Source: Kribbella catacumbae DSM 19601
Lineage (GTDB): Bacteria; Actinomycetota; Actinomycetes; Propionibacteriales; Kribbellaceae
DNA: 64,000 nt
Assembly: GCF_000372465.1 (NCBI RefSeq)
Contig: NZ_AQUZ01000010.1
Coordinates: forward strand, 1-64,000
Reading direction: 5' to 3'
Program-made: the position numbers and the translations under genes
Notes under the pieces: generated by a model
Databases searched by the model: none
What the model was told of the DNA's origin: nothing
Seen by the model: the letters and a program-made list of their open reading frames with translations, nothing else
In this document: positions 1 through 64,000 of the stretch, one piece after another
Layout of the letters: the number at the start of each line of letters is the position of its first letter
Numbering within the stretch: position 1 is the stretch's first letter

Positions 1-95
1 GCGGCGGAACGGGGCGTCGCTCGTACCGCGGCGGAACGGGGCGTCGCTCGTACCGCGGCGGAACGGGGCGTCGCTCGTACCGCGGCGGAACGGGG
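1..95. repeat. 27-bp tandem repeat, 3.5 copies at window edge
   Basis: Three exact 27-bp units lie at 1-27, 28-54 and 55-81, with a partial fourth at 82-95. The unit begins GCGGCGGAACGGGG and ends CTCGTACC. The array is cut by the window edge, so its true copy number is unknown. No gene covers it. An exact DnaA-box word (TTATCCACA) follows at 157-165 in the leader of the next gene. Confidence 0.95.
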
Positions 96-217
96 GCGAT
101 GCGTGCTGCGGGCACCGGCGTCCGGCGTACCGGCTGGCTTGTCTTCGTGGGGGAGGTTATCCACAGGTGGTGGTTGGCGGGGTGCGGGGGCGGGGTGACT
201 TGGGTCAGGGTTGGGGG

Positions 218-1225
218 ATGGATCGGCTTGCGGATGAGGTTCGGCAGCGGCTGGAGGTGGTCTGCCGGCTGCCCCACAGCCGGCGTGAGCTGCGCGAGCT
301 CGGGTTGAACGACAACGACCTTCGACGGCTGGTTCGCAATGGGCACCTCCAGCTTGAGCGGAAGCAGTATCTCGATGGCACGGTCGAGCCCGAGATCGCG
401 CGGATCGCCTGCGCCCAAGCGGCGTACCCCAAGTCCGTGATCAGCCACTTCAGCGCTGCCACGCTGGCCGATCTGCGGATCTGGGTCGACACAAAAAGGC
501 GTGATCGCCCACTCGTCGATGCCGTCTGGCTCACCCGCCCTCCGCAGGCCAACAGGAACCAGCGTCGCGACGACGTCGTACTGCGCCGTGCCGGGCTGCC
601 GGCCGCGCATCTGGTCCAGTACGACGGACTCGTGGCCACCTCGAATGCCCGAACGGTTGTGGACCTGGCCCGCGAACTCCCCCTGCGCGAGGCGGTCGTC
701 ACCATCGACCACGCTCTCCGGACCGGTACGCCGGTGGAGGATCTCCAGACGATGCTCGACAGCCAGCACCGATGGCCGGGCATCCGCAGAGCCAGGCAAG
801 CCGTCGCCATGGCTGACCCTGGAGCTGAATCGGCACTGGAGTCCATCGCCCGGCTCGCATTTGTCAGCGGCGGGCTACCGGCCCCGGTCCTGCAGGCACA
901 GTTCTGGAACGGCTGGAGATGGCTGTCTGAGCGGGTCGACTTCTGGTGGCCGGCGTACCGCACGATCGCGGAGGCGGACGGACTGGCGAAGTACGAGGCG
1001 GACAGTGCGAGCGAGCGGCGGCGCCTGCTGCGACAGAGCTACGAGCGCGATCAGCGCTTGAGTGATCTGGATCTCGAAGTGGTCCGTTTCGGCTGGGAGG
1101 ACGTCGTCCGCGACTCCAACCGACTCGTCCGGCGCCTCCGCGAAGCCTTCATCCGCGGCGAACGTCGTACCGGCGAACCCCCCACCTGGCGCACGGCCCC
1201 TCTCCCCCTCACCCACGCCGCCTGA
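218..1225 (+). CDS. AbiEi-like winged-helix / DUF559-type protein
   Basis: This 335-residue protein resembles the large actinobacterial group annotated as type IV TA AbiEi-family antitoxin-domain proteins. An N-terminal region with a SRRELRELG segment fits a winged helix-turn-helix. The C-terminal part (ALESIARLAF, then ERVDFWWPAYRTIAEADG and KYEAD) resembles the DUF559/Vsr-like nuclease fold, where the acidic residues would be catalytic. I chose ATG at 218, after the purine run GGGTTGGGGG, over an upstream ATG at 167 whose extension is low-complexity Gly/Arg. No AbiEii-type toxin partner is adjacent, so a toxin-antitoxin role is not supported by context. The family call comes from recognition only. 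Confidence 0.6.
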   Translation: MDRLADEVRQRLEVVCRLPHSRRELRELGLNDNDLRRLVRNGHLQLERKQYLDGTVEPEIARIACAQAAYPKSVISHFSAATLADLRIWVDTKRRDRPLVDAVWLTRPPQANRNQRRDDVVLRRAGLPAAHLVQYDGLVATSNARTVVDLARELPLREAVVTIDHALRTGTPVEDLQTMLDSQHRWPGIRRARQAVAMADPGAESALESIARLAFVSGGLPAPVLQAQFWNGWRWLSERVDFWWPAYRTIAEADGLAKYEADSASERRRLLRQSYERDQRLSDLDLEVVRFGWEDVVRDSNRLVRRLREAFIRGERRTGEPPTWRTAPLPLTHAA

Positions 1226-1240
1226 CCCACAGCCCGTCCC

Positions 1241-1295
1241 CCACCCGACGCACCGCGTCCCCACCCGACGCACAGCCCGTCTCCACCCGACGCAC
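1241..1295. repeat. short tandem repeat CCACCCGACGCAC x3
   Basis: The 13-base core CCACCCGACGCAC occurs at 1241-1253, 1261-1273 and 1283-1295, a period of 20-22 bp. It starts 15 bp after the stop of the preceding gene. The remaining gap to 1670 holds GC-rich sequence in which I see no convincing gene or RNA. Confidence 0.85.
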
Positions 1296-1670
1296 AGCGC
1301 GACCGACGACGCCGTCGCACTCGGTTCGGAGTAGTCCCGCCGGTCGACCTCGTCGTGGGTACGCCGCTCGGCCAGGCCCGCCTGCTCGGCCCGGCCGACG
1401 CGTTGCGAGACCGCGCCGGCGTGACCGCACACCCGACCCCGACCCACCACCTTGGGCGCCGGTCAGTCACCGCTTCGCCCAGCCCATGCCCACCCCGTGC
1501 CCAGAGTCACCCGCACCCTCCGAGGACGGCGACCTTGGGCACGGGGTGGTCAGGCGATCGGCGGGATCGCGGCTGGTGGGTGCTCAAAGTGGGGGGTTGG
1601 GGTGGGGATGTTTGTGGATTTGGGGAAGGGGCACGGGGCGCGTTCAACGGAATCGATGCTAGGAGAAGCA

Positions 1671-1991
1671 GTGCTAACCCTGACTGAGAACGCCACTCTG
1701 GTGATCAAGAGCATCACGGGCGTCGAGGGCGCTCCCGAGGGTGCCGGGGTCCGGATCTCGCAGGAGAATCCGGCCGATCCCGCGCTGGCCGTGACGACGA
1801 CCGAATCGCCGCTGCAGGGTGATCAGGTGGTCGAGGAGGGCGGTGCGCGGGTGTTCCTGGAGTCCAACGCGGCGGCTGCGCTGGACGACAAGATCCTCGA
1901 CGCGGCTGTCGACGACAAGGGCGGCGTCGAGTTCCTGCTCGTCCCCCAGCCGGGCACGGGACGAGAGAACGGTTCCGCCCAGGCCAAGTAG
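1671..1991 (+). CDS. HesB/IscA-like protein lacking cysteines
   Basis: This 106-residue protein has the HesB/IscA layout: LTLTENA at the N-terminus, a GVRISQ strand, then EEGGARVFLE and the LDDKILDA segment. It contains no cysteine, so the three iron-sulfur ligands of true A-type carriers are missing. It therefore belongs to the actinobacterial cysteine-free offshoot whose function is not established, and a scaffold role in Fe-S assembly should not be assumed. GTG at 1671 is preceded by AGGAG (1661-1665) at 5 nt. An in-frame ATG at 1656 would overlap that ribosome binding site, and a longer reading from 1452 is arginine-rich and not protein-like. Confidence 0.7.
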   Translation: MLTLTENATLVIKSITGVEGAPEGAGVRISQENPADPALAVTTTESPLQGDQVVEEGGARVFLESNAAAALDDKILDAAVDDKGGVEFLLVPQPGTGRENGSAQAK

Positions 1992-2073
1992 CTGGGGCGG
2001 GCTCTGGCCGGCGTACCAGCTGAGGTGCGCGGGCCGGTGGGCTGACTGCCCCTTTTCGCCCGCCGGTCCGTGC

Positions 2074-2123
2074 CCTTGCGGGCGCCCATCCGCCGATCCT
2101 CCCACGGGTGGGCGCCCGCAAGG
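2074..2123. terminator. 15-bp perfect hairpin between convergent genes
   Basis: Arms CCTTGCGGGCGCCCA (2074-2088) and its exact complement (2109-2123) enclose a 20-nt loop. The hairpin sits between two convergent genes ending at 1991 and 2305, so it probably terminates transcription in both directions. There is no T-tract, which is usual for GC-rich actinobacterial hairpins. Confidence 0.6.
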
Positions 2124-2136
2124 CGCCGGTTCTCGC

Positions 2137-2205
2137 CTGTACTACGAAGCGCAGGCGACCTGTACTGCGATGCACAGGCGACCTGTACTGCGAAACGCGC
2201 CTCGG
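2137..2205. repeat. 23-bp tandem repeat containing GTACTGCG
   Basis: Three 23-bp units start at 2137, 2160 and 2183. Each begins CTGTACT(A/G)CGA, and the first two end CAGGCGAC; the third diverges at its 3-prime half. Two units contain the octamer GTACTGCG that is iterated through the window. The array follows directly on the convergent terminator hairpin. Confidence 0.85.
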
Positions 2206-2304
2206 CGAAGTCGCGACCCCGGGATTCCTGCGCCGCGCCGGCGCCGTTCCGGTCGACCTCAGTGGCAGACCGGGCCCTGGTGGGGTGTGCCGCCGTGGGC
2301 CCGG

Positions 2305-4101
2305 TTACAGGGCCGTGCGTTGGGCTATCCAGCTGGCGTGCAGGTGGGTGTAGATGCCGTTCGCCTTGACCAGTTCGGAGTGCGGTCCGCGTTCTACCAC
2401 CTGGCCGTTGTCGAAGACGAGGACCTCGTCGGCGGCTTCGGCTGTGGAGAGGCGGTGGGCGATGGTGACCGAAGTGCGGCCGGCCATCAGGCGTTCCAGT
2501 GCTGCGTTCACGCGGACCTCAGTGCCCGGATCCACAGCCGACGTCGCCTCGTCGAGGACCAAGAGGTCCGGGTCGGCGATGTTCGCGCGGACTAGCGCGA
2601 CCAGTTGGCGTTCACCAGCGGACAGCGATTCACCACGCTGACCCACAGGTGAGTCCAGCCCGTCCGGCAGCGACTCCAGCCAGTCCGTTAGACCAAGCGA
2701 CTCGAACGCGTCCAGTAGTTGCGCGTCCGTCACCTCAGGCCGCCCGAAACGGACGTTCTCGGCTAGCGACGAGTCGAACAGATAGCCATCCTGCGGCACC
2801 ATCACCACCCGCTCCCGCAGCGACGCGAACGCGATCTCCCGAGCATCCACCCCGTCCAGCAGTACTGCGCCCGCAGTCGGATCCATCAACCGTGTGAGCA
2901 GCTTGGCGAAAGTCGTCTTGCCCGACCCTGTCTCGCCGACCACCGCCACCCGCCGATGCGGTTCGAGCCGCACATCGACATCGCGCAGTACGAGATCGCC
3001 GTCGGGATAGGCGAAGTTCACGTCGCGGAACTCCACCGTCACCGGACCGCGCGCCTGATGCACGCCCGCCTCGCCTGGGTCGACCACGTCTGCCGGTGTC
3101 GCGATCACGCCGAGCACACGCCGCCAGCCGGCGAAGGCGCTCTGCGCATCGGTGAGGACCTGCGTCGCGATCTGCACCGGATCGGAGAACAGCGCGACCA
3201 GGAACATGAACGCGAGGATCTCCCCCAGCGTCGCCTTCCCGTCAACGCCGAGCAGCACACCCGCGGTCAGTACGCCGGCATTGGCGAGCCCAGCCGCGAG
3301 GCCACCGATCGAGAACGTGATCCCGGTGATCGCCTGCGCCTTCGTCGCCGTCTTGCGGTAGTCCTCGATCGAGGCGTCGATCCGCTCCTGCGTGCGCTTC
3401 TCGATCGCGTACGCCCGCACGACCTGCGCGCCGACGACCGGCTCGGCGATCGCGGACAGCATCTCGCCGACCTTCGCCCGCACCACGCCGTACGCCGCGG
3501 ACATCATCCGTTGCAGGAACTTGAGGCTCGCGAACAGCGGAATGAAGCAGATCAGCACGACCAGCGCGAGCTGCCACGAGTAGACGAACATCACCACGGT
3601 CGCGAGCACCATCTGCCCGATGCTTACCAGGAAGATGAACCCGCCGAACTGCAGGAACTGCGACACCGTGTCGACGTCGGACGTCACCCGGCTGACCAGC
3701 GCACCCCGGCGCTCGGTGCTCTGGGTCAGCACCGGCAGGTCGTGCACGTGCCGGAACGCCTTGATCCGCATCGTCGCCAGCCCGCGCTCGGAGTTCGTCG
3801 CGAGCCGCACCGTCGTCAGGTACGACGCGAAGGCCGTCACGAGTACGCCGCCCACACACGCCAGGCACATCCACGCCACGAACGACATGTCCGGGCCAGC
3901 AGGACCCGACAACCCCTTGTCTATGGTCTGCTGCACGGCGATCGGTACGACGATCCGCCCGCCCGTCATCGTCAGCGCGAGCAACCCCGTGATCCACCAG
4001 CCGCGCGCGAGCTCGGGTGAGACCCGAATCCCCTGCCGCAGCGTCTCCATGCCACCGGCGTTGTCTCCGGCATCGAGCCGGCTGGCCTCTGCGGCGCTCA
4101 C
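2305..4101 (-). CDS. ABC exporter subunit with consensus Walker B, degenerate signature
   Basis: This 598-residue protein is an ABC half-transporter with an N-terminal six-helix membrane domain (about 30-320) and a C-terminal ATPase domain. Visible motifs are Walker A GETGSGKTT, Q-loop VPQDGYLF, Walker B LLVLDEATSAVD with the catalytic Glu, and H-loop IAHRLST. Its signature is LSAGERQ instead of LSGGQ. The GTG start overlaps the upstream subunit's stop by 4 bp (GTGA), so the two are translationally coupled and should form a heterodimer. The fold matches MsbA/LmrA-type exporters; the substrate cannot be read from sequence. It is the second gene of a two-gene minus-strand operon. Confidence 0.9.
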   Translation of the reverse strand: MSAAEASRLDAGDNAGGMETLRQGIRVSPELARGWWITGLLALTMTGGRIVVPIAVQQTIDKGLSGPAGPDMSFVAWMCLACVGGVLVTAFASYLTTVRLATNSERGLATMRIKAFRHVHDLPVLTQSTERRGALVSRVTSDVDTVSQFLQFGGFIFLVSIGQMVLATVVMFVYSWQLALVVLICFIPLFASLKFLQRMMSAAYGVVRAKVGEMLSAIAEPVVGAQVVRAYAIEKRTQERIDASIEDYRKTATKAQAITGITFSIGGLAAGLANAGVLTAGVLLGVDGKATLGEILAFMFLVALFSDPVQIATQVLTDAQSAFAGWRRVLGVIATPADVVDPGEAGVHQARGPVTVEFRDVNFAYPDGDLVLRDVDVRLEPHRRVAVVGETGSGKTTFAKLLTRLMDPTAGAVLLDGVDAREIAFASLRERVVMVPQDGYLFDSSLAENVRFGRPEVTDAQLLDAFESLGLTDWLESLPDGLDSPVGQRGESLSAGERQLVALVRANIADPDLLVLDEATSAVDPGTEVRVNAALERLMAGRTSVTIAHRLSTAEAADEVLVFDNGQVVERGPHSELVKANGIYTHLHASWIAQRTAL

Positions 4102-5951
4102 GCGGACGCTCCTTCTGAATCCAGATCATCAAGCTCTGCTTCCAGCGCGGCCTCTTCCTCACGCCGCGCCGCGTCCTTCTCGTAGGCGTCGACCAGATCC
4201 CGGTACGCCGCCGACCGCTCCTGCAACTCGAGATGCGAACCCTGGTCCGCGATCCGCCCCTCATCGAGGAACAACACCTCGTCCGCCAGCGCGATCGTCG
4301 CCTTGCGATACGCGATCACCAGCACGGTCGTCGCAGCGTCAGCCCCCTGTACTGCGGTCCGCAGCCCGGCCAGGATCCGGGCTTCGACCTGCGGATCCAC
4401 CGCGCTGGTCGCGTCGTCGAGGATCAGCAGTCGGGGCCGCCGGACCAGCGCCCGGGCGAGCGCGATCCGCTGCCGCTGGCCGCCCGACAGCGTCGTACCG
4501 CGTTCGCCGACCTTGGTGTCGAGCCCATTGGGCAGCGACTTCACGAAGCCGTCGCCCTGCGCGATCCGCAAGGCGTCCCAGACGTCCTCGTCGGAGTATT
4601 CCCCGCCGAGCGTGATGTTGCCGCGGATCGTGTCGTCGAAAAGCCAGGCGGTCTGGGCGACCAGCGCGACCGAGCCGGCCAGCTCATCGCGTGCCAGCGT
4701 GCGCAGGTCGAGCCCGTCGACCGCGACCGAGCCTTCTTCGGGATCGACCAGCCGGGTCAGCAACGTCGTCAAAGTCGACTTGCCGGAACCCGTCGGTCCC
4801 ACGAGAGCCACAGTCCGGCCAGGCTCGACAGCGAAGTCGACCCCGGCGAGCACCTCGCGGTCCGGGAGATATCCGAAGCGCACATCGGATACGTCGAGCC
4901 GAGCGGCCGATGACGCCGTGAGCCGCTGGTCGCCGTACTCGATCCCGCCCTCGGCCGTGAGCACGCGCTGCACGCGATCCCAGCCGACCACGGATCGCGG
5001 CAGCTCGCCGAGCACCCAGCCCAGCGCCCGGATCGGGAACCCGATCAGCGTGAACAGGAAGGCCACCTGCACCACGTCACCGGCATCGGCGGCGCCCGAG
5101 CGGACCCGGCCGACGCCGACGAGCAGGACCGCCAGGACGCCGACCCGCGGCAACCCCTCGATCACCGGGTCGAAGGCGCCGCGGGCCCGCATGACCGCGA
5201 TGTTCGCGTCGCGCAGCGCGTTGGTCGGCTTGCGGAAGCGCTCGGTCTCGGCGGCCTCGCGGCCCAGCGTCTTGACCACCAGCGCGCCGTCGAACGACTC
5301 GTGGGCGACCTCGGAGACGTCGGCGCGGAGTTCCTGGGCGCGGGTGGCGAGCGGCTGCAGGGTGCGCTGGAAGATCACGTTCGCGATGAAGACGAGCGGG
5401 AAGACCAGGCAGCCGACCAGCGCGAGCCAGACGTCCGCGGCGAACATCGCGGCGGTGGCGAAGGCGAGCATCGCCAGCACGCCGATCGCCATCGGCAGCG
5501 GAGCGATCACGAACCAGATCGATTCGACGTCCGCGTTCGCGTTGGACAGCAGTTCGCCGGTCGGGTGCTTGTGGTGCCAGCTCAACGGAAGTCTCAGGTA
5601 CTGCCGGGTGACCCGGCGCCGGTACGTCGCCTGCAGCCGGTACTGCATGATGCCCGCACCAATCCGCCGGCCGACCACGCCGATCGCGCGCAGGATCGCG
5701 ATCCCGAGGAACAACGAGACCAGCGCCGCGATCGCCCCGAAGGTGGTGTCACCACGCTCCAGGGCCGGCCGGATCACGTGGTCGGTCGACCAGCCCAGCG
5801 CCCAGCCGTCGGCGACCGTCATCGCGCCGTACAGCGCGCTCGCCGTGACCGAGAAGGCGAACACCCACGGCTCTTCCCAGATCGCCACCCGCAGGACCGC
5901 GAACCCCCGCCGGGTCACACTCCCCTTGCTGGGAACTTTCGGCTGCGGCAC
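4098..5951 (-). CDS. ABC exporter subunit with degenerate Walker B and H-loop
   Basis: This 617-residue half-transporter is the first gene of the operon. It has six membrane helices and then an ATPase domain with Walker A GPTGSGKST, Q-loop AQTAWLF and a canonical LSGGQRQRIALARA signature. The residue after the Walker B Asp is Asp, not Glu (LLILDDATSAVD), and the H-loop reads IAYRKA, with Tyr in place of His. These changes mark the degenerate half of a heterodimeric exporter such as TM287/288 or BmrCD. The C-terminal tail is Glu/Asp-rich. The start used is GTG at 5951. Transport direction is inferred as export; the substrate is unknown. Confidence 0.9.
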   Translation of the reverse strand: MPQPKVPSKGSVTRRGFAVLRVAIWEEPWVFAFSVTASALYGAMTVADGWALGWSTDHVIRPALERGDTTFGAIAALVSLFLGIAILRAIGVVGRRIGAGIMQYRLQATYRRRVTRQYLRLPLSWHHKHPTGELLSNANADVESIWFVIAPLPMAIGVLAMLAFATAAMFAADVWLALVGCLVFPLVFIANVIFQRTLQPLATRAQELRADVSEVAHESFDGALVVKTLGREAAETERFRKPTNALRDANIAVMRARGAFDPVIEGLPRVGVLAVLLVGVGRVRSGAADAGDVVQVAFLFTLIGFPIRALGWVLGELPRSVVGWDRVQRVLTAEGGIEYGDQRLTASSAARLDVSDVRFGYLPDREVLAGVDFAVEPGRTVALVGPTGSGKSTLTTLLTRLVDPEEGSVAVDGLDLRTLARDELAGSVALVAQTAWLFDDTIRGNITLGGEYSDEDVWDALRIAQGDGFVKSLPNGLDTKVGERGTTLSGGQRQRIALARALVRRPRLLILDDATSAVDPQVEARILAGLRTAVQGADAATTVLVIAYRKATIALADEVLFLDEGRIADQGSHLELQERSAAYRDLVDAYEKDAARREEEAALEAELDDLDSEGASA

Positions 5952-6038
5952 GCAAACATCCTTAGGACGACACTGTCAGGGGCGTAGCCAGCCACGAGAC
6001 TGACAACGATTGACATTCTGCCACTGGTCTCCGACAGT

Positions 6039-6044
6039 TACGAT
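6039..6044 (+). promoter_or_regulatory. -10 box TACGAT, leaderless start
   Basis: TACGAT lies 6 nt before the GTG start at 6051, so transcription should begin at the start codon. No Shine-Dalgarno sequence is visible. Confidence 0.5.
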
Positions 6045-6050
6045 CGAGTT

Positions 6051-6692
6051 GTGACCGACTACGGCAAGGTAGAACGACTCGCCCTGTGTGATCTGTTCGA
6101 CCAGGTCGGGCCCGATCAGCCCACGCTGTGTGACGGGTGGACGACGTATGACCTCGCGGTCCACCTGTATGTCCGGGAGGCTGATCCGCTCGCGGGGCCG
6201 GGCATCATGATTCCGGCGTTGTCGGACACCACCGAGCGGCGGATGGCGCAGGCGAAGGCGAAGTACAGCTTCACCGAGATCGTCGGCAAGGTGCGCAACG
6301 GACCGCCGACCTTCTCGATCTACTCGTTCCCGAAGCTCGGGCACAACCTGAACACGACCGAGTACCTGGTGCACCACGAGGACGTCCGCCGGGCTCAGCC
6401 GGACTTCACCGTCCGCGAACTGCCGACCGACCAGCAGAAGGGCTTGTGGAAGGCCGTCAAGCTCGCCGGGAAGTCGATGACCCGCAAGGCTCCGACCGGA
6501 CTCGTACTTCGCCTGCCGGGCGGCTCCGAGTCCGTCGCCAAGAAGCCGACCGAGCTCGGCTCCGTCACAGTGACAGGCGAAGCCGTCGAGCTGGTGCTGT
6601 TCTGCTTCGGCCGCCAGGCGGTCGCCCAGGTCGAGTTCGACGGCGACCCGGCAGCGGTCGAGCGGCTGCGCTCCGCCTCATTCGGCGTCTGA
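6051..6692 (+). CDS. TIGR03085 family (mycothiol-type DinB) protein
   Basis: This 213-residue protein begins with the DinB/maleylpyruvate-isomerase-type helical bundle: ERLALCDLFDQVGPDQPTLCDGWTTYDLAVHL. The block GHNLNTTEYLVHHEDVRRAQP supplies His/Glu/Asp residues typical of the metal site of this superfamily. Members in mycothiol-producing actinobacteria are often presumed thiol-dependent enzymes, but the TIGR03085 subgroup has no assigned reaction. It is a single gene, convergent with the dedA-type gene 11 bp away. The GTG start is supported by the leaderless -10 box. I am confident of the family, not of the function. Confidence 0.8.
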   Translation: MTDYGKVERLALCDLFDQVGPDQPTLCDGWTTYDLAVHLYVREADPLAGPGIMIPALSDTTERRMAQAKAKYSFTEIVGKVRNGPPTFSIYSFPKLGHNLNTTEYLVHHEDVRRAQPDFTVRELPTDQQKGLWKAVKLAGKSMTRKAPTGLVLRLPGGSESVAKKPTELGSVTVTGEAVELVLFCFGRQAVAQVEFDGDPAAVERLRSASFGV

Positions 6693-6703
6693 AAGCTGAA
6701 ACC

Positions 6704-7318
6704 TCACTCGGCGTCTGAAACCGGTTCTCCAGCAAGCTGCTTCGCCGAGGAAGACTTCTTCCGGAGGCGCTGGACCAGACTGCTGATCACCGTCGTCAGC
6801 AGCACCAGCACGATCGCCGCGACGACGCCCTGCCACGGCTTGTCGAACAGCGCGTAGCCGAGCAACCCGATCGCCATGTAGACAGCCGCCCATAGCGACG
6901 ACGCCGCCAGGTCGACAACCGCGAACCGATGCCAGCGATACCCCGCCAGCCCAGCCGCGAGCAGCACCGGCACTCGCCCGCCGGGGATCAATCGCGAGGT
7001 CAGCAGCACAGTGATCTCATGCTCGGCCAGCCGCACCCGCAGCGCGTCGAGCGAGGCGTTGTCGCGCAGCCACCCGATCCGTTTGGCGAGCTTCTCCCCG
7101 CCCGCCCGGCAACCGGCGTACACGATCAGGTCGCCGAGATACGCCCCACCCGCACCCGCGATCAGTACGCCGACCAGCCCGATCGGGTTGCTGTGAGAAG
7201 CCAGTACTGCGCCCGCGGACACCGCTGCGCCCGTCGGCAGCACCGGGAGCACGGCGCCCAGCAGCACGGCCCCGGCCAGCGCCGCCAAGTACACCCAGCC
7301 GAAGTCTTCACCCACCAT
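6704..7318 (-). CDS. DedA/VTT-domain membrane protein
   Basis: This 204-residue integral membrane protein belongs to the DedA (VTT) family. It has an N-terminal hydrophobic segment, a GGAYLGDLIVYAGCRAGG loop, a re-entrant block around TSRLIPGGRVPVLLAAGLAGY, and a C-terminal helix followed by a basic tail (RLRKKSSS). The Arg in SRLIPGGR is the conserved family position. DedA proteins help flip phospholipids or undecaprenyl phosphate and support membrane homeostasis. It overlaps the upstream MBL-fold gene by 11 bp and is the last gene of a three-gene minus-strand operon. It resembles the shorter actinobacterial DedA-like members. Confidence 0.8.
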   Translation of the reverse strand: MVGEDFGWVYLAALAGAVLLGAVLPVLPTGAAVSAGAVLASHSNPIGLVGVLIAGAGGAYLGDLIVYAGCRAGGEKLAKRIGWLRDNASLDALRVRLAEHEITVLLTSRLIPGGRVPVLLAAGLAGYRWHRFAVVDLAASSLWAAVYMAIGLLGYALFDKPWQGVVAAIVLVLLTTVISSLVQRLRKKSSSAKQLAGEPVSDAE

Positions 7319-8078
7319 CGGACACCTCGGTCGACTCTCCTGGCATCAGCAGGTCCACCCGCACCGCGGGATCCACCTCGGCCATCACCTTCTTGAACTG
7401 CTCCCCCGGCGGCAGGAACAACTCGGGCTTCAGCCAATCGCACCCGATCGGCCAGAACGTCCCGAAGTGCACCGGTACTGCGGCCCGCGCCCCAACCCGC
7501 CGGACCGCCTCGGCCGCCCGAACCGGGTCCAGATGTCCAGGCCCCAGCGAAGGACCCCAGCCGCCGACCGGCACCAGCGCCAGGTCGACGGGGCCGGCCT
7601 CGGCCGCCAGGTCGTCGTACAGGTCGGTGTCGCCGGCGAACCAGACGCTCGGCGCACCCTCGACGCGGAAGCCGAGCGCCGGCGCACTGTACGCCGACCA
7701 GGGCAGCCGGCGGCCGTCGTGGGCCGCGGTCACGACGGTGATGTCGAGACCGCCGACCCGGATTTGGTTGCCGGGGGCAACCTCGATGCAACGGTCCGCG
7801 TAGACCGCGCCGCTGTGGACCTGGATCAGCTTCGCGGCGCCCCGCGGGACGACCAGCGCAGCGTCCGGCGCGATCAGCGGCAGCGAGGTCAGATGCAGAT
7901 GATCAGCATGAAGATGCGACACCAGTGCCGCGTCGCAGCGGCCGGCCTCGGCGGTCGGCGCGGGCCCACGGCGGCGCCGGACGTGCGCGATCCGGGAGGT
8001 CAGCACGGGATCCGTCAGGAGCCGCGTGCCGTTCTCCTCGATGGTGGTGGTGCTGTGCCCCCACCAGGTGATCCGCAC
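7308..8078 (-). CDS. MBL-fold metal-dependent hydrolase (UlaG-like)
   Basis: This 256-residue protein has a metallo-beta-lactamase fold. The first strand MRITWWGHSTTTIE is typical of the UlaG / NAPE-PLD-like branch. SHLHADHLH carries the HxHxDH metal ligands, TAAHDG and WFAGDTDLY give the next ligands (His, Asp), and PVHFGTF the last His. The substrate is unknown; relatives act on lactones or N-acyl phospholipids. The start is GTG at 8078, two bases after the stop of the upstream phosphodiesterase-like gene, and its own 3-prime end overlaps the dedA-type gene. Association with two membrane-lipid-type genes hints at an envelope role, which is inference. Confidence 0.85.
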   Translation of the reverse strand: MRITWWGHSTTTIEENGTRLLTDPVLTSRIAHVRRRRGPAPTAEAGRCDAALVSHLHADHLHLTSLPLIAPDAALVVPRGAAKLIQVHSGAVYADRCIEVAPGNQIRVGGLDITVVTAAHDGRRLPWSAYSAPALGFRVEGAPSVWFAGDTDLYDDLAAEAGPVDLALVPVGGWGPSLGPGHLDPVRAAEAVRRVGARAAVPVHFGTFWPIGCDWLKPELFLPPGEQFKKVMAEVDPAVRVDLLMPGESTEVSDGG

Positions 8079-8080
8079 GG

Positions 8081-10216
8081 TCAGGCCTCCAAGTTCGCAT
8101 CCGTCGAAGCGGCGACCCGGGCCGCAGGAGACTCTTCCGTGCGCTGGCCGAGCTGGTCGAGCCAGCTGATCAGGAGGTGGTGCACCGCGTCGGAGCCCAC
8201 CGGCGGCTCGTCGACCTGCCAGCGGCGCGGGTGCACAAGGACCGCCTCGGTCTGCCAGCCGCCGATCCCGCCGTGGCAGCCGACCAGCTCCTCGAACGCG
8301 GCCACTTCGTGCGTGTACTCGTCCAGCCGGCTGATCAGCACGATGTCGCCGTTGTGCGGCATCTCGGCCTGCCGGAGCATCGACGCGGCCGCCTTCGGGC
8401 CATAGGTGCTGAGCGGGTCGACGCCCTCGACCCGGCCGGAACGCAGGACGTGGACACCGGCCCGCCCGATCGCGACCGGCCCCTCGGCGAGCGTGTCCAC
8501 CACGACGAACCCGATTCCCGGGTGCATCGCCAGTCCGGGGATCAGCTTCGGGTGGAGCAGCTCGATCTCCTCCAGCGGTACGCGGCCGGGCGTCCTGGCG
8601 AGGTAGATCAGGGCCAGGTTGCCCGAGGCCGTGACGACCATCTGCTCGTCGGCCGCCATCGGCGGCTCACAGTCGGCCGGGCCAAGCTCGACCTCGCCGC
8701 GAGCGGCCTTGCCGTGCAGTGCCCGGCGGGTCACCGTGCCGGCCACGCTGCGGCGCAGACTCAGCTCGGTCAGGAACGCGTTGACCGGACCCCAACCTTC
8801 AGCCCTGCTGGTCGCCGCGACCGGCTCCTTGGTGGTGTCGACCAGGTCGTCGACGACCTGAGTGAGAGTCCGGCCGAAGCGCTGCAGGAAGGTCGCGCCC
8901 TGGCTCTGGCCGTGGTCCGACAGCACGACGATCTCGTACGAGTGCGGCAGCGTGTCGATGATCCGCTTGAGCGCGCCGAGCACGCGGTCGAGGCCTTCGA
9001 GCGTCTGGAGCGACTCCGGCCGGGTCGGGCCGGCGTGGTGAGCCACCTCGTCGTAGTCGACGAAGTCGCAGTAGATGACCGGGGTGCCCTTCACCAGCTC
9101 GTCGGTCACCAGCGAGACGTTCAGATCGCGCAGCAGGACGTTGGAGATCGCCCGGAGGAAGATGTACGAGCCGCCGCGATTCACTCGCGGTACGAGATTG
9201 CGGCGGCGCTGCCGGCGAGCCTGATGCAGCTCCTTGACCATCTCGGCGACGCACAAGATGAGCCCACGGGCGGCGCCCTGCGGGCTGGAGAAGAACCGCA
9301 CGTACCCGCGGCTGCGGCCGGTCGGCAACGCGGCCCTGCTGAACACGAGCTCCGACTGGGGAGCGTCACCGGACCAGTTGTTGCTGATGCTCGCGCCACC
9401 GTCGGCCAGCAGCCCGCGTCCGGTCGACATCCGGGCCTCGATCTCGGCGGCGTCGCGGGCCCGGTTCGTCACCATCACCCGGCCGGCTTCCTTCTCGTAC
9501 CACCGGAAGGCCGGGATCTGCCCCGATCCACCGTGCAGGATGCCCGCCTGGCTGGCCGGCGTCGTCGCCGGTACGCCGGTATGCCACTCGACCATCGAGT
9601 GGCTGCCGTCCCGGATCCAGCCACCCAGGTGCGGCAGGTTGCCCGACATCACCATCCAGTTGAGCAGCGGCGCCGACAGCCCGTCGATCTGGATGATCAG
9701 CATCCCGGTCTTCGGGGCGGCCTGGATCTTGCGGGCCCGGCGGCGGACGACGCGCATGATCTCGGAGACATAGGCGTCGTCGCTGCCGGCATACGCGACC
9801 CAGCCGACGAACGCGCTCACCGAGGACATCACGATCGAGACCAGCCAGACCGCCTCGACCCCGCCGTGCAGGTTGACCCCGGGATCGAGCGTGACCCCGA
9901 GGTAAACGACGCCGAACTGGCTCAGCAACCCGCCCACCAGGACGCCGACCGAGCCGATCAGGACCGCGATCCCGGCCAGGATCCAGCGCATCACCAGCCC
10001 GATCACCGCGAGCAGCACCACCAGCCGCAGGATCGGCAGCCGGCCGTCGCTGCTGATCTGCGGCAGCGTCCAGAACGTGATGATCAGCGAGATCAGCGAC
10101 GCGAGCCCACCGAGGAACATCGCCTGCAGACCCCGGGTGGTCCGGCGCAGGTCCAGCCAGACCGGCCGCCGATGCGGCGGCCGGTCGGCGGAAACCTGTT
10201 CGGGTGGTTTTGCCAT
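8081..10216 (-). CDS. membrane-anchored type I phosphodiesterase / alkaline phosphatase superfamily protein
   Basis: This 711-residue protein joins an N-terminal membrane region (four or five helices, about residues 25-160) to a cytoplasmic or exported type I phosphodiesterase domain. Metal and nucleophile motifs are IIQIDGLSAPLL (Asp), GVPATTPASQAGILHG (Thr nucleophile), YCDFVDYDEVAHHAGP (Asp/His) and LSDHGQSQG (Asp-His). The family also occurs as phage-holin-like/DUF proteins in actinobacteria, with no defined substrate; phosphodiester or phosphoglycerol headgroups are plausible. I chose ATG at 10216 (MAKPPEQ) because the 44 residues upstream are Arg/Gly-rich and not protein-like. It heads the operon with the MBL and DedA genes. 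Confidence 0.75.
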   Translation of the reverse strand: MAKPPEQVSADRPPHRRPVWLDLRRTTRGLQAMFLGGLASLISLIITFWTLPQISSDGRLPILRLVVLLAVIGLVMRWILAGIAVLIGSVGVLVGGLLSQFGVVYLGVTLDPGVNLHGGVEAVWLVSIVMSSVSAFVGWVAYAGSDDAYVSEIMRVVRRRARKIQAAPKTGMLIIQIDGLSAPLLNWMVMSGNLPHLGGWIRDGSHSMVEWHTGVPATTPASQAGILHGGSGQIPAFRWYEKEAGRVMVTNRARDAAEIEARMSTGRGLLADGGASISNNWSGDAPQSELVFSRAALPTGRSRGYVRFFSSPQGAARGLILCVAEMVKELHQARRQRRRNLVPRVNRGGSYIFLRAISNVLLRDLNVSLVTDELVKGTPVIYCDFVDYDEVAHHAGPTRPESLQTLEGLDRVLGALKRIIDTLPHSYEIVVLSDHGQSQGATFLQRFGRTLTQVVDDLVDTTKEPVAATSRAEGWGPVNAFLTELSLRRSVAGTVTRRALHGKAARGEVELGPADCEPPMAADEQMVVTASGNLALIYLARTPGRVPLEEIELLHPKLIPGLAMHPGIGFVVVDTLAEGPVAIGRAGVHVLRSGRVEGVDPLSTYGPKAAASMLRQAEMPHNGDIVLISRLDEYTHEVAAFEELVGCHGGIGGWQTEAVLVHPRRWQVDEPPVGSDAVHHLLISWLDQLGQRTEESPAARVAASTDANLEA

Positions 10217-10371
10217 CAGGTACTTCGAACTCCCCGTTCGCGCGTCGGTGCCACCCCCGAGCCTACGAGCCCCGGCACAGTAGCGGCGTACTGCGCCACG
10301 CAGCGAGCGGGTGGATCCAGGGTTCACCCGGACCACAGACCGGGGCAAACCCCATCCGTCGTCCTATCCGT

Positions 10372-10456
10372 TGTTCATTCGCCCCCTTTTCACCCTCCAA
10401 CTCAGCGGCTGAGTGAACGCGGCGATCGGTGAGGGTGAAAAGGGGGCGAATGAACA
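10372..10456. repeat. 26-bp perfect inverted repeat element
   Basis: Arms at 10372-10397 and 10431-10456 are perfect complements. Their core is TTCATTCGCCCCCTTTTCAC. The 33-bp centre contains a second small palindrome, ACTCAGC-G-GCTGAGT. A diverged pair of the same arms occurs at 35421-35670, so this is a dispersed element rather than a simple terminator. It lies in a 305-bp gap between two minus-strand genes. Confidence 0.85.
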
Positions 10457-10464
10457 CAGGGTTC

Positions 10465-10509
10465 GGGGGCGCAGGTCCGGGGGACGCAGGATCTGGGGGC
10501 GCAGGATCC
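10465..10509. repeat. 15-bp GGGGGCGCAGGATC tandem repeat
   Basis: Three units of 14-16 bp (starts 10465, 10479, 10495), each GGGGG(A)CGCAGG(A)TC(C/T), sit between the inverted repeat and the stop codon of the GH43 gene. Confidence 0.75.
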
Positions 10510-10521
10510 GGGGCGGCTAGC

Positions 10522-11832
10522 TCACTGGAGCTCGAGATAGTCCACTTCGGCGTACAGAGTGCCCTTGGTCAGCCGGACGGTGTTCCAGCCGGCGTTCAGC
10601 GTGATCGGGACGGAGCTCTGGCGCCAGTTGTCCCAGCCGGTCACCGGGTAGCTGACCGAGCCCTGACTGTTGCCGTTGACAACCACACCGTGACTGGCGG
10701 TCGATCCCATCCCGTTCGCATAGCCGACCCAGAGGGTGTAGCCGCCGGCCGACGGCGCGAACACCGAGACCTGGACCCAGGAGTCCGCGTGGTCGATGTA
10801 GGCGGCGACCGCTCCTCCCGAGGCGCCGGCGGCTCCAGTGCGGACCACGCAGTGGTTCAGCGTGCCGCGCTCGGCCTCGGTCCGCACCCGGCTACCGCGG
10901 ACCACCGGGAAGTCGTTGGCCCAGCCGAGATCGGCGACGTACAGGTGCCTCGAGCCATTCACCCAGCCGTGCAGAAAAACCTTGTTGCCGACAAAGTCTG
11001 CACCGCCCGGGCCGCAGATGTGGTTGTCGAAGCTCGCGGTCGTCATCAGCGGCCGGTAAGCGATGGTCCACGGGCCGCTGAGGCTCGGCGAGGTCGCGTA
11101 CGACGTCAGGTAGTTGCAGTCGTTGTAGCCGCCGCCGGAGTAGAAGAGCACGAACTGGCTCCCCCGCTGGACCAGGTCGGGCGCCTCGATCACGCTGCTC
11201 GAGGTGAGCATCGCCGTGTTGCCGCCGGTGAGGCTCGTGCCGTTGTTCGCCGTACGGGTCAGCCAGAGAGTGGATGGCTGGCCGAACGCGTTGCCGTCGT
11301 TCTTCCAGGTCAGGTACCGGGTGCCGTCGTTCGCGACGAAGGTGTTCGCGTCGATCGCGCCACCCTGGCTGAGCGGGCAGATCAGTGGCTGGGTGCCGAC
11401 CGGGGCGAACGGCCCTAGCGCCGAGCTCGCGGTGGCGACGCCGACGCATTGACGACCCGAGGCCTTGTGCCAGGCGGTGTAGGTGAGGGTGAAACTGCCA
11501 TCCGGGTTCGGGTGGACGTCGGGAGCCCAGGTGCGGCCGGACTGCGCCCAACTCGCCGACGGACCGCCAGGCATCGCGTCGCCGCGGATCGTCCACGGAC
11601 CGTTGGCGCTCGGCGCGGAGGCGACCGGGACGTGGCCGCGGCCGTTGTTGGTCGAGTACGCGTACCAAGTGCCGTTCTTCTCGAACACATCCGGATCGGG
11701 GAAGTCCTCGCCGATGATGTCGGCTGGGAACACGGCGGCTGTAATGCGCTGGACCTCTGCCTGGGCGGGTGCGTTGAGCAAGGTGAAAGGCAGGACCAGG
11801 GCAGCGACAGCCGCCAGGATTTTGCTGCGCAT
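10522..11832 (-). CDS. secreted GH43-like glycosidase with C-terminal CBM35-like domain
   Basis: This 436-residue protein starts with a signal peptide (MRSKILAAVAALVLPF, cleavage near PAQA). Next is a five-bladed propeller domain of the GH43 type: the general-base Asp lies in EDFPDPDVF, the transition-state Asp in GAIDANTF and the general-acid Glu in SSVIEAPDL. From about residue 315, a jelly-roll module beginning with EAERGTL and ending with TLYAEVDYLELQ resembles CBM35/CBM6. The likely substrate is an arabinan or arabinoxylan side chain, though I cannot tell which. ATG at 11832 has GAGGAGA close upstream. It is a single gene, so extracellular plant-polysaccharide use is inferred from the domain architecture alone. 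Confidence 0.85.
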   Translation of the reverse strand: MRSKILAAVAALVLPFTLLNAPAQAEVQRITAAVFPADIIGEDFPDPDVFEKNGTWYAYSTNNGRGHVPVASAPSANGPWTIRGDAMPGGPSASWAQSGRTWAPDVHPNPDGSFTLTYTAWHKASGRQCVGVATASSALGPFAPVGTQPLICPLSQGGAIDANTFVANDGTRYLTWKNDGNAFGQPSTLWLTRTANNGTSLTGGNTAMLTSSSVIEAPDLVQRGSQFVLFYSGGGYNDCNYLTSYATSPSLSGPWTIAYRPLMTTASFDNHICGPGGADFVGNKVFLHGWVNGSRHLYVADLGWANDFPVVRGSRVRTEAERGTLNHCVVRTGAAGASGGAVAAYIDHADSWVQVSVFAPSAGGYTLWVGYANGMGSTASHGVVVNGNSQGSVSYPVTGWDNWRQSSVPITLNAGWNTVRLTKGTLYAEVDYLELQ

Positions 11833-11970
11833 GGTGTCTCCTCAGGTGGGGCGGTACCTGTGCGCCCCACTTTTACATCGATTCACCTGAGAATCGAGAG
11901 CTGGACCGAAAGGGCAGTGGGATGGAGACTCCTGGGTAGTTGGTTTCCGCCTGAGGGTTGAGGGGTTCTT

Positions 11971-13557
11971 GTGAGAAATTTACCGAGAGTGTCGGGCCGG
12001 GGGTTGGTGGCGTTCGCCGCAGCGATGGCGGCGACGGCCGGGCTGGTGGGGCAGTCGGCCGGTGCGCCGGCCGGAGTACAGCAGGTGCAGTCGACTGGGT
12101 TGCAGCAGCAGTTGGACACGTTGCTGTCCGATCCGCGGTTCCAGGGGTCCCAGGTGGGCCTGGTGGTCCGGGACGCGACCAGTGGCGAGACCTTGTACGA
12201 CCGGAACGGCGGAACGCGGTTCCTGCCCGCGTCCAACACGAAGTTGTTCAGCTCAACGGCCGCGATGCACACGTTGGGGACCGGCTTCAGGTTCCACACC
12301 GACGTACTGGCGACTGCGCCGGTCAAGGGCGGGAAGCTGCGGGGAGACCTTTATCTGAAGGGATTCGGGGATCCGACGGCACTGGAGGCCGACTACGTCG
12401 CCCTGGCCAAGCAGGTCGCCAAGGCGGGCATCAAGCGGATCGACGGCAACCTGATCGCCGATGACACGTACTTCGACCAGATGCGCCTCGGCGACACCTG
12501 GGCCTCGGACGACGAGTCGTTCTACTACAGCGCTCAGATCTCCGCCCTCACGCTCGCGCCTGACACCGACTACGACTCCGGTACTGCGATCGTCGAGAGC
12601 CTGCCGGGCGCGACGGTCGGGGCGCCGGCGCAGCTCAAGATGATCCCGGCGAACGGCATCCTCAAGCTCATCAACACCGCCACGACCGGGGCCGCGGGTT
12701 CGAGCAACACGCTCAGCGTCGAGCGCGACCACGGCACCAACCTCGTCCGGATCACCGGTTCGGTACCAGCCGGCGCCACCGTCGGCCAGGACTGGGTCAC
12801 CGTCTGGGAGCCGACCCTGTACGCCGCCGACGTGTTCCGCCGGGCGCTCATCGCCCAAGGAGTCCGCATCGACGGTCGCATCCGTACTGCGGCCGCTCCG
12901 AGCGCTGCCCGGCAGCTCGCTCGCGACGAGTCGATGACCGTCGGCGAGCTGATGAACCCGTTCATGAAGCTCTCCAACAACATGCACGCCGAGACGCTGG
13001 TGAAGGCGATGGGCGCGGTCGCTAAGGCGAGCGGCAGCTGGTCGGCGGGACTCGCGGTCACCACGGAGTACGCGAAGAGCCTCGGCGTCGCGACCAACAC
13101 GATCCGGCTTTCTGACGGCTCCGGCCTGTCCCGCAAGGTGAACGTGACGGCGAAGAGCGTCAGCGACCTCCTGATCGCCACGCAGAAGGAGCCTTGGTTC
13201 CAGCAGTGGTACGACGCGCTGCCGATCGCGGGCAACCCGGACCGGTTCGTCGGCGGCACGCTGCGCAGCCGGATGCGCAACACCCCGGCGGCGAACAACC
13301 TGCGCGCCAAGACCGGCTCGCTGACCGGCGTCACGGCGTTGTCGGGTTACGTGTCGACCAAGGACGGCCGCAAGCTGGTCTTCTCGATGATCTCGAACAA
13401 CTACCTGACCACCACGCGCCCGGTCGAGGACGCGGTCGGCGTCACGCTAGCCTCCTGGACCGATCAGGCACCAGTCGCGGCCGTGCGGGCAGACACCAGC
13501 CGGACCGCGCAACTGGCCGAGGAAAGTTGCGGAAACGACTGGCTCAAGGGCTGCTAA
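11971..13557 (+). CDS. dacB: D-alanyl-D-alanine carboxypeptidase/endopeptidase, PBP4 family (S13)
   Basis: This 528-residue exported protein has an N-terminal hydrophobic signal (about residues 10-30). The three penicillin-binding motifs of the S13 family are visible: SxxK in PASNTKLFSS, SxN in KLSNNMHAETLV and KTG in RAKTGSLTGVTALSG. A long insert between SxxK and SxN is characteristic of PBP4-type enzymes. It should trim or cut peptidoglycan stem peptides outside the membrane. The start is GTG at 11971, preceded by GAGGGG. It is divergent from the GH43 gene across about 140 bp. The gene symbol reflects the family; the exact physiological role is inferred. Confidence 0.88.
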   Translation: MRNLPRVSGRGLVAFAAAMAATAGLVGQSAGAPAGVQQVQSTGLQQQLDTLLSDPRFQGSQVGLVVRDATSGETLYDRNGGTRFLPASNTKLFSSTAAMHTLGTGFRFHTDVLATAPVKGGKLRGDLYLKGFGDPTALEADYVALAKQVAKAGIKRIDGNLIADDTYFDQMRLGDTWASDDESFYYSAQISALTLAPDTDYDSGTAIVESLPGATVGAPAQLKMIPANGILKLINTATTGAAGSSNTLSVERDHGTNLVRITGSVPAGATVGQDWVTVWEPTLYAADVFRRALIAQGVRIDGRIRTAAAPSAARQLARDESMTVGELMNPFMKLSNNMHAETLVKAMGAVAKASGSWSAGLAVTTEYAKSLGVATNTIRLSDGSGLSRKVNVTAKSVSDLLIATQKEPWFQQWYDALPIAGNPDRFVGGTLRSRMRNTPAANNLRAKTGSLTGVTALSGYVSTKDGRKLVFSMISNNYLTTTRPVEDAVGVTLASWTDQAPVAAVRADTSRTAQLAEESCGNDWLKGC

Positions 13558-13597
13558 ACGGTTCGACAGTACGGCGGTCGTTCAGGACTATGTGGGA

Positions 13598-14551
13598 ATG
13601 ACCGCCGAACTGCCCACCGGGCTCACCTTCCGCCGACCCACCAAGGACGACGCGGAGGCGATCTACGGGCTCGTCGCGGCGCACAACACCGCGGTCGTCG
13701 GGTGGCCCGACTTCACCTTCGACGACATGGTCGACGAACTCACCGAACCCGGTTTCGACCTCGACCAGGACGGCTGGCTGGTCTTCGCCGGCGAGACCCT
13801 GACCGGCTACGGCACTGTCTTCGGGCAAGGCGATCATGAGCTGCTCGACATCGATGTCTACGCCGCCGACCGCGCCGTCGCCGATTGGCTGCTGGCCAAG
13901 ATCATCGCGCGGGCCCAGGAACTGGCCGGCTCCCACGGACAGACCGAGGTCAAGCTCGACACCGGCACGTATCGCGAGGACGTCGCGAAACGCGAACTCC
14001 TCGCCGGCAACGGTTTCGCCGCCGGTACGACGTACCACCGGATGCGCATCGATCACACCGATGCGGTGCCGGCGCCCGAAGTACCGGAGGGCGTGGTGGT
14101 CCGTCGTGGTGCGGCTGACGAAGAGACTCGGCGCGTGCTGCACGCGGTGTTCACGGAGTCGTTCACTGGTCAGTTCGGATTCACCGCACGCTCGTACGAG
14201 GAGTGGTTCACGGCGCGCGAGTCCAAGTCGACGTTCGACTGGTCGCAGGTGACGCTGCTGGAGCTGGACGGCCGGGTGGTCGCGTTCCTCGAGGACACCA
14301 ACGAGTTCATCGAGGACGAGAACTGCAACTACGTCAGCCGGCTCGGCGTGCTCGCGGAGGCGCGCGGTCGCGGTCTGGCCAAATTCCTGTTGCGTGACGC
14401 CTTCGCCGCCGGTGCCGCAGCGGGCCGGACCGGCACGATTCTGCACGTGGACACCAACAACCCGACGCCGGCGCTCGGGCTCTACCTCTCGGTGGGCATG
14501 AAGCCGACCCTCGTCATCGACGTCTGGCGACGCACCCTGCCGGTCAGCTGA
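13598..14551 (+). CDS. tandem-GNAT acetyltransferase-like protein
   Basis: This 317-residue protein holds two GNAT domains. The N-terminal domain (about 1-150) is weaker. The C-terminal one (160-317) has the acetyl-CoA loop LGVLAEARGRGLAKFLLRD and the LHVDTNNPTPALGLYLSVGM strand. The layout is that of MshD (mycothiol synthase) and related tandem GNAT proteins, but substrate residues are not recognisable to me. GACTAT at 13586-13591, six bases before ATG 13598 and with TTCGAC 18 bp upstream, suggests a leaderless mRNA and favours ATG over GTG 13592. Its stop overlaps the next start (TGATG), so a paralogous gene is translated directly after it. Confidence 0.75.
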   Translation: MTAELPTGLTFRRPTKDDAEAIYGLVAAHNTAVVGWPDFTFDDMVDELTEPGFDLDQDGWLVFAGETLTGYGTVFGQGDHELLDIDVYAADRAVADWLLAKIIARAQELAGSHGQTEVKLDTGTYREDVAKRELLAGNGFAAGTTYHRMRIDHTDAVPAPEVPEGVVVRRGAADEETRRVLHAVFTESFTGQFGFTARSYEEWFTARESKSTFDWSQVTLLELDGRVVAFLEDTNEFIEDENCNYVSRLGVLAEARGRGLAKFLLRDAFAAGAAAGRTGTILHVDTNNPTPALGLYLSVGMKPTLVIDVWRRTLPVS

Positions 14552-15567
14552 TGGCCGGTCAGCCGGCGGGCGGTCAGCCGCTCGGCGGTCAGCCGGTGGA
14601 TGGCCAGTCGATGGGTGGTCAGCCGATGGGCGGCCTCCCGGCCGGCGCGATGGTGCGGCCGATGCGGCTCGACGACAGCGCTGCGATCCAGGCCCATCTG
14701 GCCGGCCACAGTGTCTCGCTGATCGGCATCCACCAGTACAGCCCGGAGGGCGTTGCGAACTTCCTCCGCGATCCAGCACTTAACCTCGACACCGACACCT
14801 GGCTGGTCAGCATCGGCGACCAGGTGGTCGGGACCGCCGCCACCGTTCAGGCCAGCGACCGAGCTGGCATCGAGGTCACCTCGGCCGACCGAGCAGTCGC
14901 CGACTGGCTGCTGGGTACTGCGATCGAGCACGCCACCGAACGCGCCCGCGAAGCCGGCCAGACCGAACTGAAGGTCAGCCTCGGCATCCTCCGCTCGGAC
15001 CGCCAGCTCGCCGAACTGGCCGAGTTGCACGGCCTTGCCCTCGACACGTCCACCGATCGGATGAAGATCGAGCACACCGCCCCGGTGGAGCCGCCGGCCG
15101 TGCCCGCCGGGGTGACCGTGCATCGAGGCGCCTCGGACGAGACGACCCGGCGAGCCGGTCATCAGGTGATCGCCGAGTCGTTCGCCGATCAGCCCGGCTC
15201 GACGCCGCGCCCGTACGACGACTGGGTGGAATCGCGGGAGAGCCGGTCAACCTTCGACTGGTCCGGGCTGACCGTGCTCGAACTGGCCGGGCGGCCGGTC
15301 GCCGTCCGCGAGTGGGACCGCAATTTCGTGAGCTCTGACAACTGCGGGTACATCGGGCGGATCGGCGTACTGGCTGAAGCGCGCGGCCGAGGGCTGGCCA
15401 AGTTCCTGCTGAGGGATCAATTCGCCCTCGACTCAGCCGCGGGTCTCGCCGGAACGCTGCTGCACGTGGACACCTCGAACCCGACCCCGGCAGTCGGCCT
15501 CTACCTGTCCGTCGGCATGCGGACAGACATCGTCACCGACATCTACCGGGCCCGGCTGCGTCCGTAG
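14551..15567 (+). CDS. tandem-GNAT paralogue with GGQP-repeat leader
   Basis: This 338-residue protein is a close paralogue of the preceding gene, with the same acetyl-CoA loop (GVLAEARGRGLAKFLLRD) and LHVDTSNPTPAVGLYLSVGM. It differs by a 25-30 residue leader of repeated GGQP/DGQS units, encoded by GGTCAGCCG repeats at about 14557-14635. The core begins near VRPMRLDDSAA. ATG 14551 shares its A with the upstream TGA stop. An internal start past the leader is possible. The pair looks like a local duplication; possible substrates are small amines or antibiotics, but this is not shown by sequence. Confidence 0.75.
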   Translation: MAGQPAGGQPLGGQPVDGQSMGGQPMGGLPAGAMVRPMRLDDSAAIQAHLAGHSVSLIGIHQYSPEGVANFLRDPALNLDTDTWLVSIGDQVVGTAATVQASDRAGIEVTSADRAVADWLLGTAIEHATERAREAGQTELKVSLGILRSDRQLAELAELHGLALDTSTDRMKIEHTAPVEPPAVPAGVTVHRGASDETTRRAGHQVIAESFADQPGSTPRPYDDWVESRESRSTFDWSGLTVLELAGRPVAVREWDRNFVSSDNCGYIGRIGVLAEARGRGLAKFLLRDQFALDSAAGLAGTLLHVDTSNPTPAVGLYLSVGMRTDIVTDIYRARLRP

Positions 15568-16122
15568 CCCTCCTCAAAGGATTCTCGCCGGAACCTGAGG
15601 CGGACCTGGCCCCCGATCACGGCGAAAATCCTCCGCACCCCGACCAACTCGCGTCCCACCTCGGCCCCTTGTCGATGGCTGCCCTCGACCACCCCGTCGG
15701 GCTGGGCCGGGTGGACGTCCATGCATGCCTCGCCTTGGCGGCAATCGTTTGCCTTCGGCGTGTCGACGGGACGGCGCGGGGTTGTGCATGCGTGGCGGTC
15801 CAGGCGGTAGCTCGCATCGAGAGCTTTCGCTGCGCACCGGCATGGGCAGCGAGCGTTGCCGCCAGGTTGACAGTCGCTGAGGTCAGGGGGTGGGGATCAT
15901 GCCAGGTGTGCGCAAGCTCGTGGGCCGTTCAGCCAGGCTCTTTCCTTGCTCGCTTCTGGGGCGATCGGCTGGCGCGTTTCGTCGGACAGTTCGGTGAGGA
16001 TGTGGTTCCGCTCGACTGCTGTGCGTCGCGGCCAACGGCGTTGCGACGTACGCCCCGGCCGGCGTACGGGCCAGCTCTGGCGTACTGGCCGGCTCTTGCT
16101 CCGGCGCACAGACGGGCTCTTG
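15568..16122. other. intergenic region without a gene; contains a dispersed repeat
   Basis: About 550 bp separate the GNAT stop from the ArsR operator. The first part is a repeat shared with 35535-35595. The rest is GC-rich sequence with short direct words, for example GGCTCTTGCTC at two places near 16091 and 16115. Reading frames here are Arg/Pro-rich and give no recognisable protein. Confidence 0.6.
15579..15645. repeat. dispersed intergenic repeat, copy A
   Basis: The block begins GGATTCTCGCCGG, continues CCTGAGGCGGA and CCCCCG, and aligns with 35535-35595 over roughly 60 bp. In the first 37 positions the differences are mostly C/T changes. The ends 15579-15590 and 15620-15631 are complementary at 11 of 12 positions, so it can fold. 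Confidence 0.7.
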
Positions 16123-16150
16123 CTCTCGAGAGATGTGAGAGATTACTCTC
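16123..16150. promoter_or_regulatory. probable ArsR operator over leaderless promoter
   Basis: A perfect palindrome CTCTCGAGAG (16123-16132) and a second dyad GAGAG-N4-CTCTC (16137-16150) precede the regulator gene. The -10 box TACTCT (16144-16149) lies inside the second dyad, 6 nt before ATG 16156. Binding here would block the promoter, so autoregulation of the arsR-MFS operon is likely. Confidence 0.6.
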
Positions 16151-16155
16151 GAAAC

Positions 16156-16743
16156 ATGTCTCTCAGAAATCCGTACGGCGATTTCGAGATCACCGACCCG
16201 CAGGCAATGCGTGCGTTGGCGCATCCCGTCCGGCTGGCCGCGCTCAGCTATCTGCAGAAGAACGGGCCGGCCACCGCCACCCAGCTGTCCGTGCACGTCG
16301 GCGCCTCGCCCTCGGTGACGAGTTGGCATCTGCGCCACCTCGAATCGTTCGGGCTGGTCAGCGACAGCCCTCCCCCGGAGGGCGGCGCCGACAAGCGGCA
16401 GCGTTGGTGGAAGGCGGTCGCGCGCGGATTCCGCTTCGAGATGCCCGAGACGTCCGAAGGCGCCGAGGCGGGCCGGCTACTGCGGACCGAGATGATGAGT
16501 CAGGCGCTCGACCACGTCCAGCAGTGGATCTCCGACACCGAGCCATCCCTCGATCCCGAGTGGAGCCGGTCGGCCGGTTCGTCGAACACGCTGCTGACCG
16601 TCACCCGCGACGAAGCCGAGGCGCTGGAGAACGCGATCCAGGACCTCCTGGCCCCCTATGTCCAACGCGGCCAGGGTGGCGCCCCGGACGACGCGAAGCC
16701 GGTCCGGCTGATCCGCATGGTGTTGCCCGAGGCAACTAACTGA
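16156..16743 (+). CDS. ArsR-family winged-helix regulator
   Basis: This 195-residue protein has an N-terminal ArsR/HTH_20 domain: MRALAHPVRLAALSYLQ, then TATQLSVHVGASPSVTSWHLRHLESFGLV as the recognition helix region, followed by a basic wing (ADKRQRWWKAVARG). The C-terminal half is a helical effector or dimer region ending VRLIRMVLPEA. No metal-binding cysteine motif is present, so it is probably not a metal sensor. The start at 16156 fits a leaderless mRNA. The MFS gene begins 18 bp downstream, a common regulator-exporter arrangement, so this protein probably represses that transporter. Confidence 0.85.
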   Translation: MSLRNPYGDFEITDPQAMRALAHPVRLAALSYLQKNGPATATQLSVHVGASPSVTSWHLRHLESFGLVSDSPPPEGGADKRQRWWKAVARGFRFEMPETSEGAEAGRLLRTEMMSQALDHVQQWISDTEPSLDPEWSRSAGSSNTLLTVTRDEAEALENAIQDLLAPYVQRGQGGAPDDAKPVRLIRMVLPEATN

Positions 16744-16761
16744 GCTGGTGAGGAACCCGTC

Positions 16762-18030
16762 ATGACAAGTCGTGCCCTCGCCCCGCCCGCCACCAGCCTG
16801 TGGCGTGACCGCCGGTTCCGGACGTTCTGGTCCGCCCAGGGCGTCTCGGAGTTCGGCGACCGGATCAGCGAGCTCGCCCTGCCGCTGATCGCGGTGACGC
16901 TGCTGAACGCCTCCCCCAGCCAGGTCGGCTTTCTGACCGCCGCGGTGTGGCTGCCGAACCTCGCTTCGCTGTTCATCGGCACCTGGGTCGATCAGCATCG
17001 CGACAAGCGTCCGTTGATGATCGCGGCCGATCTGAGCCGTACCGCGCTGCTGTTGTCGCTGCCGGCGGCGTACTGGCTCGACGTGCTGAGTCTCGGCCAC
17101 CTGTACGCGATCGCGATTCTGGCCGGTACTGCGCACGTCGTTTTCAACACGGCATACGCGTCCTTCTTCGTGCGGCTGGTCAGCCGGGAGCAGTACCTGG
17201 AGGCGGGCAGCAAGCTGTCGGCGACAAGGTCGATCTCCTTCATGGCCGGCCCGGCCGTTGGCGGTCTGCTGATTCAGTGGCTGACGGCACCCATCGCACT
17301 CATCGTCGATGCGTTGTCGTTCGCGTTCTCCGCGGTACAGGTGAGCCGGCTGAAGGTCGCGCCGGGGGACGCCGATGGCGGTGAAGAGTCGTTGCTGTTC
17401 AGGGCACGAGCGGGGATGCGGTACCTGTTGCGGCATCCGTATCTGCGGGTGAGCCTGGGCTGCGCGACCACCGTGAACTTCTTCACCATGATCGGGATGG
17501 CGTTGCTGGTGCTGTTCGCCAGTCGCAACCTGGGCCTGCCCGCTGGCGTCATCGGCATCGCCCTCGGGATCGGCGCGTCCGGCGGGCTGATCGGAGCACT
17601 CGCCGCCAAACCGCTCGCCGAGCTGATCGGCGCCGGCCGGCTGATCGCGATCGGCTCCGTCGTTTTCCCTGCGTCACTGGGGATCGTGGCTGTGGCCGAC
17701 GGACCGGTCTGGATGCGGGCGGGCATCCTTGCCGCTGCGGAGTTCGTGGGTGCGTTCGCGGTCATGTGCTTCGACGTACCGCTGAACTCGCTGCAGGCGG
17801 CGGTGATTCACGACCACATGCGAAGCCGGGTGGCCGGTGCGTTCAGCAGCATCAACTACGGCGTACGGCCGCTCGGCGCGTTGGTTGGTGGCCTCCTCGG
17901 TACCTGGCTCGGTGTCCGGGAGACCTTGCTGATCTCCGCCGCCGGCGGCCTGTTCGCCGTACTCTGGCTGGTCCGCTCCCCCATCATCCACACCCACGAC
18001 CTGGCGGGCCTGGAACCTCCGGCGATGTAG
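16762..18030 (+). CDS. MFS transporter, DHA3-like efflux type
   Basis: This 422-residue protein has about twelve membrane helices. It starts with the typical segment SLWRDRRFRTFWSAQGVSEFGD and has the loop 2-3 motif GTWVDQHRDKRPLM, which resembles the MFS motif A (GxxxDRxxRR). The central region FVRLVSREQYLEAGSKLSATRS and the second half (YGVRPLGALVGGLLG) are typical of the macrolide/drug-efflux MFS group. It is cotranscribed with an ArsR-type regulator. Efflux of a small toxic compound is the likely role; the substrate is unknown. A strongly repeated intergenic region follows it. Confidence 0.85.
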   Translation: MTSRALAPPATSLWRDRRFRTFWSAQGVSEFGDRISELALPLIAVTLLNASPSQVGFLTAAVWLPNLASLFIGTWVDQHRDKRPLMIAADLSRTALLLSLPAAYWLDVLSLGHLYAIAILAGTAHVVFNTAYASFFVRLVSREQYLEAGSKLSATRSISFMAGPAVGGLLIQWLTAPIALIVDALSFAFSAVQVSRLKVAPGDADGGEESLLFRARAGMRYLLRHPYLRVSLGCATTVNFFTMIGMALLVLFASRNLGLPAGVIGIALGIGASGGLIGALAAKPLAELIGAGRLIAIGSVVFPASLGIVAVADGPVWMRAGILAAAEFVGAFAVMCFDVPLNSLQAAVIHDHMRSRVAGAFSSINYGVRPLGALVGGLLGTWLGVRETLLISAAGGLFAVLWLVRSPIIHTHDLAGLEPPAM

Positions 18031-18070
18031 TTATTCGCCATCGACGTCGGTGAATCCCGTGACGACGACG

Positions 18071-18132
18071 CAGGAGCGGCGTGCTGGGGTGGGTGGGTCG
18101 AGCCTCGACGGAGGAGGGGCGATGCGGGATCG
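18071..18132. repeat. 62-bp direct repeat, copy 1
   Basis: This copy matches 18322-18383 at 61 of 62 positions (one G/C difference near the start). The sequence includes GGGTGGGTGGGTCGAGCCTC and ends GATGCGGGATCG. The two copies flank a 22-bp inverted repeat in the gap between convergent genes. Confidence 0.95.
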
Positions 18133-18208
18133 CCATACCCGCAGCCGGTCACCGACGGCCACCGCCGCTGCTCTTCCGGCCGCGCACGCCATCATGGGCC
18201 GCGGGACT

Positions 18209-18296
18209 GTCCCGACCGACAGGACATAGTCCCCGAATCGGTCCGGGCAAGCGTTTGCGCGGCCCGATAATCGCACTATGTCCTGTCGGTCGGGAC
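18209..18296. repeat. 22-bp perfect inverted repeat between direct repeats
   Basis: Arms at 18209-18230 and 18275-18296 are exact complements (core CCCGACCGACAGGACATAGT), with a 44-bp centre. The structure lies between the convergent MFS and marR genes and inside a pair of 62-bp direct repeats. It could end transcription from both sides, but arm length and flanking repeats also fit a small mobile element. Confidence 0.9.
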
Positions 18297-18321
18297 GGCA
18301 TCCGCGACTCGCTCACCTCAT

Positions 18322-18383
18322 CAGGAGCGGCGTCCTGGGGTGGGTGGGTCGAGCCTCGACGGAGGAGGGGCGATGCGGGATCG
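18322..18383. repeat. 62-bp direct repeat, copy 2
   Basis: Second copy of the 18071-18132 repeat. It ends 3 bp before the stop codon of the marR gene. Confidence 0.95.
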
Positions 18384-18386
18384 GGG

Positions 18387-18854
18387 CTAGCTCAGGTCCA
18401 GGTTCAAGCGGGTGAGCAGTCGGGCCAGGTCTGACAGGTCTTGGGGTTCCCAGCGGTCGAGGATTGCTCGGAATTCTGCCTGGCGTTGGGAGCGCATGGC
18501 GCCGAAGCGGGTGGCTCCGGAATCGGTTAGGCGGAGTAGGCGGGCTCGGCCGTCGTCTGGGTCGCCTACTCGTTCGATCAGGCCGAGGGTTTCCAGCTGG
18601 GTGAGGCCTCGGCTGACGGTGGATTTGTCGAGGCCTAATGCCTGCGCCACATCCGACGCGCGGACGCCGGGGCGGCTTCCCGTGGTGCCCAGGTCGATCT
18701 GGGAGATCAGGGCGTAGCCGGCGGCGTCCATTTCTGGGTGGACTCGGCGGGCCAGTTGCATCTGGGCGGAGCGGGAGCGGCGGAAGAGGTTCGAAAGCTG
18801 GTGCTCGACGTCGGCGACCAGCTGCGGGTTGTCCTGCGCCACCAGGTCGTTCAT
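18387..18854 (-). CDS. MarR-family transcriptional regulator
   Basis: This 155-residue protein has the MarR layout: helical dimer region, winged helix with [50 protein letters not shown], and a C-terminal helix pair. The wing residues [10 protein letters not shown] are typical. Its ATG overlaps the end of hisF by 4 bp (18851-18854), so it is translated as the last gene of the hisF unit. That coupling is odd for a regulator. Its target is not evident; a nearby self-operator is not expected because it has no separate promoter region. Confidence 0.88.
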
Positions 18855-19612
18855 CGGACCACGATGCCGGCGTCGCGTAGAGCCTTCTTCACATCGGCGA
18901 TCCGCAGTTCACCGAAGTGGAAGACACTCGCAGCCAGTACTGCGTCCGCGCCCGCCTCGACAGCCGGCGGGAAGTGCTCGGGTAGCCCGGCTCCCCCGCT
19001 GGCGATCAGCGGTACGTCGACCACCGCGCGGACCGCCCGGATCAGCTCCAGGTCGAAGCCCTTTTTGGTGCCATCGGCATCCATCGAGTTGAGCAGGATC
19101 TCCCCGGCGCCGAGCTCGGCACCCCGTCGCGCCCACTCGATCGCATCCAGGCCGGCCGACTTCCGGCCGCCGTGGGTCGTCACCTCGAAGCCGCTCGGCT
19201 GGTCGGCGGATCGGCGTACGTCGAGGGACAGCACCAGCACCTGGTTGCCGAAGCGGTGCGCGATCTCCTTGATCACGTCCGGTCGCGCGATCGCGCCGGT
19301 GTTGATGCCGACCTTGTCCGCGCCGGCCCGCAGCAGCCGGTCCACGTCACCCACCTCGCGCACCCCACCACCGACGGTGAGCGGGATGAACACCTGCTCG
19401 GCCGTCCGCCCGACCACCTCGTACGTCGTCTCGCGCGACCCCGACGACGCGGTGATGTCGAGGAAGGTCAGCTCATCGGCGCCCTCGGCGTCGTACAGCC
19501 GGGCCATCTCGACCGGGTCACCGGCATCGCGCACATCGACGAAGTTGACGCCCTTGACCACCCGGCCCGCGTCGACATCAAGGCAGGGGATCACACGCAC
19601 GGCGAGGCTCAC
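18851..19612 (-). CDS. hisF: imidazole glycerol phosphate synthase cyclase subunit
   Basis: This 253-residue TIM barrel converts PRFAR plus ammonia from HisH to IGP and AICAR in histidine synthesis. Diagnostic segments are [20 protein letters not shown] with the first catalytic Asp, [26 protein letters not shown], the second phosphate site [13 protein letters not shown] and [12 protein letters not shown]. The second catalytic Asp is in [14 protein letters not shown]. The start is GTG at 19612, with TACGCT 7 nt upstream, a leaderless pattern, so hisF has its own promoter. hisA lies about 6.7 kb upstream on the same strand; a five-gene lipid-type block separates them. Confidence 0.97.
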
Positions 19613-19619
19613 ACAGCCA

Positions 19620-19625
19620 AGCGTA
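19620..19625 (-). promoter_or_regulatory. -10 box TACGCT, leaderless hisF start
   Basis: On the minus strand TACGCT lies 7 nt before the hisF GTG. It indicates that hisF is transcribed separately from the operon upstream. Confidence 0.5.
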
Positions 19626-19667
19626 CCGAGCCGGGGATCCCGGCCCCGTACGCCGGTCCGTCCATTC

Positions 19668-20264
19668 TCAGAGCAAGGTCGTCACGATCGGCCAGGCGAT
19701 CAGGACGCCGACGGCCACGGCGCCCACCAACACCGCCGTGTATATCACCGGGCGTTGCTTGAACGCCGGGTCGACGCCGAACTCGCGGAGCAGTTCGAGT
19801 TGACCGGCCGACGGCCGGCGTTCGAGCGCAACCCGATCATCGGCGACGGCGGCGACCACCTGATCGAGGACGCCCTGCCCCCAGAGCCAGTGCGCGGCCC
19901 CCAACCGCGAGCCGTCCGCGGCGACGAGCATCAGCACACCGCCGGGCAACGAACCTCGTAGCCGGTCGATCGCGATCATCCGCACCAACTGCGAACGGTT
20001 CAAGACCGCCGACCGCCGTGAGGCGTTGATGTAGGCAACTGTCTCGCTGCCGACCAAGATCCGGGTACGCCGGAAGGTCCGCGCGAACACGGCGGCGATC
20101 ACCAGCACCAATACTGAGAACAGCACCGCCGCGGCGACCCAGCTGATCGCCCAGGTCGCCAACGAGCAGCACAAGGCGGCAGCGAGCACCCCGTACGAGC
20201 CCGCCAGCACCCAGAACGGCAACCCGGCCAAATCGAGCCGCGGCCGGAACTCCAAGGGTGTCAC
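19668..20264 (-). CDS. PH-like membrane protein, end of lipid-type operon
   Basis: This 198-residue protein has a hydrophobic hairpin near its N-terminus (about 15-65: [17 protein letters not shown], then [18 protein letters not shown]), a soluble beta-rich middle ([30 protein letters not shown]) and a C-terminal helix ([17 protein letters not shown]). The arrangement resembles bacterial PH-like/DUF membrane proteins; I do not recognise a named family. The start is GTG at 20264, overlapping the acyltransferase stop (GTGA). Coupling suggests that it serves the same membrane process as the upstream enzymes. No catalytic motif is visible. Confidence 0.6.
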
Positions 20265-21193
20265 TTCCAGGCTCGGTGTTTCTGGGCGGAGGACTTGATG
20301 GGGGTGGTGGATTCCCAGACTCGGCGCCAGCGGGCTGCGTCGGGGCCGGACTGGGACGGGGATGCGCCCGTGGCGACTCGGCGGCGGGCTTCCCACCAGG
20401 TGGTCGACTCTTCGTCGAGCAGGGCCGACACGGCCGCGGAGATGCGGGGCGCGAAGTCGCGGGCGCTTTCGCCCTCGGCCGGGTACAGCGGGTCGCCGTA
20501 CCGTACTGCGACAGTCGGGCGACCGGGCACCGGCCAGCCACGGCCACGCGGCATCGCGGCGAACGAACCCTTGATGCCAACCGGCACCACCGGTACGCCG
20601 TGCTCGACCGCGATGTACGCCGCGCCCATCCGGAAGCGCTCCATCCACCCGTCGGGTGAACGCGTGCCCTCGGGGAAGACGACCACGTTCCAGCCGTCGT
20701 CCAGCAGGTCGCCCGGCGTCGAGCTGAGCTTGCCGCCCCGGCGCTCGATCGGGAACGTGTTGAACACGATCGCCGACGCGGTCGCCCGCCACCAGGTGTC
20801 GAAGAAGTAGTCGGCAGCCGCGGCGACAGCGGTCTTGCGGCGCATGTCGTCCGGCAGCGTGCAGAGCACCAGCGGCGTGTCCAGGTGCGACGAGTGGTTC
20901 GCCACGATGACCGCCGGCCCGTTCACCTTCCGCAGCGAGTCGATCCCGCTGACCTGCGGGTTCACCTCGAACCGCAGGACCGAGTTGAGCGCGCCCTTCT
21001 GCAGTACCTCGCGGACCGCGATCGCCGCCGGCGTGCGGGCCCACTTGGTCGGGAAGACCGAGGACTCCTTCTTGATCACGTACGGCTCGGCCGACCGCGG
21101 TACCTGCGGCCGCCGGCCCCAGCGCCAGCCCCGGGCCACCACCCGGACGTCCCGCGCGGTGTCCCGGCTGAACTTGACCAGGTTCGTCCCCAT
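20261..21193 (-). CDS. PlsC-like 1-acyl-glycerol-3-phosphate-type acyltransferase
   Basis: This 310-residue protein carries the acyltransferase blocks NHSSHLDTPLVL (HX4D, catalytic His/Asp), FNTFPIERRGG, VVVFPEGTRSPDGWM (substrate site) and VPVVPVGIKGSF. The enzyme should transfer an acyl chain to a hydroxyl on a glycerol-phosphate or similar acceptor at the membrane. ATG 21193 shares a base with the stop of the LarA-like gene (TGATG); frames extending further upstream are Arg/Pro-rich shadows. The C-terminus has a long helical tail. In this operon the acceptor may be the product of the reductase, dehydrogenase and LarA-like steps, which is inference. Confidence 0.88.
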   Translation of the reverse strand: MGTNLVKFSRDTARDVRVVARGWRWGRRPQVPRSAEPYVIKKESSVFPTKWARTPAAIAVREVLQKGALNSVLRFEVNPQVSGIDSLRKVNGPAVIVANHSSHLDTPLVLCTLPDDMRRKTAVAAAADYFFDTWWRATASAIVFNTFPIERRGGKLSSTPGDLLDDGWNVVVFPEGTRSPDGWMERFRMGAAYIAVEHGVPVVPVGIKGSFAAMPRGRGWPVPGRPTVAVRYGDPLYPAEGESARDFAPRISAAVSALLDEESTTWWEARRRVATGASPSQSGPDAARWRRVWESTTPIKSSAQKHRAWK

Positions 21194-22773
21194 CAGCGGA
21201 CGTCCGCGAGCAGGTGCGGCGGGTTGTGCAGGTAGGTGATCGACGGCGACCGGCCGACCGAGTGGCTGACCATCTCGAGCGCGTCCTGCAGCGTCGAGGC
21301 GGACCGGAAGCCCATCCGCTCGACCGTCTTGCGGTTCCCGCCGACCCAGACGATGTCGCCGCAGTGGTCCAGCGCGTGAGAGATCCAGTACCACATGTAG
21401 AACGGGTGCACGCCGTGGTACGCGTACGACGTCCGGTACAGGTGGATGTACCACGGATCCTCGGCGTACTGCTTCTCGAACTTCGCCTCGATGGTGGCCG
21501 GGTCGGTCGACTCCGACAGCACCTCCTCGAAGAAGTCCACGTACGACGGGTGGTGCAGCTGGCTGAACTCGTAGTCCACCGGGTGGTACAGGATCACCGC
21601 GCCGTCCTTGCGGACGATCGGGTTGCCCCGGTAGGAGTTGAAGTAGTAGCCCAGTCCCATACAGGCGGCCAGGATCGGGTTCATCACCGAGTTCACGTTG
21701 TACGGGCCGACGAACGGCACGCCCATGATCGCGACGTCGGACTGCCCCTGTACTTCGACCAGGTGCTGCTTGTGCACGTTCTCGATCGTCTTCTCGTGCA
21801 CCGGCTCGATCGCGCCCGCGTGGATCCCGGTCAGGCCGTAGTTCGACCGGACGTCGGTGAAGATCTTGTGCCGTACCTTGGCCGGGGCCAGGTCGAGGCC
21901 GCGCTTGGTGGCCAGCATCGAGGCCTGGTCCTTGATCGACCACTCCCACTCGCGCTTCTGCAGGAACTCCAGCGGGCCGCCGAAGATGTCGTTGTTCAGC
22001 GTGGTCTCGATCTGGAAGACCTTGACGTGCTCGGTCAGCACCGCGCCCATCCGCCAGGCCGAGTGGTGCATCTTCGAGGCCTTGTGGTCCATGAAGGACC
22101 GCGAGTGGATCATCGTGTGGCTGTTGTGGTGGTGCTTCAGCGACTTGTACGACGCCAGCCCGATCGACGTCGACTTGTGGCCGCCGTCCATCGCCACCAG
22201 GTTCACGTTCACGTAGACCAGCAGGTCGGACTCGGCCGCCCGCTTGGAGATCTCGACGTCCTCGCCGTGCTTGGTCTGGCCCAGGTGGGTCAGGTTCTCA
22301 GCGTCCTCGGCGTCGAAGTTGTAGAGCTTGCCGTCGGGGAAGAACGACCGGAAGACGCGCTCGCCGACGATGTCGCGCAGCTCGTTCGGGGTGAGCCGGC
22401 GGTGCAGCGCGTTCGCGGAGATCAGCTCGACGTCGTCGACACCGGCGTCGGCGGCCATCGTCAGGACGGCCTCGATCACCCGCTGACGGATGTCCGGCTT
22501 CTTCATCGGCGGCAGCGGCAGCGAGATGTCGTCGAACGCGATGGTCAGCCGCATCCCTGCGCGCAGCAGTTCCGGCAGGGGCTCGGAGTCGATCGGATTC
22601 AGCAGCGCGTTCTGGATCGCCTCCTCCACGTCCCGGACCGGCGGCAGCGCCTCCGGCGGGTACACCACCCGGGTACCGAGCGGGAACCGCTCCAGCAGGA
22701 AGCCCTCACCGTTGTGCACGAGCAGCGGCGGCGTCCGGTCGTCCACCTCAAGCACAAACCCTGGCCGAGACAT
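21193..22773 (-). CDS. LarA-like (DUF2088) nickel-racemase-family protein
   Basis: This 526-residue protein resembles lactate racemase LarA and its DUF2088 relatives. FDDISLPLPPMKKPDIRQRV matches the N-terminal substrate region, SANALHRRLTPNELRDIVG carries the His of the HRxxT block, and DGGHKSTSIGLASYKS matches the Lys-bearing loop that anchors the pincer cofactor. KHHHNSH supplies further His. The His of the EPH segment that I recall before that loop in LarA is not evident, so cofactor use is uncertain. The protein is about 100 residues longer than LarA. GAGAGG lies 7 nt before ATG 22773. No larB, larC or larE is in the window. Reaction unknown; C2 epimerisation or proton transfer on a hydroxyacyl compound is plausible. 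Confidence 0.72.
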   Translation of the reverse strand: MSRPGFVLEVDDRTPPLLVHNGEGFLLERFPLGTRVVYPPEALPPVRDVEEAIQNALLNPIDSEPLPELLRAGMRLTIAFDDISLPLPPMKKPDIRQRVIEAVLTMAADAGVDDVELISANALHRRLTPNELRDIVGERVFRSFFPDGKLYNFDAEDAENLTHLGQTKHGEDVEISKRAAESDLLVYVNVNLVAMDGGHKSTSIGLASYKSLKHHHNSHTMIHSRSFMDHKASKMHHSAWRMGAVLTEHVKVFQIETTLNNDIFGGPLEFLQKREWEWSIKDQASMLATKRGLDLAPAKVRHKIFTDVRSNYGLTGIHAGAIEPVHEKTIENVHKQHLVEVQGQSDVAIMGVPFVGPYNVNSVMNPILAACMGLGYYFNSYRGNPIVRKDGAVILYHPVDYEFSQLHHPSYVDFFEEVLSESTDPATIEAKFEKQYAEDPWYIHLYRTSYAYHGVHPFYMWYWISHALDHCGDIVWVGGNRKTVERMGFRSASTLQDALEMVSHSVGRSPSITYLHNPPHLLADVR

Positions 22774-22812
22774 GTCAGAACCTCTCTCGTCGTACGTTCA
22801 ACGGGCCCGTCA

Positions 22813-24009
22813 TCAGGAAGCCCTCACATCGAAGGCGACCTTGACGGTCCCCAGGCGGCCGGCGGACTGCGCGTGGTCCAGCGCCTCACGCCACCGATAC
22901 AGCGGATAACGCGCCCCGACGATCCCGTCCAGCGGGGCCTTCGCGGCGATCTCGAGTGCGGTCTCGAAGGCGGGGCGCTCGTTCGGCTCCTCCCGCGAGG
23001 ACGCGTACGTGCCGGTCAGCTCCAGCTCACGGAACCACACCGGCGACAGGTCCGCACCCGTTGACGGCATGCCGGACAGAACCACCCGGCCACCAGCCTT
23101 GGTGACTCGGAGCACGGTGTCGATCGAGTCCTTGCTGCCGACCGCGTCGACGGCGATGTCCACACCGCCGAGCAGGAACTCCTTGGCCATCTCCGGCTTC
23201 AGCCGGAAGGCGCCCGTGGCCCGGCGTACGCCGCGGAAGACCTCGTCGGGCGCGACCACATCGCTCGCACCGAACGCCCGGGCCAGCTCACGCTGCTTGG
23301 CGTGCTTGGCCACGACGGTGATCCGGCCGGCCTGGGTCAGCTCGCGCAGCGCGAGCGTCGCGAACAGCCCGACCGCGCCGGCGCCGCTGACCAGTACCGA
23401 CTGCCCCGGCTCGACCTTCGCCTTGAGCGCGGTGTGCACGGCACACGCCAGCGGCTCGGTCAGCACGGCCCGCTCATCCGAAAGACCATCCGGTACGGCG
23501 TACAGCTGGCTGCGGTGCGCGACCATGACGTTGCCCCAGCCGCCACCGGTGTCCTGGCAGAAGCCGGTCTGGAGGCCGGGCGCGACGTGGCCGACGGTGA
23601 TCCGGTCGCAACGGTTCGTGTGGCCGGATACGCAGCCCTCGCAGGGCTCGACGCCACGCGCGGCGCAGGTGAGGACCGAGTCCATCACGACGCGAGTGCC
23701 CTTGGGCAGGTCCTCGCAGTCCTCCAGCAGCACCCCGACGATCTCGTGGCCGGGCACGAACGGCATCGACACCATCGCCGAGAAGTACAGCTTGGTGTGG
23801 CCGGTGACCATGCCGAGGTCGGAGCCGCAGATGCCGGACAGGATCGGCCGGATCTTCGCCCAGCCGTCCCGGTCGGACCTGGGCTCGTCGATCGTGACGA
23901 GTCGCAGCGGCGCGGCCGGGCCGGTCAGGATGCCCGGGATCCGGCTGCCCATCGCCTTCGCGGCCAGGTACTTGGCCGGCGAGCGGTACATCTCGAGCGC
24001 GAGCATCAT
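22813..24009 (-). CDS. zinc-dependent medium-chain dehydrogenase
   Basis: This 398-residue protein is a medium-chain (alcohol/threonine/sorbitol type) dehydrogenase. The catalytic zinc site is visible in GICGSDLGMVTGH and MPFVPGHEIVGVL, a cysteine-rich structural zinc loop around TCAARGVEPCEGCVSGHTNRC, and the NAD(P) fold in VSGAGAVGLFATLA. The N-terminus has an extra segment (YRSPAKYLAAKAMGSR). The start is ATG 24009, overlapping the stop of the reductase-HAD gene by 4 bp. It should oxidise or reduce an alcohol/carbonyl intermediate shared with its operon partners. The substrate cannot be read from sequence. Confidence 0.88.
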   Translation of the reverse strand: MMLALEMYRSPAKYLAAKAMGSRIPGILTGPAAPLRLVTIDEPRSDRDGWAKIRPILSGICGSDLGMVTGHTKLYFSAMVSMPFVPGHEIVGVLLEDCEDLPKGTRVVMDSVLTCAARGVEPCEGCVSGHTNRCDRITVGHVAPGLQTGFCQDTGGGWGNVMVAHRSQLYAVPDGLSDERAVLTEPLACAVHTALKAKVEPGQSVLVSGAGAVGLFATLALRELTQAGRITVVAKHAKQRELARAFGASDVVAPDEVFRGVRRATGAFRLKPEMAKEFLLGGVDIAVDAVGSKDSIDTVLRVTKAGGRVVLSGMPSTGADLSPVWFRELELTGTYASSREEPNERPAFETALEIAAKAPLDGIVGARYPLYRWREALDHAQSAGRLGTVKVAFDVRAS

Positions 24010-26297
24010 CGGGCACTCACCCCAGGGATCTCCAGACGCGAGGAAGTGGACGGGGTCTTCCAGTCGACGATCTGCCAGCGCGCGGTCCGGGCGGCCCGGA
24101 ACAGCGACACGTCCGGCGAGACGGCGACGGGATTGCCCACGGTGGTCAGCATCGGCAGGTCCGAGTGGCTGTCGGCGTAGGCGTACGACTTGGACAGGTC
24201 GATGTTCGTCCCGCGGGCGCGGTGCTTGATCCACGCGGCCCGCGACTCACCGACCAGCGGCGGCCCGGTCAGGAAGCCGGTGCAGCGGCCCCGGTCGTCG
24301 ACGGCCAGCTCGGCCGCGACGATCTCGTCGAACAACGGCTCCAGCGGCCTGGTCAGCGGCCGGACCGCGCCGGTGATCAGGATGGTCCGGTGACCGGCCG
24401 CCTTGTGCTCGCGGATCCGGCGTACGGCGGCGCCGCTGAGCCGCTCGAGCACGTGCTCGGCCAGTACCTCGTCGACGATCCGGTTCAGCTCCTCCAGATC
24501 GGCGCCCTGGTAGCGGCGGTAGATCGTGCGCAGGAAGGTGCCGCGGTCCTTGCGCTCGGCCGAGATCAGCTTCGGCAGCTTGCGCAGCATCGCGCCGATC
24601 TCACCGACCCGCTGGTGGCTGTCCAGCTCCGGCAACCGCATCCACAGATAGGTCTCGATCACGTTCGACGACAGCAGCGTGCCGTCCATGTCGAAGGCGG
24701 CGATGATCTCGCCCTCGTCGGACGGCTGCACCTTCTTCAGCGTGCCCGCGGTCTCGGCCAGCGCCTTGTTCCGCTTCTTCCGGACGACGTCCAGCCGGCG
24801 CAGCGAGTCCGTCACGCTGGGGCAGTGCACTTCCTGCAGGTAGTGCTGCCAGTCGACGATCGAGGTGTCGCACCAGAACTTCTCCCGGTCGTCCCCCTCG
24901 AGCGCGTTGTGCAGGGCGAGCACGTTGTCGTCGATGAACTGCAGCTCGGCCTGCGCGTACTCGGAGTACAGGTCCATGTAGCGGCGGAGGAAGTCGATCC
25001 GGCGCTTCTGGACGTCGAGTTCGCGCGCGTACTTGCGGGTGCGCTCGCTGCGCGGCACGTGCGTGATGATCTGGTCGGCGATCTTGTGCGCCTTCTCGCC
25101 GTACCGCAGCATGCTCTCGACCGAGTCGCCGCCGGGGAACTTCCAGACCGGCAGCCGGACCGCGCCGCGCTCGCCCAGGTCGAAGGGGTGCTTGGAGAAG
25201 TACGCGCGTACGCCGGCGTACAGCTGCTCGAAGGTCAGCGGGTTCCGGGCGCCGGAGCTGACGTGGTAGTACTCCGGCTTCGACAACTCGGGCTCGGTCG
25301 CCATCACCGCGCAGATCGCGCCGACCACATGGTCGACCGGGATGATCTCGACCACCGAGTCGGGGCTGGCCGGGAACTCCGGCAGCTCGCCGCGGCCGTA
25401 GGCCAGGATCAGCGGCTCGGCCATCTTGAAGCCCTCGATCCAGCCCGGGTACGGGCTCTGCACCGCGGACTCGATGATGGCCGGCCGGACGATCGAGGTC
25501 GGCAGCTTGGCCGCGAACTCCTCGACGACGCGCTCACCGAGCGCCTTGGTGAAGGTGTAGCAGTCGGTCCAGCCGAGGCTGCGAGCGCGCTCGGTGCCGG
25601 TCTCGACAAGCTTCTTGGCGACCCACTCGGTACGCCGGCGCTCGGTGTCGGCCGCCGCGGTCAGGTGACCGGCCCGGCGGTGCAGCTTCTCAGACTCCTT
25701 GCGGAACTTGATCAGCATCGCGGCACTGCGCGAGGCCTCTTCGATCCGGGCCTTCATAGCCATCCCGGCCTCGGCCTCGGTGCGCCAGTCGACGTTGTGC
25801 TCGACCGGTGCCTCGGGGATCGCGCCGCGGCGACGGCCGGCAGTGTAGGCGGTGGAGATGTGCACGTAATGGACCGGGCGCTCGGTCTCGACGATGCGCT
25901 CGAGCAGGCTCTTCGTGCCCAGCACGTTGGTCGTGAACGCCTCGTGGATCGGCGGGTCGAAGGAGACGTCGCCGGCACAGTGCACGACGATGTCGAGATC
26001 CCGCGGCAGCGCCGGTACGTCGGACAGATCGCCTTCGACGACCTCGACCCGGGCGGCGGTCAGCTCGGCGGCGTCGGCGTACGGGGTGCCTTCGCCGTAG
26101 AACGGCTTGAAGATGTCCTTCTTGAGCATCTGCGCCATCCGGTCGGTGCCCTTGAGGGACCCCTTCGGACGGATGATCGCGACCACGGTGGTGTCGGGCA
26201 GATCGCCGATCATCCGGTGCAGCAGGGCCTCACCGACGAATCCGGTGACGCCGGTGACCAGGACCTTCTTGCCTGCCAGCTTGTCGGCAAGACTCAC
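24006..26297 (-). CDS. fatty acyl reductase-like SDR fused to HAD-IB phosphatase
   Basis: This 763-residue fusion has two domains. The N-terminal extended SDR of the fatty acyl-CoA reductase type (about 1-400) shows NAD(P) motif [22 protein letters not shown] and the catalytic YxxxK in [16 protein letters not shown]. The C-terminal HAD-IB domain (about 515-763) shows motif [11 protein letters not shown], motif II LITGAV, Lys in [10 protein letters not shown] and motif [13 protein letters not shown]. The expected products are a fatty aldehyde or alcohol and a dephosphorylated intermediate. GTG at 26297 overlaps the hisA stop (GTGA), so it is read directly after hisA. It begins the five-gene block and sets its lipid character. 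Substrates are inferred from family only. Confidence 0.85.
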
Positions 26298-27067
26298 TTG
26301 TCGCCTCCACGGGTGAGTTCGAGTGCCTCGGTCAAGGTGAACGCGCCGGCGTACAGGGCCTTGCCGACGATGACGCCCTCGACGCCGTCGCTCACCAGCG
26401 TGCTCAGCGCGCGCAGGTCGTCCAGGCTGGAGACACCACCGGAGGCGACGATCGGCTTCTCGGTCCGCGCGCACAGGTCGCGGTACAGATCCAGGTTGGG
26501 CCCCTGGAGCATGCCGTCCTTGGTCACGTCGGTGACGACGTACCGCTCGCAGCCGGCCCGCTCGAGCCGCTCGAGCACCTCGTAGAGGTCGCCGCCGTCC
26601 TTCGTCCAGCCGCGCGCGGCCAGCGTCCGGCCACGCACGTCGAGCCCGATCGCGACGCGGTCGCCGTACTGCGCGATGATCCGGTCACACCACTCCGGAT
26701 CCTCCAGCGCGGCCGTGCCGATGTTCACTCGGCGGGCGCCGGTCGCGAGGGCGGCTTCGAGGGAGTCGTCGTCGCGGATGCCACCGGACAACTCGACCTG
26801 AACGTCGAGCTTGCCGGTCACCTCCGCGAGCAACTCCCGGTTGCTGCCGCGACCGAACGCGGCGTCCAGATCGACCAGGTGGATCCAGTCCGCGCCGGCC
26901 TCCTGCCAGGCCATCGCGGCGGCCAGCGGGTCGCCGTACGAGGTCTCGCTGCCGGCCTCACCCTGTACCAGCCGGACAGCCTGCCCATCCGCCACATCCA
27001 CGGCAGGGAGCAGCACCAGGTTCTCAGACCGGGGCGGTGGGGTGGGGTTCGAAGCCATTGCTGCCAT
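26294..27067 (-). CDS. hisA: phosphoribosyl isomerase (HisA/PriA)
   Basis: This 257-residue TIM barrel isomerises ProFAR to PRFAR in histidine synthesis. In actinobacteria lacking trpF, the same PriA-type enzyme also isomerises phosphoribosyl anthranilate; I cannot tell from this window whether trpF is present. Motifs include [19 protein letters not shown] with the catalytic Asp, [49 protein letters not shown] with the second Asp, and [12 protein letters not shown] 27067 follows TAGGGT by 7 nt, a leaderless start; GTG 27076 lies inside that promoter. The next gene overlaps its stop. hisH is not adjacent upstream; the divergent P450 is. Confidence 0.95.
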
Positions 27068-27074
27068 GGGCCAC

Positions 27075-27080
27075 ACCCTA
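27075..27080 (-). promoter_or_regulatory. -10 box TAGGGT for hisA operon
   Basis: On the minus strand TAGGGT ends 7 nt before ATG 27067. It should drive hisA and the five coupled genes downstream. Confidence 0.55.
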
Positions 27081-27191
27081 GATGGCCGAGTCGCGTCTTT
27101 CGTAACCCACCGCCCTGCTGAGTCGTTGAGATCGGATCTGTCGCAGCAATACCAGTACCCATAGTGGTCCTAGCCAGTCGGCGCCTGTTTG

Positions 27192-27197
27192 TAGGCT
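27192..27197 (+). promoter_or_regulatory. -10 box TAGGCT, leaderless P450 start
   Basis: TAGGCT lies 7 nt before ATG 27205. Together with the opposing hisA promoter it makes a compact divergent promoter region. Confidence 0.5.
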
Positions 27198-27204
27198 GCT
27201 CCGC

Positions 27205-28326
27205 ATGACCACGGTGGCTGAACTGGAGCAGGATCCGCATGCGTTCCTGGCTCGGATCCGGCCGGTTGGGTGGAGTGAGGCGCTCGGTGGCTGGGTGGTC
27301 TGTGGCCGGGAGTTGGCGATGCAGGTGATGCGGGATCCGGAGACGTTCACTGTGGACGATCCGCGCTTCTCCACCGCGCAGGTGGTCGGGCCGTCGATGT
27401 TGTCGCTGGACGGCGGGACGCATGCAGAGCATCGGGCGCCGTTCGAGCAGCCGTTCAGCCTGGCTCAGACGCGGGCGCGCTTCACCGACTTTGTCGCGGA
27501 GGAGACCGATCGGCTGGTGTCCGCGATCGAGTCACTCGGCTCGGCCGACCTACGGCGTACCGTCGCCGGGCCCTTGTCGGTGGCGGTCGTGGCCTATTCG
27601 CTCGGTCTCACCCGGACTGACGCCGCGACGGTGCTGGACTGGTATCAGGACATCTCGTCCTCGGTCAGCGGTGTCGCGGCCGGTCATCCCGTCACGGCCG
27701 AGGGCGCCGCCGCTTTCGCCGAGCTGCACCAACATGTTGCCGGGAGCATCGATCAGGCCGACTCGCTGATCGCCGAGGCGGCGCACGCCGGGCTCGGGAC
27801 GGATGAGGTGGTGGCCAACGCCGCGGTACTGATGTTCGGCGGCATCGAGACTACCGAGGCGATGATCACCAACTGCCTTTGGCATCTGCTGACCAACCCG
27901 TCAGAACTGGCTCTGGTACTAGCCGACCATTCACTGATCCCGAACGCGATCGAGGAATCCCTCCGGCTGGAACCAGCCGCCGCTGTGGTCGACCGCTACG
28001 CGACGCGTGACGTCACGTTGGCCGGCGCGTCGATCAGCCGGGGCGACTTCGTCACCGTCTCGCTCGCCGGCGCGAACCGCGACCCGGCCGTCTTCACCGA
28101 CCCCGACCTGTACGACGTACGCCGCGCCAACGCCCGTCGCCATCTCGCCTTCGCCAGCGGGCCGCACATCTGCCTCGGCATGCACCTGGCCCGACTCGAA
28201 GCGGTCAGCGCGATCACCGCCCTGCTGACGCGGCTGCCCGACCTCCGGCTCGACGCGACCTCTCCCCCGCCGTACGGGCTGGTCTTCCGCAAGCCGTCGG
28301 CAGTCGATGTCAGCTGGGTCGCCTAG
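27205..28326 (+). CDS. cytochrome P450
   Basis: This 373-residue protein is a bacterial class I P450. Motifs are the I-helix oxygen-binding segment FGGIETTEAM, the K-helix ExxR in IEESLRLEP, VDRYATRDV before the meander, and the heme loop FASGPHICLGMHLARLE with the cysteine ligand. It is slightly short for the family (usually about 400), mainly at the N-terminus. No ferredoxin or ferredoxin reductase is adjacent, so electrons must come from elsewhere. It ends 3 bp from a convergent regulator gene. Substrate unknown; neighbours give no biosynthetic cluster. Confidence 0.92.
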   Translation: MTTVAELEQDPHAFLARIRPVGWSEALGGWVVCGRELAMQVMRDPETFTVDDPRFSTAQVVGPSMLSLDGGTHAEHRAPFEQPFSLAQTRARFTDFVAEETDRLVSAIESLGSADLRRTVAGPLSVAVVAYSLGLTRTDAATVLDWYQDISSSVSGVAAGHPVTAEGAAAFAELHQHVAGSIDQADSLIAEAAHAGLGTDEVVANAAVLMFGGIETTEAMITNCLWHLLTNPSELALVLADHSLIPNAIEESLRLEPAAAVVDRYATRDVTLAGASISRGDFVTVSLAGANRDPAVFTDPDLYDVRRANARRHLAFASGPHICLGMHLARLEAVSAITALLTRLPDLRLDATSPPPYGLVFRKPSAVDVSWVA

Positions 28327-28329
28327 ACC

Positions 28330-29331
28330 TCACCGCCGGGTTCGGGGAGCGTCGAGGAGGGCTATGCCGACCGGGCTGATCTCGTGGATCACGCAGCGGC
28401 CGTCGCGCCGGGTGCTGATCAGGCCGGCGTCGCGCAGTACGGTCGCGTGCTGGCTGGCGGCGGCTGGTGATACGCCGAATCGCCTGGCGAGGTCGGTCGT
28501 CGTGCAGCCGACAGCCGTGGCTTCCAGCATCGCGCCTCTCGTCCGGCCCATCAGGGCCGCAACAGCAGCGGATGAATCTCCCGGACCAACGGTCGCGTCG
28601 GCAGCTTGGAGCATGCCCGGCGCCAGCTCGATCGGATAGACAAGGACCGGGGCCAGTTGGTCATCGCGGAGCTTGGTCGGTGTCTGCCAGCAGAACAGGG
28701 AAGGCTGGAGGCGCAGGCCGCGTCCGTTCAGATGCAGGTCGGTGTCCGCGAAGTCCAAGATCTCCAGGACTGGCGACCGCCACCGCACGCGCGGGTTGAG
28801 TCCGGACAACAGCCGGTCCGTGCCACCGGCGAGCAACTGGTCCACACGCCGTTCGTGGTCGACACGAACCTGACTGCGGATCGATGACCAGTACGGCGCG
28901 ATGGCGGCCCGGTGATAGCTGTGCACCGATCGGCCGAGGCGGCGCATGCTGTCCGCACCCCCCTCGGCGAGCTGTCGGGTCCATCGTGAGGCGGCCGTGC
29001 GGGCCGCAAGGATTGTCAGGTCGTGCCGGACTCGATGGCGTGGAGTGGTCAGCAGACTCTCGATCGCCGCCCGCAGACCCTGACCCGGCTGAGTCATGGT
29101 CGGAGTCAGGAAGTCCGGAGAGTAGCCATGGGCCGGTGTGAGTTCGAGCAGATCCTGGATCGCGCGGCCTCGCAGCCGGCTTCGCGCGTGCTGCCGCCAG
29201 CGCCCGTAGTGCAGCGGCCCGAGGGGCAGCTGCAGCAGGTGCAGGCTGAGGAGTACCTCCCAGAGTGGATCCGGCTCCGCCGCGACAGTGATCCGGGCAA
29301 GGTCGTCGTTCGTGAAATGAATCCGAAGCAT
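28330..29331 (-). CDS. ArsR-like winged-helix regulator with long N-terminal region
   Basis: This 333-residue protein has a C-terminal winged helix: CTTTDLARRFGVSPAAASQHATVLRDAGLISTRRDGRCVIHEI. The first 240 residues are a mostly helical domain seen in actinobacterial ArsR-like proteins that begin ML(R)IHFTxxDLARxxVA; its ligand is unknown. ATG 29331 is preceded by GGGGGA at a suitable distance, favouring it over an in-frame GTG 12 bp upstream. It converges on the P450 gene, so the adjacency does not by itself imply control of that gene. No metal-binding cysteine pair is seen. Confidence 0.8.
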   Translation of the reverse strand: MLRIHFTNDDLARITVAAEPDPLWEVLLSLHLLQLPLGPLHYGRWRQHARSRLRGRAIQDLLELTPAHGYSPDFLTPTMTQPGQGLRAAIESLLTTPRHRVRHDLTILAARTAASRWTRQLAEGGADSMRRLGRSVHSYHRAAIAPYWSSIRSQVRVDHERRVDQLLAGGTDRLLSGLNPRVRWRSPVLEILDFADTDLHLNGRGLRLQPSLFCWQTPTKLRDDQLAPVLVYPIELAPGMLQAADATVGPGDSSAAVAALMGRTRGAMLEATAVGCTTTDLARRFGVSPAAASQHATVLRDAGLISTRRDGRCVIHEISPVGIALLDAPRTRR

Positions 29332-29449
29332 CGTGTCCCCCACGTTTGCGATGTCCTGGACCCAGTCAACCGGTGCCCGCTTTCAGACGGCTTACATTTC
29401 CCCACGCCGGCCAGGGGCGACCGGTCAGCACCGGCCACCCCTGCCGGGA

Positions 29450-29920
29450 TCACCAGTTGCGCGTGCGGTCGTAGTACGACTGGGCGCCGTTGTCGAACCA
29501 CCCCTCGGCGAACGACGTCACCCCGGAGTCGTTGACCTGACGGGTGTAGCACGACGTGTTGGTACCGGCCGGGGTGTAACAGCTGTACCGCTGGCCATCG
29601 CTGTTGCGCACGATGTCGGCAGAGCCGCAGCGATCTTCACCCGGCACGCACCGGGTGCCGTTCTGGAGGGTGATCCGCGCCCAGGCGGTCCGGCAACCAC
29701 TGCTGTATCGCAGCTCGATGCGGGCATTTCCGCCGTCGAGGTTGCGGGCGTCGATCGTGCGGGCAGTACTGGCACACCCGGTCGCAGCCGGGTCGGTGCC
29801 GTCGTAGGGCGCCGCCACGGCCGACTGGGTGTTCACCACGAGACCGCCTGCGGCCAGCGCGACGATCATCGCCGCCGCTCGTACGACGCCACGTGGCCGT
29901 ACCCCGAGATTCCTGACCAT
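29450..29920 (-). CDS. secreted DUF2690-domain protein
   Basis: This 156-residue protein has a signal peptide (RGVVRAAAMIVALAAGGLVV, cleavage after AVAA). The mature part carries the DUF2690 pattern: DPAATGCASTARTIDARNL, then IELRYSSGCRTAWARITL, with several conserved Cys likely paired in disulfides. The family is found outside actinobacterial cells and has no known function. ATG 29920 follows AGGGGC. It is a single gene, followed by the winged-helix regulator on the same strand but 118 bp away, so it is probably a separate unit. Confidence 0.8.
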   Translation of the reverse strand: MVRNLGVRPRGVVRAAAMIVALAAGGLVVNTQSAVAAPYDGTDPAATGCASTARTIDARNLDGGNARIELRYSSGCRTAWARITLQNGTRCVPGEDRCGSADIVRNSDGQRYSCYTPAGTNTSCYTRQVNDSGVTSFAEGWFDNGAQSYYDRTRNW

Positions 29921-30072
29921 GAGTGCCCCTATCCATTCACTGGTGGTTCCGCGGCCATGCATGACCGCGGCTGCCCACCAGGCTGGCGTCGCCGGATTGA
30001 GGCGCGCGACGGTTTAGGCCCTGCCTGAACAGGTTGCGCGTACGTGCGACCACCAGACGTCGACCGACGAGG

Positions 30073-30828
30073 TCAGCTGGAAGGTCGCCTGAGCAGCAAG
30101 ACGCCCGCGGGGACGACCGGGAGCTCACGCTCGGGATCAGCCGCCGCATCCCGCTCGAACTCGGCGAACCCACGATCGAGCTCGTCCTCGGCGAGGTGCT
30201 CGAAGGTCGAGAAGGCCCGCAACTTCACCCGCTCGTACGCCGCCCGCAGCGTCCGCGGCTCGGATGCCTCCACCCAGCGCGGCTGCTCCTCGGCGACGAG
30301 ACCCGCCTGCGCCGCCAAGGCCCGGACCTCATCGAGCGGCAGGTACATCGAAGCGTCGACCTGGCGCGCACTCGGGAAGTACCTGTACCAGTAGATATCC
30401 GGCATCCGGTCGCCGAACTGGGTCCGCAGGAAGACCACTCCCCCGGGCCGGAGCACTCGCCTGACCTCGCGGAGTCCCTGCAGCGGGTCCGCCCAATGGT
30501 GGATCGTCAGGAACAACCAGGCCAGGTCGCACGACTCGTCGGCCAACGGGATCGACTCGGCCGAACCTTCGAGGTAGGTCACCGCAGGATGCTCAGGTGC
30601 CTGCTGCAGCATCCTCGTCGACGGCTCGACGCCGTACACAGGACCGCCGAACGTCTCGGCCAGAGCGGGCGTGAATCGCCCGATGCCACAGCCGAGGTCC
30701 AGAACGGTCAGCGGTCGCTCGATCGGCGCGAGGTCCGTGACGGCTCGCATCCAGGTGCCCAGGCTGTCGGCCGGCAGCGCGCGTCCCTCGGCGTACACCT
30801 GATGAAGTCGCTCGTCGTAGTCCACCAT
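30073..30828 (-). CDS. class I SAM-dependent methyltransferase
   Basis: This 251-residue protein has the Rossmann-type methyltransferase fold. Motif I is VLDLGCGIGRFTPALAE, the acidic loop follows (YGVEPSTRML), and LAWLFLTIHHWADPLQGLREVRRVLRPGGVVFLRT gives motifs III/IV. It resembles the UbiE/methyltransf_11 group acting on small molecules. ATG 30828 shares a base with the stop of the SARP-type regulator, so the two are translationally coupled. The substrate is unknown. Confidence 0.85.
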   Translation of the reverse strand: MVDYDERLHQVYAEGRALPADSLGTWMRAVTDLAPIERPLTVLDLGCGIGRFTPALAETFGGPVYGVEPSTRMLQQAPEHPAVTYLEGSAESIPLADESCDLAWLFLTIHHWADPLQGLREVRRVLRPGGVVFLRTQFGDRMPDIYWYRYFPSARQVDASMYLPLDEVRALAAQAGLVAEEQPRWVEASEPRTLRAAYERVKLRAFSTFEHLAEDELDRGFAEFERDAAADPERELPVVPAGVLLLRRPSS

Positions 30829-33800
30829 CAGCCGAGCCTATCGGCCGGAAAGTAGCCGGTCTCCTGCTTTATCGCGGCCGCCTCAACGGTCAGGTTCTCG
30901 GCCTCACTGGAGTTTCCGCTCTGGTGGTTCGCCTCGGCGAGCAGGATCAGCGCCCGGCACTCAAGGATCCGGTGGTGCATGTCCCGGGCGAGTTTCCGCA
31001 CCTGGGTGGCCAACTCCCGCGCGTCGGACAGCTGCCCTCGGGTGAAGGCCACGGTCGCCAGCCCGAGCAACGCTTCGGCTTCGGTCGCCCGATGACTGAG
31101 CCGGGCCGCGATCTCGCGGGCTTCGGTGTGATGCCGAGCCGCCTCGTCGCAACGACCGAGGCCGAGGACGGCTGAACCGAGCGCGTTGAGAGAGGCGGCT
31201 TCGTGCCACTCCATCCCGTCCCGACGGCTGAGTCTCAGGGCTTCGGCGGCCTCCGACTCGGCTTCGCCGAACCTGGCCAGGTCCGCGTAGAGCCAGGACA
31301 GTTCGTAGAACCCCGCGACGGCAGGGCGGTCGGTCATCGTGAGGGCGATGGTGAGGTCGGCTTCCGCCTCGGCGAAATACCCTTGCAGGCGAAAGGCCGC
31401 ACCACGATTGATCAACGAGATATGGTCGTCGTAGTCCCTCGGCGTGACCTCGAGTGCCTCGTTCGCGACGGCTACCGCGGAATCCAGCTCGCCGAGGTTG
31501 TAGTGAACGTTGCTGAGGCTGTGCAGCCCGGGCGCCAGCATGGCCGTCTCACCGAGGTCGCGGAAGAGCTTGATCCCGCGGGTCAGCAGCTCGACCGCTT
31601 CCGCCGGCCGGCCGGCGTCGTCGATCGCCATCCCCAGATTGCACAGCAGGGCAGCCTCACCCAGTCCGAACCCGACCGCGGCGTAGCGTTCGCGCGCGAT
31701 CGTCGACGCCTCGACAGCCCCCTCGAGATCACCGATGGTGTGCAGCAGTGTTGCCAGGCTGTGCCGCATCGCGCCCTCGCCGCCGCGATCGCCGGCGGCC
31801 AGCGCGGCCTTCAGGCCGGCTGTCGTGGTGTAGCGCCAGGGCACGACCCGATCGGTCCTCACGAAGTAGCCACGCAAAACGTCCGCCAACCGCCACGCGA
31901 CGTCGTACGGGCCGATCTCGGCTGCGCTGTTGATGACGGCGACCAGGTTCGGCTCCTCGGCTGCGAGCCAGGCTTCGGTCTGGTTGGCATCGGCGAACGG
32001 GTTGTCGTCGAAGAGGCGGCCGGTCAGCCGGACGTAAGGCCTGAACGAAAAGTCAGCGGCTGCGTCGGTAGTGCGCAGGTACCAGCTCGCCAGCCTTAGC
32101 CAGGCATCGTCGGCACCCGGCTCGGAATCGGCGCGAGCTGCGGAGTACAGGCGGATCAGGTCGTGCATCCGGTACCGGCCGCGCTCGCGCTGGACGAGGT
32201 TGATGCTGACGAGCGCCTCGAGCAGTGCGCCGACCTCGCGCGGCGGGCAGTCGAGCAGCGCGGCGGCCGCGGGAGCGGTGAAGTCGCCGCCCGGGATGAC
32301 GCCGAGCAAGGCGAAGAGGCGGCGTACCGGTGGCTTGAGCGACTCATAAGACAAGGCGAAGGCAGCTGCGACCGCTGTGTCGGGCTCGTCGCCGATCGCC
32401 AGGCCGGCCAGGCGATCGCCGGTGCGGAGTTCCTCGGCGTACTCCGCGATCGACTGATCCGGCCGGCCTTTGAGCAGACCGGCAGCGATTCGGAGGGCCA
32501 GCGGCAGGCGCCCGCAGATTTCGGCGAGATCGACTGCGGCGGCTGGTTCGGCCATGACTCGCTCGGCGCCGAGCATGCCCGACAGCAGATCGGTGGCCTC
32601 GATCGGGTCGAGCATTGCCAGCCGCGTACCGCGGGCACCGACTGCGACCGAGAGGGCGGTGAGTTCGTTGCGGCTGGTGACCAGGACAGCATTGCCCGCC
32701 GTACCGGGGAGCAGTGGGACCACTTGCCGCGCGTCTCTGGCGTCGTCGAGCACCAGGAGGACACGGCGATCGGCGAGGGTCGACCGCAGCAGGGCGGCTC
32801 GGCGTTCGAGGTCGGCGGGGGTTTCGTACGGGTCGATACCCGCCAGGCCCAGCAGTTCACCGAGTACGTCGAGAGGCTCGCGAGGTGACCCGCTGGCACC
32901 GGCGAGCCGGACATGCCAGTGGCCGTCCGGGAAGTGCGCTCTCAGCTGGTGACCGAGGTGGACGGCGAGCGCCGATTTCCCGACGCCAGGCGCGCCGGAG
33001 ACGATCGCGACGGGCACGGAGCCGGTGTCCTTCAGACGGGCAATGATCTCGCTGATCACCTGGTCACGACCGACGAAGTCGATCAGGTCCATCGGGAGTT
33101 GCCAATGCTGGTGCCAGCCATCGTCCTCCGGTGCCTGCGGCGGCTCCGCTGCCAGGCCGACCGCAGGCACGTCACCGGTGAGGATCGCCCGATGCAGTTC
33201 GCGCACCTCGATGGCCGGTTCCACACCGAGCTCCTCGGCGAGGATCTTGGTCAGCTCGCGGTACGCCGCCAAAGCGTCTGCCTGGCGGCCGCTTCGGTAC
33301 AGGGCGAGCATCAGGTGGATCCATCCCCGCTCGCGCAGCGGATGCTGTTTGGTGAGCAGGGTCAGTTCGGCGATCACGGCCGCGTGTTCGCCGAGCGCGA
33401 GCCGTGCATCGACGAGCTTCTCCATCGCGCGCAGGCGGTCCTCGATCAGCCAATCCCGGCTGTCGTCCGCGCTGCCCAACCATGGCACATCACGCCACAG
33501 ATCCAGCGCCCTGGTGAGGATGTCTGCGCGCTCGCGCAGCTGGACTGTTGCCTCGGCCGCTGCCACCAGCGCCCGGAACTCGGTGAGGTCGAGCTGCTCC
33601 TCGCTGACCTCGATCCGATAGCCGCCGGGCACGGTCTTGATCAGCTCGGCCGCGGGTCCCAGCGCTGCCCGAAGTCTCGAAACGGCTGTGTGCAAGGCCG
33701 GCTCCGGATTTGCCGGCGGCTCCCCTGCCCACAGTTGCTCGATCAGGTTGTCGATCGTCACAACCGTGTTCGGCTGGACGAGAAGCGTGGTCAGCAAGGC

Positions 33801-33884
33801 CCGGAGCCGCTTCCCCTTGAGCGGCAGCACCACCCCGTCCACGCGCACCTCAGTGGGCCCGAGCACCCGAAACCGCAGCTCCAT
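30828..33884 (-). CDS. SARP/AfsR-family regulator with NB-ARC and TPR domains
   Basis: This 1018-residue protein is laid out like AfsR: an OmpR-type winged helix (1-95, starting MELRFRVLGPTEVRVDG), a BTAD domain (about 100-245, LVDARLALGEHAAVIAELT), an NB-ARC ATPase (about 260-560, Walker A SGAPGVGKSALA, LVLDDARD) and C-terminal TPR repeats (640-1010, for example ALHSLSNVHYNLGELDSAV). Such proteins integrate signals and activate secondary-metabolism genes. The downstream methyltransferase is coupled by TGATG, but no biosynthetic cluster is visible in the window. The regulator may act on distant genes. Confidence 0.92.
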   Translation of the reverse strand: MELRFRVLGPTEVRVDGVVLPLKGKRLRALLTTLLVQPNTVVTIDNLIEQLWAGEPPANPEPALHTAVSRLRAALGPAAELIKTVPGGYRIEVSEEQLDLTEFRALVAAAEATVQLRERADILTRALDLWRDVPWLGSADDSRDWLIEDRLRAMEKLVDARLALGEHAAVIAELTLLTKQHPLRERGWIHLMLALYRSGRQADALAAYRELTKILAEELGVEPAIEVRELHRAILTGDVPAVGLAAEPPQAPEDDGWHQHWQLPMDLIDFVGRDQVISEIIARLKDTGSVPVAIVSGAPGVGKSALAVHLGHQLRAHFPDGHWHVRLAGASGSPREPLDVLGELLGLAGIDPYETPADLERRAALLRSTLADRRVLLVLDDARDARQVVPLLPGTAGNAVLVTSRNELTALSVAVGARGTRLAMLDPIEATDLLSGMLGAERVMAEPAAAVDLAEICGRLPLALRIAAGLLKGRPDQSIAEYAEELRTGDRLAGLAIGDEPDTAVAAAFALSYESLKPPVRRLFALLGVIPGGDFTAPAAAALLDCPPREVGALLEALVSINLVQRERGRYRMHDLIRLYSAARADSEPGADDAWLRLASWYLRTTDAAADFSFRPYVRLTGRLFDDNPFADANQTEAWLAAEEPNLVAVINSAAEIGPYDVAWRLADVLRGYFVRTDRVVPWRYTTTAGLKAALAAGDRGGEGAMRHSLATLLHTIGDLEGAVEASTIARERYAAVGFGLGEAALLCNLGMAIDDAGRPAEAVELLTRGIKLFRDLGETAMLAPGLHSLSNVHYNLGELDSAVAVANEALEVTPRDYDDHISLINRGAAFRLQGYFAEAEADLTIALTMTDRPAVAGFYELSWLYADLARFGEAESEAAEALRLSRRDGMEWHEAASLNALGSAVLGLGRCDEAARHHTEAREIAARLSHRATEAEALLGLATVAFTRGQLSDARELATQVRKLARDMHHRILECRALILLAEANHQSGNSSEAENLTVEAAAIKQETGYFPADRLG

Positions 33885-33934
33885 ACCTCGCCGCCACCTC
33901 CCGTGCAGGCGAGACTAAGGCATTGCGAGCGGTG

Positions 33935-34753
33935 TCACTGCCAGAAGACGTCGTACGCGAGACGGAGAATGAGGGCCGAGACGACGACCAGGAAGATCAC
34001 CCGGACGAAACGAGAGCCGCGGGCGACCGCGGTACGAGCGCCGAGCAGGCCGCCGACCATGTTCGCCAGGCCCATGATCAGGCCCAGTCGCCACAGCGGA
34101 GCACCGTGTGCGGCGAACACGAGGATCGCGCCGAGGTTCGTTGCCACGTTGGCGATCTTGGCCTTGGCGCTGGCCCGGAGAAAGTTGTAACCCATCAGAC
34201 CGACCAGCGCGAAAATCAGGAACGAGCCGGTGCCCGGACCAACCGCGCCGTCGTAGAAGCCGATCAGCAGGCCGACCAGACTGGCCGCGACGTAGTGGGC
34301 GCGCCCGTCGAAGCGCAGTACGGTCGCGGACCCGAGGTCGGGCTTGACCCAGGTGTAGATCGCGACGCCGATCAGCAGGACGAGCACGATCGGCTTGAAC
34401 CAGGACATCGGGATCTGGGTCGCCACCAACGCCCCGGCCGCCGAACCGATCGCGGCCAGGATGGCGAGCGGGAGCACAGTCCGCCGATCCGGCTTCACCT
34501 TGAGGCCGAAGGTGACCGCGCTGGTCGTCGTACCGAAGAGTGAGGAGATCTTGTTGGTGGACAGGATCTGGGCGGGCGAGGCGTTCGGCAGCCCGAGCAA
34601 CATCGCCGGGAGCTGGATCAGCCCGCCACCTCCGACCACCGCATCGATCCACCCGGCCGAAAAGGCCGCTACCACCAGAAAAACGAGCGTCCACAGGGAA
34701 ATATCAGGCACAGCGGCACCGCGGGCGGGAATGATCGGACATGACTCCATCAT
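33935..34753 (-). CDS. TauE/SafE-family anion permease (TSUP)
   Basis: This 272-residue integral membrane protein has the TSUP repeat pattern: AAFSAGWIDAVVGGGGLIQLPAMLLGLPNASP in the first half and GLLIGFYDGAVGPGTGSFLIFALVGLMGY in the second. Eight helices are predicted by eye. The family exports or imports sulfite, sulfoacetate and similar organic anions. The start is uncertain: ATG 34753 gives a polar 16-residue leader, while GTG 34711 starts at PDISLWTL just before the first helix. It is divergent from the thioesterase gene. Confidence 0.85.
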   Translation of the reverse strand: MMESCPIIPARGAAVPDISLWTLVFLVVAAFSAGWIDAVVGGGGLIQLPAMLLGLPNASPAQILSTNKISSLFGTTTSAVTFGLKVKPDRRTVLPLAILAAIGSAAGALVATQIPMSWFKPIVLVLLIGVAIYTWVKPDLGSATVLRFDGRAHYVAASLVGLLIGFYDGAVGPGTGSFLIFALVGLMGYNFLRASAKAKIANVATNLGAILVFAAHGAPLWRLGLIMGLANMVGGLLGARTAVARGSRFVRVIFLVVVSALILRLAYDVFWQ

Positions 34754-34827
34754 CAGGTAAGGTCATTGTCCCGCTCTACCCTTACATGATCGGTCCGGTT
34801 GTGACATTGCCCGCGAAGGAGAGTTCG

Positions 34828-35268
34828 TTGGAAGAAGCAACCCCGGCCATTCAGGAGCGGATCAGGTCGAGCTTTGAGCGGCAAGGTCTGATGGCGCATC
34901 TGGGCGCGCGGCTCAGCCACATCGGACGGGGGCGGGTGCACATCGTCCTGCCCAGTCGGCCCGAAGTGACCCAGCAGCACGGCTACTTCCACGCCGGCGC
35001 CACCAGCTCGATCGCCGACAGCGCCGGCGGCTACGCGGCCTTCACGCTGTTCCCCGAGAACACCTCGATCCTCACCGTCGAGTACAAGATCAACCTCCTG
35101 GCCCCCGCCGAAGGCGACTACCTGGAAGCCGTCGGCGAAGTCCTCAAAGCCGGCCGCACCTTGACCATCTGCCGCCTGGAGGTCTTCGCTGCCACAGCCT
35201 CAAAGCGTTCCCTGATAGCAACCGGCCAGCAAACCCTCATCCAAATCGACGCCCGCCCCGACCGCTGA
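34828..35268 (+). CDS. hotdog-fold thioesterase (PaaI-like)
   Basis: This 146-residue protein has the PaaI/4HBT hotdog fold: HGYFHAGATSSIADSAGGYAA is the long central helix with the catalytic-region HG motif, followed by TVEYKINLLAPAEGDYL. It should hydrolyse acyl- or aryl-CoA thioesters. The TTG start at 34828 has AAGGAG (34816-34821) at 6 nt; upstream ATG codons (34741, 34786) lack such a site and would extend into the divergent promoter region. The only neighbour in the unit is the divergent TauE permease, so the substrate is not indicated. Confidence 0.8.
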   Translation: MEEATPAIQERIRSSFERQGLMAHLGARLSHIGRGRVHIVLPSRPEVTQQHGYFHAGATSSIADSAGGYAAFTLFPENTSILTVEYKINLLAPAEGDYLEAVGEVLKAGRTLTICRLEVFAATASKRSLIATGQQTLIQIDARPDR

Positions 35269-35372
35269 GGCGCGCCAGCCGAGGTCCACTAGCAGCTTGT
35301 ACGACCGCTAGCGTCCTACCACCCGCCATCGGTCATACGACCTGCCATCGGGCCGCCCAGCCTGCCCGGCCT

Positions 35373-35395
35373 CCACCCACCCACCCACCCACCCG
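35373..35395. repeat. CCAC tetranucleotide microsatellite
   Basis: About five CCAC units in a row lie in the convergent intergenic region between the thioesterase gene and proS. Confidence 0.9.
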
Positions 35396-35420
35396 CCCGC
35401 GATTCGGCTCCAAACCCTTG

Positions 35421-35670
35421 TGATCATTCGCCCGCTTTTCACCCCGCGCTGCCAGCCATGGCGATCGGCCATCTGAGGGGTAGAGGGCTCGCCTGACCCA
35501 TCCGTGCGGTTTGGCGAGGGGGTGTGGTGGGGGTGGATTTTCGCTGGACCTGAGGCGGATTTTGCCCCCGGTGCGGGACATTTTCCTCCCCACCTGGCGA
35601 GGGACGATCGACTTGAGCGCCTGGCCGGTGCACAAGGTGGCTGAGGGTGGTCAAAGGGGGCGAATGATCA
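35421..35670. repeat. imperfect inverted-repeat element related to 10372-10456
   Basis: The left arm 35421-35446 begins TGATCATTCGCCCGCTTTTC. The right arm 35645-35670, read in reverse, begins TGATCATTCGCCCCCTTT. Against the 10.4-kb arm the left arm matches at about 22 of 26 positions. The 198-bp interior holds the second dispersed repeat (35535-35595). The whole 536-bp gap 35269-35804 has no gene. Confidence 0.8.
35535..35595. repeat. dispersed intergenic repeat, copy B
   Basis: This block starts GGATTTTCGCTGG and continues CCTGAGGCGGA and CCCCCGGT. It aligns with 15579-15645. It lies inside the inverted-repeat element at 35421-35670. Confidence 0.7.
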
Positions 35671-35804
35671 GGTGCTTGTCGGTGGGTCTGGCGAGGACCG
35701 GGCTGGTAGGCACGAGACGAGCCCTCAGGTGTTGGGGTGCACTCAGTTCGAGTGCACCCCTTGCCTTTGCGACTGTCGGGGGCTGCCCGGGTGATTTCGC
35801 TGGA

Positions 35805-37568
35805 TCAGCCGCGGACGGCTGTGACCAGGTGGTCGACGAGCTGGTCGACCGGTACGTCGGTGCGGTTGCCGGAGCGGCGGTCCTTGACCTCGATGGTGCC
35901 TTCGGCGAGGCCCTTGCCGACTACGGCGATGGTGGGGATGCCGAGGAGTTCGGCGTCCTTGAACTTCACGCCGGGTGAGACCTTCTCGCGGTCGTCGTAG
36001 AGCACGCTGAGGCCGCGGGACTCCAGCTCGGCGGCGATCGACGCGGCCTTCGCGAACAGGTCCGCATCCTTGCCAGTGGCAACCAAGTGGACATCCGCGG
36101 GCGCGATCTCGCGCGGCCAGATCAGGCCGATCTCGTCGTGGTTGCCCTCGGCGATCGCGGCGACGGCGCGGGTCACGCCGACGCCGTACGAGCCCATCGT
36201 GACCGTGACGAGCTTGCCGTTCTGGTCCAGCACCTTCAGGTCCAGCGCTTCGGCGTACTTCTTGCCGAGCTGGAAGATGTGGCCCATCTCGATCCCGCGC
36301 GCCGCCGCCAGCGGACCCGAACCGTCGGGCGCCTCGTCGCCATCGCGCACCTCGGCGGCCTGGATCGTGCCGTCGGCGGTGAAGTCGCGGCCGTGCACCA
36401 GGTTGATCACGTGGTAGCCGGTCTTGTCCGCACCGGTCGCCCAGGCGGAACCCTCCGCGACCCGGGGGTCGAGCAGGTACCGGATCTTCGCCGCGTTCTC
36501 CAGACCGAGCACGCCCGGGCCGAGGTAGCCCTTGGCCAGCGCCGGGTTCTTCTCGAAGTCCGACTCCTCGAACGCGACCACCTCGGCGGGCTCGACCTGC
36601 GCGCCCAGCCGCTTCTCGTCGATCGCCCGGTCCCCCGGCACGCCGATCGCCAGCGGCTCGCGCGTGCCGTCGGGGTGGACGAGCATCACGAGCACATTCT
36701 TCAACGTGTCCGCAGCGGTCCACTCGCGACCGTCGGTGCGTGCGTGCTTCGCGTTCAGCGCGTCGACCAGGGTATCGATGGTCGGCGTGTCCGGCGTGTC
36801 CACGACCTCGGCCGCGGGGACGTTCGACGCGTCGACGGCCGGCGACTGCGGAACCACGACAGCCTCGACGTTGGCCGCATAGCCACCCGGCGAGCGGACG
36901 AAGGTGTCCTCACCGTTCTCGGCGATCGCGAGGAACTCCTCGGACCGCGAGCCACCCATCGCGCCGGACATCGCCTTGACGATCACGTAGTCGAAGCCGA
37001 GCCGGTCGAAGATGTTGATGTACGCCTGGCGATGCAGCTCGTACGACGCGGCCAGGCCGTCGTCGTCCACGTCGAACGAGTACGAGTCCTTCATCACGAA
37101 CTCGCGCCCGCGCAGCACACCGGCCCGCGGCCGCGCCTCGTCGCGGTACTTGTTCTGGATCTGGTAGATCGACAGCGGCAGATCCTTGTACGACGAGTAG
37201 AGGTCCTTCACCGCGAGGGTGAACATCTCCTCGTGCGTCGGCCCGAGCAGCATGTCCGCGCCCTTGCGGTCCTTCAGGCGGAACAGGTTCGGCCCGTACT
37301 CCGTCCAGCGGCCGGTCGCCTCGTAGGGCTCGCGGGGCAGCAGCGCCGGGAAGATCAGCTCCTGCGCGCCGATCGCGTCCATCTCGTCGCGGACGATCTT
37401 CTCGACGTTGCGCAGCACCTTCAGCCCCAGCGGCAGCCAGGTGTACATGCCGGGAGCGGTACGGCGGATGTAGCCGGCCCGGACCAGCAGCCGGTGGCTC
37501 GGGACCTCCGCGTCCGCCGGGTCCTCGCGAAGGGTGCGAAGGAACAGCGACGACATACGCAGAATCAC
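35805..37568 (-). CDS. proS: prolyl-tRNA synthetase (bacterial type with editing domain)
   Basis: This 587-residue class II synthetase charges tRNA-Pro. Motif 2 is visible in [28 protein letters not shown] and motif 3 in [14 protein letters not shown]. The insert of about 170 residues between them ([20 protein letters not shown] to [12 protein letters not shown]) is the editing domain of the long bacterial form. The C-terminal anticodon-binding domain follows. GTG 37568 ([23 protein letters not shown]) has GGAGA 5 nt upstream; a longer frame to 37649 is not protein-like. The gene belongs to the conserved dxr-rseP-ispG-GNAT-proS neighbourhood but is separated from the GNAT gene by two accessory genes. 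Confidence 0.96.
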
Positions 37569-37713
37569 GGGAGTCTCCAAGCAAGTGAACAAGTGGTGGA
37601 CGAACTGACCGGGGTGGCGGGGTGGGAGATGTAACTGTACTGACGGCAAAGAGGATATCTGCCCGCGCCTAGTCCTCTCACCACTTTTCCACAGGCCCCC
37701 CTCGCAGTACGGC

Positions 37714-38085
37714 TCAGCGGCCCTCGCGGGACGCCTTCAGCGCGGCCCGGATCAGCGGGATCTGCAGCGGCAGCCGGGCGAAGCCGATCGCCTTCGCCCG
37801 CGGCGAGCCCTTCCGGTTCAGGTCGAGCGCCATCTGCACGTTCGCCGGAAAGACGGCGGCCAGCAGGCCCGCGCTGAGCAGGCCTGCCGTCCGCCGCGTC
37901 CGTGGGTGCAACAGGCCGGCCGCGCAGGCGAGCTCGGCGGCACCCGAGGCGTAGACCAGCTCCTTCTTGCGCGGCAGCTGACGCGGCACGATCCGCTCGA
38001 ACGGCTCCGGCTTCACGAAATGCAGCACCCCCATCACGCCGAACATCACTGCCAGCCCGGTGGTGCTCTTGCTCCGTCTGCTCAT
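37714..38085 (-). CDS. DoxX-like membrane protein
   Basis: This 123-residue protein has four short membrane helices of the DoxX type: [26 protein letters not shown], then [19 protein letters not shown], then [22 protein letters not shown]. The His/Pro-rich loop HFVKPEPFE is typical of the MauE/DoxX-like subgroup. Its function is not defined; relatives are linked to quinone or thiol redox. TAAGGT lies 7 nt before ATG 38085 on the minus strand, suggesting a leaderless single-gene transcript. It lies between proS and an M14 peptidase gene. Confidence 0.75.
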
Positions 38086-38127
38086 GCCGGTGACCTTAGC
38101 TGATCGTGTTACCCGCGGGTAAGGAGG

Positions 38128-39453
38128 TTACGGAAGCTTCCCGTACGGCGTCGCGGCCGCGCGCGCGGCGTACAGGAGAGCCGGCTTCTGCGCCGGCCAC
38201 AGGCTGTTCGTGAGGCAGCTGTACGCCGGGAAGAACCCGCCACAGCTCCCCGACTCCGGCCCGATCTCGAACGTGAACGACGGAACGCCGCGCGTCCCGT
38301 AGAGCCAGTCGTCCGTCGCACCCGGCGCGAAGTACCCGACCCCGCCGTCACCCGTCGTGACCGGATAGCCGTTCAGCGCCCCCATCTTCTTGCCCAGGGC
38401 AACCAATGCGGCCCCGTTCGGCGCGGCCGTGTTGGTATACCCGTACGGCGCCAGGATGTCGCCCCCGAAGCTGTGCAAGGTGAGGAAGACCCCAGTCGTG
38501 TCAGCCGCGGCCGGCTCCCCCACGTCACCCTTGGTGTCGCGGAAAAGCTTGTCCAGCAGGCTTTGGATCGCGACCGTCTCCGGCTCCGACACGGCCTTCG
38601 TCCCGGGATACGTCTCGTCGCAGGGACCGCCCTGCTGCACGTCCCATTGGAAGCTCGAGTTGCGGTTCAGATCGACGCCCGCATCGCCGGCCGAGCAGCC
38701 GCCGGCGGGGTTGACGTTCTTGCGCTGCATCACCGGTTGCGACGAGTTCGACGCGACCACGTCGACGCCATCCGGATTCGCGACCGGGATCACCCACAGC
38801 TCGCGGGTGCCGAGCAGCGAGGTGATCTCCGGGTCCGTCCCGTACGACGTGACGAGCAGGTCGATCCACTTGTACGCGATCTCGCCGGTCGCCACCTCAC
38901 GCGCGTGGATCTGCGCGTGCAGCACGAACTTCGGCTTCTTCCCGGTGCTGTTGAGCGCGCAGTCGCCAGTGGTCAGCTTGGTGATGCACAAGGCCTGGAT
39001 GTCATGGCCACCCTGGCCCTTCGTCTTCTTCCACGAGTCGCCGACGTCGTACAGCTTCACCAGGTCCGGGTGCGCAGCCGTCACGGCCGCGTTGTGCTGC
39101 TCGTGGCCGGCGGAGGTGTGGTAGCCGCCGTAGTACGTAGTACCGGCTATGTCTGAGGATGAGCGGATCACTGGCTGGTAGACGTTGCCGGTCTTGCCGA
39201 CGATCACCCCGCGGTCGCGAAGGCGATCCACTTCGGCGGAGGTCGCGACCAGGGTCGGGCGCGAGCCGTGGCCGTGGCTGATGTCGTAGCCGTCGCGGAC
39301 CAGGTCGGCGACGGTCAGGCCGGCGGGCAACTTGAGCGAATAGTAGGAAGGTGTGGTGTCAGCTTGAGGCGCGGCGGCCGAGGGCGCGAACCCGGAGACG
39401 GCGATCGCGACTGTGGCCAGGCCGGCCAATGACACAGCGAGTCTTCTTCGCAT
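38128..39453 (-). CDS. secreted M14 zinc carboxypeptidase
   Basis: This 441-residue protein has a signal peptide (RRRLAVSLAGLATVAIAVSGF, cleavage near SAAA), a propeptide-like region, and an M14 catalytic domain from about residue 110. Zinc ligands are His and Glu of IHAREVATGE and His of LTLHSFGGDIL; the catalytic Glu is in FTFEIGPESG. Arg/Asn substrate residues lie in DLNRNSSF. It should remove C-terminal residues from peptides outside the cell. AAGGAAA precedes ATG 39453. No protease inhibitor gene is adjacent. Confidence 0.92.
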   Translation of the reverse strand: MRRRLAVSLAGLATVAIAVSGFAPSAAAPQADTTPSYYSLKLPAGLTVADLVRDGYDISHGHGSRPTLVATSAEVDRLRDRGVIVGKTGNVYQPVIRSSSDIAGTTYYGGYHTSAGHEQHNAAVTAAHPDLVKLYDVGDSWKKTKGQGGHDIQALCITKLTTGDCALNSTGKKPKFVLHAQIHAREVATGEIAYKWIDLLVTSYGTDPEITSLLGTRELWVIPVANPDGVDVVASNSSQPVMQRKNVNPAGGCSAGDAGVDLNRNSSFQWDVQQGGPCDETYPGTKAVSEPETVAIQSLLDKLFRDTKGDVGEPAAADTTGVFLTLHSFGGDILAPYGYTNTAAPNGAALVALGKKMGALNGYPVTTGDGGVGYFAPGATDDWLYGTRGVPSFTFEIGPESGSCGGFFPAYSCLTNSLWPAQKPALLYAARAAATPYGKLP

Positions 39454-39540
39454 TCAATTTTCCTTCGGCTGGGCGGGGCGGCGCTGCCGATCAGCAAACC
39501 TCACCAGTGGTCACTGGAGCATCACAGTGAGCGCTCAGCC

Positions 39541-40365
39541 TTAGAACAGGATGGTCGCGAAGGTCTCGATGGTCCGGAAACCGACCCGCTCGTACGCCGC
39601 TCGCGCGGGCGTGTTGAACGCGTTGACGTACAGCGTCACCACCGGCGAGATCCGCCGCGCGAGGTCGACCACGGCCGCCATGCCCGGTGCGGCCAGCCCT
39701 TCGCCCCGTCGTTCCGGATCCACCCAGACGCCCTGGATCTGGCAGACACCGCTGCCGACCGAGCCGATCTCGGCCTTGAAGACGACCTTGCCGTCCTCGA
39801 TCCGCGCGAACGCCCGGCCGGTCCGGATCAGCTCGGCGACGCGGGACCGGTAGAACGTGCCATCCGGTCCGGTCTGCGGCGGTACGCCGACCTCCTCGGT
39901 GTACATCGCGACGCAGGCCGGGTACAGGATCGACAGCTCGACCGGCTCGACCTGACGGACGAGTGGGTCGGGAGCGATCGCGGGCGGGTCCTCGATCACC
40001 ATGAACGGCTGGTTGTCCCGGACTTCGCGCGCCGGCCCCCAATGCGGTTCGAGCGCGGCCCATAGTTGCTCGACCGACCGGGCCGGCCCGAGGATCTGGA
40101 AACAGTTGCGGCCACGACGCAACGCGTACGCCGCGAAAGATCGCAGCGCGACCTCGCTCGCCCCGACCGGCACCATGTTGCCGCCCGCGTGACAGAGCGC
40201 CTCGAGTTCGCCCTTCTCGACGTACCCCCAGACCTCCGCGCCCCGACGTGGATCGAGCCCGGAAGCCTGCACCAGGCTGTCCACGAAGACGTTGACGACC
40301 GGATCACGGGCGATGACGGCCCTCGCTGCTGAGAGGTCGCGAGGACCCAGTACCCGTACGCCCAC
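39541..40365 (-). CDS. GNAT acetyltransferase with DUF4081-like N-terminal domain
   Basis: This 274-residue protein has an N-terminal DUF4081-type domain (1-130, MGVRVLGPRDLSAARAVIARDPVVNVFV) and a C-terminal GNAT domain with acetyl-CoA loop VWVDPERRGEGLAAPGM and the LYVNAFNTPARAAYERVGF strand. In many actinobacteria this gene directly follows ispG and precedes proS. Here it lies on the same strand but about 4.8 kb beyond ispG. TAGGTT 7 nt before GTG 40365 suggests a leaderless mRNA. The substrate of the family is unknown. Confidence 0.85.
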   Translation of the reverse strand: MGVRVLGPRDLSAARAVIARDPVVNVFVDSLVQASGLDPRRGAEVWGYVEKGELEALCHAGGNMVPVGASEVALRSFAAYALRRGRNCFQILGPARSVEQLWAALEPHWGPAREVRDNQPFMVIEDPPAIAPDPLVRQVEPVELSILYPACVAMYTEEVGVPPQTGPDGTFYRSRVAELIRTGRAFARIEDGKVVFKAEIGSVGSGVCQIQGVWVDPERRGEGLAAPGMAAVVDLARRISPVVTLYVNAFNTPARAAYERVGFRTIETFATILF

Positions 40366-40393
40366 GCCGCAGAACCTAGCTGATTACGGCCGC

Positions 40394-41302
40394 TCAAGCG
40401 CGCAATGGGTCGTGAGCCGCCGCGATTGCCCGCAACGGCGAGGTCCACGCGACCACCACGGCAACAAACCCGAGCAGCCCCATCACGACCATCGCGGGCC
40501 GTACTCCGAACTGGCTGCTGACCACCCCGGCAACGATCGAGCCGAGCGTCCAGCCCACTCCCCACGACAACATCCGGCCCGCCGTGTTCACCCGGCCGAG
40601 CAGTTGTTCCGGCGTCACCTGCTGCCGATACGAGATGGCGTTGACGATCACCAGCACGTACGCCGAACCCCATGCCAGCAAGGCGATCGCGGCAAGCGGC
40701 CAAGTCGGCATCAACGGCGTGACGACCCCCAACGCGGCCGACACCGGAAGCGCGTAGAGCGTGATCGCTGCCGCGGGCAACCGCTTCAGCAACCGGGGCA
40801 GTCCGACCGCGGCGGCCAGCCCACCGATGCCCCAGGCCCCATAGATGAGCCCGAACCGAAGCCCCGAAGTACCGACATGCAGGACGCGGTCGCACCACAC
40901 AAACCATCAGCGCGACGAACCCGCCGCCGGCGAACGACTGCAGGCTCCCCACGATCGTCATCGTCCGCACTCCGGCGTGGTGGACCAAATACCGAACGCC
41001 TTCCGCGATCTCGGTCAGGAGCACTCGCGGCCGCAATGGCACCTGATCGGCTCGCTGCTCCGACATCGCCCGGACGATCCCCCGTACTGCGGTCGCCGAC
41101 GCCACGAAGCTCAACGCGTCGAGCGCCAGCAGACTCGCCGGGCTGAGCACCGCCAACGTGAGACCGGCCAGTGGCGGTACGAACAACTCGATCAAACTCG
41201 ACGCGGTCCACACGGCCGCATTCGCCTGCGCCACGCGGGCCCGGCCGACCAGCACCGGCAACGCACCGAAGTTGGCGCCGTCGAAGAACGTGTAGGGACT
41301 TC
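40394..41302 (-). pseudogene. truncated and frameshifted MFS transporter remnant
   Basis: Two frames together encode the second two-thirds of an MFS transporter. The upstream part (about 41302-40900) reads YTFFDGANFGALPVLVGRAR through SFAGGGFVALMV. The downstream part (40900-40394) continues WCDRVLHVGTSGLRFGLIYG to the C-terminus, in another frame. The shift lies near 40890-40905. The first four or so helices are missing, and a TGA precedes the remaining frame. Both defects are internal, so sequencing error alone would not explain the loss. It abuts the end of the GNAT gene at 41310. Confidence 0.8.
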
Positions 41303-41309
41303 AACACCA

Positions 41310-41816
41310 CTAGAGGTCAAGACTCATCCACATCAACTCGCCACCAAGGTCGCGCTGCGGCAGATCGCGCGCCTCGACGAAGCCGTGTTTGCGGTAGAAG
41401 CGGATCGCGGGCTCGTTGGTGATCAGCACATCGAGCAGGAGCTGGGTGGCGTCTGCCGGAAGTGCCGAGATCGCAGCCTCCAGCAAGGCTTTGCCAACGC
41501 CTTGGCCTTGATACTCGGGCAGGATGTAGAGCTTCCACATCACCCAGAGCTCGTCCTCCCGCCCCACCCCCACCATCCCGACAACTCGCTCGTCGTAGAT
41601 GCGATCGCCACCGCCCTGCTCAGCCTCATCGACGGCGATCAGGGTGATCCCGTTGCTGATCCCCCGCTCGACCATCTCGGGCGACCACCAGGCGGCCAGC
41701 CCCTCCTCGATGAACTCGGGCGACGCCAACCCGTCGTACGCGACCGGCCAAGTCCTCAACCCGACCTCCCGCACCGCCGCCGCATCCGCGACCTCGGCAC
41801 GCCGTACCCGGATCAC
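41310..41816 (-). CDS. GNAT-family N-acetyltransferase
   Basis: This 168-residue single-domain GNAT protein shows the acetyl-CoA loop LPEYQGQGVGKALLEAAI and the terminal FYRKHGFVEARDLP helix. The N-terminal substrate part has LRTWPVAYDGLASPEFIEEGL, common in amino-group acetyltransferases. GTG 41816 overlaps the stop of the VOC gene (GTGA), placing it third in an operon with the RHH and VOC genes. The MFS remnant immediately downstream may once have been the fourth gene. A resistance role is possible but unproven. Confidence 0.85.
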   Translation of the reverse strand: MIRVRRAEVADAAAVREVGLRTWPVAYDGLASPEFIEEGLAAWWSPEMVERGISNGITLIAVDEAEQGGGDRIYDERVVGMVGVGREDELWVMWKLYILPEYQGQGVGKALLEAAISALPADATQLLLDVLITNEPAIRFYRKHGFVEARDLPQRDLGGELMWMSLDL

Positions 41817-42466
41817 CCGCGGACTCGCACGGTCTGTCCGTCCGGGTCCACGACCGAGAGACCACCGGCAACCGGCTCTGCCTGATAGCCGGTCGCCGCC
41901 AGACGCCGGGCGACCTCATCCAGACTCTCCGTCGTCGTCAACTCGATCCGTACTTCGAACTCGGCCGCCGCCCGGAATCGCACCAGCTCAGGATTGTCCC
42001 CACCCAGCGCATCCAGAAGTCGCTCCCAGCCGGCCTGGTCCGCGACGCCGAGCAACGGCGTCACCGACCAGCGTGCGTCCGGGTGAGCGTCATGGAGCTT
42101 GTAGCCGTAGAGATCTTTGCTGCGTTCATCGATCCAGAGCTTCGTGCCATCGGGACCGCTCGCCGTCAGTACCCGCCCGAACGCCTCGTCGAAGATGCTG
42201 GCGTCCGCAAACCCGGCCGCCTCGAGCCGCTCCTTCAACTCCTCGATGTCGTCAGCCTCGAAGGCCAGCCCGGTCTCACCCGCCTTGGCGCCCGAGGTAT
42301 TGCCGGCGGCGTCATGGAGGGCGACCATCCCGCGGCCCGCGACCATGTCGACCCAGACGCCGCGCTCCGACTCGATCCGGGATCGCAACCCCAGCGTTTC
42401 CAGGAACGCGCGCATCGCCTGCACGTCGTCCGTGAATCTCAACGGCCGAACCACTACGTCGTTCAT
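41813..42466 (-). CDS. VOC-superfamily (glyoxalase-like) protein
   Basis: This 217-residue protein has two beta-alpha-beta-beta-beta modules of the vicinal oxygen chelate fold. The first is [22 protein letters not shown]...[11 protein letters not shown]...[21 protein letters not shown]; the second ends [12 protein letters not shown]. The [25 protein letters not shown] part forms the linker. Metal-ligand positions are not obvious, so it could bind rather than convert its ligand. It is coupled on both sides by 4-bp overlaps (ATGA with the RHH gene, GTGA with the GNAT gene). Confidence 0.8.
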
Positions 42467-42627
42467 CCTCGGGCCTCCCCGTGGGTGTCCAGGTATGTCG
42501 TCAGCGCCTGCTCGACGAGGGCGGACAGGCTCGCGCCCTCGTCGATCGCCTGGTGCTTGATCCGGCGGATCAACTCCGGCGGCAGATAGACGTTGAACTG
42601 CGCCTTCTTGGCGACTTCTTCGCTCAT
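42463..42627 (-). CDS. ribbon-helix-helix (CopG/Arc-type) DNA-binding protein
   Basis: This 54-residue protein has an RHH fold: [44 protein letters not shown]. The strand QFNVYL would contact DNA as a dimer. I chose ATG 42627 (MSEEVAKK) over a TTG 33 bp upstream, which would run through the operator-like palindrome. Its stop overlaps the VOC start. RHH proteins of this size are usually autorepressors or antitoxins; no toxin-type partner follows, so it more likely controls the VOC-GNAT operon. Confidence 0.8.
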
Positions 42628-42636
42628 ACCTAGAAT

Positions 42637-42657
42637 GCTAGCAAAGTAGCTAGCTAC
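42637..42657. promoter_or_regulatory. operator-like palindromes upstream of RHH gene
   Basis: GTAGCTAGCTAC (42646-42657) is a perfect 12-bp palindrome, and GCTAGC recurs at 42637-42642. Short tandem half-sites 8-10 bp before the start of an RHH gene fit cooperative autoregulation. Confidence 0.6.
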
Positions 42658-42675
42658 CAACCAGAGGCCGCAGGC

Positions 42676-43011
42676 TCAGACCGCGGTCAGCAGGGCGTCG
42701 TCGAGTTCTTTCAGGAGTTTGGCCTTGGGGCGGGCGCCGACGACCGACCAGATCAGTTCGCCGTGGTGGAACAGCATCAGGGTCGGTAGTGCCATCACCC
42801 GGTACTTCGAGGAGATGGCCGGGTTCTCGTCGGAGTTCAGCTTGACCACGGTGAGGCGGTCGGCGCGTTCGGTGGCGACCTGCTTCAGGATCGGCACGAT
42901 CTGGTGGCACGGCGGGCACCACTGCGCCCAGAAGTCCACGAGTACGGGCTTGTCGGCACGCAGTACCAGCTCGTCGAAGTTCGACTCGTCGGCGATCAGC
43001 AGTTCGGTCAT
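42676..43011 (-). CDS. thioredoxin with WCPPC active site
   Basis: This 111-residue protein has the thioredoxin fold: KPVLVDFWAQWCPPCHQIVPIL with redox Cys32 and Cys35, VVKLNSDENPAISSKYRVMALPTLMLFHHGE with the cis-Pro loop, and a C-terminal helix. The active site is CPPC instead of CGPC; a Pro at that place generally makes the disulfide more reducing. ATG 43011 overlaps the merR stop by 4 bp, so regulator and thioredoxin are made together. No thioredoxin reductase is nearby. Confidence 0.92.
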   Translation of the reverse strand: MTELLIADESNFDELVLRADKPVLVDFWAQWCPPCHQIVPILKQVATERADRLTVVKLNSDENPAISSKYRVMALPTLMLFHHGELIWSVVGARPKAKLLKELDDALLTAV

Positions 43012-43373
43012 ACCTTGGTCCTCCAGTTCTCGGCATCGGTCAGGAGGTCGGCGAGCTTGGCCCGCAGTTCGGTGAGTTCGGCGATCCGCCGATCCACCTC
43101 GGCGATCCGCGCCCGGTACGCCGTCAGCGACGCCGGGCAGACGTCAGCCCGGTCGTTGCCGGCCCGCAGGCACTCGATGAACGGGTAGGTCTGCTCCGCG
43201 GTCAGCCCGAGCGACAGCAATGCCTTGACCTCGCGAACGACGATCACGTCCTCGGCGCCGTACGTCCGGTACCCGTTGGCCTCCCGCTGGGGCTTCAACA
43301 GCCCCTGAGACTCGTAGTACCGCACCGCCTTGACCGTTACTCCGGCCGCAGCCGCCAAGTCACTGATGTGCAT
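43008..43373 (-). CDS. MerR-family regulator with paired cysteines
   Basis: This 121-residue MerR protein has the winged helix at 1-70: MHISDLAAAAGVTVKAVRYYESQGLLKPQREANGYRTY. The dimer helix runs from about 83 (YRARIAEVDRRIAELTELRAKLADLL). Cys68 and Cys79 flank the hinge (FIECLRAGNDRADVCPAS). Such a pair could sense thiols or a metal. It is coupled to thioredoxin, so redox sensing is the simplest idea. A typical MerR promoter lies upstream (43393-43423). Confidence 0.88.
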   Translation of the reverse strand: MHISDLAAAAGVTVKAVRYYESQGLLKPQREANGYRTYGAEDVIVVREVKALLSLGLTAEQTYPFIECLRAGNDRADVCPASLTAYRARIAEVDRRIAELTELRAKLADLLTDAENWRTKV

Positions 43374-43392
43374 CCCGCCTCCTCGTCCCCGA

Positions 43393-43423
43393 CGCTAAAC
43401 CCTGCCCCCAGGGTCAAGGTCAA
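43393..43423 (-). promoter_or_regulatory. MerR-type operator-promoter
   Basis: On the minus strand, a -35 TTGACC (43423-43418) and a -10 TTAGCG (43398-43393) are 19 bp apart. The dyad ACCCTG-GGGG-CAGGGT (43414-43399) fills the spacer. An overlong spacer with a central dyad is the hallmark of promoters activated by MerR-family twisting. Confidence 0.75.
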
Positions 43424-43560
43424 GCCAGGATAGGCGACTACCTCAAGCCGGGAGCCGGACGCCCATCACATGCCAAAGGCCAGGTCAGCGAGTAGCGACC
43501 CACCTGCTGAGCGTGCGCGGTGTAGCTCGGCGGGGGTTGGTGTGTGGTGGCGGTGCGGAC

Positions 43561-44109
43561 CTAGGCGAGTTCGGTGCGGAGCCACTCGCCGAGGACCTTG
43601 GCACTCGCGTCCACGAGCGCGGGCCAGTCCTTCGCGGCCTCATCGGCCGAGTCGGAGACATGCTTCACGAGCCGCACCGGTACGCCGTACTGACGGCAGG
43701 CGAACACCACGCCGTACGCCTCCATGTCGACCAGGTGAGCCCGCTCGGCCAGCCGAGCCCGGACCACCGGGTCGGTGACGAACACGTCACCCGACGCGAG
43801 CACCGTTCCATCGCCGCCGTCGATCTGCAGGGACTCTTGCGGGTCCAGGCCGATCGCCCGGATCGCCTCCGCGTTGAGGTCGTGGTTGACGACCTCACTC
43901 GGCAGGTAGATCCCGGCGAGACCGTCGCGCAGCGCACCCGTCGTACCGACGTTCAGGACCATCAGGTCGCTGGTGTCGCGGCCGGCCAGCGCCTGCGCGG
44001 TGATCACCGCCGCCGCGGTCTTGCCGACCCCGGTGATGACCACCGGGATGCCTTCCGGAACGTACCGAGCCTCGCCACGCGTCGCGCTGACCACCATGTA
44101 CTCCGTCAC
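43561..44109 (-). CDS. MTA/SAH-nucleosidase-like phosphorylase-superfamily protein
   Basis: This 182-residue protein resembles PNP/UDP-superfamily nucleosidases. ITGVGKTAAAVITAQAL matches the phosphate/ribose-site helix, VLNVGTTGALRDGLAGIYLPSEVVNHDLNAEAI the core, and HLVDMEAYGVVFACRQYGVPVRLVKHVSDSAD carries the ribose-binding MExxG-like Glu and the catalytic Asp (SDSAD). It is shorter than MtnN (about 230) because the N-terminus is compact. The likely reaction is cleavage of a purine nucleoside such as methylthioadenosine. TAGCCT lies 7 nt before GTG 44109, a leaderless start. Confidence 0.8.
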   Translation of the reverse strand: MTEYMVVSATRGEARYVPEGIPVVITGVGKTAAAVITAQALAGRDTSDLMVLNVGTTGALRDGLAGIYLPSEVVNHDLNAEAIRAIGLDPQESLQIDGGDGTVLASGDVFVTDPVVRARLAERAHLVDMEAYGVVFACRQYGVPVRLVKHVSDSADEAAKDWPALVDASAKVLGEWLRTELA

Positions 44110-44161
44110 GCGGCGAAGGCTATCCGGTTCGCCTGGAGCAGGCCCTTGCGGACCGAGGAGG

Positions 44162-45043
44162 TCAGGGCAGCGCTACGTACGGCGCGAGGAAGTTCCGGGC
44201 CGACGGCGTGTCGACGCGGTAGACCACATTCGTCGCGTAGCACGGGCTGTCGCCGGTGATCGTGGTTGCCGCCAGCACCCGCTTGCCGCCGAGCGTGACG
44301 AAGTTCGGGCCGCCCGAGTCGCCGTAGCAAGCGCCGCCGTTGCCCTGAGGCGCGGTCATCGCCAGCCGTACCCAGGTCTTGTTCAACGCGTTGAAGTCGA
44401 CCGGAGCCTTCATCCGGACGCCACCACCCGGGTGGGTGTGACCGCCCGGCCCACGGACGGCTTCCTGGGTGCCGTAGCCGACCACGAGCCACGAGGCGGC
44501 ATCCAGTGCGCGGCTACCCAACTGGTCCAGCTGTCCGGCCGTCGGCAGCGTCGCGGGAGTGAAGCTCCAGACGTCCGCAGGGTCGGTCTGCCGCGTCGCG
44601 AAGTCGATGACGCCGATGTCGTGCGAGTCCGCCGAGTTCCCCGGGAACGCGGGATCCTGGTGCGGGTCTCCTTCGACTGCATGACCGGCCTGGACGAAGG
44701 CTGCGGCCGTCTGTGCGGGGGTCAGGCCTTGAGCGGCGGCCTGGTCGAGGAGCGCCTGCACGTCCTGCTCGAGCGACACGTAGAAGCGGGTGCCGACAGG
44801 CCAGTCGTCGGTGCAGTGAGCCGCGGTGAGGTAGGTGTCGCGATCGATCATCGTCCCGCTGCACACCCAGTCGAACCGGTCCGGCACACCGTCATCGGTG
44901 GTGTCCCACAGCGCCATGAACGCGCCGACCTCGGTCCGTTCGGGCGCCGGCGAGGCGTTGTAGGAGTTGATCGCCGCGGCGGGCAGAGTGGCCGCACAGA
45001 CAGCGACACCAGTCGCGAGTACGGCGAGCAGCTTGGTTCTCAT
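44162..45043 (-). CDS. secreted trypsin-like serine protease (S1)
   Basis: This 293-residue protein has a signal peptide (KLLAVLATGVAVCAATLPAAA). The catalytic triad is visible: His in YLTAAHCTDD, Asp in SHDIGVIDFAT and Ser in CYGDSGGPNFVTL. It should act outside the cell as a serine protease; the specificity pocket residue is not clear to me. I chose ATG 45043 (MRTKLL) because GGGAGG lies about 6 nt upstream; a frame starting at 45070 is longer. It sits between ispG and the nucleosidase gene, one of the accessory genes interrupting the conserved block. Confidence 0.9.
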   Translation of the reverse strand: MRTKLLAVLATGVAVCAATLPAAAINSYNASPAPERTEVGAFMALWDTTDDGVPDRFDWVCSGTMIDRDTYLTAAHCTDDWPVGTRFYVSLEQDVQALLDQAAAQGLTPAQTAAAFVQAGHAVEGDPHQDPAFPGNSADSHDIGVIDFATRQTDPADVWSFTPATLPTAGQLDQLGSRALDAASWLVVGYGTQEAVRGPGGHTHPGGGVRMKAPVDFNALNKTWVRLAMTAPQGNGGACYGDSGGPNFVTLGGKRVLAATTITGDSPCYATNVVYRVDTPSARNFLAPYVALP

Positions 45044-45153
45044 GATCAACCTCCCGGACCGGCCCATCACCAGGCGGGTGGGCCGCTGGCACCATAAAAG
45101 CCCAATCCGGGAGTCCGGGGAAGCAGTCGCTCTTCAGCCAACGGCTGACGGCA

Positions 45154-45197
45154 GGTCAGCCGATGTGACGGTGGGTCAGCCGACGGTGACGGTGGGT
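45154..45197. repeat. duplicated ispG 3-prime end, about 20-bp tandem repeat
   Basis: GGTCAGCCGA(C)GTGACGGTGG-type units at 45154-45174 and 45174-45197 are near copies. The second encodes the last residues of IspG (EPTVTVG and stop); the first lies just beyond the stop. Confidence 0.75.
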
Positions 45198-46327
45198 TCG
45201 CCGCCATCGATCGACTCGCCCATCTCCTCGGCGATCCGCATCGCCTCTTCGATCAGGGTCTCGACGATCTGCGACTCGGGCACCGTCTTGATCACCTCGC
45301 CCTTGACGAAGATCTGGCCCTTGCCGTTGCCCGAGGCAACCCCCAGGTCGGCCTCGCGAGCCTCGCCCGGTCCGTTCACGACGCAGCCCATCACGGCGAC
45401 GCGGAGCGGGACCTCCATCCCTTCGAGCCCGGCGGTGACCTGCTCGGCCAGCGTGTAGACGTCGACCTGGGCGCGGCCGCAGGACGGGCAGGAGACGATC
45501 TCCAGCTTGCGCTCGCGCAGGTTCAGCGACTGCAGGATCTGCAGGCCGACCTTGACCTCCTCGACCGGCGGCGCCGACAGCGAGACACGGATCGTGTCGC
45601 CGATCCCCTTGGACAGCAGGGCGCCGAACGCGACCGACGACTTGATCGTGCCCTGGAAGGCCGGGCCGGCCTCGGTGACGCCGAGGTGCAGCGGCCAGTC
45701 GCCCCGCTCGGACAGCAGCTCGTAGGCCTTGACCATCACGACCGGGTCGTTGTGCTTGACCGAGATCTTGAAGTCGTGGAAGTCGTGCTCCTCGAACAGC
45801 GACGCCTCCCAGACGGCCGACTCGACCAGCGCCTCGGGCGTCGCCTTGCCGTACTTCTTCAGCAGCCGCGGGTCCAGCGAGCCGGCGTTGACGCCGATCC
45901 GGATCGAGGTGCCGTGGTCCTTCGCGGCGGCGGCGATCTGCTTGACCTGGTCGTCGAACTTGCGGATGTTGCCCGGGTTGACCCGGACCGCCGCACAGCC
46001 CGCCTCGATCGCGGCGAACACGTACTTCGGCTGGAAGTGGATGTCCGCGATCACCGGGAGCTGCGAGTGCTGCGCGATCTCCGCCAGCGCCTCGGCGTCG
46101 TCCTGGGACGGGCAGGCGACCCGGACGATGTCACAGCCGGCCGCGGTCAGCTCGGCGATCTGCTGCAGCGTCGTGTTGACGTCCGAGGTCAGCGTCGTGG
46201 TCATCGACTGCACCGACACCGGGGCGTCGCCACCGACCAGCACCTTGCCCACCTTGATCTGGCGGGTCTTGCGGCGCGGAGCGAGGGTCGGCGGAGGCAG
46301 CGCTGGCATGCCCAGGGAGATGCTCAT
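45176..46327 (-). CDS. ispG: 4-hydroxy-3-methylbut-2-en-1-yl diphosphate synthase
   Basis: This 383-residue enzyme catalyses the reductive step from MEcPP to HMBPP in the MEP isoprenoid pathway and carries a 4Fe-4S cluster. The N-terminal TIM barrel ([43 protein letters not shown]) is followed by the cluster domain with Cys ligands in [14 protein letters not shown] and [13 protein letters not shown] and the Glu of the NGPGE loop. It lies on the same strand 22 bp downstream of rseP, with dxr before that, the common actinobacterial order. The C-terminus ends in a TVTVG tail whose coding sequence is duplicated downstream. Confidence 0.97.
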
Positions 46328-46349
46328 TTTTCCTTTAATCGTTGGAGAG

Positions 46350-47663
46350 TTAGCCGTTGAACAGCCTGATCGGATTCACGATGTCGGCGATGACGAGCAG
46401 CACGCCCATCACCACGATGACGCTGGCCGCCACGTAGGCGATCGGCAGCAGCTTGGCCACGTCGACGTACCCGGGGTCGGGCCGGCCGAACAGCTTGGCG
46501 AAGCCGCGCCGGATGCCTTCCCAGATGGCGCCGATCATGTGGCCGCCGTCCAGTGGCAGCAGCGGGATGAAGTTGAACAGCGCGAGGAAGAGGTTCAGCG
46601 AGGCGAGCAGGGAGATCAGGAAGGCGATCCGCTCGCCGCCGGTCAGCTCCTGGTTCGAGGCGACCTCGCCGGCCACCCGGCTGGCGCCGACGACGCTCAT
46701 CGGGCTGTTCTCGTCGCGCTCGCCGCCGACGATCGACTTGGCGACGCCGACCAGCTTCTCAGGGAAGTTGCCGAGCGCGTGCACGGTCGCGACGGTCAGC
46801 TCGCCCATCTTGTCGACCACGAACGGGAAGTCCTGCCGGACCACCTTCTGCTCCGGCGAGACGCCGAGGAAGCCCACCGAGACGAACTTGTCCGAACCGG
46901 GCTTCTCCACCACCTGGTTGAGGATGGTGTTGGTGGTCAGCGTCTGCTGCTGCCCCTCGCGCTCGACCACGATCGTGGCGGGCTTGTCGGTGTTCGAGCG
47001 GATCAGCGGGGTCAGGTCGTCCCAGCTGTTGATGGCGGTGCCGTTGAAGGACAGGATCTTGTCGCCGACCTTGAAGCCCGCGGCCTTGGCGGGCGACTCC
47101 TTGTCGGTGGGCTTGCAGGTGCGGTCGGCCTTGGCCGCCTCCGACGCGGGAATCACGCAGTCGGTGACGGTCGCGATCGTGGTCTGCGCGACGTTGGCGC
47201 CGTAGATCATGAACAGGCCGCCGAACAGGACGAAGGCGATCGCCACGTTCACCAGCGGACCGGAGGCCATCACGATCAGCTTCTTCCACCACACCTTCTG
47301 GTAGAAGAGCCGGCCGTTGTCCGCCGCATCGATCGTCTCGTACTCCGCGGCCCGCGCGTTCTCCACCATCGACTGGATCGGCCCGGTGTTCGCCTTGCGC
47401 ACCTTGGTCGGGTCCTGGCCCTTGGCCGGCGGCATCATCCCGATGATCCGGACGAACCCGCCCGCGGGGATCAGCTTGATCCCGTACTCCGTCTCACCGC
47501 GTTTGGTCGACCACACGGTCCGGCCGAAGCCGACGAAGAACTGGGTCACCTTCATCCCGAACGCCTTCGCCGGCAGCATGTGGCCCATCTCATGCAGCGC
47601 TACCGACGCCAGGATGCCGATCACGAACAGCACCACGCCGATGAAAGTGAGGAGTGCGCTCAT
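46350..47663 (-). CDS. rseP: site-2 protease, M50 family (RseP/Rip1-like)
   Basis: This 437-residue membrane metalloprotease cleaves transmembrane substrates such as anti-sigma factors. HExxH is in [17 protein letters not shown] in the first membrane helix, the second metal-site region is [13 protein letters not shown], and a PDZ domain lies between ([18 protein letters not shown]). A Cys pair flanks the PDZ-side loop ([24 protein letters not shown]). Its ATG overlaps the dxr stop by 4 bp and ispG follows 22 bp later. In mycobacteria the homologue is Rip1. Substrates here are not identified. Confidence 0.93.
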
Positions 47664-48886
47664 ACCTGTGTGGTCTCCTGGGCCTGGTCGTTCGTAGTGC
47701 CGGTCAGTTCGCGGGCCCGGGCGCGCGCCCAGGCGTCCGCGGCGAGTACGTCGTCGATGGACAGTTCCTCGTACGAGGGTACGTCGTGTTCGGTCACGAT
47801 CCGGGCCACGGTGTCGACGATGCCCAGGAACGGGAGCCGACCGTTACGGAACGCGTCCACACAGACCTCGTTCGCGGCATTCAGTACCGCGGGCGCCGTA
47901 CCGCCGCGCTCCCCCGCCTCGCGGGCCAGTTGCACCGCCGGGAAAGCCTTGTTGTCGAGCGGCTCGAACTGCCAGGAAGCCGCCGTGGTCCAGTCACAGG
48001 CCGCCGCGGCGTCCGGTATCCGTTCGGGCCAGCCCAAGGCGAGCGCGATCGGCAACCGCATGTCCGGCGGCGAGGCCTGCACCATGGTCGAGCCGTCCAC
48101 GAACTCGACCATCGAGTGCACGATCGACTGCGGGTGTACGACGACGTCGATCCGGTCCATCGGCAGCCCGTAGAGCAGGTGCGCCTCGATCACCTCGAGC
48201 CCCTTGTTGATCAGGTTCGCGGAGTTGATCGTGATCACCGGACCCATGTCCCAGGTCGGGTGGTTCATCGCCTGTTCAGGCGTCACGTCGGCCATCTCGG
48301 CCCGGCTCCGGCCACGGAAGGGTCCGCCGCTCGCGGTCACCAGCAGGCGTCGTACCTCGTCGGCGGTACCGCTGCGGAGGCATTGCGCAATGGCGCTGTG
48401 CTCGGAGTCGACCGGAACGATCTGGCCAGGCTTCAGCCGCTTGACGACCAGCGGACCGCCGATGACCAGAGACTCCTTGTTGGCGAGCGCGAGCGTCGTA
48501 CCGGCGTCCAGGGCGGCCAGGGTCGGCTGCAGGCCGACGGATCCGGTGATGCCGTTGAGAACGACGTCACACGCCATCCCGGCGAGCTCGGTCGAGGCGT
48601 CCGGCCCGGTGACGATCTTGGGGATCTTGAACTGCCCTTGCGCGTAGTCACGCTTCTGCGCCTCGGCGTAGAAGGCCAGCTGCAGATCCTGCGCGACGGT
48701 CGCCTTGGCAACGCCGACGACCTCGACCTCGAACTCCAGCGCCTGCTGCGCCAGCAACGCGACGTTGTCACCGCCCGCGGACAGCGCGACCACCCGGAAC
48801 CGGTCGCGATTCCGCCCGATCAGCTCGAGCGCCTGCGTCCCGATCGAGCCGGTCGAACCGAGGATGACGACGGTGCGTTGATTCAC
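47660..48886 (-). CDS. dxr: 1-deoxy-D-xylulose-5-phosphate reductoisomerase
   Basis: This 408-residue enzyme makes MEP from DXP with NADPH. The NADPH loop is [16 protein letters not shown], metal and substrate segments are [13 protein letters not shown] and TASGGPFRG, and [24 protein letters not shown] carries catalytic and metal residues; [12 protein letters not shown] closes the site. I chose GTG 48886 ([11 protein letters not shown]) because GACAAT lies 7 nt upstream, a leaderless pattern; an in-frame GTG at 48901 is the alternative. It heads the dxr-rseP-ispG operon. Confidence 0.96.
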
Positions 48887-48935
48887 GCGACCTATTGTCA
48901 CAGGTCTTTTAGCCCGGCTGGCGCCGGGCAGCCGC

Positions 48936-48941
48936 TACCTT
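48936..48941 (+). promoter_or_regulatory. -10 box TACCTT, leaderless DUF1707 gene
   Basis: TACCTT lies 7 nt before ATG 48949. The dxr gene starts in the other direction 62 bp away, so this short gap holds two divergent promoters. Confidence 0.5.
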
Positions 48942-48948
48942 TGCTTCT

Positions 48949-49524
48949 ATGAGTCTGGAACAGCCGCCGCCCGGCCACCGAGCCTCTGACCAAGACCGTG
49001 AGCGGGCCGCCGCGGTGATCCAGGAAGCGCACAGCGACGGCCGGCTGGATTTCGAGGAGCTGGACGAGCGGCTGACGCAGATCTATTCCGCGAAGACCCA
49101 GCTCGAACTGCGCACCGCCACCGCGGACCTGGTGCCGGTCGCGCAGGGCGGGGCGGCCGAGGTGACGATCCGCGCCAAGCACAGCGCCCAGAAGCGCGAG
49201 GGAGCCTGGACCGTGCCGGAGCGGGTCACGGCCCTTCCGGAGCACTCGTCTCTGCGGCTCGACTTCACCGACGCGGTGGTGCGCTGGCCTGAGATCCACG
49301 TCGAGGCCCGCCCGAAGCACAGCTCCATCCTGATGATCGTTCCCGAAGGCTGGAGCGTCGACCTCGACCAGATCGACATGGTCGGCAGCAGCGCCTCGAA
49401 CAAAGCCGGTACTCCGAAGCCTGGCGGCGTCCGCCTCCACATCACCGGCGAGGCCCGCTACAGCAGCATCACCGTCCGCCATCCCCGCAAGCGCCACTGG
49501 TGGTGGCCTTGGTACCGCAAATGA
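48949..49524 (+). CDS. DUF1707 (SHOCT-like) domain protein
   Basis: This 191-residue protein starts with the DUF1707 domain: HRASDQDRERAAAVIQEAHSDGRLDFEELDERLTQIYSAKTQLELRTATADL, a short helical domain common in actinobacteria. The remainder is a beta-rich domain like the membrane-surface DUF2154/LiaF-type fold (LPEHSSLRLDFTDAVVRW, PKHSSILMIVPEGWSVDLD). No membrane helix is seen, but the C-terminus is basic and Trp-rich (HPRKRHWWWPWYRK) and may touch membranes. Function unknown; the start is supported by its -10 position. Confidence 0.8.
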   Translation: MSLEQPPPGHRASDQDRERAAAVIQEAHSDGRLDFEELDERLTQIYSAKTQLELRTATADLVPVAQGGAAEVTIRAKHSAQKREGAWTVPERVTALPEHSSLRLDFTDAVVRWPEIHVEARPKHSSILMIVPEGWSVDLDQIDMVGSSASNKAGTPKPGGVRLHITGEARYSSITVRHPRKRHWWWPWYRK

Positions 49525-49531
49525 GGTCAAC

Positions 49532-49546
49532 CACACCTCGGGTGTG
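49532..49546. terminator. small hairpin after DUF1707 gene
   Basis: CACACC-TCG-GGTGTG forms a 6-bp stem 7 bp after the stop at 49524. It is a weak terminator candidate, without a T-tract. Confidence 0.3.
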
Positions 49547-49582
49547 AGGTCTCCCTCAGGGTGTGACGGGCGTGGTTGCGGA

Positions 49583-49588
49583 TAGCGT
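49583..49588 (+). promoter_or_regulatory. -10 box TAGCGT for gcdH-like gene
   Basis: TAGCGT lies 6 nt before ATG 49595 and supports that start over GTG 49589. Confidence 0.45.
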
Positions 49589-49594
49589 GTGGGC

Positions 49595-50758
49595 ATGACG
49601 GTTTCGCTGGATCTCGTGGACGTGGATTCGCTGCTCACCGAAGAGGAAGTCGCCATCAGGGCGACGGCTCGCCGGTTCGCGGACGAGCGGTTGCGGCCAC
49701 AGCTGCCCGAGTGGTTCGAGTCGGCGAGCATCCCGGCCCGCGAGCTGGCGAAGGAGCTGGGCGCGCTCGGGCTGCTCGGCATGCACCTGACCGGGTACGG
49801 CTGCGCAGGTCTCGGTCCGGTGGCCTATGGGCTGGCCTGCCTGGAGATCGAGGCGGCCGACTCCGGGATGCGGTCGCTGGTCAGCGTGCAGGGGTCGCTG
49901 GCGATGTATGCGATCTGGAAGTACGGGAGTGAAGAGCAGAAGACCGAGTGGCTGCCCCGGATGGCCGCGGGCGACGCGATCGGCTGCTTCGGACTGACCG
50001 AGCCGGACTTCGGATCGAACCCGGGTGGCATGCGCACCAACGCCCGTCGCGATGGCGACGACTGGGTGCTCAACGGTTCGAAGATGTGGATCACCAACGG
50101 GTCGGTGGCTGACGTGGCCGTCGTCTGGGCGCGCACGGATGACGGCGTCCGCGGATTCGCAGTACCGACTGATACTCCTGGGTTCTCCGCTCCGGAGATC
50201 ACCCGGAAGATGTCATTGCGGGCCTCGGTGACGTCCGAGCTGATCCTCGATGACGTGCGGTTGCCGGCGTCGGCCATGCTGCCTGAGGCACGGGGGCTGT
50301 CGGGTCCGTTGGGGTGCTTGAACGAGGCGCGTTTCGGGATCATCTTCGGCGCGATGGGGGCTGCACGCGACTGCCTGGAGACGGCACTCGACTACGCCGC
50401 CGATCGCCAGGTCTTCGACAAACCGCTGTCGGCGTACCAGCTGACGCAGGCGAAGTTCGCGGACATGGCCGTCGAGCTGAACAAGGGCATCCTGCTCGCG
50501 GTACACCTCGGCCGTCTGAAGGAGAAGGGCGCGCTGCGCCCCGAACAGGTCAGCGTCGGCAAGCTGAACAACGTCCGCGAAGCGATCGCGATCGCCCGCG
50601 AGTGCCGCACCATCCTCGCGGCGAACGGCATCAGCGGCGACTACCCGGTCATGCGCCACGCGAACAACCTCGAATCCGTCCTCACCTACGAGGGCACCTC
50701 CGAGGTCCACCAACTAGTGATCGGCCAAGCCCTGACAGGCCAATCCGCCTTCCGCTGA
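49595..50758 (+). CDS. gcdH: acyl-CoA dehydrogenase, glutaryl-CoA dehydrogenase type
   Basis: This 387-residue flavoprotein has the three-domain acyl-CoA dehydrogenase fold. The middle-domain FAD segment is CFGLTEPDFGSNPGGMRTNA, and the catalytic Glu lies in VLTYEGTSEVHQLVIGQALTG. The combination of EAADSGMRSLVSVQGSLAMYAI, TEPDFGSNP and TYEGT matches glutaryl-CoA dehydrogenase more than short-chain family members. It would oxidise and decarboxylate glutaryl-CoA to crotonyl-CoA in lysine/tryptophan degradation. It begins a plus-strand run with an APH-like kinase. The call to GcdH rather than another subfamily is moderate. Confidence 0.8.
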   Translation: MTVSLDLVDVDSLLTEEEVAIRATARRFADERLRPQLPEWFESASIPARELAKELGALGLLGMHLTGYGCAGLGPVAYGLACLEIEAADSGMRSLVSVQGSLAMYAIWKYGSEEQKTEWLPRMAAGDAIGCFGLTEPDFGSNPGGMRTNARRDGDDWVLNGSKMWITNGSVADVAVVWARTDDGVRGFAVPTDTPGFSAPEITRKMSLRASVTSELILDDVRLPASAMLPEARGLSGPLGCLNEARFGIIFGAMGAARDCLETALDYAADRQVFDKPLSAYQLTQAKFADMAVELNKGILLAVHLGRLKEKGALRPEQVSVGKLNNVREAIAIARECRTILAANGISGDYPVMRHANNLESVLTYEGTSEVHQLVIGQALTGQSAFR

Positions 50759-50769
50759 GGCACTAGCGC

Positions 50770-51771
50770 ATGCTGGTCGAGCCACCTCTGGACCGGGCAC
50801 TTCTGCTCGAGTCGGTGCGAGACCTGTACTCCCTTGCCTTCGACGAGTTGCGGTTCATTCCGCTCGGGTGGGTTTCGGCGGGGTACGAGATGCGAGTTGG
50901 CGACGACCGGTACTTCCTGAAGTTGTGGCCGGGTGGCCGGGACGCCTCCGACGCCGTGGTTCGGCTGCCGTTGGCGCTGCGGTTGCACTCGCTCGGTTTT
51001 CCCACTCGGGTGCCGTTTCCCCTTGCCACCAAGGACGGTTCGTTGTCCGCGGCGGTCGCGGCTGGGGTTGTTGCCCTGTTCCCGTTCTTGCCCGGGGCAA
51101 CGCCAGCTGGCTGGCCGCGGTGGCCGGCCGCGGTCCTCGACGAGATCGGCCGGACGATCGCGGCGCTGCACGCAGCGACGCCGGAGTTGGCGTCCGTAGT
51201 ACTGCCGCGGGAGCGTTTCGAGGTGCCTGTTGCCGATGTACTGCGGCTTCACCTGGCCGATCTCGCTGTCCGCGCCGATCGGGTCGCGGTCATGGACCAG
51301 TTGGAACGGCTAGAGCACCTGCAATCCGCAGTACGCCGGCTGCCGTCGCAGTACGTGGTCTGCCACGCCGATCTCCTCGGCAGCAACATCCTCGTCGACG
51401 CCGACAACCGGATCAGCGCCCTCGACTGGGACGCCGCGTACCTCGCTCCGCCTGAGCTCGACCTCGCCATGCTGCTGCACGGCGAGCAGCCCACCGACGA
51501 CCAGGCCTTCCGTCGCGCCCTCGCCGTCTATCCGCGAGACGTGCCGCTCTCCGAGGACCTGTTCGCCTTCTTCCTTCTGCGCCGCTACCTGGACGACTAC
51601 ACCGCCCGGGTACTGCGCCTGCACCAGAGCGACCTGGACCCGGCCGAAGCCGCCGATGCTCGCGACGGCCTCCGACGCTGGGGATCCGTGCAGTGGGAGC
51701 AGCTCGACCGCACCATCGGGCTCGTTCGCAGCGCGGTGCTTGACGATCGGCGGATCGGGTACCGAGCGTAA
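50770..51771 (+). CDS. aminoglycoside phosphotransferase (APH)-fold kinase
   Basis: This 333-residue protein has the APH/choline-kinase fold. LKLWPGG and an ATP-site strand lie at the N-terminus; the catalytic loop is YVVCHADLLGSNILVDADNRISALDWDAAYLAPPELDL, with Asp and Asn as catalytic base and metal ligand and the second Asp as DFG-like residue. The substrate could be an antibiotic or a metabolite. The gene starts 12 bp after gcdH and may be cotranscribed. ATG 50770 is used; no strong RBS is visible, so translation may depend on coupling. Confidence 0.85.
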   Translation: MLVEPPLDRALLLESVRDLYSLAFDELRFIPLGWVSAGYEMRVGDDRYFLKLWPGGRDASDAVVRLPLALRLHSLGFPTRVPFPLATKDGSLSAAVAAGVVALFPFLPGATPAGWPRWPAAVLDEIGRTIAALHAATPELASVVLPRERFEVPVADVLRLHLADLAVRADRVAVMDQLERLEHLQSAVRRLPSQYVVCHADLLGSNILVDADNRISALDWDAAYLAPPELDLAMLLHGEQPTDDQAFRRALAVYPRDVPLSEDLFAFFLLRRYLDDYTARVLRLHQSDLDPAEAADARDGLRRWGSVQWEQLDRTIGLVRSAVLDDRRIGYRA

Positions 51772-51803
51772 AGAACATCACAGAAAGTTACCTGGAGGTG
51801 ACG

Positions 51804-52088
51804 ATGAGGATCAACGGGGGCATTGCACTCATCGCGGTCGGGGCGATCATCGCCTTCGCCATCCGCGACACGTCGAGCTGGATCAACCTCACCGTCGTCG
51901 GCATCGTGATCATGCTCGGCGGCGCGTTCGGGCTGTGGTTCTCCTACCGCCTGGCGAACGCCAAGCACGACGAGGAGATCACCTTGATCAAGCCGACGGT
52001 CGAGGATCAGTACACGACCGAGCCGCACGAGTACGCGATCCAGGAGCACATCGATGTGACTCCCAGCCACCTTCCCAAGGAGGAATAG
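51804..52088 (+). CDS. small DUF6458-like membrane protein
   Basis: This 94-residue protein has two membrane helices (GIALIAVGAIIAFAI and LTVVGIVIMLGGAFGLWFSY) and a soluble acidic tail (EITLIKPTVEDQYTTEPHEYAIQEH). This matches the DUF6458 family of actinobacteria, function unknown. GGAGG at 51794-51798 is 5 nt before ATG 51804, favouring it over GTG 51798. The gene ends one base before the convergent SDR gene. Confidence 0.75.
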   Translation: MRINGGIALIAVGAIIAFAIRDTSSWINLTVVGIVIMLGGAFGLWFSYRLANAKHDEEITLIKPTVEDQYTTEPHEYAIQEHIDVTPSHLPKEE

Positions 52089-52089
52089 C

Positions 52090-52812
52090 TCAGACGAGGC
52101 GGGCGCCGCCGTCCAGGTGGAGGACCGTGCCCGTCAGGAACGGGTTAGTGATCGCGCTCAGTACGGCCGTCGAGATGTCCTGGGTGGTCCCGATCCGGCG
52201 GGCCGGATTCTTCGCGGCCACGTCGGCGAACAACTTGTCCTTGTCCGCGCCCATCCCGTCCCAGGCGCCCGAATCGACGATGCCGGGCGATACCGCGTTG
52301 ACGCGCACGGGGGCCAGCTCGAGGGCGAGCGCCTGAGCGAGGAAGGCGACCGCGCCGTTGGTCGTCGCCGTGACGGCCATCCCGGGCCGCGGACGCCAGG
52401 CGACGATCCCCGAGAACAGAGTGACCGAGGCCGTCGGCCGCAGGTGCTTGACCAGGAGCAGCGCACCGATCACCTTCGCGTCGAACGCGCGCGTGATGGC
52501 CTCGCGCTCCAGCTTCTCCACCGGACCTTTCGCCGGTGCGTTGGCCAGCGAGATCAGGTGGTCGACGACGACGTCCCGCCGCGCGAGTTCGGTGGCCAGT
52601 TCGGCGATCGACTCCTCGTTGCTCAGGTCAACGACTGCCGTCGCGACCGATCCCTCGATCGATTCCGCCACGGCCCGTACTGCGTCGTCGCTGCGACCGG
52701 TGATCGTCACCTGTGCACCTTGGTCGACGGCATCCTGAGCCAGCTGTCTGCCGATGCCCGAGGTGCCCGCCACGATGACTACCTGCCGGCCGTTGAGTTC
52801 TGCTGTTGTCAT
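52090..52812 (-). CDS. SDR-fold protein lacking the YxxxK catalytic motif
   Basis: This 240-residue protein has a classical short-chain dehydrogenase fold: VIVAGTSGIGRQLAQDA at the cofactor site, LANAPAKG, SVTLFSGIVAWRPRPGMAV, then VRVNAVSPGIVDSG and HLDGGARLV. Where Tyr-x-x-x-Lys is expected, the sequence reads VTATTNGAVAFL, so both catalytic residues are missing. It may be a binding or non-redox member, or use another residue. CAGGCT lies 6 nt before ATG 52812. It is divergent from a LysR-type gene 70 bp away, which may control it. Confidence 0.85.
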   Translation of the reverse strand: MTTAELNGRQVVIVAGTSGIGRQLAQDAVDQGAQVTITGRSDDAVRAVAESIEGSVATAVVDLSNEESIAELATELARRDVVVDHLISLANAPAKGPVEKLEREAITRAFDAKVIGALLLVKHLRPTASVTLFSGIVAWRPRPGMAVTATTNGAVAFLAQALALELAPVRVNAVSPGIVDSGAWDGMGADKDKLFADVAAKNPARRIGTTQDISTAVLSAITNPFLTGTVLHLDGGARLV

Positions 52813-52870
52813 GCGTCCAGCCTGACCACTTCAAGCCATCAGCACAAAGACCAGTTCTCGATGCTTGCCA

Positions 52871-52876
52871 TAGAAT
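52871..52876 (+). promoter_or_regulatory. -10 box TAGAAT, leaderless LysR gene
   Basis: TAGAAT lies 6 nt before ATG 52883. The box is a strong match to the housekeeping -10 consensus and no Shine-Dalgarno site intervenes. Confidence 0.6.
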
Positions 52877-52882
52877 GTTTCT

Positions 52883-53794
52883 ATGCCTACCTTGCGAGCC
52901 CTGGAGTGCTTCGTCGCCACGGTCGAGGCCGGGTCGATCACCCGGGCCGCCGCGCAGCTGCATCTTTCGCAGCCCGCGCTCTCGCACCAGATCGCCATGC
53001 TGGAGAGCGAGTTGGGCTCACCGCTGTTCGAACGGTTGCCCCGCGGTATCCGTCCGACCGCCGCGGGACGCGAAGCTCTGCGGCACGCGCACGGAGCACT
53101 GGAGGCCGCCGACCGCGTTGTGCAGGCCGGTCACGCGGTCGCCGCGCTGGACGCCGGCCAGCTCCGGATCGGCTGCGCGGGCTCGATGACCGCCGGGCTG
53201 CTGGCTCCGCTGCTCCGCGCCTGGCGAAGGCGTCACCCCGGCGTACGGCTCGTCCTGCAGGAACGGTCCAGCGCCGACGCGCTCGCCGCGATGATCACCG
53301 CTGACGAGATCGACGTCGCGATCAGCCCGCGTCCGACCCGCTGGGACGGCGCCGTCGAGTTGCTCGCAAGCGAGGAGATCGTCATCGCCTTCTGCACCGG
53401 CGACCCGCTCGGCGACCAACCCGGCCCGATCCCGATCAGCGCCCTGCACGGCTACCCCCTAATCCAGTACGCCGGTCCGCATGGCCTCGCCGGCTGGCTG
53501 GACGGGCTCTTCGCCGAGCACATGGTGGCGCCTGAGGTCGTCATCCGCACTCGGCAAACCACCTCCGCGCCTGCCCTGGCAGCGGCGGGCCTCGGAGCGG
53601 CCGTAGTACCGGTGAGCGGGGTTCCGGCTGGGTTCGCGGGGACCGTGCATCGACTCGATCCGCCGCAGTCCCGGGATGTCGTCGCGCTGGCGGCCGGGCG
53701 GGGCGACGTACTGGTCGAGCAGTTCATCAGGACTGTGAAGGCGACCGGTCTGCGGGTTCCGGCGGCCCTGGTGCGTCAGCTAGAGGCGGTTTAA
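52883..53794 (+). CDS. LysR-family transcriptional regulator
   Basis: This 303-residue protein has the LysR winged helix at 1-65: LRALECFVATVEAGSITRAAAQLHLSQPALSHQIAMLESELGSPLFERL, then the effector domain starting around 90 (LRIGCAGSMTAGLLAPLLRAWRRRHPG). The C-terminal subdomain continues to RALAL-type loops ending LVRQLEAV. It is divergent from the SDR gene, a common regulator-target pair, so it probably controls that gene and itself. The coinducer is unknown. Confidence 0.9.
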   Translation: MPTLRALECFVATVEAGSITRAAAQLHLSQPALSHQIAMLESELGSPLFERLPRGIRPTAAGREALRHAHGALEAADRVVQAGHAVAALDAGQLRIGCAGSMTAGLLAPLLRAWRRRHPGVRLVLQERSSADALAAMITADEIDVAISPRPTRWDGAVELLASEEIVIAFCTGDPLGDQPGPIPISALHGYPLIQYAGPHGLAGWLDGLFAEHMVAPEVVIRTRQTTSAPALAAAGLGAAVVPVSGVPAGFAGTVHRLDPPQSRDVVALAAGRGDVLVEQFIRTVKATGLRVPAALVRQLEAV

Positions 53795-53847
53795 GACTGG
53801 CTGAAGGCGGCGGCGGACACTGGCTCGAGAAAGGGCAGGTGGTCCCG

Positions 53848-54222
53848 ATGACCGACAAGAACCGCGAGCTGCTGGAACGCCTCTGGCCGATGGACGGGCA
53901 ACTCGCGTTGTCGGCCGAGGCCGAGCACGAGTTGCGCGCCGAGGACTACGTGCTGGAGATGCCGCAGTCGGGCGAACGGATCGTCGGCCGGGACAAGATG
54001 CGCGCGATGCAGCAGGAGTACCCGGCGCCACCGTCCATCGAGGTGCAGCGGATCACCGGCGCGGGCGACCACTTCGTCCTGCTCGGCCGGTCGGACTACG
54101 GCGGCGACGTCTATCACGTAGCGAACGTCGTCGAATTCGCCAACGGCCGGATCGCCCGCGAAACCCGCATCTACGGCTCCCCTTTCGAGCCGCCGGAATG
54201 GCGCGCGAAGTACGCAGAGTAG
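53848..54222 (+). CDS. NTF2/SnoaL-like small protein
   Basis: This 124-residue protein has the SnoaL/NTF2 cone fold: NRELLERLWPMDGQLALSAEAEHELRAEDYVLEMPQSGERIVGRDKMRAMQQ, then VEVQRITGAGDHFVLLGRSDYGGDVYHVANVVEFANGRIARETRIYG. The pocket could bind a small polar ligand or be enzymatic; no active-site residues are obvious. AGGTGG lies 5 nt before ATG 53848; GTG 53839 would add three residues. It converges with rny. Confidence 0.75.
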   Translation: MTDKNRELLERLWPMDGQLALSAEAEHELRAEDYVLEMPQSGERIVGRDKMRAMQQEYPAPPSIEVQRITGAGDHFVLLGRSDYGGDVYHVANVVEFANGRIARETRIYGSPFEPPEWRAKYAE

Positions 54223-54369
54223 GTCGCCGCGCAGCACGACCCTGTGGATAACTCCGCGACCGAACGGACCCTGGCGGATACACTCAGTTAGGAAGGACAG
54301 GGGGCGTGGTGGTGGACGCGGACAGCGAGTTGGGCCGAATGATCGCCTGCCCGCCGGAGCTGTGTGCGC

Positions 54370-56073
54370 TTACTTGGCGACCTCGGTTGCGCGGGACTCG
54401 CGGACCACCGTGACGCGGATCTGGCCGGGGTAGGTCAGCTCCTCCTCGACCTGCTTGGCGATGTCGCGCGCCATCACCTGCGCGGCGATGTCGTCGACCG
54501 CGTCCGGCAGCACCATCACGCGGATCTCCCGGCCGGCCTGCATCGCGAAGACCTTCTCGACGCCGTCGTGATGCATCGCGATCTCCTCCAACCGCTCCAG
54601 CCGCTGCACGTACGCCTCGAGCGACTCGCGCCGCGCACCCGGCCGCCCACCACTGACCGCGTCCGCCGCCTGGGTCAGTACGGCCTCGACGGTCCGCACC
54701 TCGACCTCGTTGTGGTGCGCCTCGATGCAGTGCACGATGTCGTCGTCCTCGCCGTACTTACGAGCAAGCTCGGCGCCGACAATCGCATGACTCCCCTCGG
54801 ACTCATGCGTCAACGCCTTGCCGATGTCATGCAGGAACGCGCCCCGCTTGCACCGCTTCGCATCCAGCCCGAGTTCCGCCGCCATCATCCCCGCGATGTG
54901 CGCCGACTCGATCAGGTGCTTGAGCACGTTCTGCCCGTACGACGTCCGATAGCGCAGCAGGCCCATCGTCCGCATCAACTCCGGATGCAGATCGGTGATC
55001 CCGACCTCGGCCATCGCGTCCTCGGCCGCTCGCTCGCACAGCTCGGCGACCTCGCCCTTGCTGCGCTCGTAGATCTCCTCGATCCGGCTCGGGTGGATCC
55101 GGCCGTCGAGTACCAGCGAGTCCAGGGTCAGCCGCGCCGTCTCCCGGCGTACCGGGTCGAAGCAGGACAGCAGCACCGCTTCGGGGGTGTCATCAATGAT
55201 CAGATTGACGCCGGTGGTCTGCTCGAAGGACCTGATGTTGCGGCCCTCGCGCCCGATGATCCGGCCCTTCATGTCGTCGCTGGGCAGATGCACCACGGAG
55301 ACGACGGACTCACTGGTCTGCTCCGACGCGAGCCGCTGGACGGCGCCGGTGATGATCTTGCGCGCCTTGATCTCGCCCTCATCCTGCGCCTGGCGCTCGA
55401 TGTCGCGAACGATCATGTGCGCGTGCCGCTTCGCCTCCGCCTCGATCGCGGCGACCAGCTCGGCCTTCGCCTGCTCGGTGGTCAGGTTGGCGACGCCTTC
55501 CAGGATCCGGCGCCGCTCGTCGTCGAGATCGCGGATCTCGGTCTTGCGAAGGTCCAACTCGGCGAGTTGCGCGGTCAGCTCGGACTGGCGCTGGTCGATC
55601 CCGCGGTGCTGCTCGTCGAGACGTTCCTCGCGCTCGGTCAATCGGTGCTCGCGCCGCTCCATCTCCAGCCGCTGCTCGCGCAGGTCCTCGCGGATCGACT
55701 GCGCCTCGGACTCGGCTTCCCGGCGTACGTCGGAGGCACGCAGCTCGGCCTCCCGCCGTACTTCGGACGCGCGTCCTTCGGCATCGCGGCGGATTTCCTC
55801 GGCGCGTTGCTCGGCCACCTCGGCGCGGACGCGCAGTACGGCGGCTGCTTCTTCTGCCTGCCGGGTCACGAGTTCGGCGGCGGACTTCGCGCCGGCCGTG
55901 ATCGTGGCGGCCTCGAGCTTCGCGTTCGCCTCAGCGGCACTGGCGGCCGCGGACAGGTCAGCGACCTTGCGGCGGGACAGCGTCAGGCCGATCCAGGCCA
56001 GCAGGCCGACAATCAGCAACCCGATCAGGACGAGCCCCACAGATGCCGCCGTCGGCATAGCCGCGAGTGACAT
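54370..56073 (-). CDS. rny: ribonuclease Y
   Basis: This 567-residue endoribonuclease starts mRNA decay at the membrane. It has one N-terminal helix (SVGLVLIGLLIVGLLAWIG), a long coiled coil (about 35-220, with repeats such as RREAELRASDVRREAE), a KH domain (DDMKGRIIGREGRNIRSFEQTTGV) and an HD domain with HDIGKAL and AHHNEVE as metal ligands. Lengths and order match RNase Y. It follows the recA-recX group on the same strand with two extra genes between. A 708-bp gap upstream may hold its promoter. Confidence 0.96.
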   Translation of the reverse strand: MSLAAMPTAASVGLVLIGLLIVGLLAWIGLTLSRRKVADLSAAASAAEANAKLEAATITAGAKSAAELVTRQAEEAAAVLRVRAEVAEQRAEEIRRDAEGRASEVRREAELRASDVRREAESEAQSIREDLREQRLEMERREHRLTEREERLDEQHRGIDQRQSELTAQLAELDLRKTEIRDLDDERRRILEGVANLTTEQAKAELVAAIEAEAKRHAHMIVRDIERQAQDEGEIKARKIITGAVQRLASEQTSESVVSVVHLPSDDMKGRIIGREGRNIRSFEQTTGVNLIIDDTPEAVLLSCFDPVRRETARLTLDSLVLDGRIHPSRIEEIYERSKGEVAELCERAAEDAMAEVGITDLHPELMRTMGLLRYRTSYGQNVLKHLIESAHIAGMMAAELGLDAKRCKRGAFLHDIGKALTHESEGSHAIVGAELARKYGEDDDIVHCIEAHHNEVEVRTVEAVLTQAADAVSGGRPGARRESLEAYVQRLERLEEIAMHHDGVEKVFAMQAGREIRVMVLPDAVDDIAAQVMARDIAKQVEEELTYPGQIRVTVVRESRATEVAK

Positions 56074-56699
56074 CGGCGTCTCCCCTCTGCAGGTCGCGCC
56101 CAGGGGCGTGACGTTGTCGGCGTCGAAGGGAGCTTCACAGCGATCAGCAGGACGGTACGACGAAGAGCACCACCCGGTTCGGCGGTGCTGCGAACCCCCG
56201 GCCGTGCCGGGTCGTCCTCTGCGGCAGCTCGGTCGAGCGTTGGTCTCTTGTCCCCCGCGCCACGGTCATGGCCCGGGTGTCCGGCCGGTCCAGCCGGCCG
56301 CTGCTATGTACGCCACCTTGCGATGGAGTGATCCCTTACTGAATCCGAGGCTAAGCGCGGCTATCCACAGGGTCAAGACGAACACCCACCGACCAGAACC
56401 CCGGTCAAATCGAGACCTTGACCGCAGATCACCAGAAGGTCAGCACCCGATCACCGTACGCCGCACCCGCCCGACCAAGCGCCGTCTCTCCCCGACCCCC
56501 ATCCCGTTGCCCACCACAACCCACCCCCCCACCGTTGCCGCCCACATCCATCCCGGCCAGCCGGTTCCCGAGCCCGCCACAGCCGGTGGACACGTGGTTC
56601 AGCAGGACGCGCACTCGCCCCGGCCCCGCACTCAACTGCCTTACGGCCACCGTCGCCTCCAGCGCGCTTTCGTAGTACGGGAAGGTGCCGGACATATGT
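56074..56699. other. long GC-rich upstream region of rny
   Basis: This 626-bp stretch has no convincing gene. It has several GC-rich fold-back words (for example GCCGGCC-type near 56285-56305) and a TATCCACAG word near 56362. A long 5-prime leader for rny is possible, but I see no known riboswitch. Confidence 0.4.
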
Positions 56700-56750
56700 C
56701 ATCGACCCGGGCTCCACCTTCTGCGTGCAGGAGAAGAGCCCGGGTCGATG
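56700..56750. terminator. 15-bp perfect hairpin after antitoxin-like gene
   Basis: Arms CATCGACCCGGGCTC (56700-56714) and its exact complement (56736-56750) enclose a 21-nt loop. It lies about 30 bp beyond the minus-strand gene ending at 56782 and is its likely terminator. Confidence 0.65.
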
Positions 56751-56781
56751 GGGGTTGCTATTGCTGGTGCTCGGGTGAGAA

Positions 56782-57501
56782 CTACCTCGGTCCAGGGAGA
56801 CCGCCGTCAGTGGTACCGGTCGCAGTACCGCCGGTCTCGGTCCCCTCCGTACCGGACCCGGCCGAACTGCTCGGGTTGCTCGCGACATCCGGCGCATCAC
56901 CACCGACCACAGTGCCATCCACAGCATCCGGGTCAGCCTCATCGACCGCACCCTCAGCACCAGAATCCACGGCAGAGTCGCCAGCACCAGACTCATCCGC
57001 GCTGGACTCACCCGCACTCGAATTGCCCGCGCTGGACTCCGCGCCGCCCTCGTCACCGGTGGACTCGCTCGTGCTGGAGTCCGCGCCGGAGTCGGCCGCT
57101 TCTGGCTCAGCCGCCTCGGGCTCGGTCGTCGTCGCCTCGCTGGTCGGCTCGCTCGTACTCGCCTCGGGGGCGGTCGACTCGGTCGTGCTCGAGTCTGTCT
57201 TGCTCGAGTCGGGCGTGGTCGGGTCAGTAGGGGCCGACTGGTCTGGTCCGGAGTCGGTGGGTTGGGTCGTCTGCTCGGGTGCGGTGGTCCCGGGACCACC
57301 GGGCGACTCGGAAGGCTGGCCCTGAGAGTCGACATAGTTGCCGACCTTCTCCTGAACCGAATCGACCTTCTCGGCGTACTTCCCGCCGGTCTGCTTGTCG
57401 ATCAGGTCGCCAGCCTTCTCCACGCCCGCCTTGATCTTGTCCGGGTTTTGCTTGACGACATTCCGGAGCCAGTTCTTAGCCTGTTCCTGGAAATCGTTCA
57501 T
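56782..57501 (-). CDS. antitoxin-like (Rv0909-type) protein with long acidic low-complexity tail
   Basis: This 239-residue protein begins with about 55 residues typical of the Rv0909/MT0933 antitoxin-like family: FQEQAKNWLRNVVKQNPDKIKAGVEKAGDLIDKQTGGKYAEKVDSVQEKV. The remaining 180 residues are a Ser/Thr/Glu/Asp/Ala low-complexity tail with no fold. No toxin gene is adjacent, and members of this family are common singletons in actinobacteria, so the name should not be taken as function. The tail would be disordered. The gene lies between the I36 gene and rny. Confidence 0.7.
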   Translation of the reverse strand: MNDFQEQAKNWLRNVVKQNPDKIKAGVEKAGDLIDKQTGGKYAEKVDSVQEKVGNYVDSQGQPSESPGGPGTTAPEQTTQPTDSGPDQSAPTDPTTPDSSKTDSSTTESTAPEASTSEPTSEATTTEPEAAEPEAADSGADSSTSESTGDEGGAESSAGNSSAGESSADESGAGDSAVDSGAEGAVDEADPDAVDGTVVGGDAPDVASNPSSSAGSGTEGTETGGTATGTTDGGLPGPR

Positions 57502-58114
57502 TGCACCCTCCGAGAGGTGTCAGGGGCGGATCGGACGAAAATCTCAGCCTACGGACCGCACAAAACCGATCCGTACTTCGGATCAGACACCGTCAACCCC
57601 CACCCGTCAACGTCCCTCGCCGCCCACACCCCATCTCCTTGCCCCCCACTCCCACCCAACGCAGCCGGCACAGCGGCAAAAGCGCGCCGGCCGGAACGCC
57701 GCGAGGAGGGCTGCGGCCACCACGTCGAGAGAAGAACGACGCGACCGGTGCTGCGGGGAGAACCGCGGCATGACCGGTACTGCGGGACAAGCGCGACGTG
57801 ACCGGTACTGCGGGTGGGCGAGCCGTAGCCGCGCGGAGCGGCGAACTCGGCGGACCGCAGCCATCTCGTACGGCGTACTGCGGTGGCTGGCTGGCGCGCC
57901 ACCGGCGCACGGTAACCGACCGGCGCTTTGTGGGACCCGCTGGAGACACGCGATTCGCTTTCTGACACTTCCTGATGACGCCTGAGGCGATTCGGCTGTG
58001 CGAGCTGTTGATCCTTGCCCGGCCTTCAACGCCGCTGGGACTGCTCTGTGGGTCCCGGTCCTGGCCGGTGCGCAGGCGTCCGCCAGAACCGGCACGGGAC
58101 TCAGCAGTCGATGA
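57502..58114. other. 613-bp intergenic region with GTACTGCG repeats
   Basis: No gene is recognisable. The segment contains the three-copy repeat at 57743-57814, another GTACTGCG at 57875, and GC-rich sequence with Pro/Arg-coding frames. Confidence 0.5.
57743..57814. repeat. 28-29 bp repeat with GACCGGTACTGCGGG core
   Basis: The 15-bp core occurs at 57743-57757 (one change, GTGCTGCG), 57772-57786 and 57800-57814, with CGACG or GCGGC before it. Two copies carry GTACTGCG. The array lies about 240 bp upstream of the antitoxin-like gene. Confidence 0.85.
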
Positions 58115-58540
58115 CTACCGGGGCGCCAAGGGCTTGTCGCAGCTATCGCCGGCATTGACAACGCTGTAGGAGCTGACAATTCGGCTAAAAAAGTTCTGTG
58201 CCGCGTCCGGATGTGTAGCCGGCGGGATCTTGCGCGACCACCCCTGCTCCCCCCTGTTGTAGTTGTGGTGCTGGTAGACGCAAATGTAAGCCCCGGTGCG
58301 GTTCCAGACCGACCAGGCCCAGTCCCCGAAACCGATGGAATGCAGGTCCTGGTGCCAGATCGGAGCAACTCCGTCGGTGAAGGGGCTATCTCCGCCATCC
58401 GCGTAGTGGAAGAGGCAGAACTTCCCTGCGGCGCACTGGTACCAGTCGGCATTCGCCTGGGTGGCCGGGGCCGCGACCAGGACGGCCGCTCCGAGCCCGG
58501 TGGCGAGCGCCGCCGACGTGAGTGTGCGTCGTATGTTCAT
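58115..58540 (-). CDS. secreted peptidase-inhibitor I36-type protein
   Basis: This 141-residue protein has a signal peptide (RRTLTSAALATGLGAAVLVAAP, cleavage after QANA). The mature part resembles the I36/beta-gamma-crystallin fold: CAAGKFCLFHYADGGDSPF, then SVWNRTGAYICVYQHHNYNRGEQGW and NFFSRIVSSYSVVN. Family members inhibit metalloproteases or lysozyme, which cannot be told apart here. AAAGGA lies 6 nt before ATG 58540. Confidence 0.78.
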   Translation of the reverse strand: MNIRRTLTSAALATGLGAAVLVAAPATQANADWYQCAAGKFCLFHYADGGDSPFTDGVAPIWHQDLHSIGFGDWAWSVWNRTGAYICVYQHHNYNRGEQGWSRKIPPATHPDAAQNFFSRIVSSYSVVNAGDSCDKPLAPR

Positions 58541-58981
58541 CGTCGATCCTTTCGATGATGTGCTGACGCTTCGATCCTGCGTGCCGCGGCGAGTTCGGTG
58601 GGTGATCCCGGACGAATCCGGATGAACTCGTTGTCCAGGGGCAAACCCGCGCGTCCCGCCGAGTAGTCCTGACAGGAGGTCCTTCGGGCGGTCTGTCGCG
58701 GTCGAGGTCAGCGCGAATGCCGCCTCCGCCGCTAGCCAATACCGCACGACTCGGATAGCGCTCGTTGCCGACCTACCGGGCAGCCGCCCGTACGCCGGTG
58801 GCGCCGCTGGCGTACCGCAGCCGACTGCCTTTGGGGCCGATGGCGAGACGCCAGGCGCTGGTCGCTCCGTTGCCGTGCCAGGTGCCGCGTCAGTGCGGCG
58901 GTACGGGTACGACTCACTGATGTCTTGTGGGCGCCGCTAGCGGGACGCCTCATCGAGCGGGCCAGCCCGCTCGGTACGGCG
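58541..58981. other. 441-bp gap with possible coding relic
   Basis: No intact gene is seen. On the minus strand, about 58880-58785, a stop-free stretch reads TWHGNGATSAWRLAIGPKGS and so on before a stop. It looks protein-like but has no start and no recognised family; it may be a relic of a secreted protein. Confidence 0.3.
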
Positions 58982-60358
58982 TTAGTCGGCTTCGAGGCCT
59001 GAGTCGTTGAGGAGGGGGAGTTCCTCGTCGGTCGCGGCTAGTTCTTGTTTGACGATGGTCATGGCGAGGCCGCCTGGGTAGCCCTTGCGGGCGAGCATGC
59101 CGATCAGGCGGCGCATGGCGACCTGGCGATCGAGGGAGCGCATCGAGCGGAGCTTCTTGCGGACCAGGGCGCGCGCGGTGGCTTCTTCCTGGTCGGGGTC
59201 GAGTTCTTCGAGGGCGTCGCGGGCGAGTTCGTCGTCGACGCCTCGGCGGCGGAGTTCCTGGGCGAGAGCGCGCTTGCCCAGGCCGCGGCCGCGATGGCGT
59301 GACTCGACCCAGGCGTTCGCGAAGGCCGCGTCGTCGATCAGCCCGACGTCGGTGAAGCGATCAAGCACCTCGTCCGACACGTCGTCGGGGATTTCGCGCT
59401 CGGCCAGCAGGTCGGCCAATTCAGCTCGAGTCCGAGGCTGACCACTCAGTTTGTCGAGCAGGATCGTCCGCGCCGTGGACGCTGGATCCGCCGACTCGTC
59501 GAGTTCGGCATCCGCCGACGCACTCGGCCGTCTGTCACCGAACCGCCGGCTCCCCCGCAGCCCTGACCTCCGCCGACCACCCGTTCCCGACGATCTGCCG
59601 CCAGAAGAACCATCACCACTCGGAGCGTCAACACCCGGAGCGTCAACACTCGGAGCAGCAACGTCTGAAGCAGCATCACCAGAATCGGCGACAGCATCAC
59701 CCAACCGGCTGGAAGCACCAACGGAACTTGCGGCGGGCGCGCCGATGCTGCCGCCCGCCGATCTGCCACTGCCGGCCACCCCGGATGACCCACTGGACGC
59801 GGACGAGTCGACGCCACCACCGCCGGCGGACCCACCCGTCATCCAGGCATCAACCGGCTCGCTGGCCGACCCACCCGACGTCCACACATCAACCGGCGCA
59901 CTGGCCGACTCACCCGGCATCCAGACATCTACCGGCTCGCTGGCAGCCCAGTCCGGCATACGGTCGGCAGGGCCCTCGAAAGCATCGATCGCTCCACCGT
60001 CGGCCGAGCCATCGGCAACACCGCCGACCCGCCCACCCGTAGAACGGCGAGGCCTCCCAGACCGACCTTGCCCAGACCGACCTCCACCTGAGGGAGCTTG
60101 GCCTGAGCGACCTTGCCCTGAGGAACCCCGACCGCTGCGGCTCCCGGCGGACTTCCCGGATGCCCCCGCGTCATCCCCAAGGGACCACGGGAGCGGTTGA
60201 ACAGGGGCTCGTTCCGCCTCTGGATCGGCCTCCAACTGCTGAGGCGGAACGATTCCCGCTAGTCCCCGGCGGACTCCGTCGGGCAGCTCCGGCAAAGCCT
60301 TCCTGGAGCTGCCCGGACGGTTGGCGCCGGGAGACGACGGGCGATCAGAAGTCGACAT
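58982..60358 (-). CDS. recX: RecX with 290-residue low-complexity N-terminal extension
   Basis: RecX binds and limits RecA filaments. The conserved RecX part occupies about the last 165 residues ([79 protein letters not shown]). The first 290 residues are Gly/Ser/Ala/Asp-rich and contain a 13-residue tandem repeat (SEPVDVW units, coding 59841-59957). Typical RecX proteins are 150-270 residues. ATG 60358 overlaps the end of recA by 14 bp, so the two are coupled. No frameshift is seen, so the extension is part of the protein if that start is used. Confidence 0.9.
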
Positions 60359-61418
60359 CGACCGCGGCCGCAGCCTCGGCCGGCACGTCGACGACTACCG
60401 GGCCGATGCCCATCTTCTCCTTGATCTTCTTCTCCAGCTCGTTGGCCAGATCCGGGTTGTCGCGCAGGAAGTTCCGCGCGTTCTCCCGGCCCTGACCGAG
60501 CTGGTCGCTCTCGTAGGTGAACCAGGCACCGGCCTTGCGGACGAAGCCCTGCTCCACACCGAGGTCCAGCAGGCTGCCCTCGCGGCTGATGCCCTGGCCG
60601 TAGATGATGTCGAACTCGGCCTGCTTGAACGGCGGGGCCACCTTGTTCTTCACGACCTTGACCCGGGTCCGGTTGCCGACGAAGTCGGTACCGTCCTTCA
60701 GCGACTCGATCCGGCGCACGTCGAGTCGCACCGAGGCGTAGAACTTCAGCGCCTTACCACCGGTCGTCGTCTCCGGGGAGCCGAACATCACGCCGATCTT
60801 CTCGCGCAGCTGGTTGATGAAGATCGCGGTGGTGTTGGTCCCGCTGACCGCACCGGTCATCTTCCGCAGCGCCTGGCTCATCAGCCGGGCCTGCAGACCG
60901 ACGTGGCTGTCGCCCATCTCGCCCTCGATCTCGGCCCGGGGCACCAGCGCGGCCACCGAGTCGATCACGACGATGTCGATCGCGCCGGAGCGGATCAGCA
61001 TGTCGGCGATCTCCAGCGCCTGCTCACCGGAGTCCGGCTGCGAGACCAGCAGCGCGTCGGTGTCGACGCCGAGCTTCTGGGCGTAGTCCGGGTCCAGCGC
61101 GTGCTCGGCGTCGATGAACGCCGCGATCCCGCCGGCCGCCTGTGCGTTCGCCACTGCGTGCAGCGCGACCGTCGTCTTACCGGATGATTCCGGACCGTAG
61201 ATCTCCACCACACGACCGCGCGGCAGGCCGCCGATCCCGAGCGCGATGTCGAGCGCGATCGAACCGGTCGGGATGACCTCGATCGGCGCGCGGCCCTGCT
61301 CGCCCAGGCGCATCACCGCACCCTTGCCGCAGCTTCGCTCGATCTGCGTCAGCGCCGTCGCCAGCGCCTTCTCGCGATCCGCGGCCTTGCGGTCGTCCTT
61401 CGCCGCTGCACCAGCCAT
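60345..61418 (-). CDS. recA: RecA recombinase
   Basis: This 357-residue ATPase forms filaments on single-stranded DNA and activates LexA self-cleavage. Motifs are Walker [10 protein letters not shown], the MAW-type region [16 protein letters not shown]1/L2-type loops ([42 protein letters not shown]), and Walker [14 protein letters not shown]. The C-terminus is acidic. ATG 61418 ([13 protein letters not shown]) is chosen over a frame to 61613, which runs through the promoter region. AGGTGG lies 8 nt upstream. An SOS box and a second damage-type motif lie upstream. Confidence 0.98.
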
Positions 61419-61491
61419 GTGACTGCCACCTAACCCATCTACTATCGGGGCCGCTGTCCAGCTGCCCGGAGGAAATTCGTTGTCGCCAGAG

Positions 61492-61513
61492 ACGGTATGG
61501 GTTCCGACGGACA
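61492..61513 (-). promoter_or_regulatory. PafBC/RecA-NDp-like promoter motif
   Basis: On the minus strand the sequence reads TGTCCGTC-N8-TACCGT, matching the TGTC-N12-TANNNT layout recalled for LexA-independent DNA-damage promoters of actinobacteria. It lies 74-95 bp before the recA start. Confidence 0.45.
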
Positions 61514-61585
61514 GTTTTCGGTGCCGGAGAGAATCTGTGGACAAACCCGGCCGATCCGAGGAACTCGTACGAGACAAAATAGCCC

Positions 61586-61597
61586 GAACACCTGTTC
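61586..61597. promoter_or_regulatory. LexA SOS box upstream of recA
   Basis: GAACACCTGTTC matches the actinobacterial LexA box GAAC-N4-GTTC exactly, with C before and G after (CGAAC...GTTCG). It is 168 bp before ATG 61418 and indicates LexA repression of recA-recX. Confidence 0.85.
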
Positions 61598-61653
61598 GAA
61601 TCACAACTGACACGCCGAAGCACCCCGAGATCGTGGCTGGACCTTCGAGTCCC

Positions 61654-61659
61654 TACCCT
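61654..61659 (+). promoter_or_regulatory. -10 box TACCCT, leaderless start
   Basis: TACCCT lies 7 nt before GTG 61667, with no Shine-Dalgarno site. The LexA box for recA lies only 57 bp upstream, so this divergent gene could also be damage-responsive. Confidence 0.45.
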
Positions 61660-61666
61660 GGCGGTC

Positions 61667-62458
61667 GTGACCGACCGTCCTGACATCCCCGACTCCGCCG
61701 TCGTCCTCGCCCTCAGCCGGGTCGAGTTCGGCATCGACTCGGTGCTCGACGCACTCCGCTCCCAGGACCCCTTCGGCATCCGCAGCGTCCTGGCCGAGTA
61801 CTCCGCCCAGGAGCAACCCAACCTGGCCGAGAAGGGCCTGATCCTCGCGATCGACCGGCTGCTCAAGATGAAGGTGCCCGGCCACGCCGAGTGGCCGACC
61901 CTGCCGCTGGCCAAGCGCTGCGACTGGTGGGTGGAGCGGCTCGGCGGGTTCGCAGCGGTGGTAGCGGGTCTCCCCCGCCTCGGTGGCGCTGCAACCGACG
62001 CCCTGCCGGTCAAGGACACCCTTGGCGCCGCAGTACAGGCCATGGTGATCGGGGCGGTCTGTCGCGAGTACGGCGTCGACGCGCACGCGGACCGGACCGC
62101 TGTGATCGCCAGGGTGCTTACAGCTCGCCCGATCACGCCTGACGACGTACTGCGGTACGACGATCCCACCACTGCCGGCAAGGATGTCGCGGAGCAACTG
62201 GGGCTGGGTAACGAGTCAGAGGAGGCCGGTCTCCGCAAGGGTGTCCGCCTGGTCTGGCGGATCAGCAAGCTCTTCGGTGGACTCGGAGAGGTGTTCGAAG
62301 AGCGGCCTCGCGGCAGCATCGGCGCAAGGATGCTCGGCAAGCTCCCTGCGGTCGGAGTGGTCGGCGGGTACTTCGACGAGCGCAAGGGCATTCGCAAGGC
62401 CGCGTACGCCGCAGCCGAGCTGCTCAGCACCAGCGCCTTCCGGGTAAAGCCTGTCTGA
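61667..62458 (+). CDS. conserved hypothetical protein divergent from recA
   Basis: I do not recognise a named family for this 263-residue protein. It is soluble and helical by eye, with WWVERLGGFAAVVAGLPRLGG, ITPDDVLRYDDP and a Gly-rich C-terminal LGKLPAVGVVGGYFDERKGIRKAAYAAAELL block reminiscent of EcsC-type proteins. No membrane helix is clear. The GTG start fits a leaderless transcript. It is divergent from recA across 248 bp that contain the LexA box, so it might belong to the DNA-damage response. Its function cannot be stated. Confidence 0.65.
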   Translation: MTDRPDIPDSAVVLALSRVEFGIDSVLDALRSQDPFGIRSVLAEYSAQEQPNLAEKGLILAIDRLLKMKVPGHAEWPTLPLAKRCDWWVERLGGFAAVVAGLPRLGGAATDALPVKDTLGAAVQAMVIGAVCREYGVDAHADRTAVIARVLTARPITPDDVLRYDDPTTAGKDVAEQLGLGNESEEAGLRKGVRLVWRISKLFGGLGEVFEERPRGSIGARMLGKLPAVGVVGGYFDERKGIRKAAYAAAELLSTSAFRVKPV

Positions 62459-62486
62459 GACGGCGACTCACTGGAATGATCACCTC

Positions 62487-63056
62487 ATGAGCGCGATCGC
62501 CATAGTCAACCCGGACGCGAGCTGGGCCGCGCAGTACGACAAGACGGCCCAGGTGATCAGCAACATCCTCGGCGACGTCGCAGTACGGGTGGACCACATC
62601 GGTTCGACCTCGGTACCGGGCCTGGCGGCCAAGGACGTCCTCGACATCCAGGTGACCGTGGCGGCCGAGTCCGAGCTGGAAGACGCCGTGCAACTGCTGG
62701 TAGCGACCGACTGGGAGGCGAGGGCGCCCCGGCGTGACCACCCGGTGCCCGGCCTGCCCAAGGACGAGTTCCAGTGGGTGAAGCGACTGGTGATCGAGCC
62801 CATGTACCGCCGCCGGGTGAACCTGCATCTGCGTGTGGCCGGCCGCGCCAACCAGCGGTACGCGCTGCTCTTCAGGGACTACTTACGTGCCCACCCGGAC
62901 ACCGCAGCGGCGTACGGGGAGTTCAAGCGGCGGGCCGCGTCGCTGCCGTTGGAGTCAGTCGGCGAGTACGCCGATCTGAAGGATCCCGTGTGCGACCTGA
63001 TCTATCTGCCCGCCGAGGAGTGGGCAGAGCGTTCCGGCTGGACCAGTGACCGTTAG
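62487..63056 (+). CDS. GrpB/UPF0157 family nucleotidyltransferase-like protein
   Basis: This 189-residue protein has the GrpB pattern: VNPDASWAAQYDKTAQVI, VDHIGSTSVPGLAAKDVLDIQV (the IGSTSVPG loop plus DIQV metal-type Asp), and HLRVAGRANQRYALLFRDYLRAHP. The fold is of the nucleotidyltransferase superfamily; the family also occurs fused to dephospho-CoA kinase. The substrate is unknown. It begins 28 bp after the hypothetical gene and may share its transcript. Confidence 0.85.
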   Translation: MSAIAIVNPDASWAAQYDKTAQVISNILGDVAVRVDHIGSTSVPGLAAKDVLDIQVTVAAESELEDAVQLLVATDWEARAPRRDHPVPGLPKDEFQWVKRLVIEPMYRRRVNLHLRVAGRANQRYALLFRDYLRAHPDTAAAYGEFKRRAASLPLESVGEYADLKDPVCDLIYLPAEEWAERSGWTSDR

Positions 63057-63200
63057 GGCAACCCCCTGCGGACAGTGACCGGAGTACTACGCGGGGCTCG
63101 TTGACGTGCGCCCGTGACAGCCAGGAGTCTGGACCAGGGGTGTGTCGTCGACGACCCGGCGTACGGCGGGCGGGCGCTTCCCCAGGGGGCGTGATAGCGA

Positions 63201-64000
63201 ATGGCGGGATCAGGGCGGCTCGCGGCGTTGCCGTGCGGCAAGGTGTCTAAGTGGATCGTGCTCGGGCTGTGGATCGTGGCGGTCGCCGTGTGCTTCAGCC
63301 CAGCCGGCAAGCTGACTGGTGCACAGGAGAACGACGCTGTGTCCTGGTTGCCCGGCAATGCCGAGTCCACCGAGGTGCTGAAGGCAACGGCACAGTTCTC
63401 CTCACCGGACGAGATCCCCGCCGTGCTGGTCTACGAACGACCTACCGGACTGACCGACGCTGACAAGCAAGCCGTCGCCGGCCACGTAGCGGAGTACGGG
63501 AAGCTGCAGGACGTCGATCGGGACGTAGTCGGGCCGATTCCGTCGGAGGACGGCAAGGCGCTGCAGGTCCTGGTACCGATCAACGCGGGCGCTGGCGGCT
63601 GGGAAGTGATCGGCGCCAGAGCCGATGACATCCGCAGGCTCGCCGCCGAGCGACCTGATGGACTGTCGTTCCACCTGACCGGGCCTGGCGGCTTCGCTGC
63701 CGACTCCCAGGAGGCGTTCGCCGGGATCGACGGCAAGTTGCTGTACTCCGCGGCTGCGGTAGTGATCGTGATCCTGCTGCTCACCTACAGAAGCCCAGTG
63801 CTGTGGCTGCTGCCGCTGATCTCGGCAGGTGTTGCGCTGTTCGCCGCACAGGCCGTCATCTACCTGCTGGCGACCAAGGCAGACCTGACAGTGAACGCCC
63901 AGAGCGCAGGCATCCTCACAGTGCTCGTCTTCGGCGCCGGGACCGACTATGCCCTGCTGCTGGTCGCCCGGTACCGGGAGGAGCTCCGTCGACATCAGGA
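63201..64000 (+). CDS. MmpL/RND-family transporter, 3-prime part beyond window
   Basis: The reading frame from ATG 63201 runs to the window end without a stop (266 residues seen). It begins with a membrane helix (WIVLGLWIVAVAVCFS), followed by an exported loop with NDAVSWLPGNAEST and then, after about 180 residues, helices LLYSAAAVVIVILLLTYRSPVLWLL and the GTDYALLLVARYREELR segment typical of MmpL (MMPL) proteins. These export lipids or similar hydrophobic compounds using proton force. The frame is complete at its 5-prime end. Confidence 0.88.
   Translation, partial: MAGSGRLAALPCGKVSKWIVLGLWIVAVAVCFSPAGKLTGAQENDAVSWLPGNAESTEVLKATAQFSSPDEIPAVLVYERPTGLTDADKQAVAGHVAEYGKLQDVDRDVVGPIPSEDGKALQVLVPINAGAGGWEVIGARADDIRRLAAERPDGLSFHLTGPGGFAADSQEAFAGIDGKLLYSAAAVVIVILLLTYRSPVLWLLPLISAGVALFAAQAVIYLLATKADLTVNAQSAGILTVLVFGAGTDYALLLVARYREELRRHQ

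Follow-up and report, generated by a model that had tools for sequence, protein, structure and literature searches.

What occupies the gap between two convergent genes of Kribbella catacumbae in which a pair of long direct repeats frames a perfect inverted repeat? The locus lies in a window of 64,000 nucleotides, here meaning the whole stretch of DNA analyzed (G000:C10:1-64000), from the K. catacumbae genome (G000), which is 9.6 Mb long, high in GC and divided into 151 contigs. The features of the locus are the following.

16762-18030, plus strand: MFS transporter gene, convergent neighbor
18071-18132, plus strand: first 62-bp unit, belonging to a separate family of intergenic repeats
18178-18334: extended stretch, comprising 31 bp to the left and 38 bp to the right of the arms, found whole or in part in most G000 copies of the 88-bp subtype
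18209-18296, no strand: palindromic element of the 88-bp subtype, made of a 44-bp center between inverted arms of 22 bp
18209-18230, plus strand: left arm, identical over its 22 bases to the solo-element consensus arm and to the repeats flanking a nuclease gene on G000:C6
18231-18274, no strand: center of the element, 44 bp, without the GAGCG motif of the common 100-bp elements
18275-18296, minus strand: right arm, perfect 22-bp inverse of the left arm
18322-18383, plus strand: second 62-bp unit, member of the same separate family
18387-18854, minus strand: MarR-type regulator gene, convergent neighbor

The repeats fill the space between the 3′ ends of the MFS and MarR genes. A first-pass annotation of this DNA had described 62-bp direct repeats with one mismatch and a perfect 22-bp inverted repeat with a 44-bp center in a convergent intergenic region, and all of these are present. 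They exceed chance: with up to three mismatches, the 22-mer was found in the window only at the two arm positions and never in 100 shuffles, and the single-strand folding of the region reached a z of −5.67 against shuffled sequences, none of which (0/100) was as good. Rfam at gathering thresholds gave no match within the window. Regarding the neighboring genes, relatives with both the MFS and the MarR gene listed on one contig have some 2 to 8 kb between them, so the close convergent pair seen here, with its gap at 18031-18386, looks derived, probably by a deletion or rearrangement at this place.

The same annotation had also proposed that the 62-bp units and the inverted repeat form a single element or the remnant of an integration event, and this was not supported. 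Searched in eight genomes (E ≤ 1e-5), the 62-bp unit gave 12 matches in G000, 50 in G037, 33 in G013, 11 in G017, 4 in G014, 3 in G028 and none in G030 or G024; its copies are frequently paired, lie near gene ends and, by eye, have no evident palindrome (loci L403-L428). The orthologous locus of G017 contains several 62-bp-like units with the inverted repeat absent between them. The last two of these units are ~159 bases apart by our reading of the alignment, compared with 251 in G000, a difference close to the 88-bp element; because the spacers between the units of the two genomes align poorly, this spacing is no more than compatible with the insertion of an 88-bp element between two older 62-bp units. 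An empty site with one 62-bp copy, which had been suggested as a sign of mobility, was not found. These comparisons identify the 62-bp repeats as probable bystanders, unrelated to the palindromic family.

The suggestion of a small element does stand for the inverted repeat itself, which is dispersed, occurs at varied sites and is missing from some of them in relatives. With up to three mismatches the 22-bp arm was found 94 times forward and 89 times in reverse in G000, in agreement with the expected multiple copies, while a reversed-pattern control gave none. All 41 loci fetched from G000, among the arms listed (100 of 183), contain a complete local arm pair. The inverted repeat of the window is thus best read as one solo member, among ~90, of a family of hairpin-forming palindromes spread throughout the genome. 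The family has two element lengths, a common one of 100 bp and one of 88 bp to which the window copy belongs; the 41 loci held 42 elements of the common kind, 39 of exactly 100 bp and 3 of 101 bp. The 88-bp subtype made up nine rows of 88-89 bp in a comparison of 29 elements (L004 was omitted as a near twin of L003), and additional flanking sequence, up to 31 bp on the left and 38 bp on the right, recurs in most of its copies, so that the unit that spread may have been longer than the element. We also observed two nearly identical copies of this subtype only 756 bp apart (L003/L004, G000:C49:21204-22082) and, in G028, three palindromic elements within ~760 bp with similar centers and flanks, as if duplicated in place (L365, G028:C1:6411900-6413900).

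The arms of the common G000 elements are uniform, with 89-100% agreement per position, and the centers drift: they are variable except for a GAGCG core conserved at 90-97%, a figure somewhat inflated by the use of this motif to orient the elements. Nearly identical whole elements also occur at unrelated sites, as in the pair L027/L058, in which 5 of the 56 center bases differ. Raw counts of gene context, which come without a genome-wide baseline, placed 38 solo copies in convergent, 28 in tandem and 8 in divergent intergenic regions (74 clear cases of 80). No clear target-site duplication was detected in 84 elements at lengths of 2-9 when compared with shuffled flanks (at most 4 against 1.6 expected at length 3, and none from length 5 upward); in old insertions the duplication may have been erased. 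Across the genus, any match to the window-type arm was found in 12 of 38 genomes of the genus, among them G027 (36 + 35), G030 (9 + 10) and G017 (6 + 10; up to three mismatches).

Presence and absence of the elements differ between species at the same site. We searched the joined flanks of five solo sites in the 38 genomes and fetched 18 stretches, 16 of which were aligned (all except L295 and L299); eight of these were empty, four filled and four uninformative (L291, L296, L297, L298). The L048 site is empty in G030, filled with the same arms in G027 and filled with arms of the G028 type in G028. The L031 site carries an element in G027 and none in G028, G030 and G008; likewise, the L050 site is filled in G027 and empty in G028. 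Finally, the L026 site is empty in G014, and the L033 site in both G001 and G011.

A gene accompanies this family. On contig C6 of G000, a single gene lies between two almost identical 100-bp elements, which have identical centers in the same orientation. The called frame encodes 307 residues; the first 23, which overlap the palindrome, are of low confidence, so translation probably begins downstream of the called start. Domain searches and a structural model indicate that the product is an AbiEi-like DNA-binding part fused to an endonuclease domain of the Vsr/EDxHD kind. With Pfam, DUF559 passed its cut-off, whereas MTES_1575 and AbiEi_4 fell short of theirs; AbiEi_4 was nevertheless recovered at E ≤ 0.1 in 19 of 20 homologues, and the PADLOC AbiEi models matched all 20. 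In the AlphaFold model (mean pLDDT 86), residues 24-200 resemble the AbiEi antitoxin 6y8q (Z 9.6, rmsd 9.7), residues 205-307 the catalytic domain of I-Bth0305I (3r3p; Z 13.4, rmsd 2.1 over 95 residues) and residues 203-307 the Vsr endonuclease (1cw0; Z 11.0). Residues E208, D239, H257 and D266 are invariant in the 20 homologues, and we provisionally assign them to the EDxHD motif. NCBIfam returned no family for the nuclease, and a PDB sequence search gave weak matches, the sole sensibly named one being 3hrl (E 0.33). In this one locus the neighbors are a YCII protein and an ABC transporter ATPase, and no AbiEii (DUF1814) toxin adjoins the gene. G000 holds 6 genes of the nuclease family (E ≤ 1e-30) versus ~90 elements. 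When named genomes were searched with the nuclease, the best matches came mostly from Kribbella species.

The linkage between gene and palindrome extends across the genus. We examined 49 nuclease genes from 35 genomes, namely 29 best matches, one per genome (the 30 best-match loci minus L148, which lies at a contig end), and 20 further copies from lower matches. A strong inverted repeat (score of at least 11) was present on at least one side in 44 of the 49 loci and on both sides in 33, compared with 3 of 98 far-flank windows. An 11-mer common to the 5′ and 3′ flanks was found in 44/49 loci, against a mean of 8.8 and a maximum of 18 in 1000 permutations and 11/49 for the far flanks. The arms are lineage-specific and strongly different from one another (e.g., GTCCCGACCGACAGGACATAGT, GTACCGAAGAACGGGTAGT, CTAACGACAGGAGGTAGT, CCGGACCGCCAACACTCACAAAG, CAGCCAGGCAGT), and at the nine chromosomal nuclease positions common to at least two genomes the arms can differ between species at one position. 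In other lineages, the center motif had opposite orientations on the two sides in 6 of the 13 loci that carry it on both. Outside the genus, a repeat scoring at least 11 was found on at least one side in 17 of 31 loci and on both in 6 (null, 12 of 208 windows; the 5′ windows were slightly larger than those of the null), with palindrome-flanked genes in, e.g., Intrasporangium, Arsenicicoccus and Knoellia; the remaining 14 of these 31 genes have no strong repeat. The association of gene and palindrome is well supported by these observations.

The gene's own element is set apart by a further motif. TGTGGA[TC][AG] lies between the 5′ palindrome and the gene in 46 of the 49 loci (e.g., L039, ~595-610) versus 2 of 147 control windows, and was found at only 1 of 168 ends of the sampled elements, that end being the one of the gene's own element. 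On the opposite strand the motif reads as a putative DnaA box (TTATCCACA, TTGTCCACA), going by a table in PMC4285127, and a link to replication or cell-cycle control is possible.

The arm type of most solo copies is that of the nuclease in the same genome. Arms of the AACGGGTAGTRGT type numbered 10, 11, 11, 22, 9, 29, 10 and 4 in the eight genomes in which such arms flank the nuclease and 0, 0, 1, 0, 1, 2, 5 and 4 in eight others, with 1-3 per genome for the reversed-pattern control; the p of 0.0008 for this contrast is optimistic, given that the genomes are related and only some nuclease copies were examined. Two genomes, G010 and G022, have AACGGGTAGTRGT arms without an exactly cognate nuclease. 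For the CGACAGGNNRTAGT pattern the variants were counted by eye. In G028, 49 of 50 matches are the two variants found beside its own nuclease (control 4), and in G017 8 of 10 are the own variant, three of these being the arms of the gene itself (control 2). The share of own variants was 13/17 in G022 (control 8), 7/14 in G012 (control 6) and 5/8 in G025 (control 6), and in G013 2 of 5 fit, both being the gene's own arms. G026 is a mismatch with cognacy: 8 of its 15 matches read ..AGGTAGT, but the gene examined there has ..AGGTGT. Matches in G011 (4), G014 (2) and G037 (1) were at control level (8, 1 and 3).

A second palindromic family, with the arm GCCACCACACACCAA, gave the same general picture, with exceptions to a strict rule, and has one copy in the window.

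43461-43562: second-family copy, with the arm GCCACCACACACCAA at 43537-43551 on the minus strand and GCTGAGCGTG in its center; limits and imperfect second arm set by eye

This family was found in 4 of the 38 genomes, with 20, 19, 7 and 11 matches (control 2 in all). The GCCACCACACACCAA arm also flanks another AbiEi-DUF559 gene of G000, on G000:C75, and a nuclease with this arm is present in G027 too, so that the family occurs in both genomes seen with such a nuclease. It is also present in G028 and G030, where the arms of the nucleases examined are related to this one but not the same, an observation that argues against a strict rule. Similarly, G030 has its 9 + 10 window-type arms yet no intact close nuclease. 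In this genome, 25 of 46 matches to the CGACAGGNNRTAGT pattern, those listed, comprised 12 AGG, 6 ACA, 3 AAG, 2 ACG, 1 AGA and 1 TCG variants, compared with 36 CAG, 13 AAG and 1 TCG for all 50 in G028 (by eye). That G030, whose copy of the G028-type nuclease gene is split, has the more varied arms is a lead, coming from a single genome with a partial listing and other nuclease genes.

Sites shared between species offer a view of how the arm type changes. We found 13 shared-site pairs. Three of them match on a single flank and were set aside; the others represent six sites that match on both flanks. At these six sites, the centers agree better when oriented by their flanks than when reversed, in 10 of 10 pairwise comparisons; they exceeded the 95% level of a single-orientation null at 2 of the 6 sites and that of a best-of-two-orientations null at none (p 0.06 at best). 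Since the centers stay below the stricter null, common descent of the elements at the shared sites is suggested, and independent insertion at hot spots may also account for them. Four of the six sites are shared by G028 with G000 or G027, and there the arms follow the nuclease type of the host. The loci L283, L284, L288 and L290 were chosen as matching G000 sites and are a non-random sample; when G028 stretches were taken regardless of G000, 2 of 20 shared a site with one of the 41 G000 loci (the rule applied found no element in 2 of 21 G028 loci).

The nuclease genes behind these two arm types occupy different positions. In G028, an open nuclease frame with ..CAGTAGT/..AAGTAGT arms lies at one chromosomal position. 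At that position the gene of G027 lacks its N-terminal half, in frame, that of G030 is split over two frames, and that of G000 is an open frame with a stop before the likely start and a change in one otherwise invariant tryptophan; the palindromes of the G000 copy score only 7 and 10, below the threshold, and are decayed. G000 and G027 have a ..CATAGT nuclease at another position, and the sites that they share with G028 carry the ..CATAGT label. This looks like a takeover by one nuclease with re-labelling of the old copies in G000 and G027, a reading drawn from sequence comparison that falls short of proof because the copy of the G028-type gene in G000 is open, and the solo arms of G000 are of the other type despite it.

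We put at about 0.57 the probability that the palindrome families are cognate to genes for AbiEi-nuclease fusions and that the nuclease spreads and homogenizes the palindromes, in a manner similar to REPIN/RAYT but with an unrelated enzyme. According to this model, the fusion gene sits between two copies of its own palindrome, each palindrome family being cognate to one such gene. The AbiEi part would recognize the ~22-bp arms, and the nuclease part, probably as a dimer across both arms, would cut a target site or else within or close to the palindrome. Repair of the break, or copying, would then place the palindrome at new intergenic sites, and the same process, by conversion of the arms, would keep these uniform across the genome as the center drifts. 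The promoter of AbiEi has a pair of 23-bp inverted repeats to which the protein binds (PMC7319586), and an EDxHD enzyme dimerizes on a target of nearly 60 bp (PMC3943268), so the fusion would fit an enzyme that reads both arms.

The strongest alternative, although an unlikely one, is that the palindromes are operators: the AbiEi-like part would act as a regulator of transcription or of the nucleoid and repress its own gene, the dispersed copies would be binding sites or terminators, and protein and sites would co-evolve by selection. Binding to pairs of 23-bp inverted repeats at the own promoter is reported in that source for Rv2827c as well as for AbiEi (PMC7319586), and here the 5′ palindrome lies directly before the gene, the solo copies lie mostly at gene ends, as the counts of 38 convergent, 28 tandem and 8 divergent cases illustrate, and an operator or a regulon would also account for the match of the arms. 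However, an operator has no need of the palindrome on the 3′ side of the gene, and this explanation has also to face the presence or absence of elements at the same site in different species, the nearly identical whole elements at unrelated sites (L027/L058) and the attached endonuclease domain with its invariant acidic and histidine residues. With the AbiEi antitoxin of the type IV toxin-antitoxin system AbiE the protein shares the fold of residues 24-200 and an AbiEi-like DNA-binding part, but here a nuclease domain follows, no AbiEii toxin is adjacent at the one locus G000:C6, and the arms are 44-56 bp apart rather than the 3-13 bp of AbiEi.

It is improbable that the elements are MITEs moved by an ordinary, unfound transposase, with the nuclease gene merely lying between two copies. 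They do resemble MITEs in their fixed short length, inverted ends and intergenic dispersal, and the appearance of the ends had first suggested an IS481-type MITE, an idea given up when a gene was found to lie between two palindromes; but a passenger would not be expected to come as different nuclease lineages at nine shared positions, each with its own palindrome type. Moreover, neither a transposase with matching ends, in the fetched loci, nor a target-site duplication was detected, and the complete arm pair at each of the 41 fetched G000 loci also argues against this explanation. Even less probable are solo copies left by recombination between the palindromes of a palindrome-gene-palindrome cassette, in the manner of solo LTRs. 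The two palindromes around the G000 gene, with identical centers in the same orientation, would suit such an event, but the motif is oppositely oriented in 6 of 13 loci of other lineages, ~90 elements face only 6 family genes in G000, and the DnaA-box-like motif is kept at just 1 of 168 element ends, that of the gene itself. None of the 16 aligned stretches, which are too few to decide, showed a full cassette opposite a solo copy.

The last alternative, a strict REPIN/RAYT system with a tyrosine transposase of the IS200/IS605 kind, we consider very improbable and rejected, as G000 is rich in elements and has no Y1/RAYT transposase. As described in PMC3733652, REPIN/RAYT and TnpA-REP systems (REPtrons, TIRtrons) consist of dispersed inverted-repeat pairs and a flanked low-copy enzyme gene, in several families, and GTAG tags one REP super-family. 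Our elements share with them two spaced inverted repeats between genes, intergenic dispersal, a single low-copy enzyme gene flanked by the repeats and the existence of several families, and several arm types have GTAG near the inner end. Nevertheless, the Y1_Tnp domain (PF01797) was absent from G000, and just one of the 38 genus genomes had it, whereas the same search was positive in 5 of 14 controls. The enzyme here is instead a fusion of AbiEi and a Vsr/EDxHD nuclease, with no HUH/Y1 transposase in G000, and differs also in that the arms of the solo copies mostly track the nuclease type, even at shared sites. Because the defining Y1 transposase is missing in G000, the system works like REPIN/RAYT but is not a member of it. 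The enzymes that share its nuclease half differ from it in other ways: the homing endonuclease I-Bth0305I has the same catalytic fold and EDxHD residues, but our gene is bounded by palindromes and has another DNA-binding part, and Vsr, a mismatch endonuclease, has the nuclease fold but is not, as here, part of a fusion protein flanked by palindromes.

Returning to the preferred reading of nuclease-driven palindromes, its wider form is one that we hold more tentatively and would place below even odds: that this is a widespread actinobacterial system in which the nuclease actively rewrites or spreads the arms at dozens of loci and in which the copies receive a new label when the nuclease changes or is taken over. 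Among the open-licence papers in PMC, we found no description of the pairing of palindromes with AbiEi-nuclease genes. To our knowledge, the spread and uniformity of short palindromic repeats in bacteria have so far been tied to one type of enzyme, RAYT. If our reading is true, a second, unrelated enzyme would have its own repeat families, and the arrangement would have arisen more than once. The natural pairs of enzyme and target, with their presence, absence and change of type across 38 species, would make the mechanism testable, and the finding suggests a function for many genes that are labelled merely AbiEi or DUF559.
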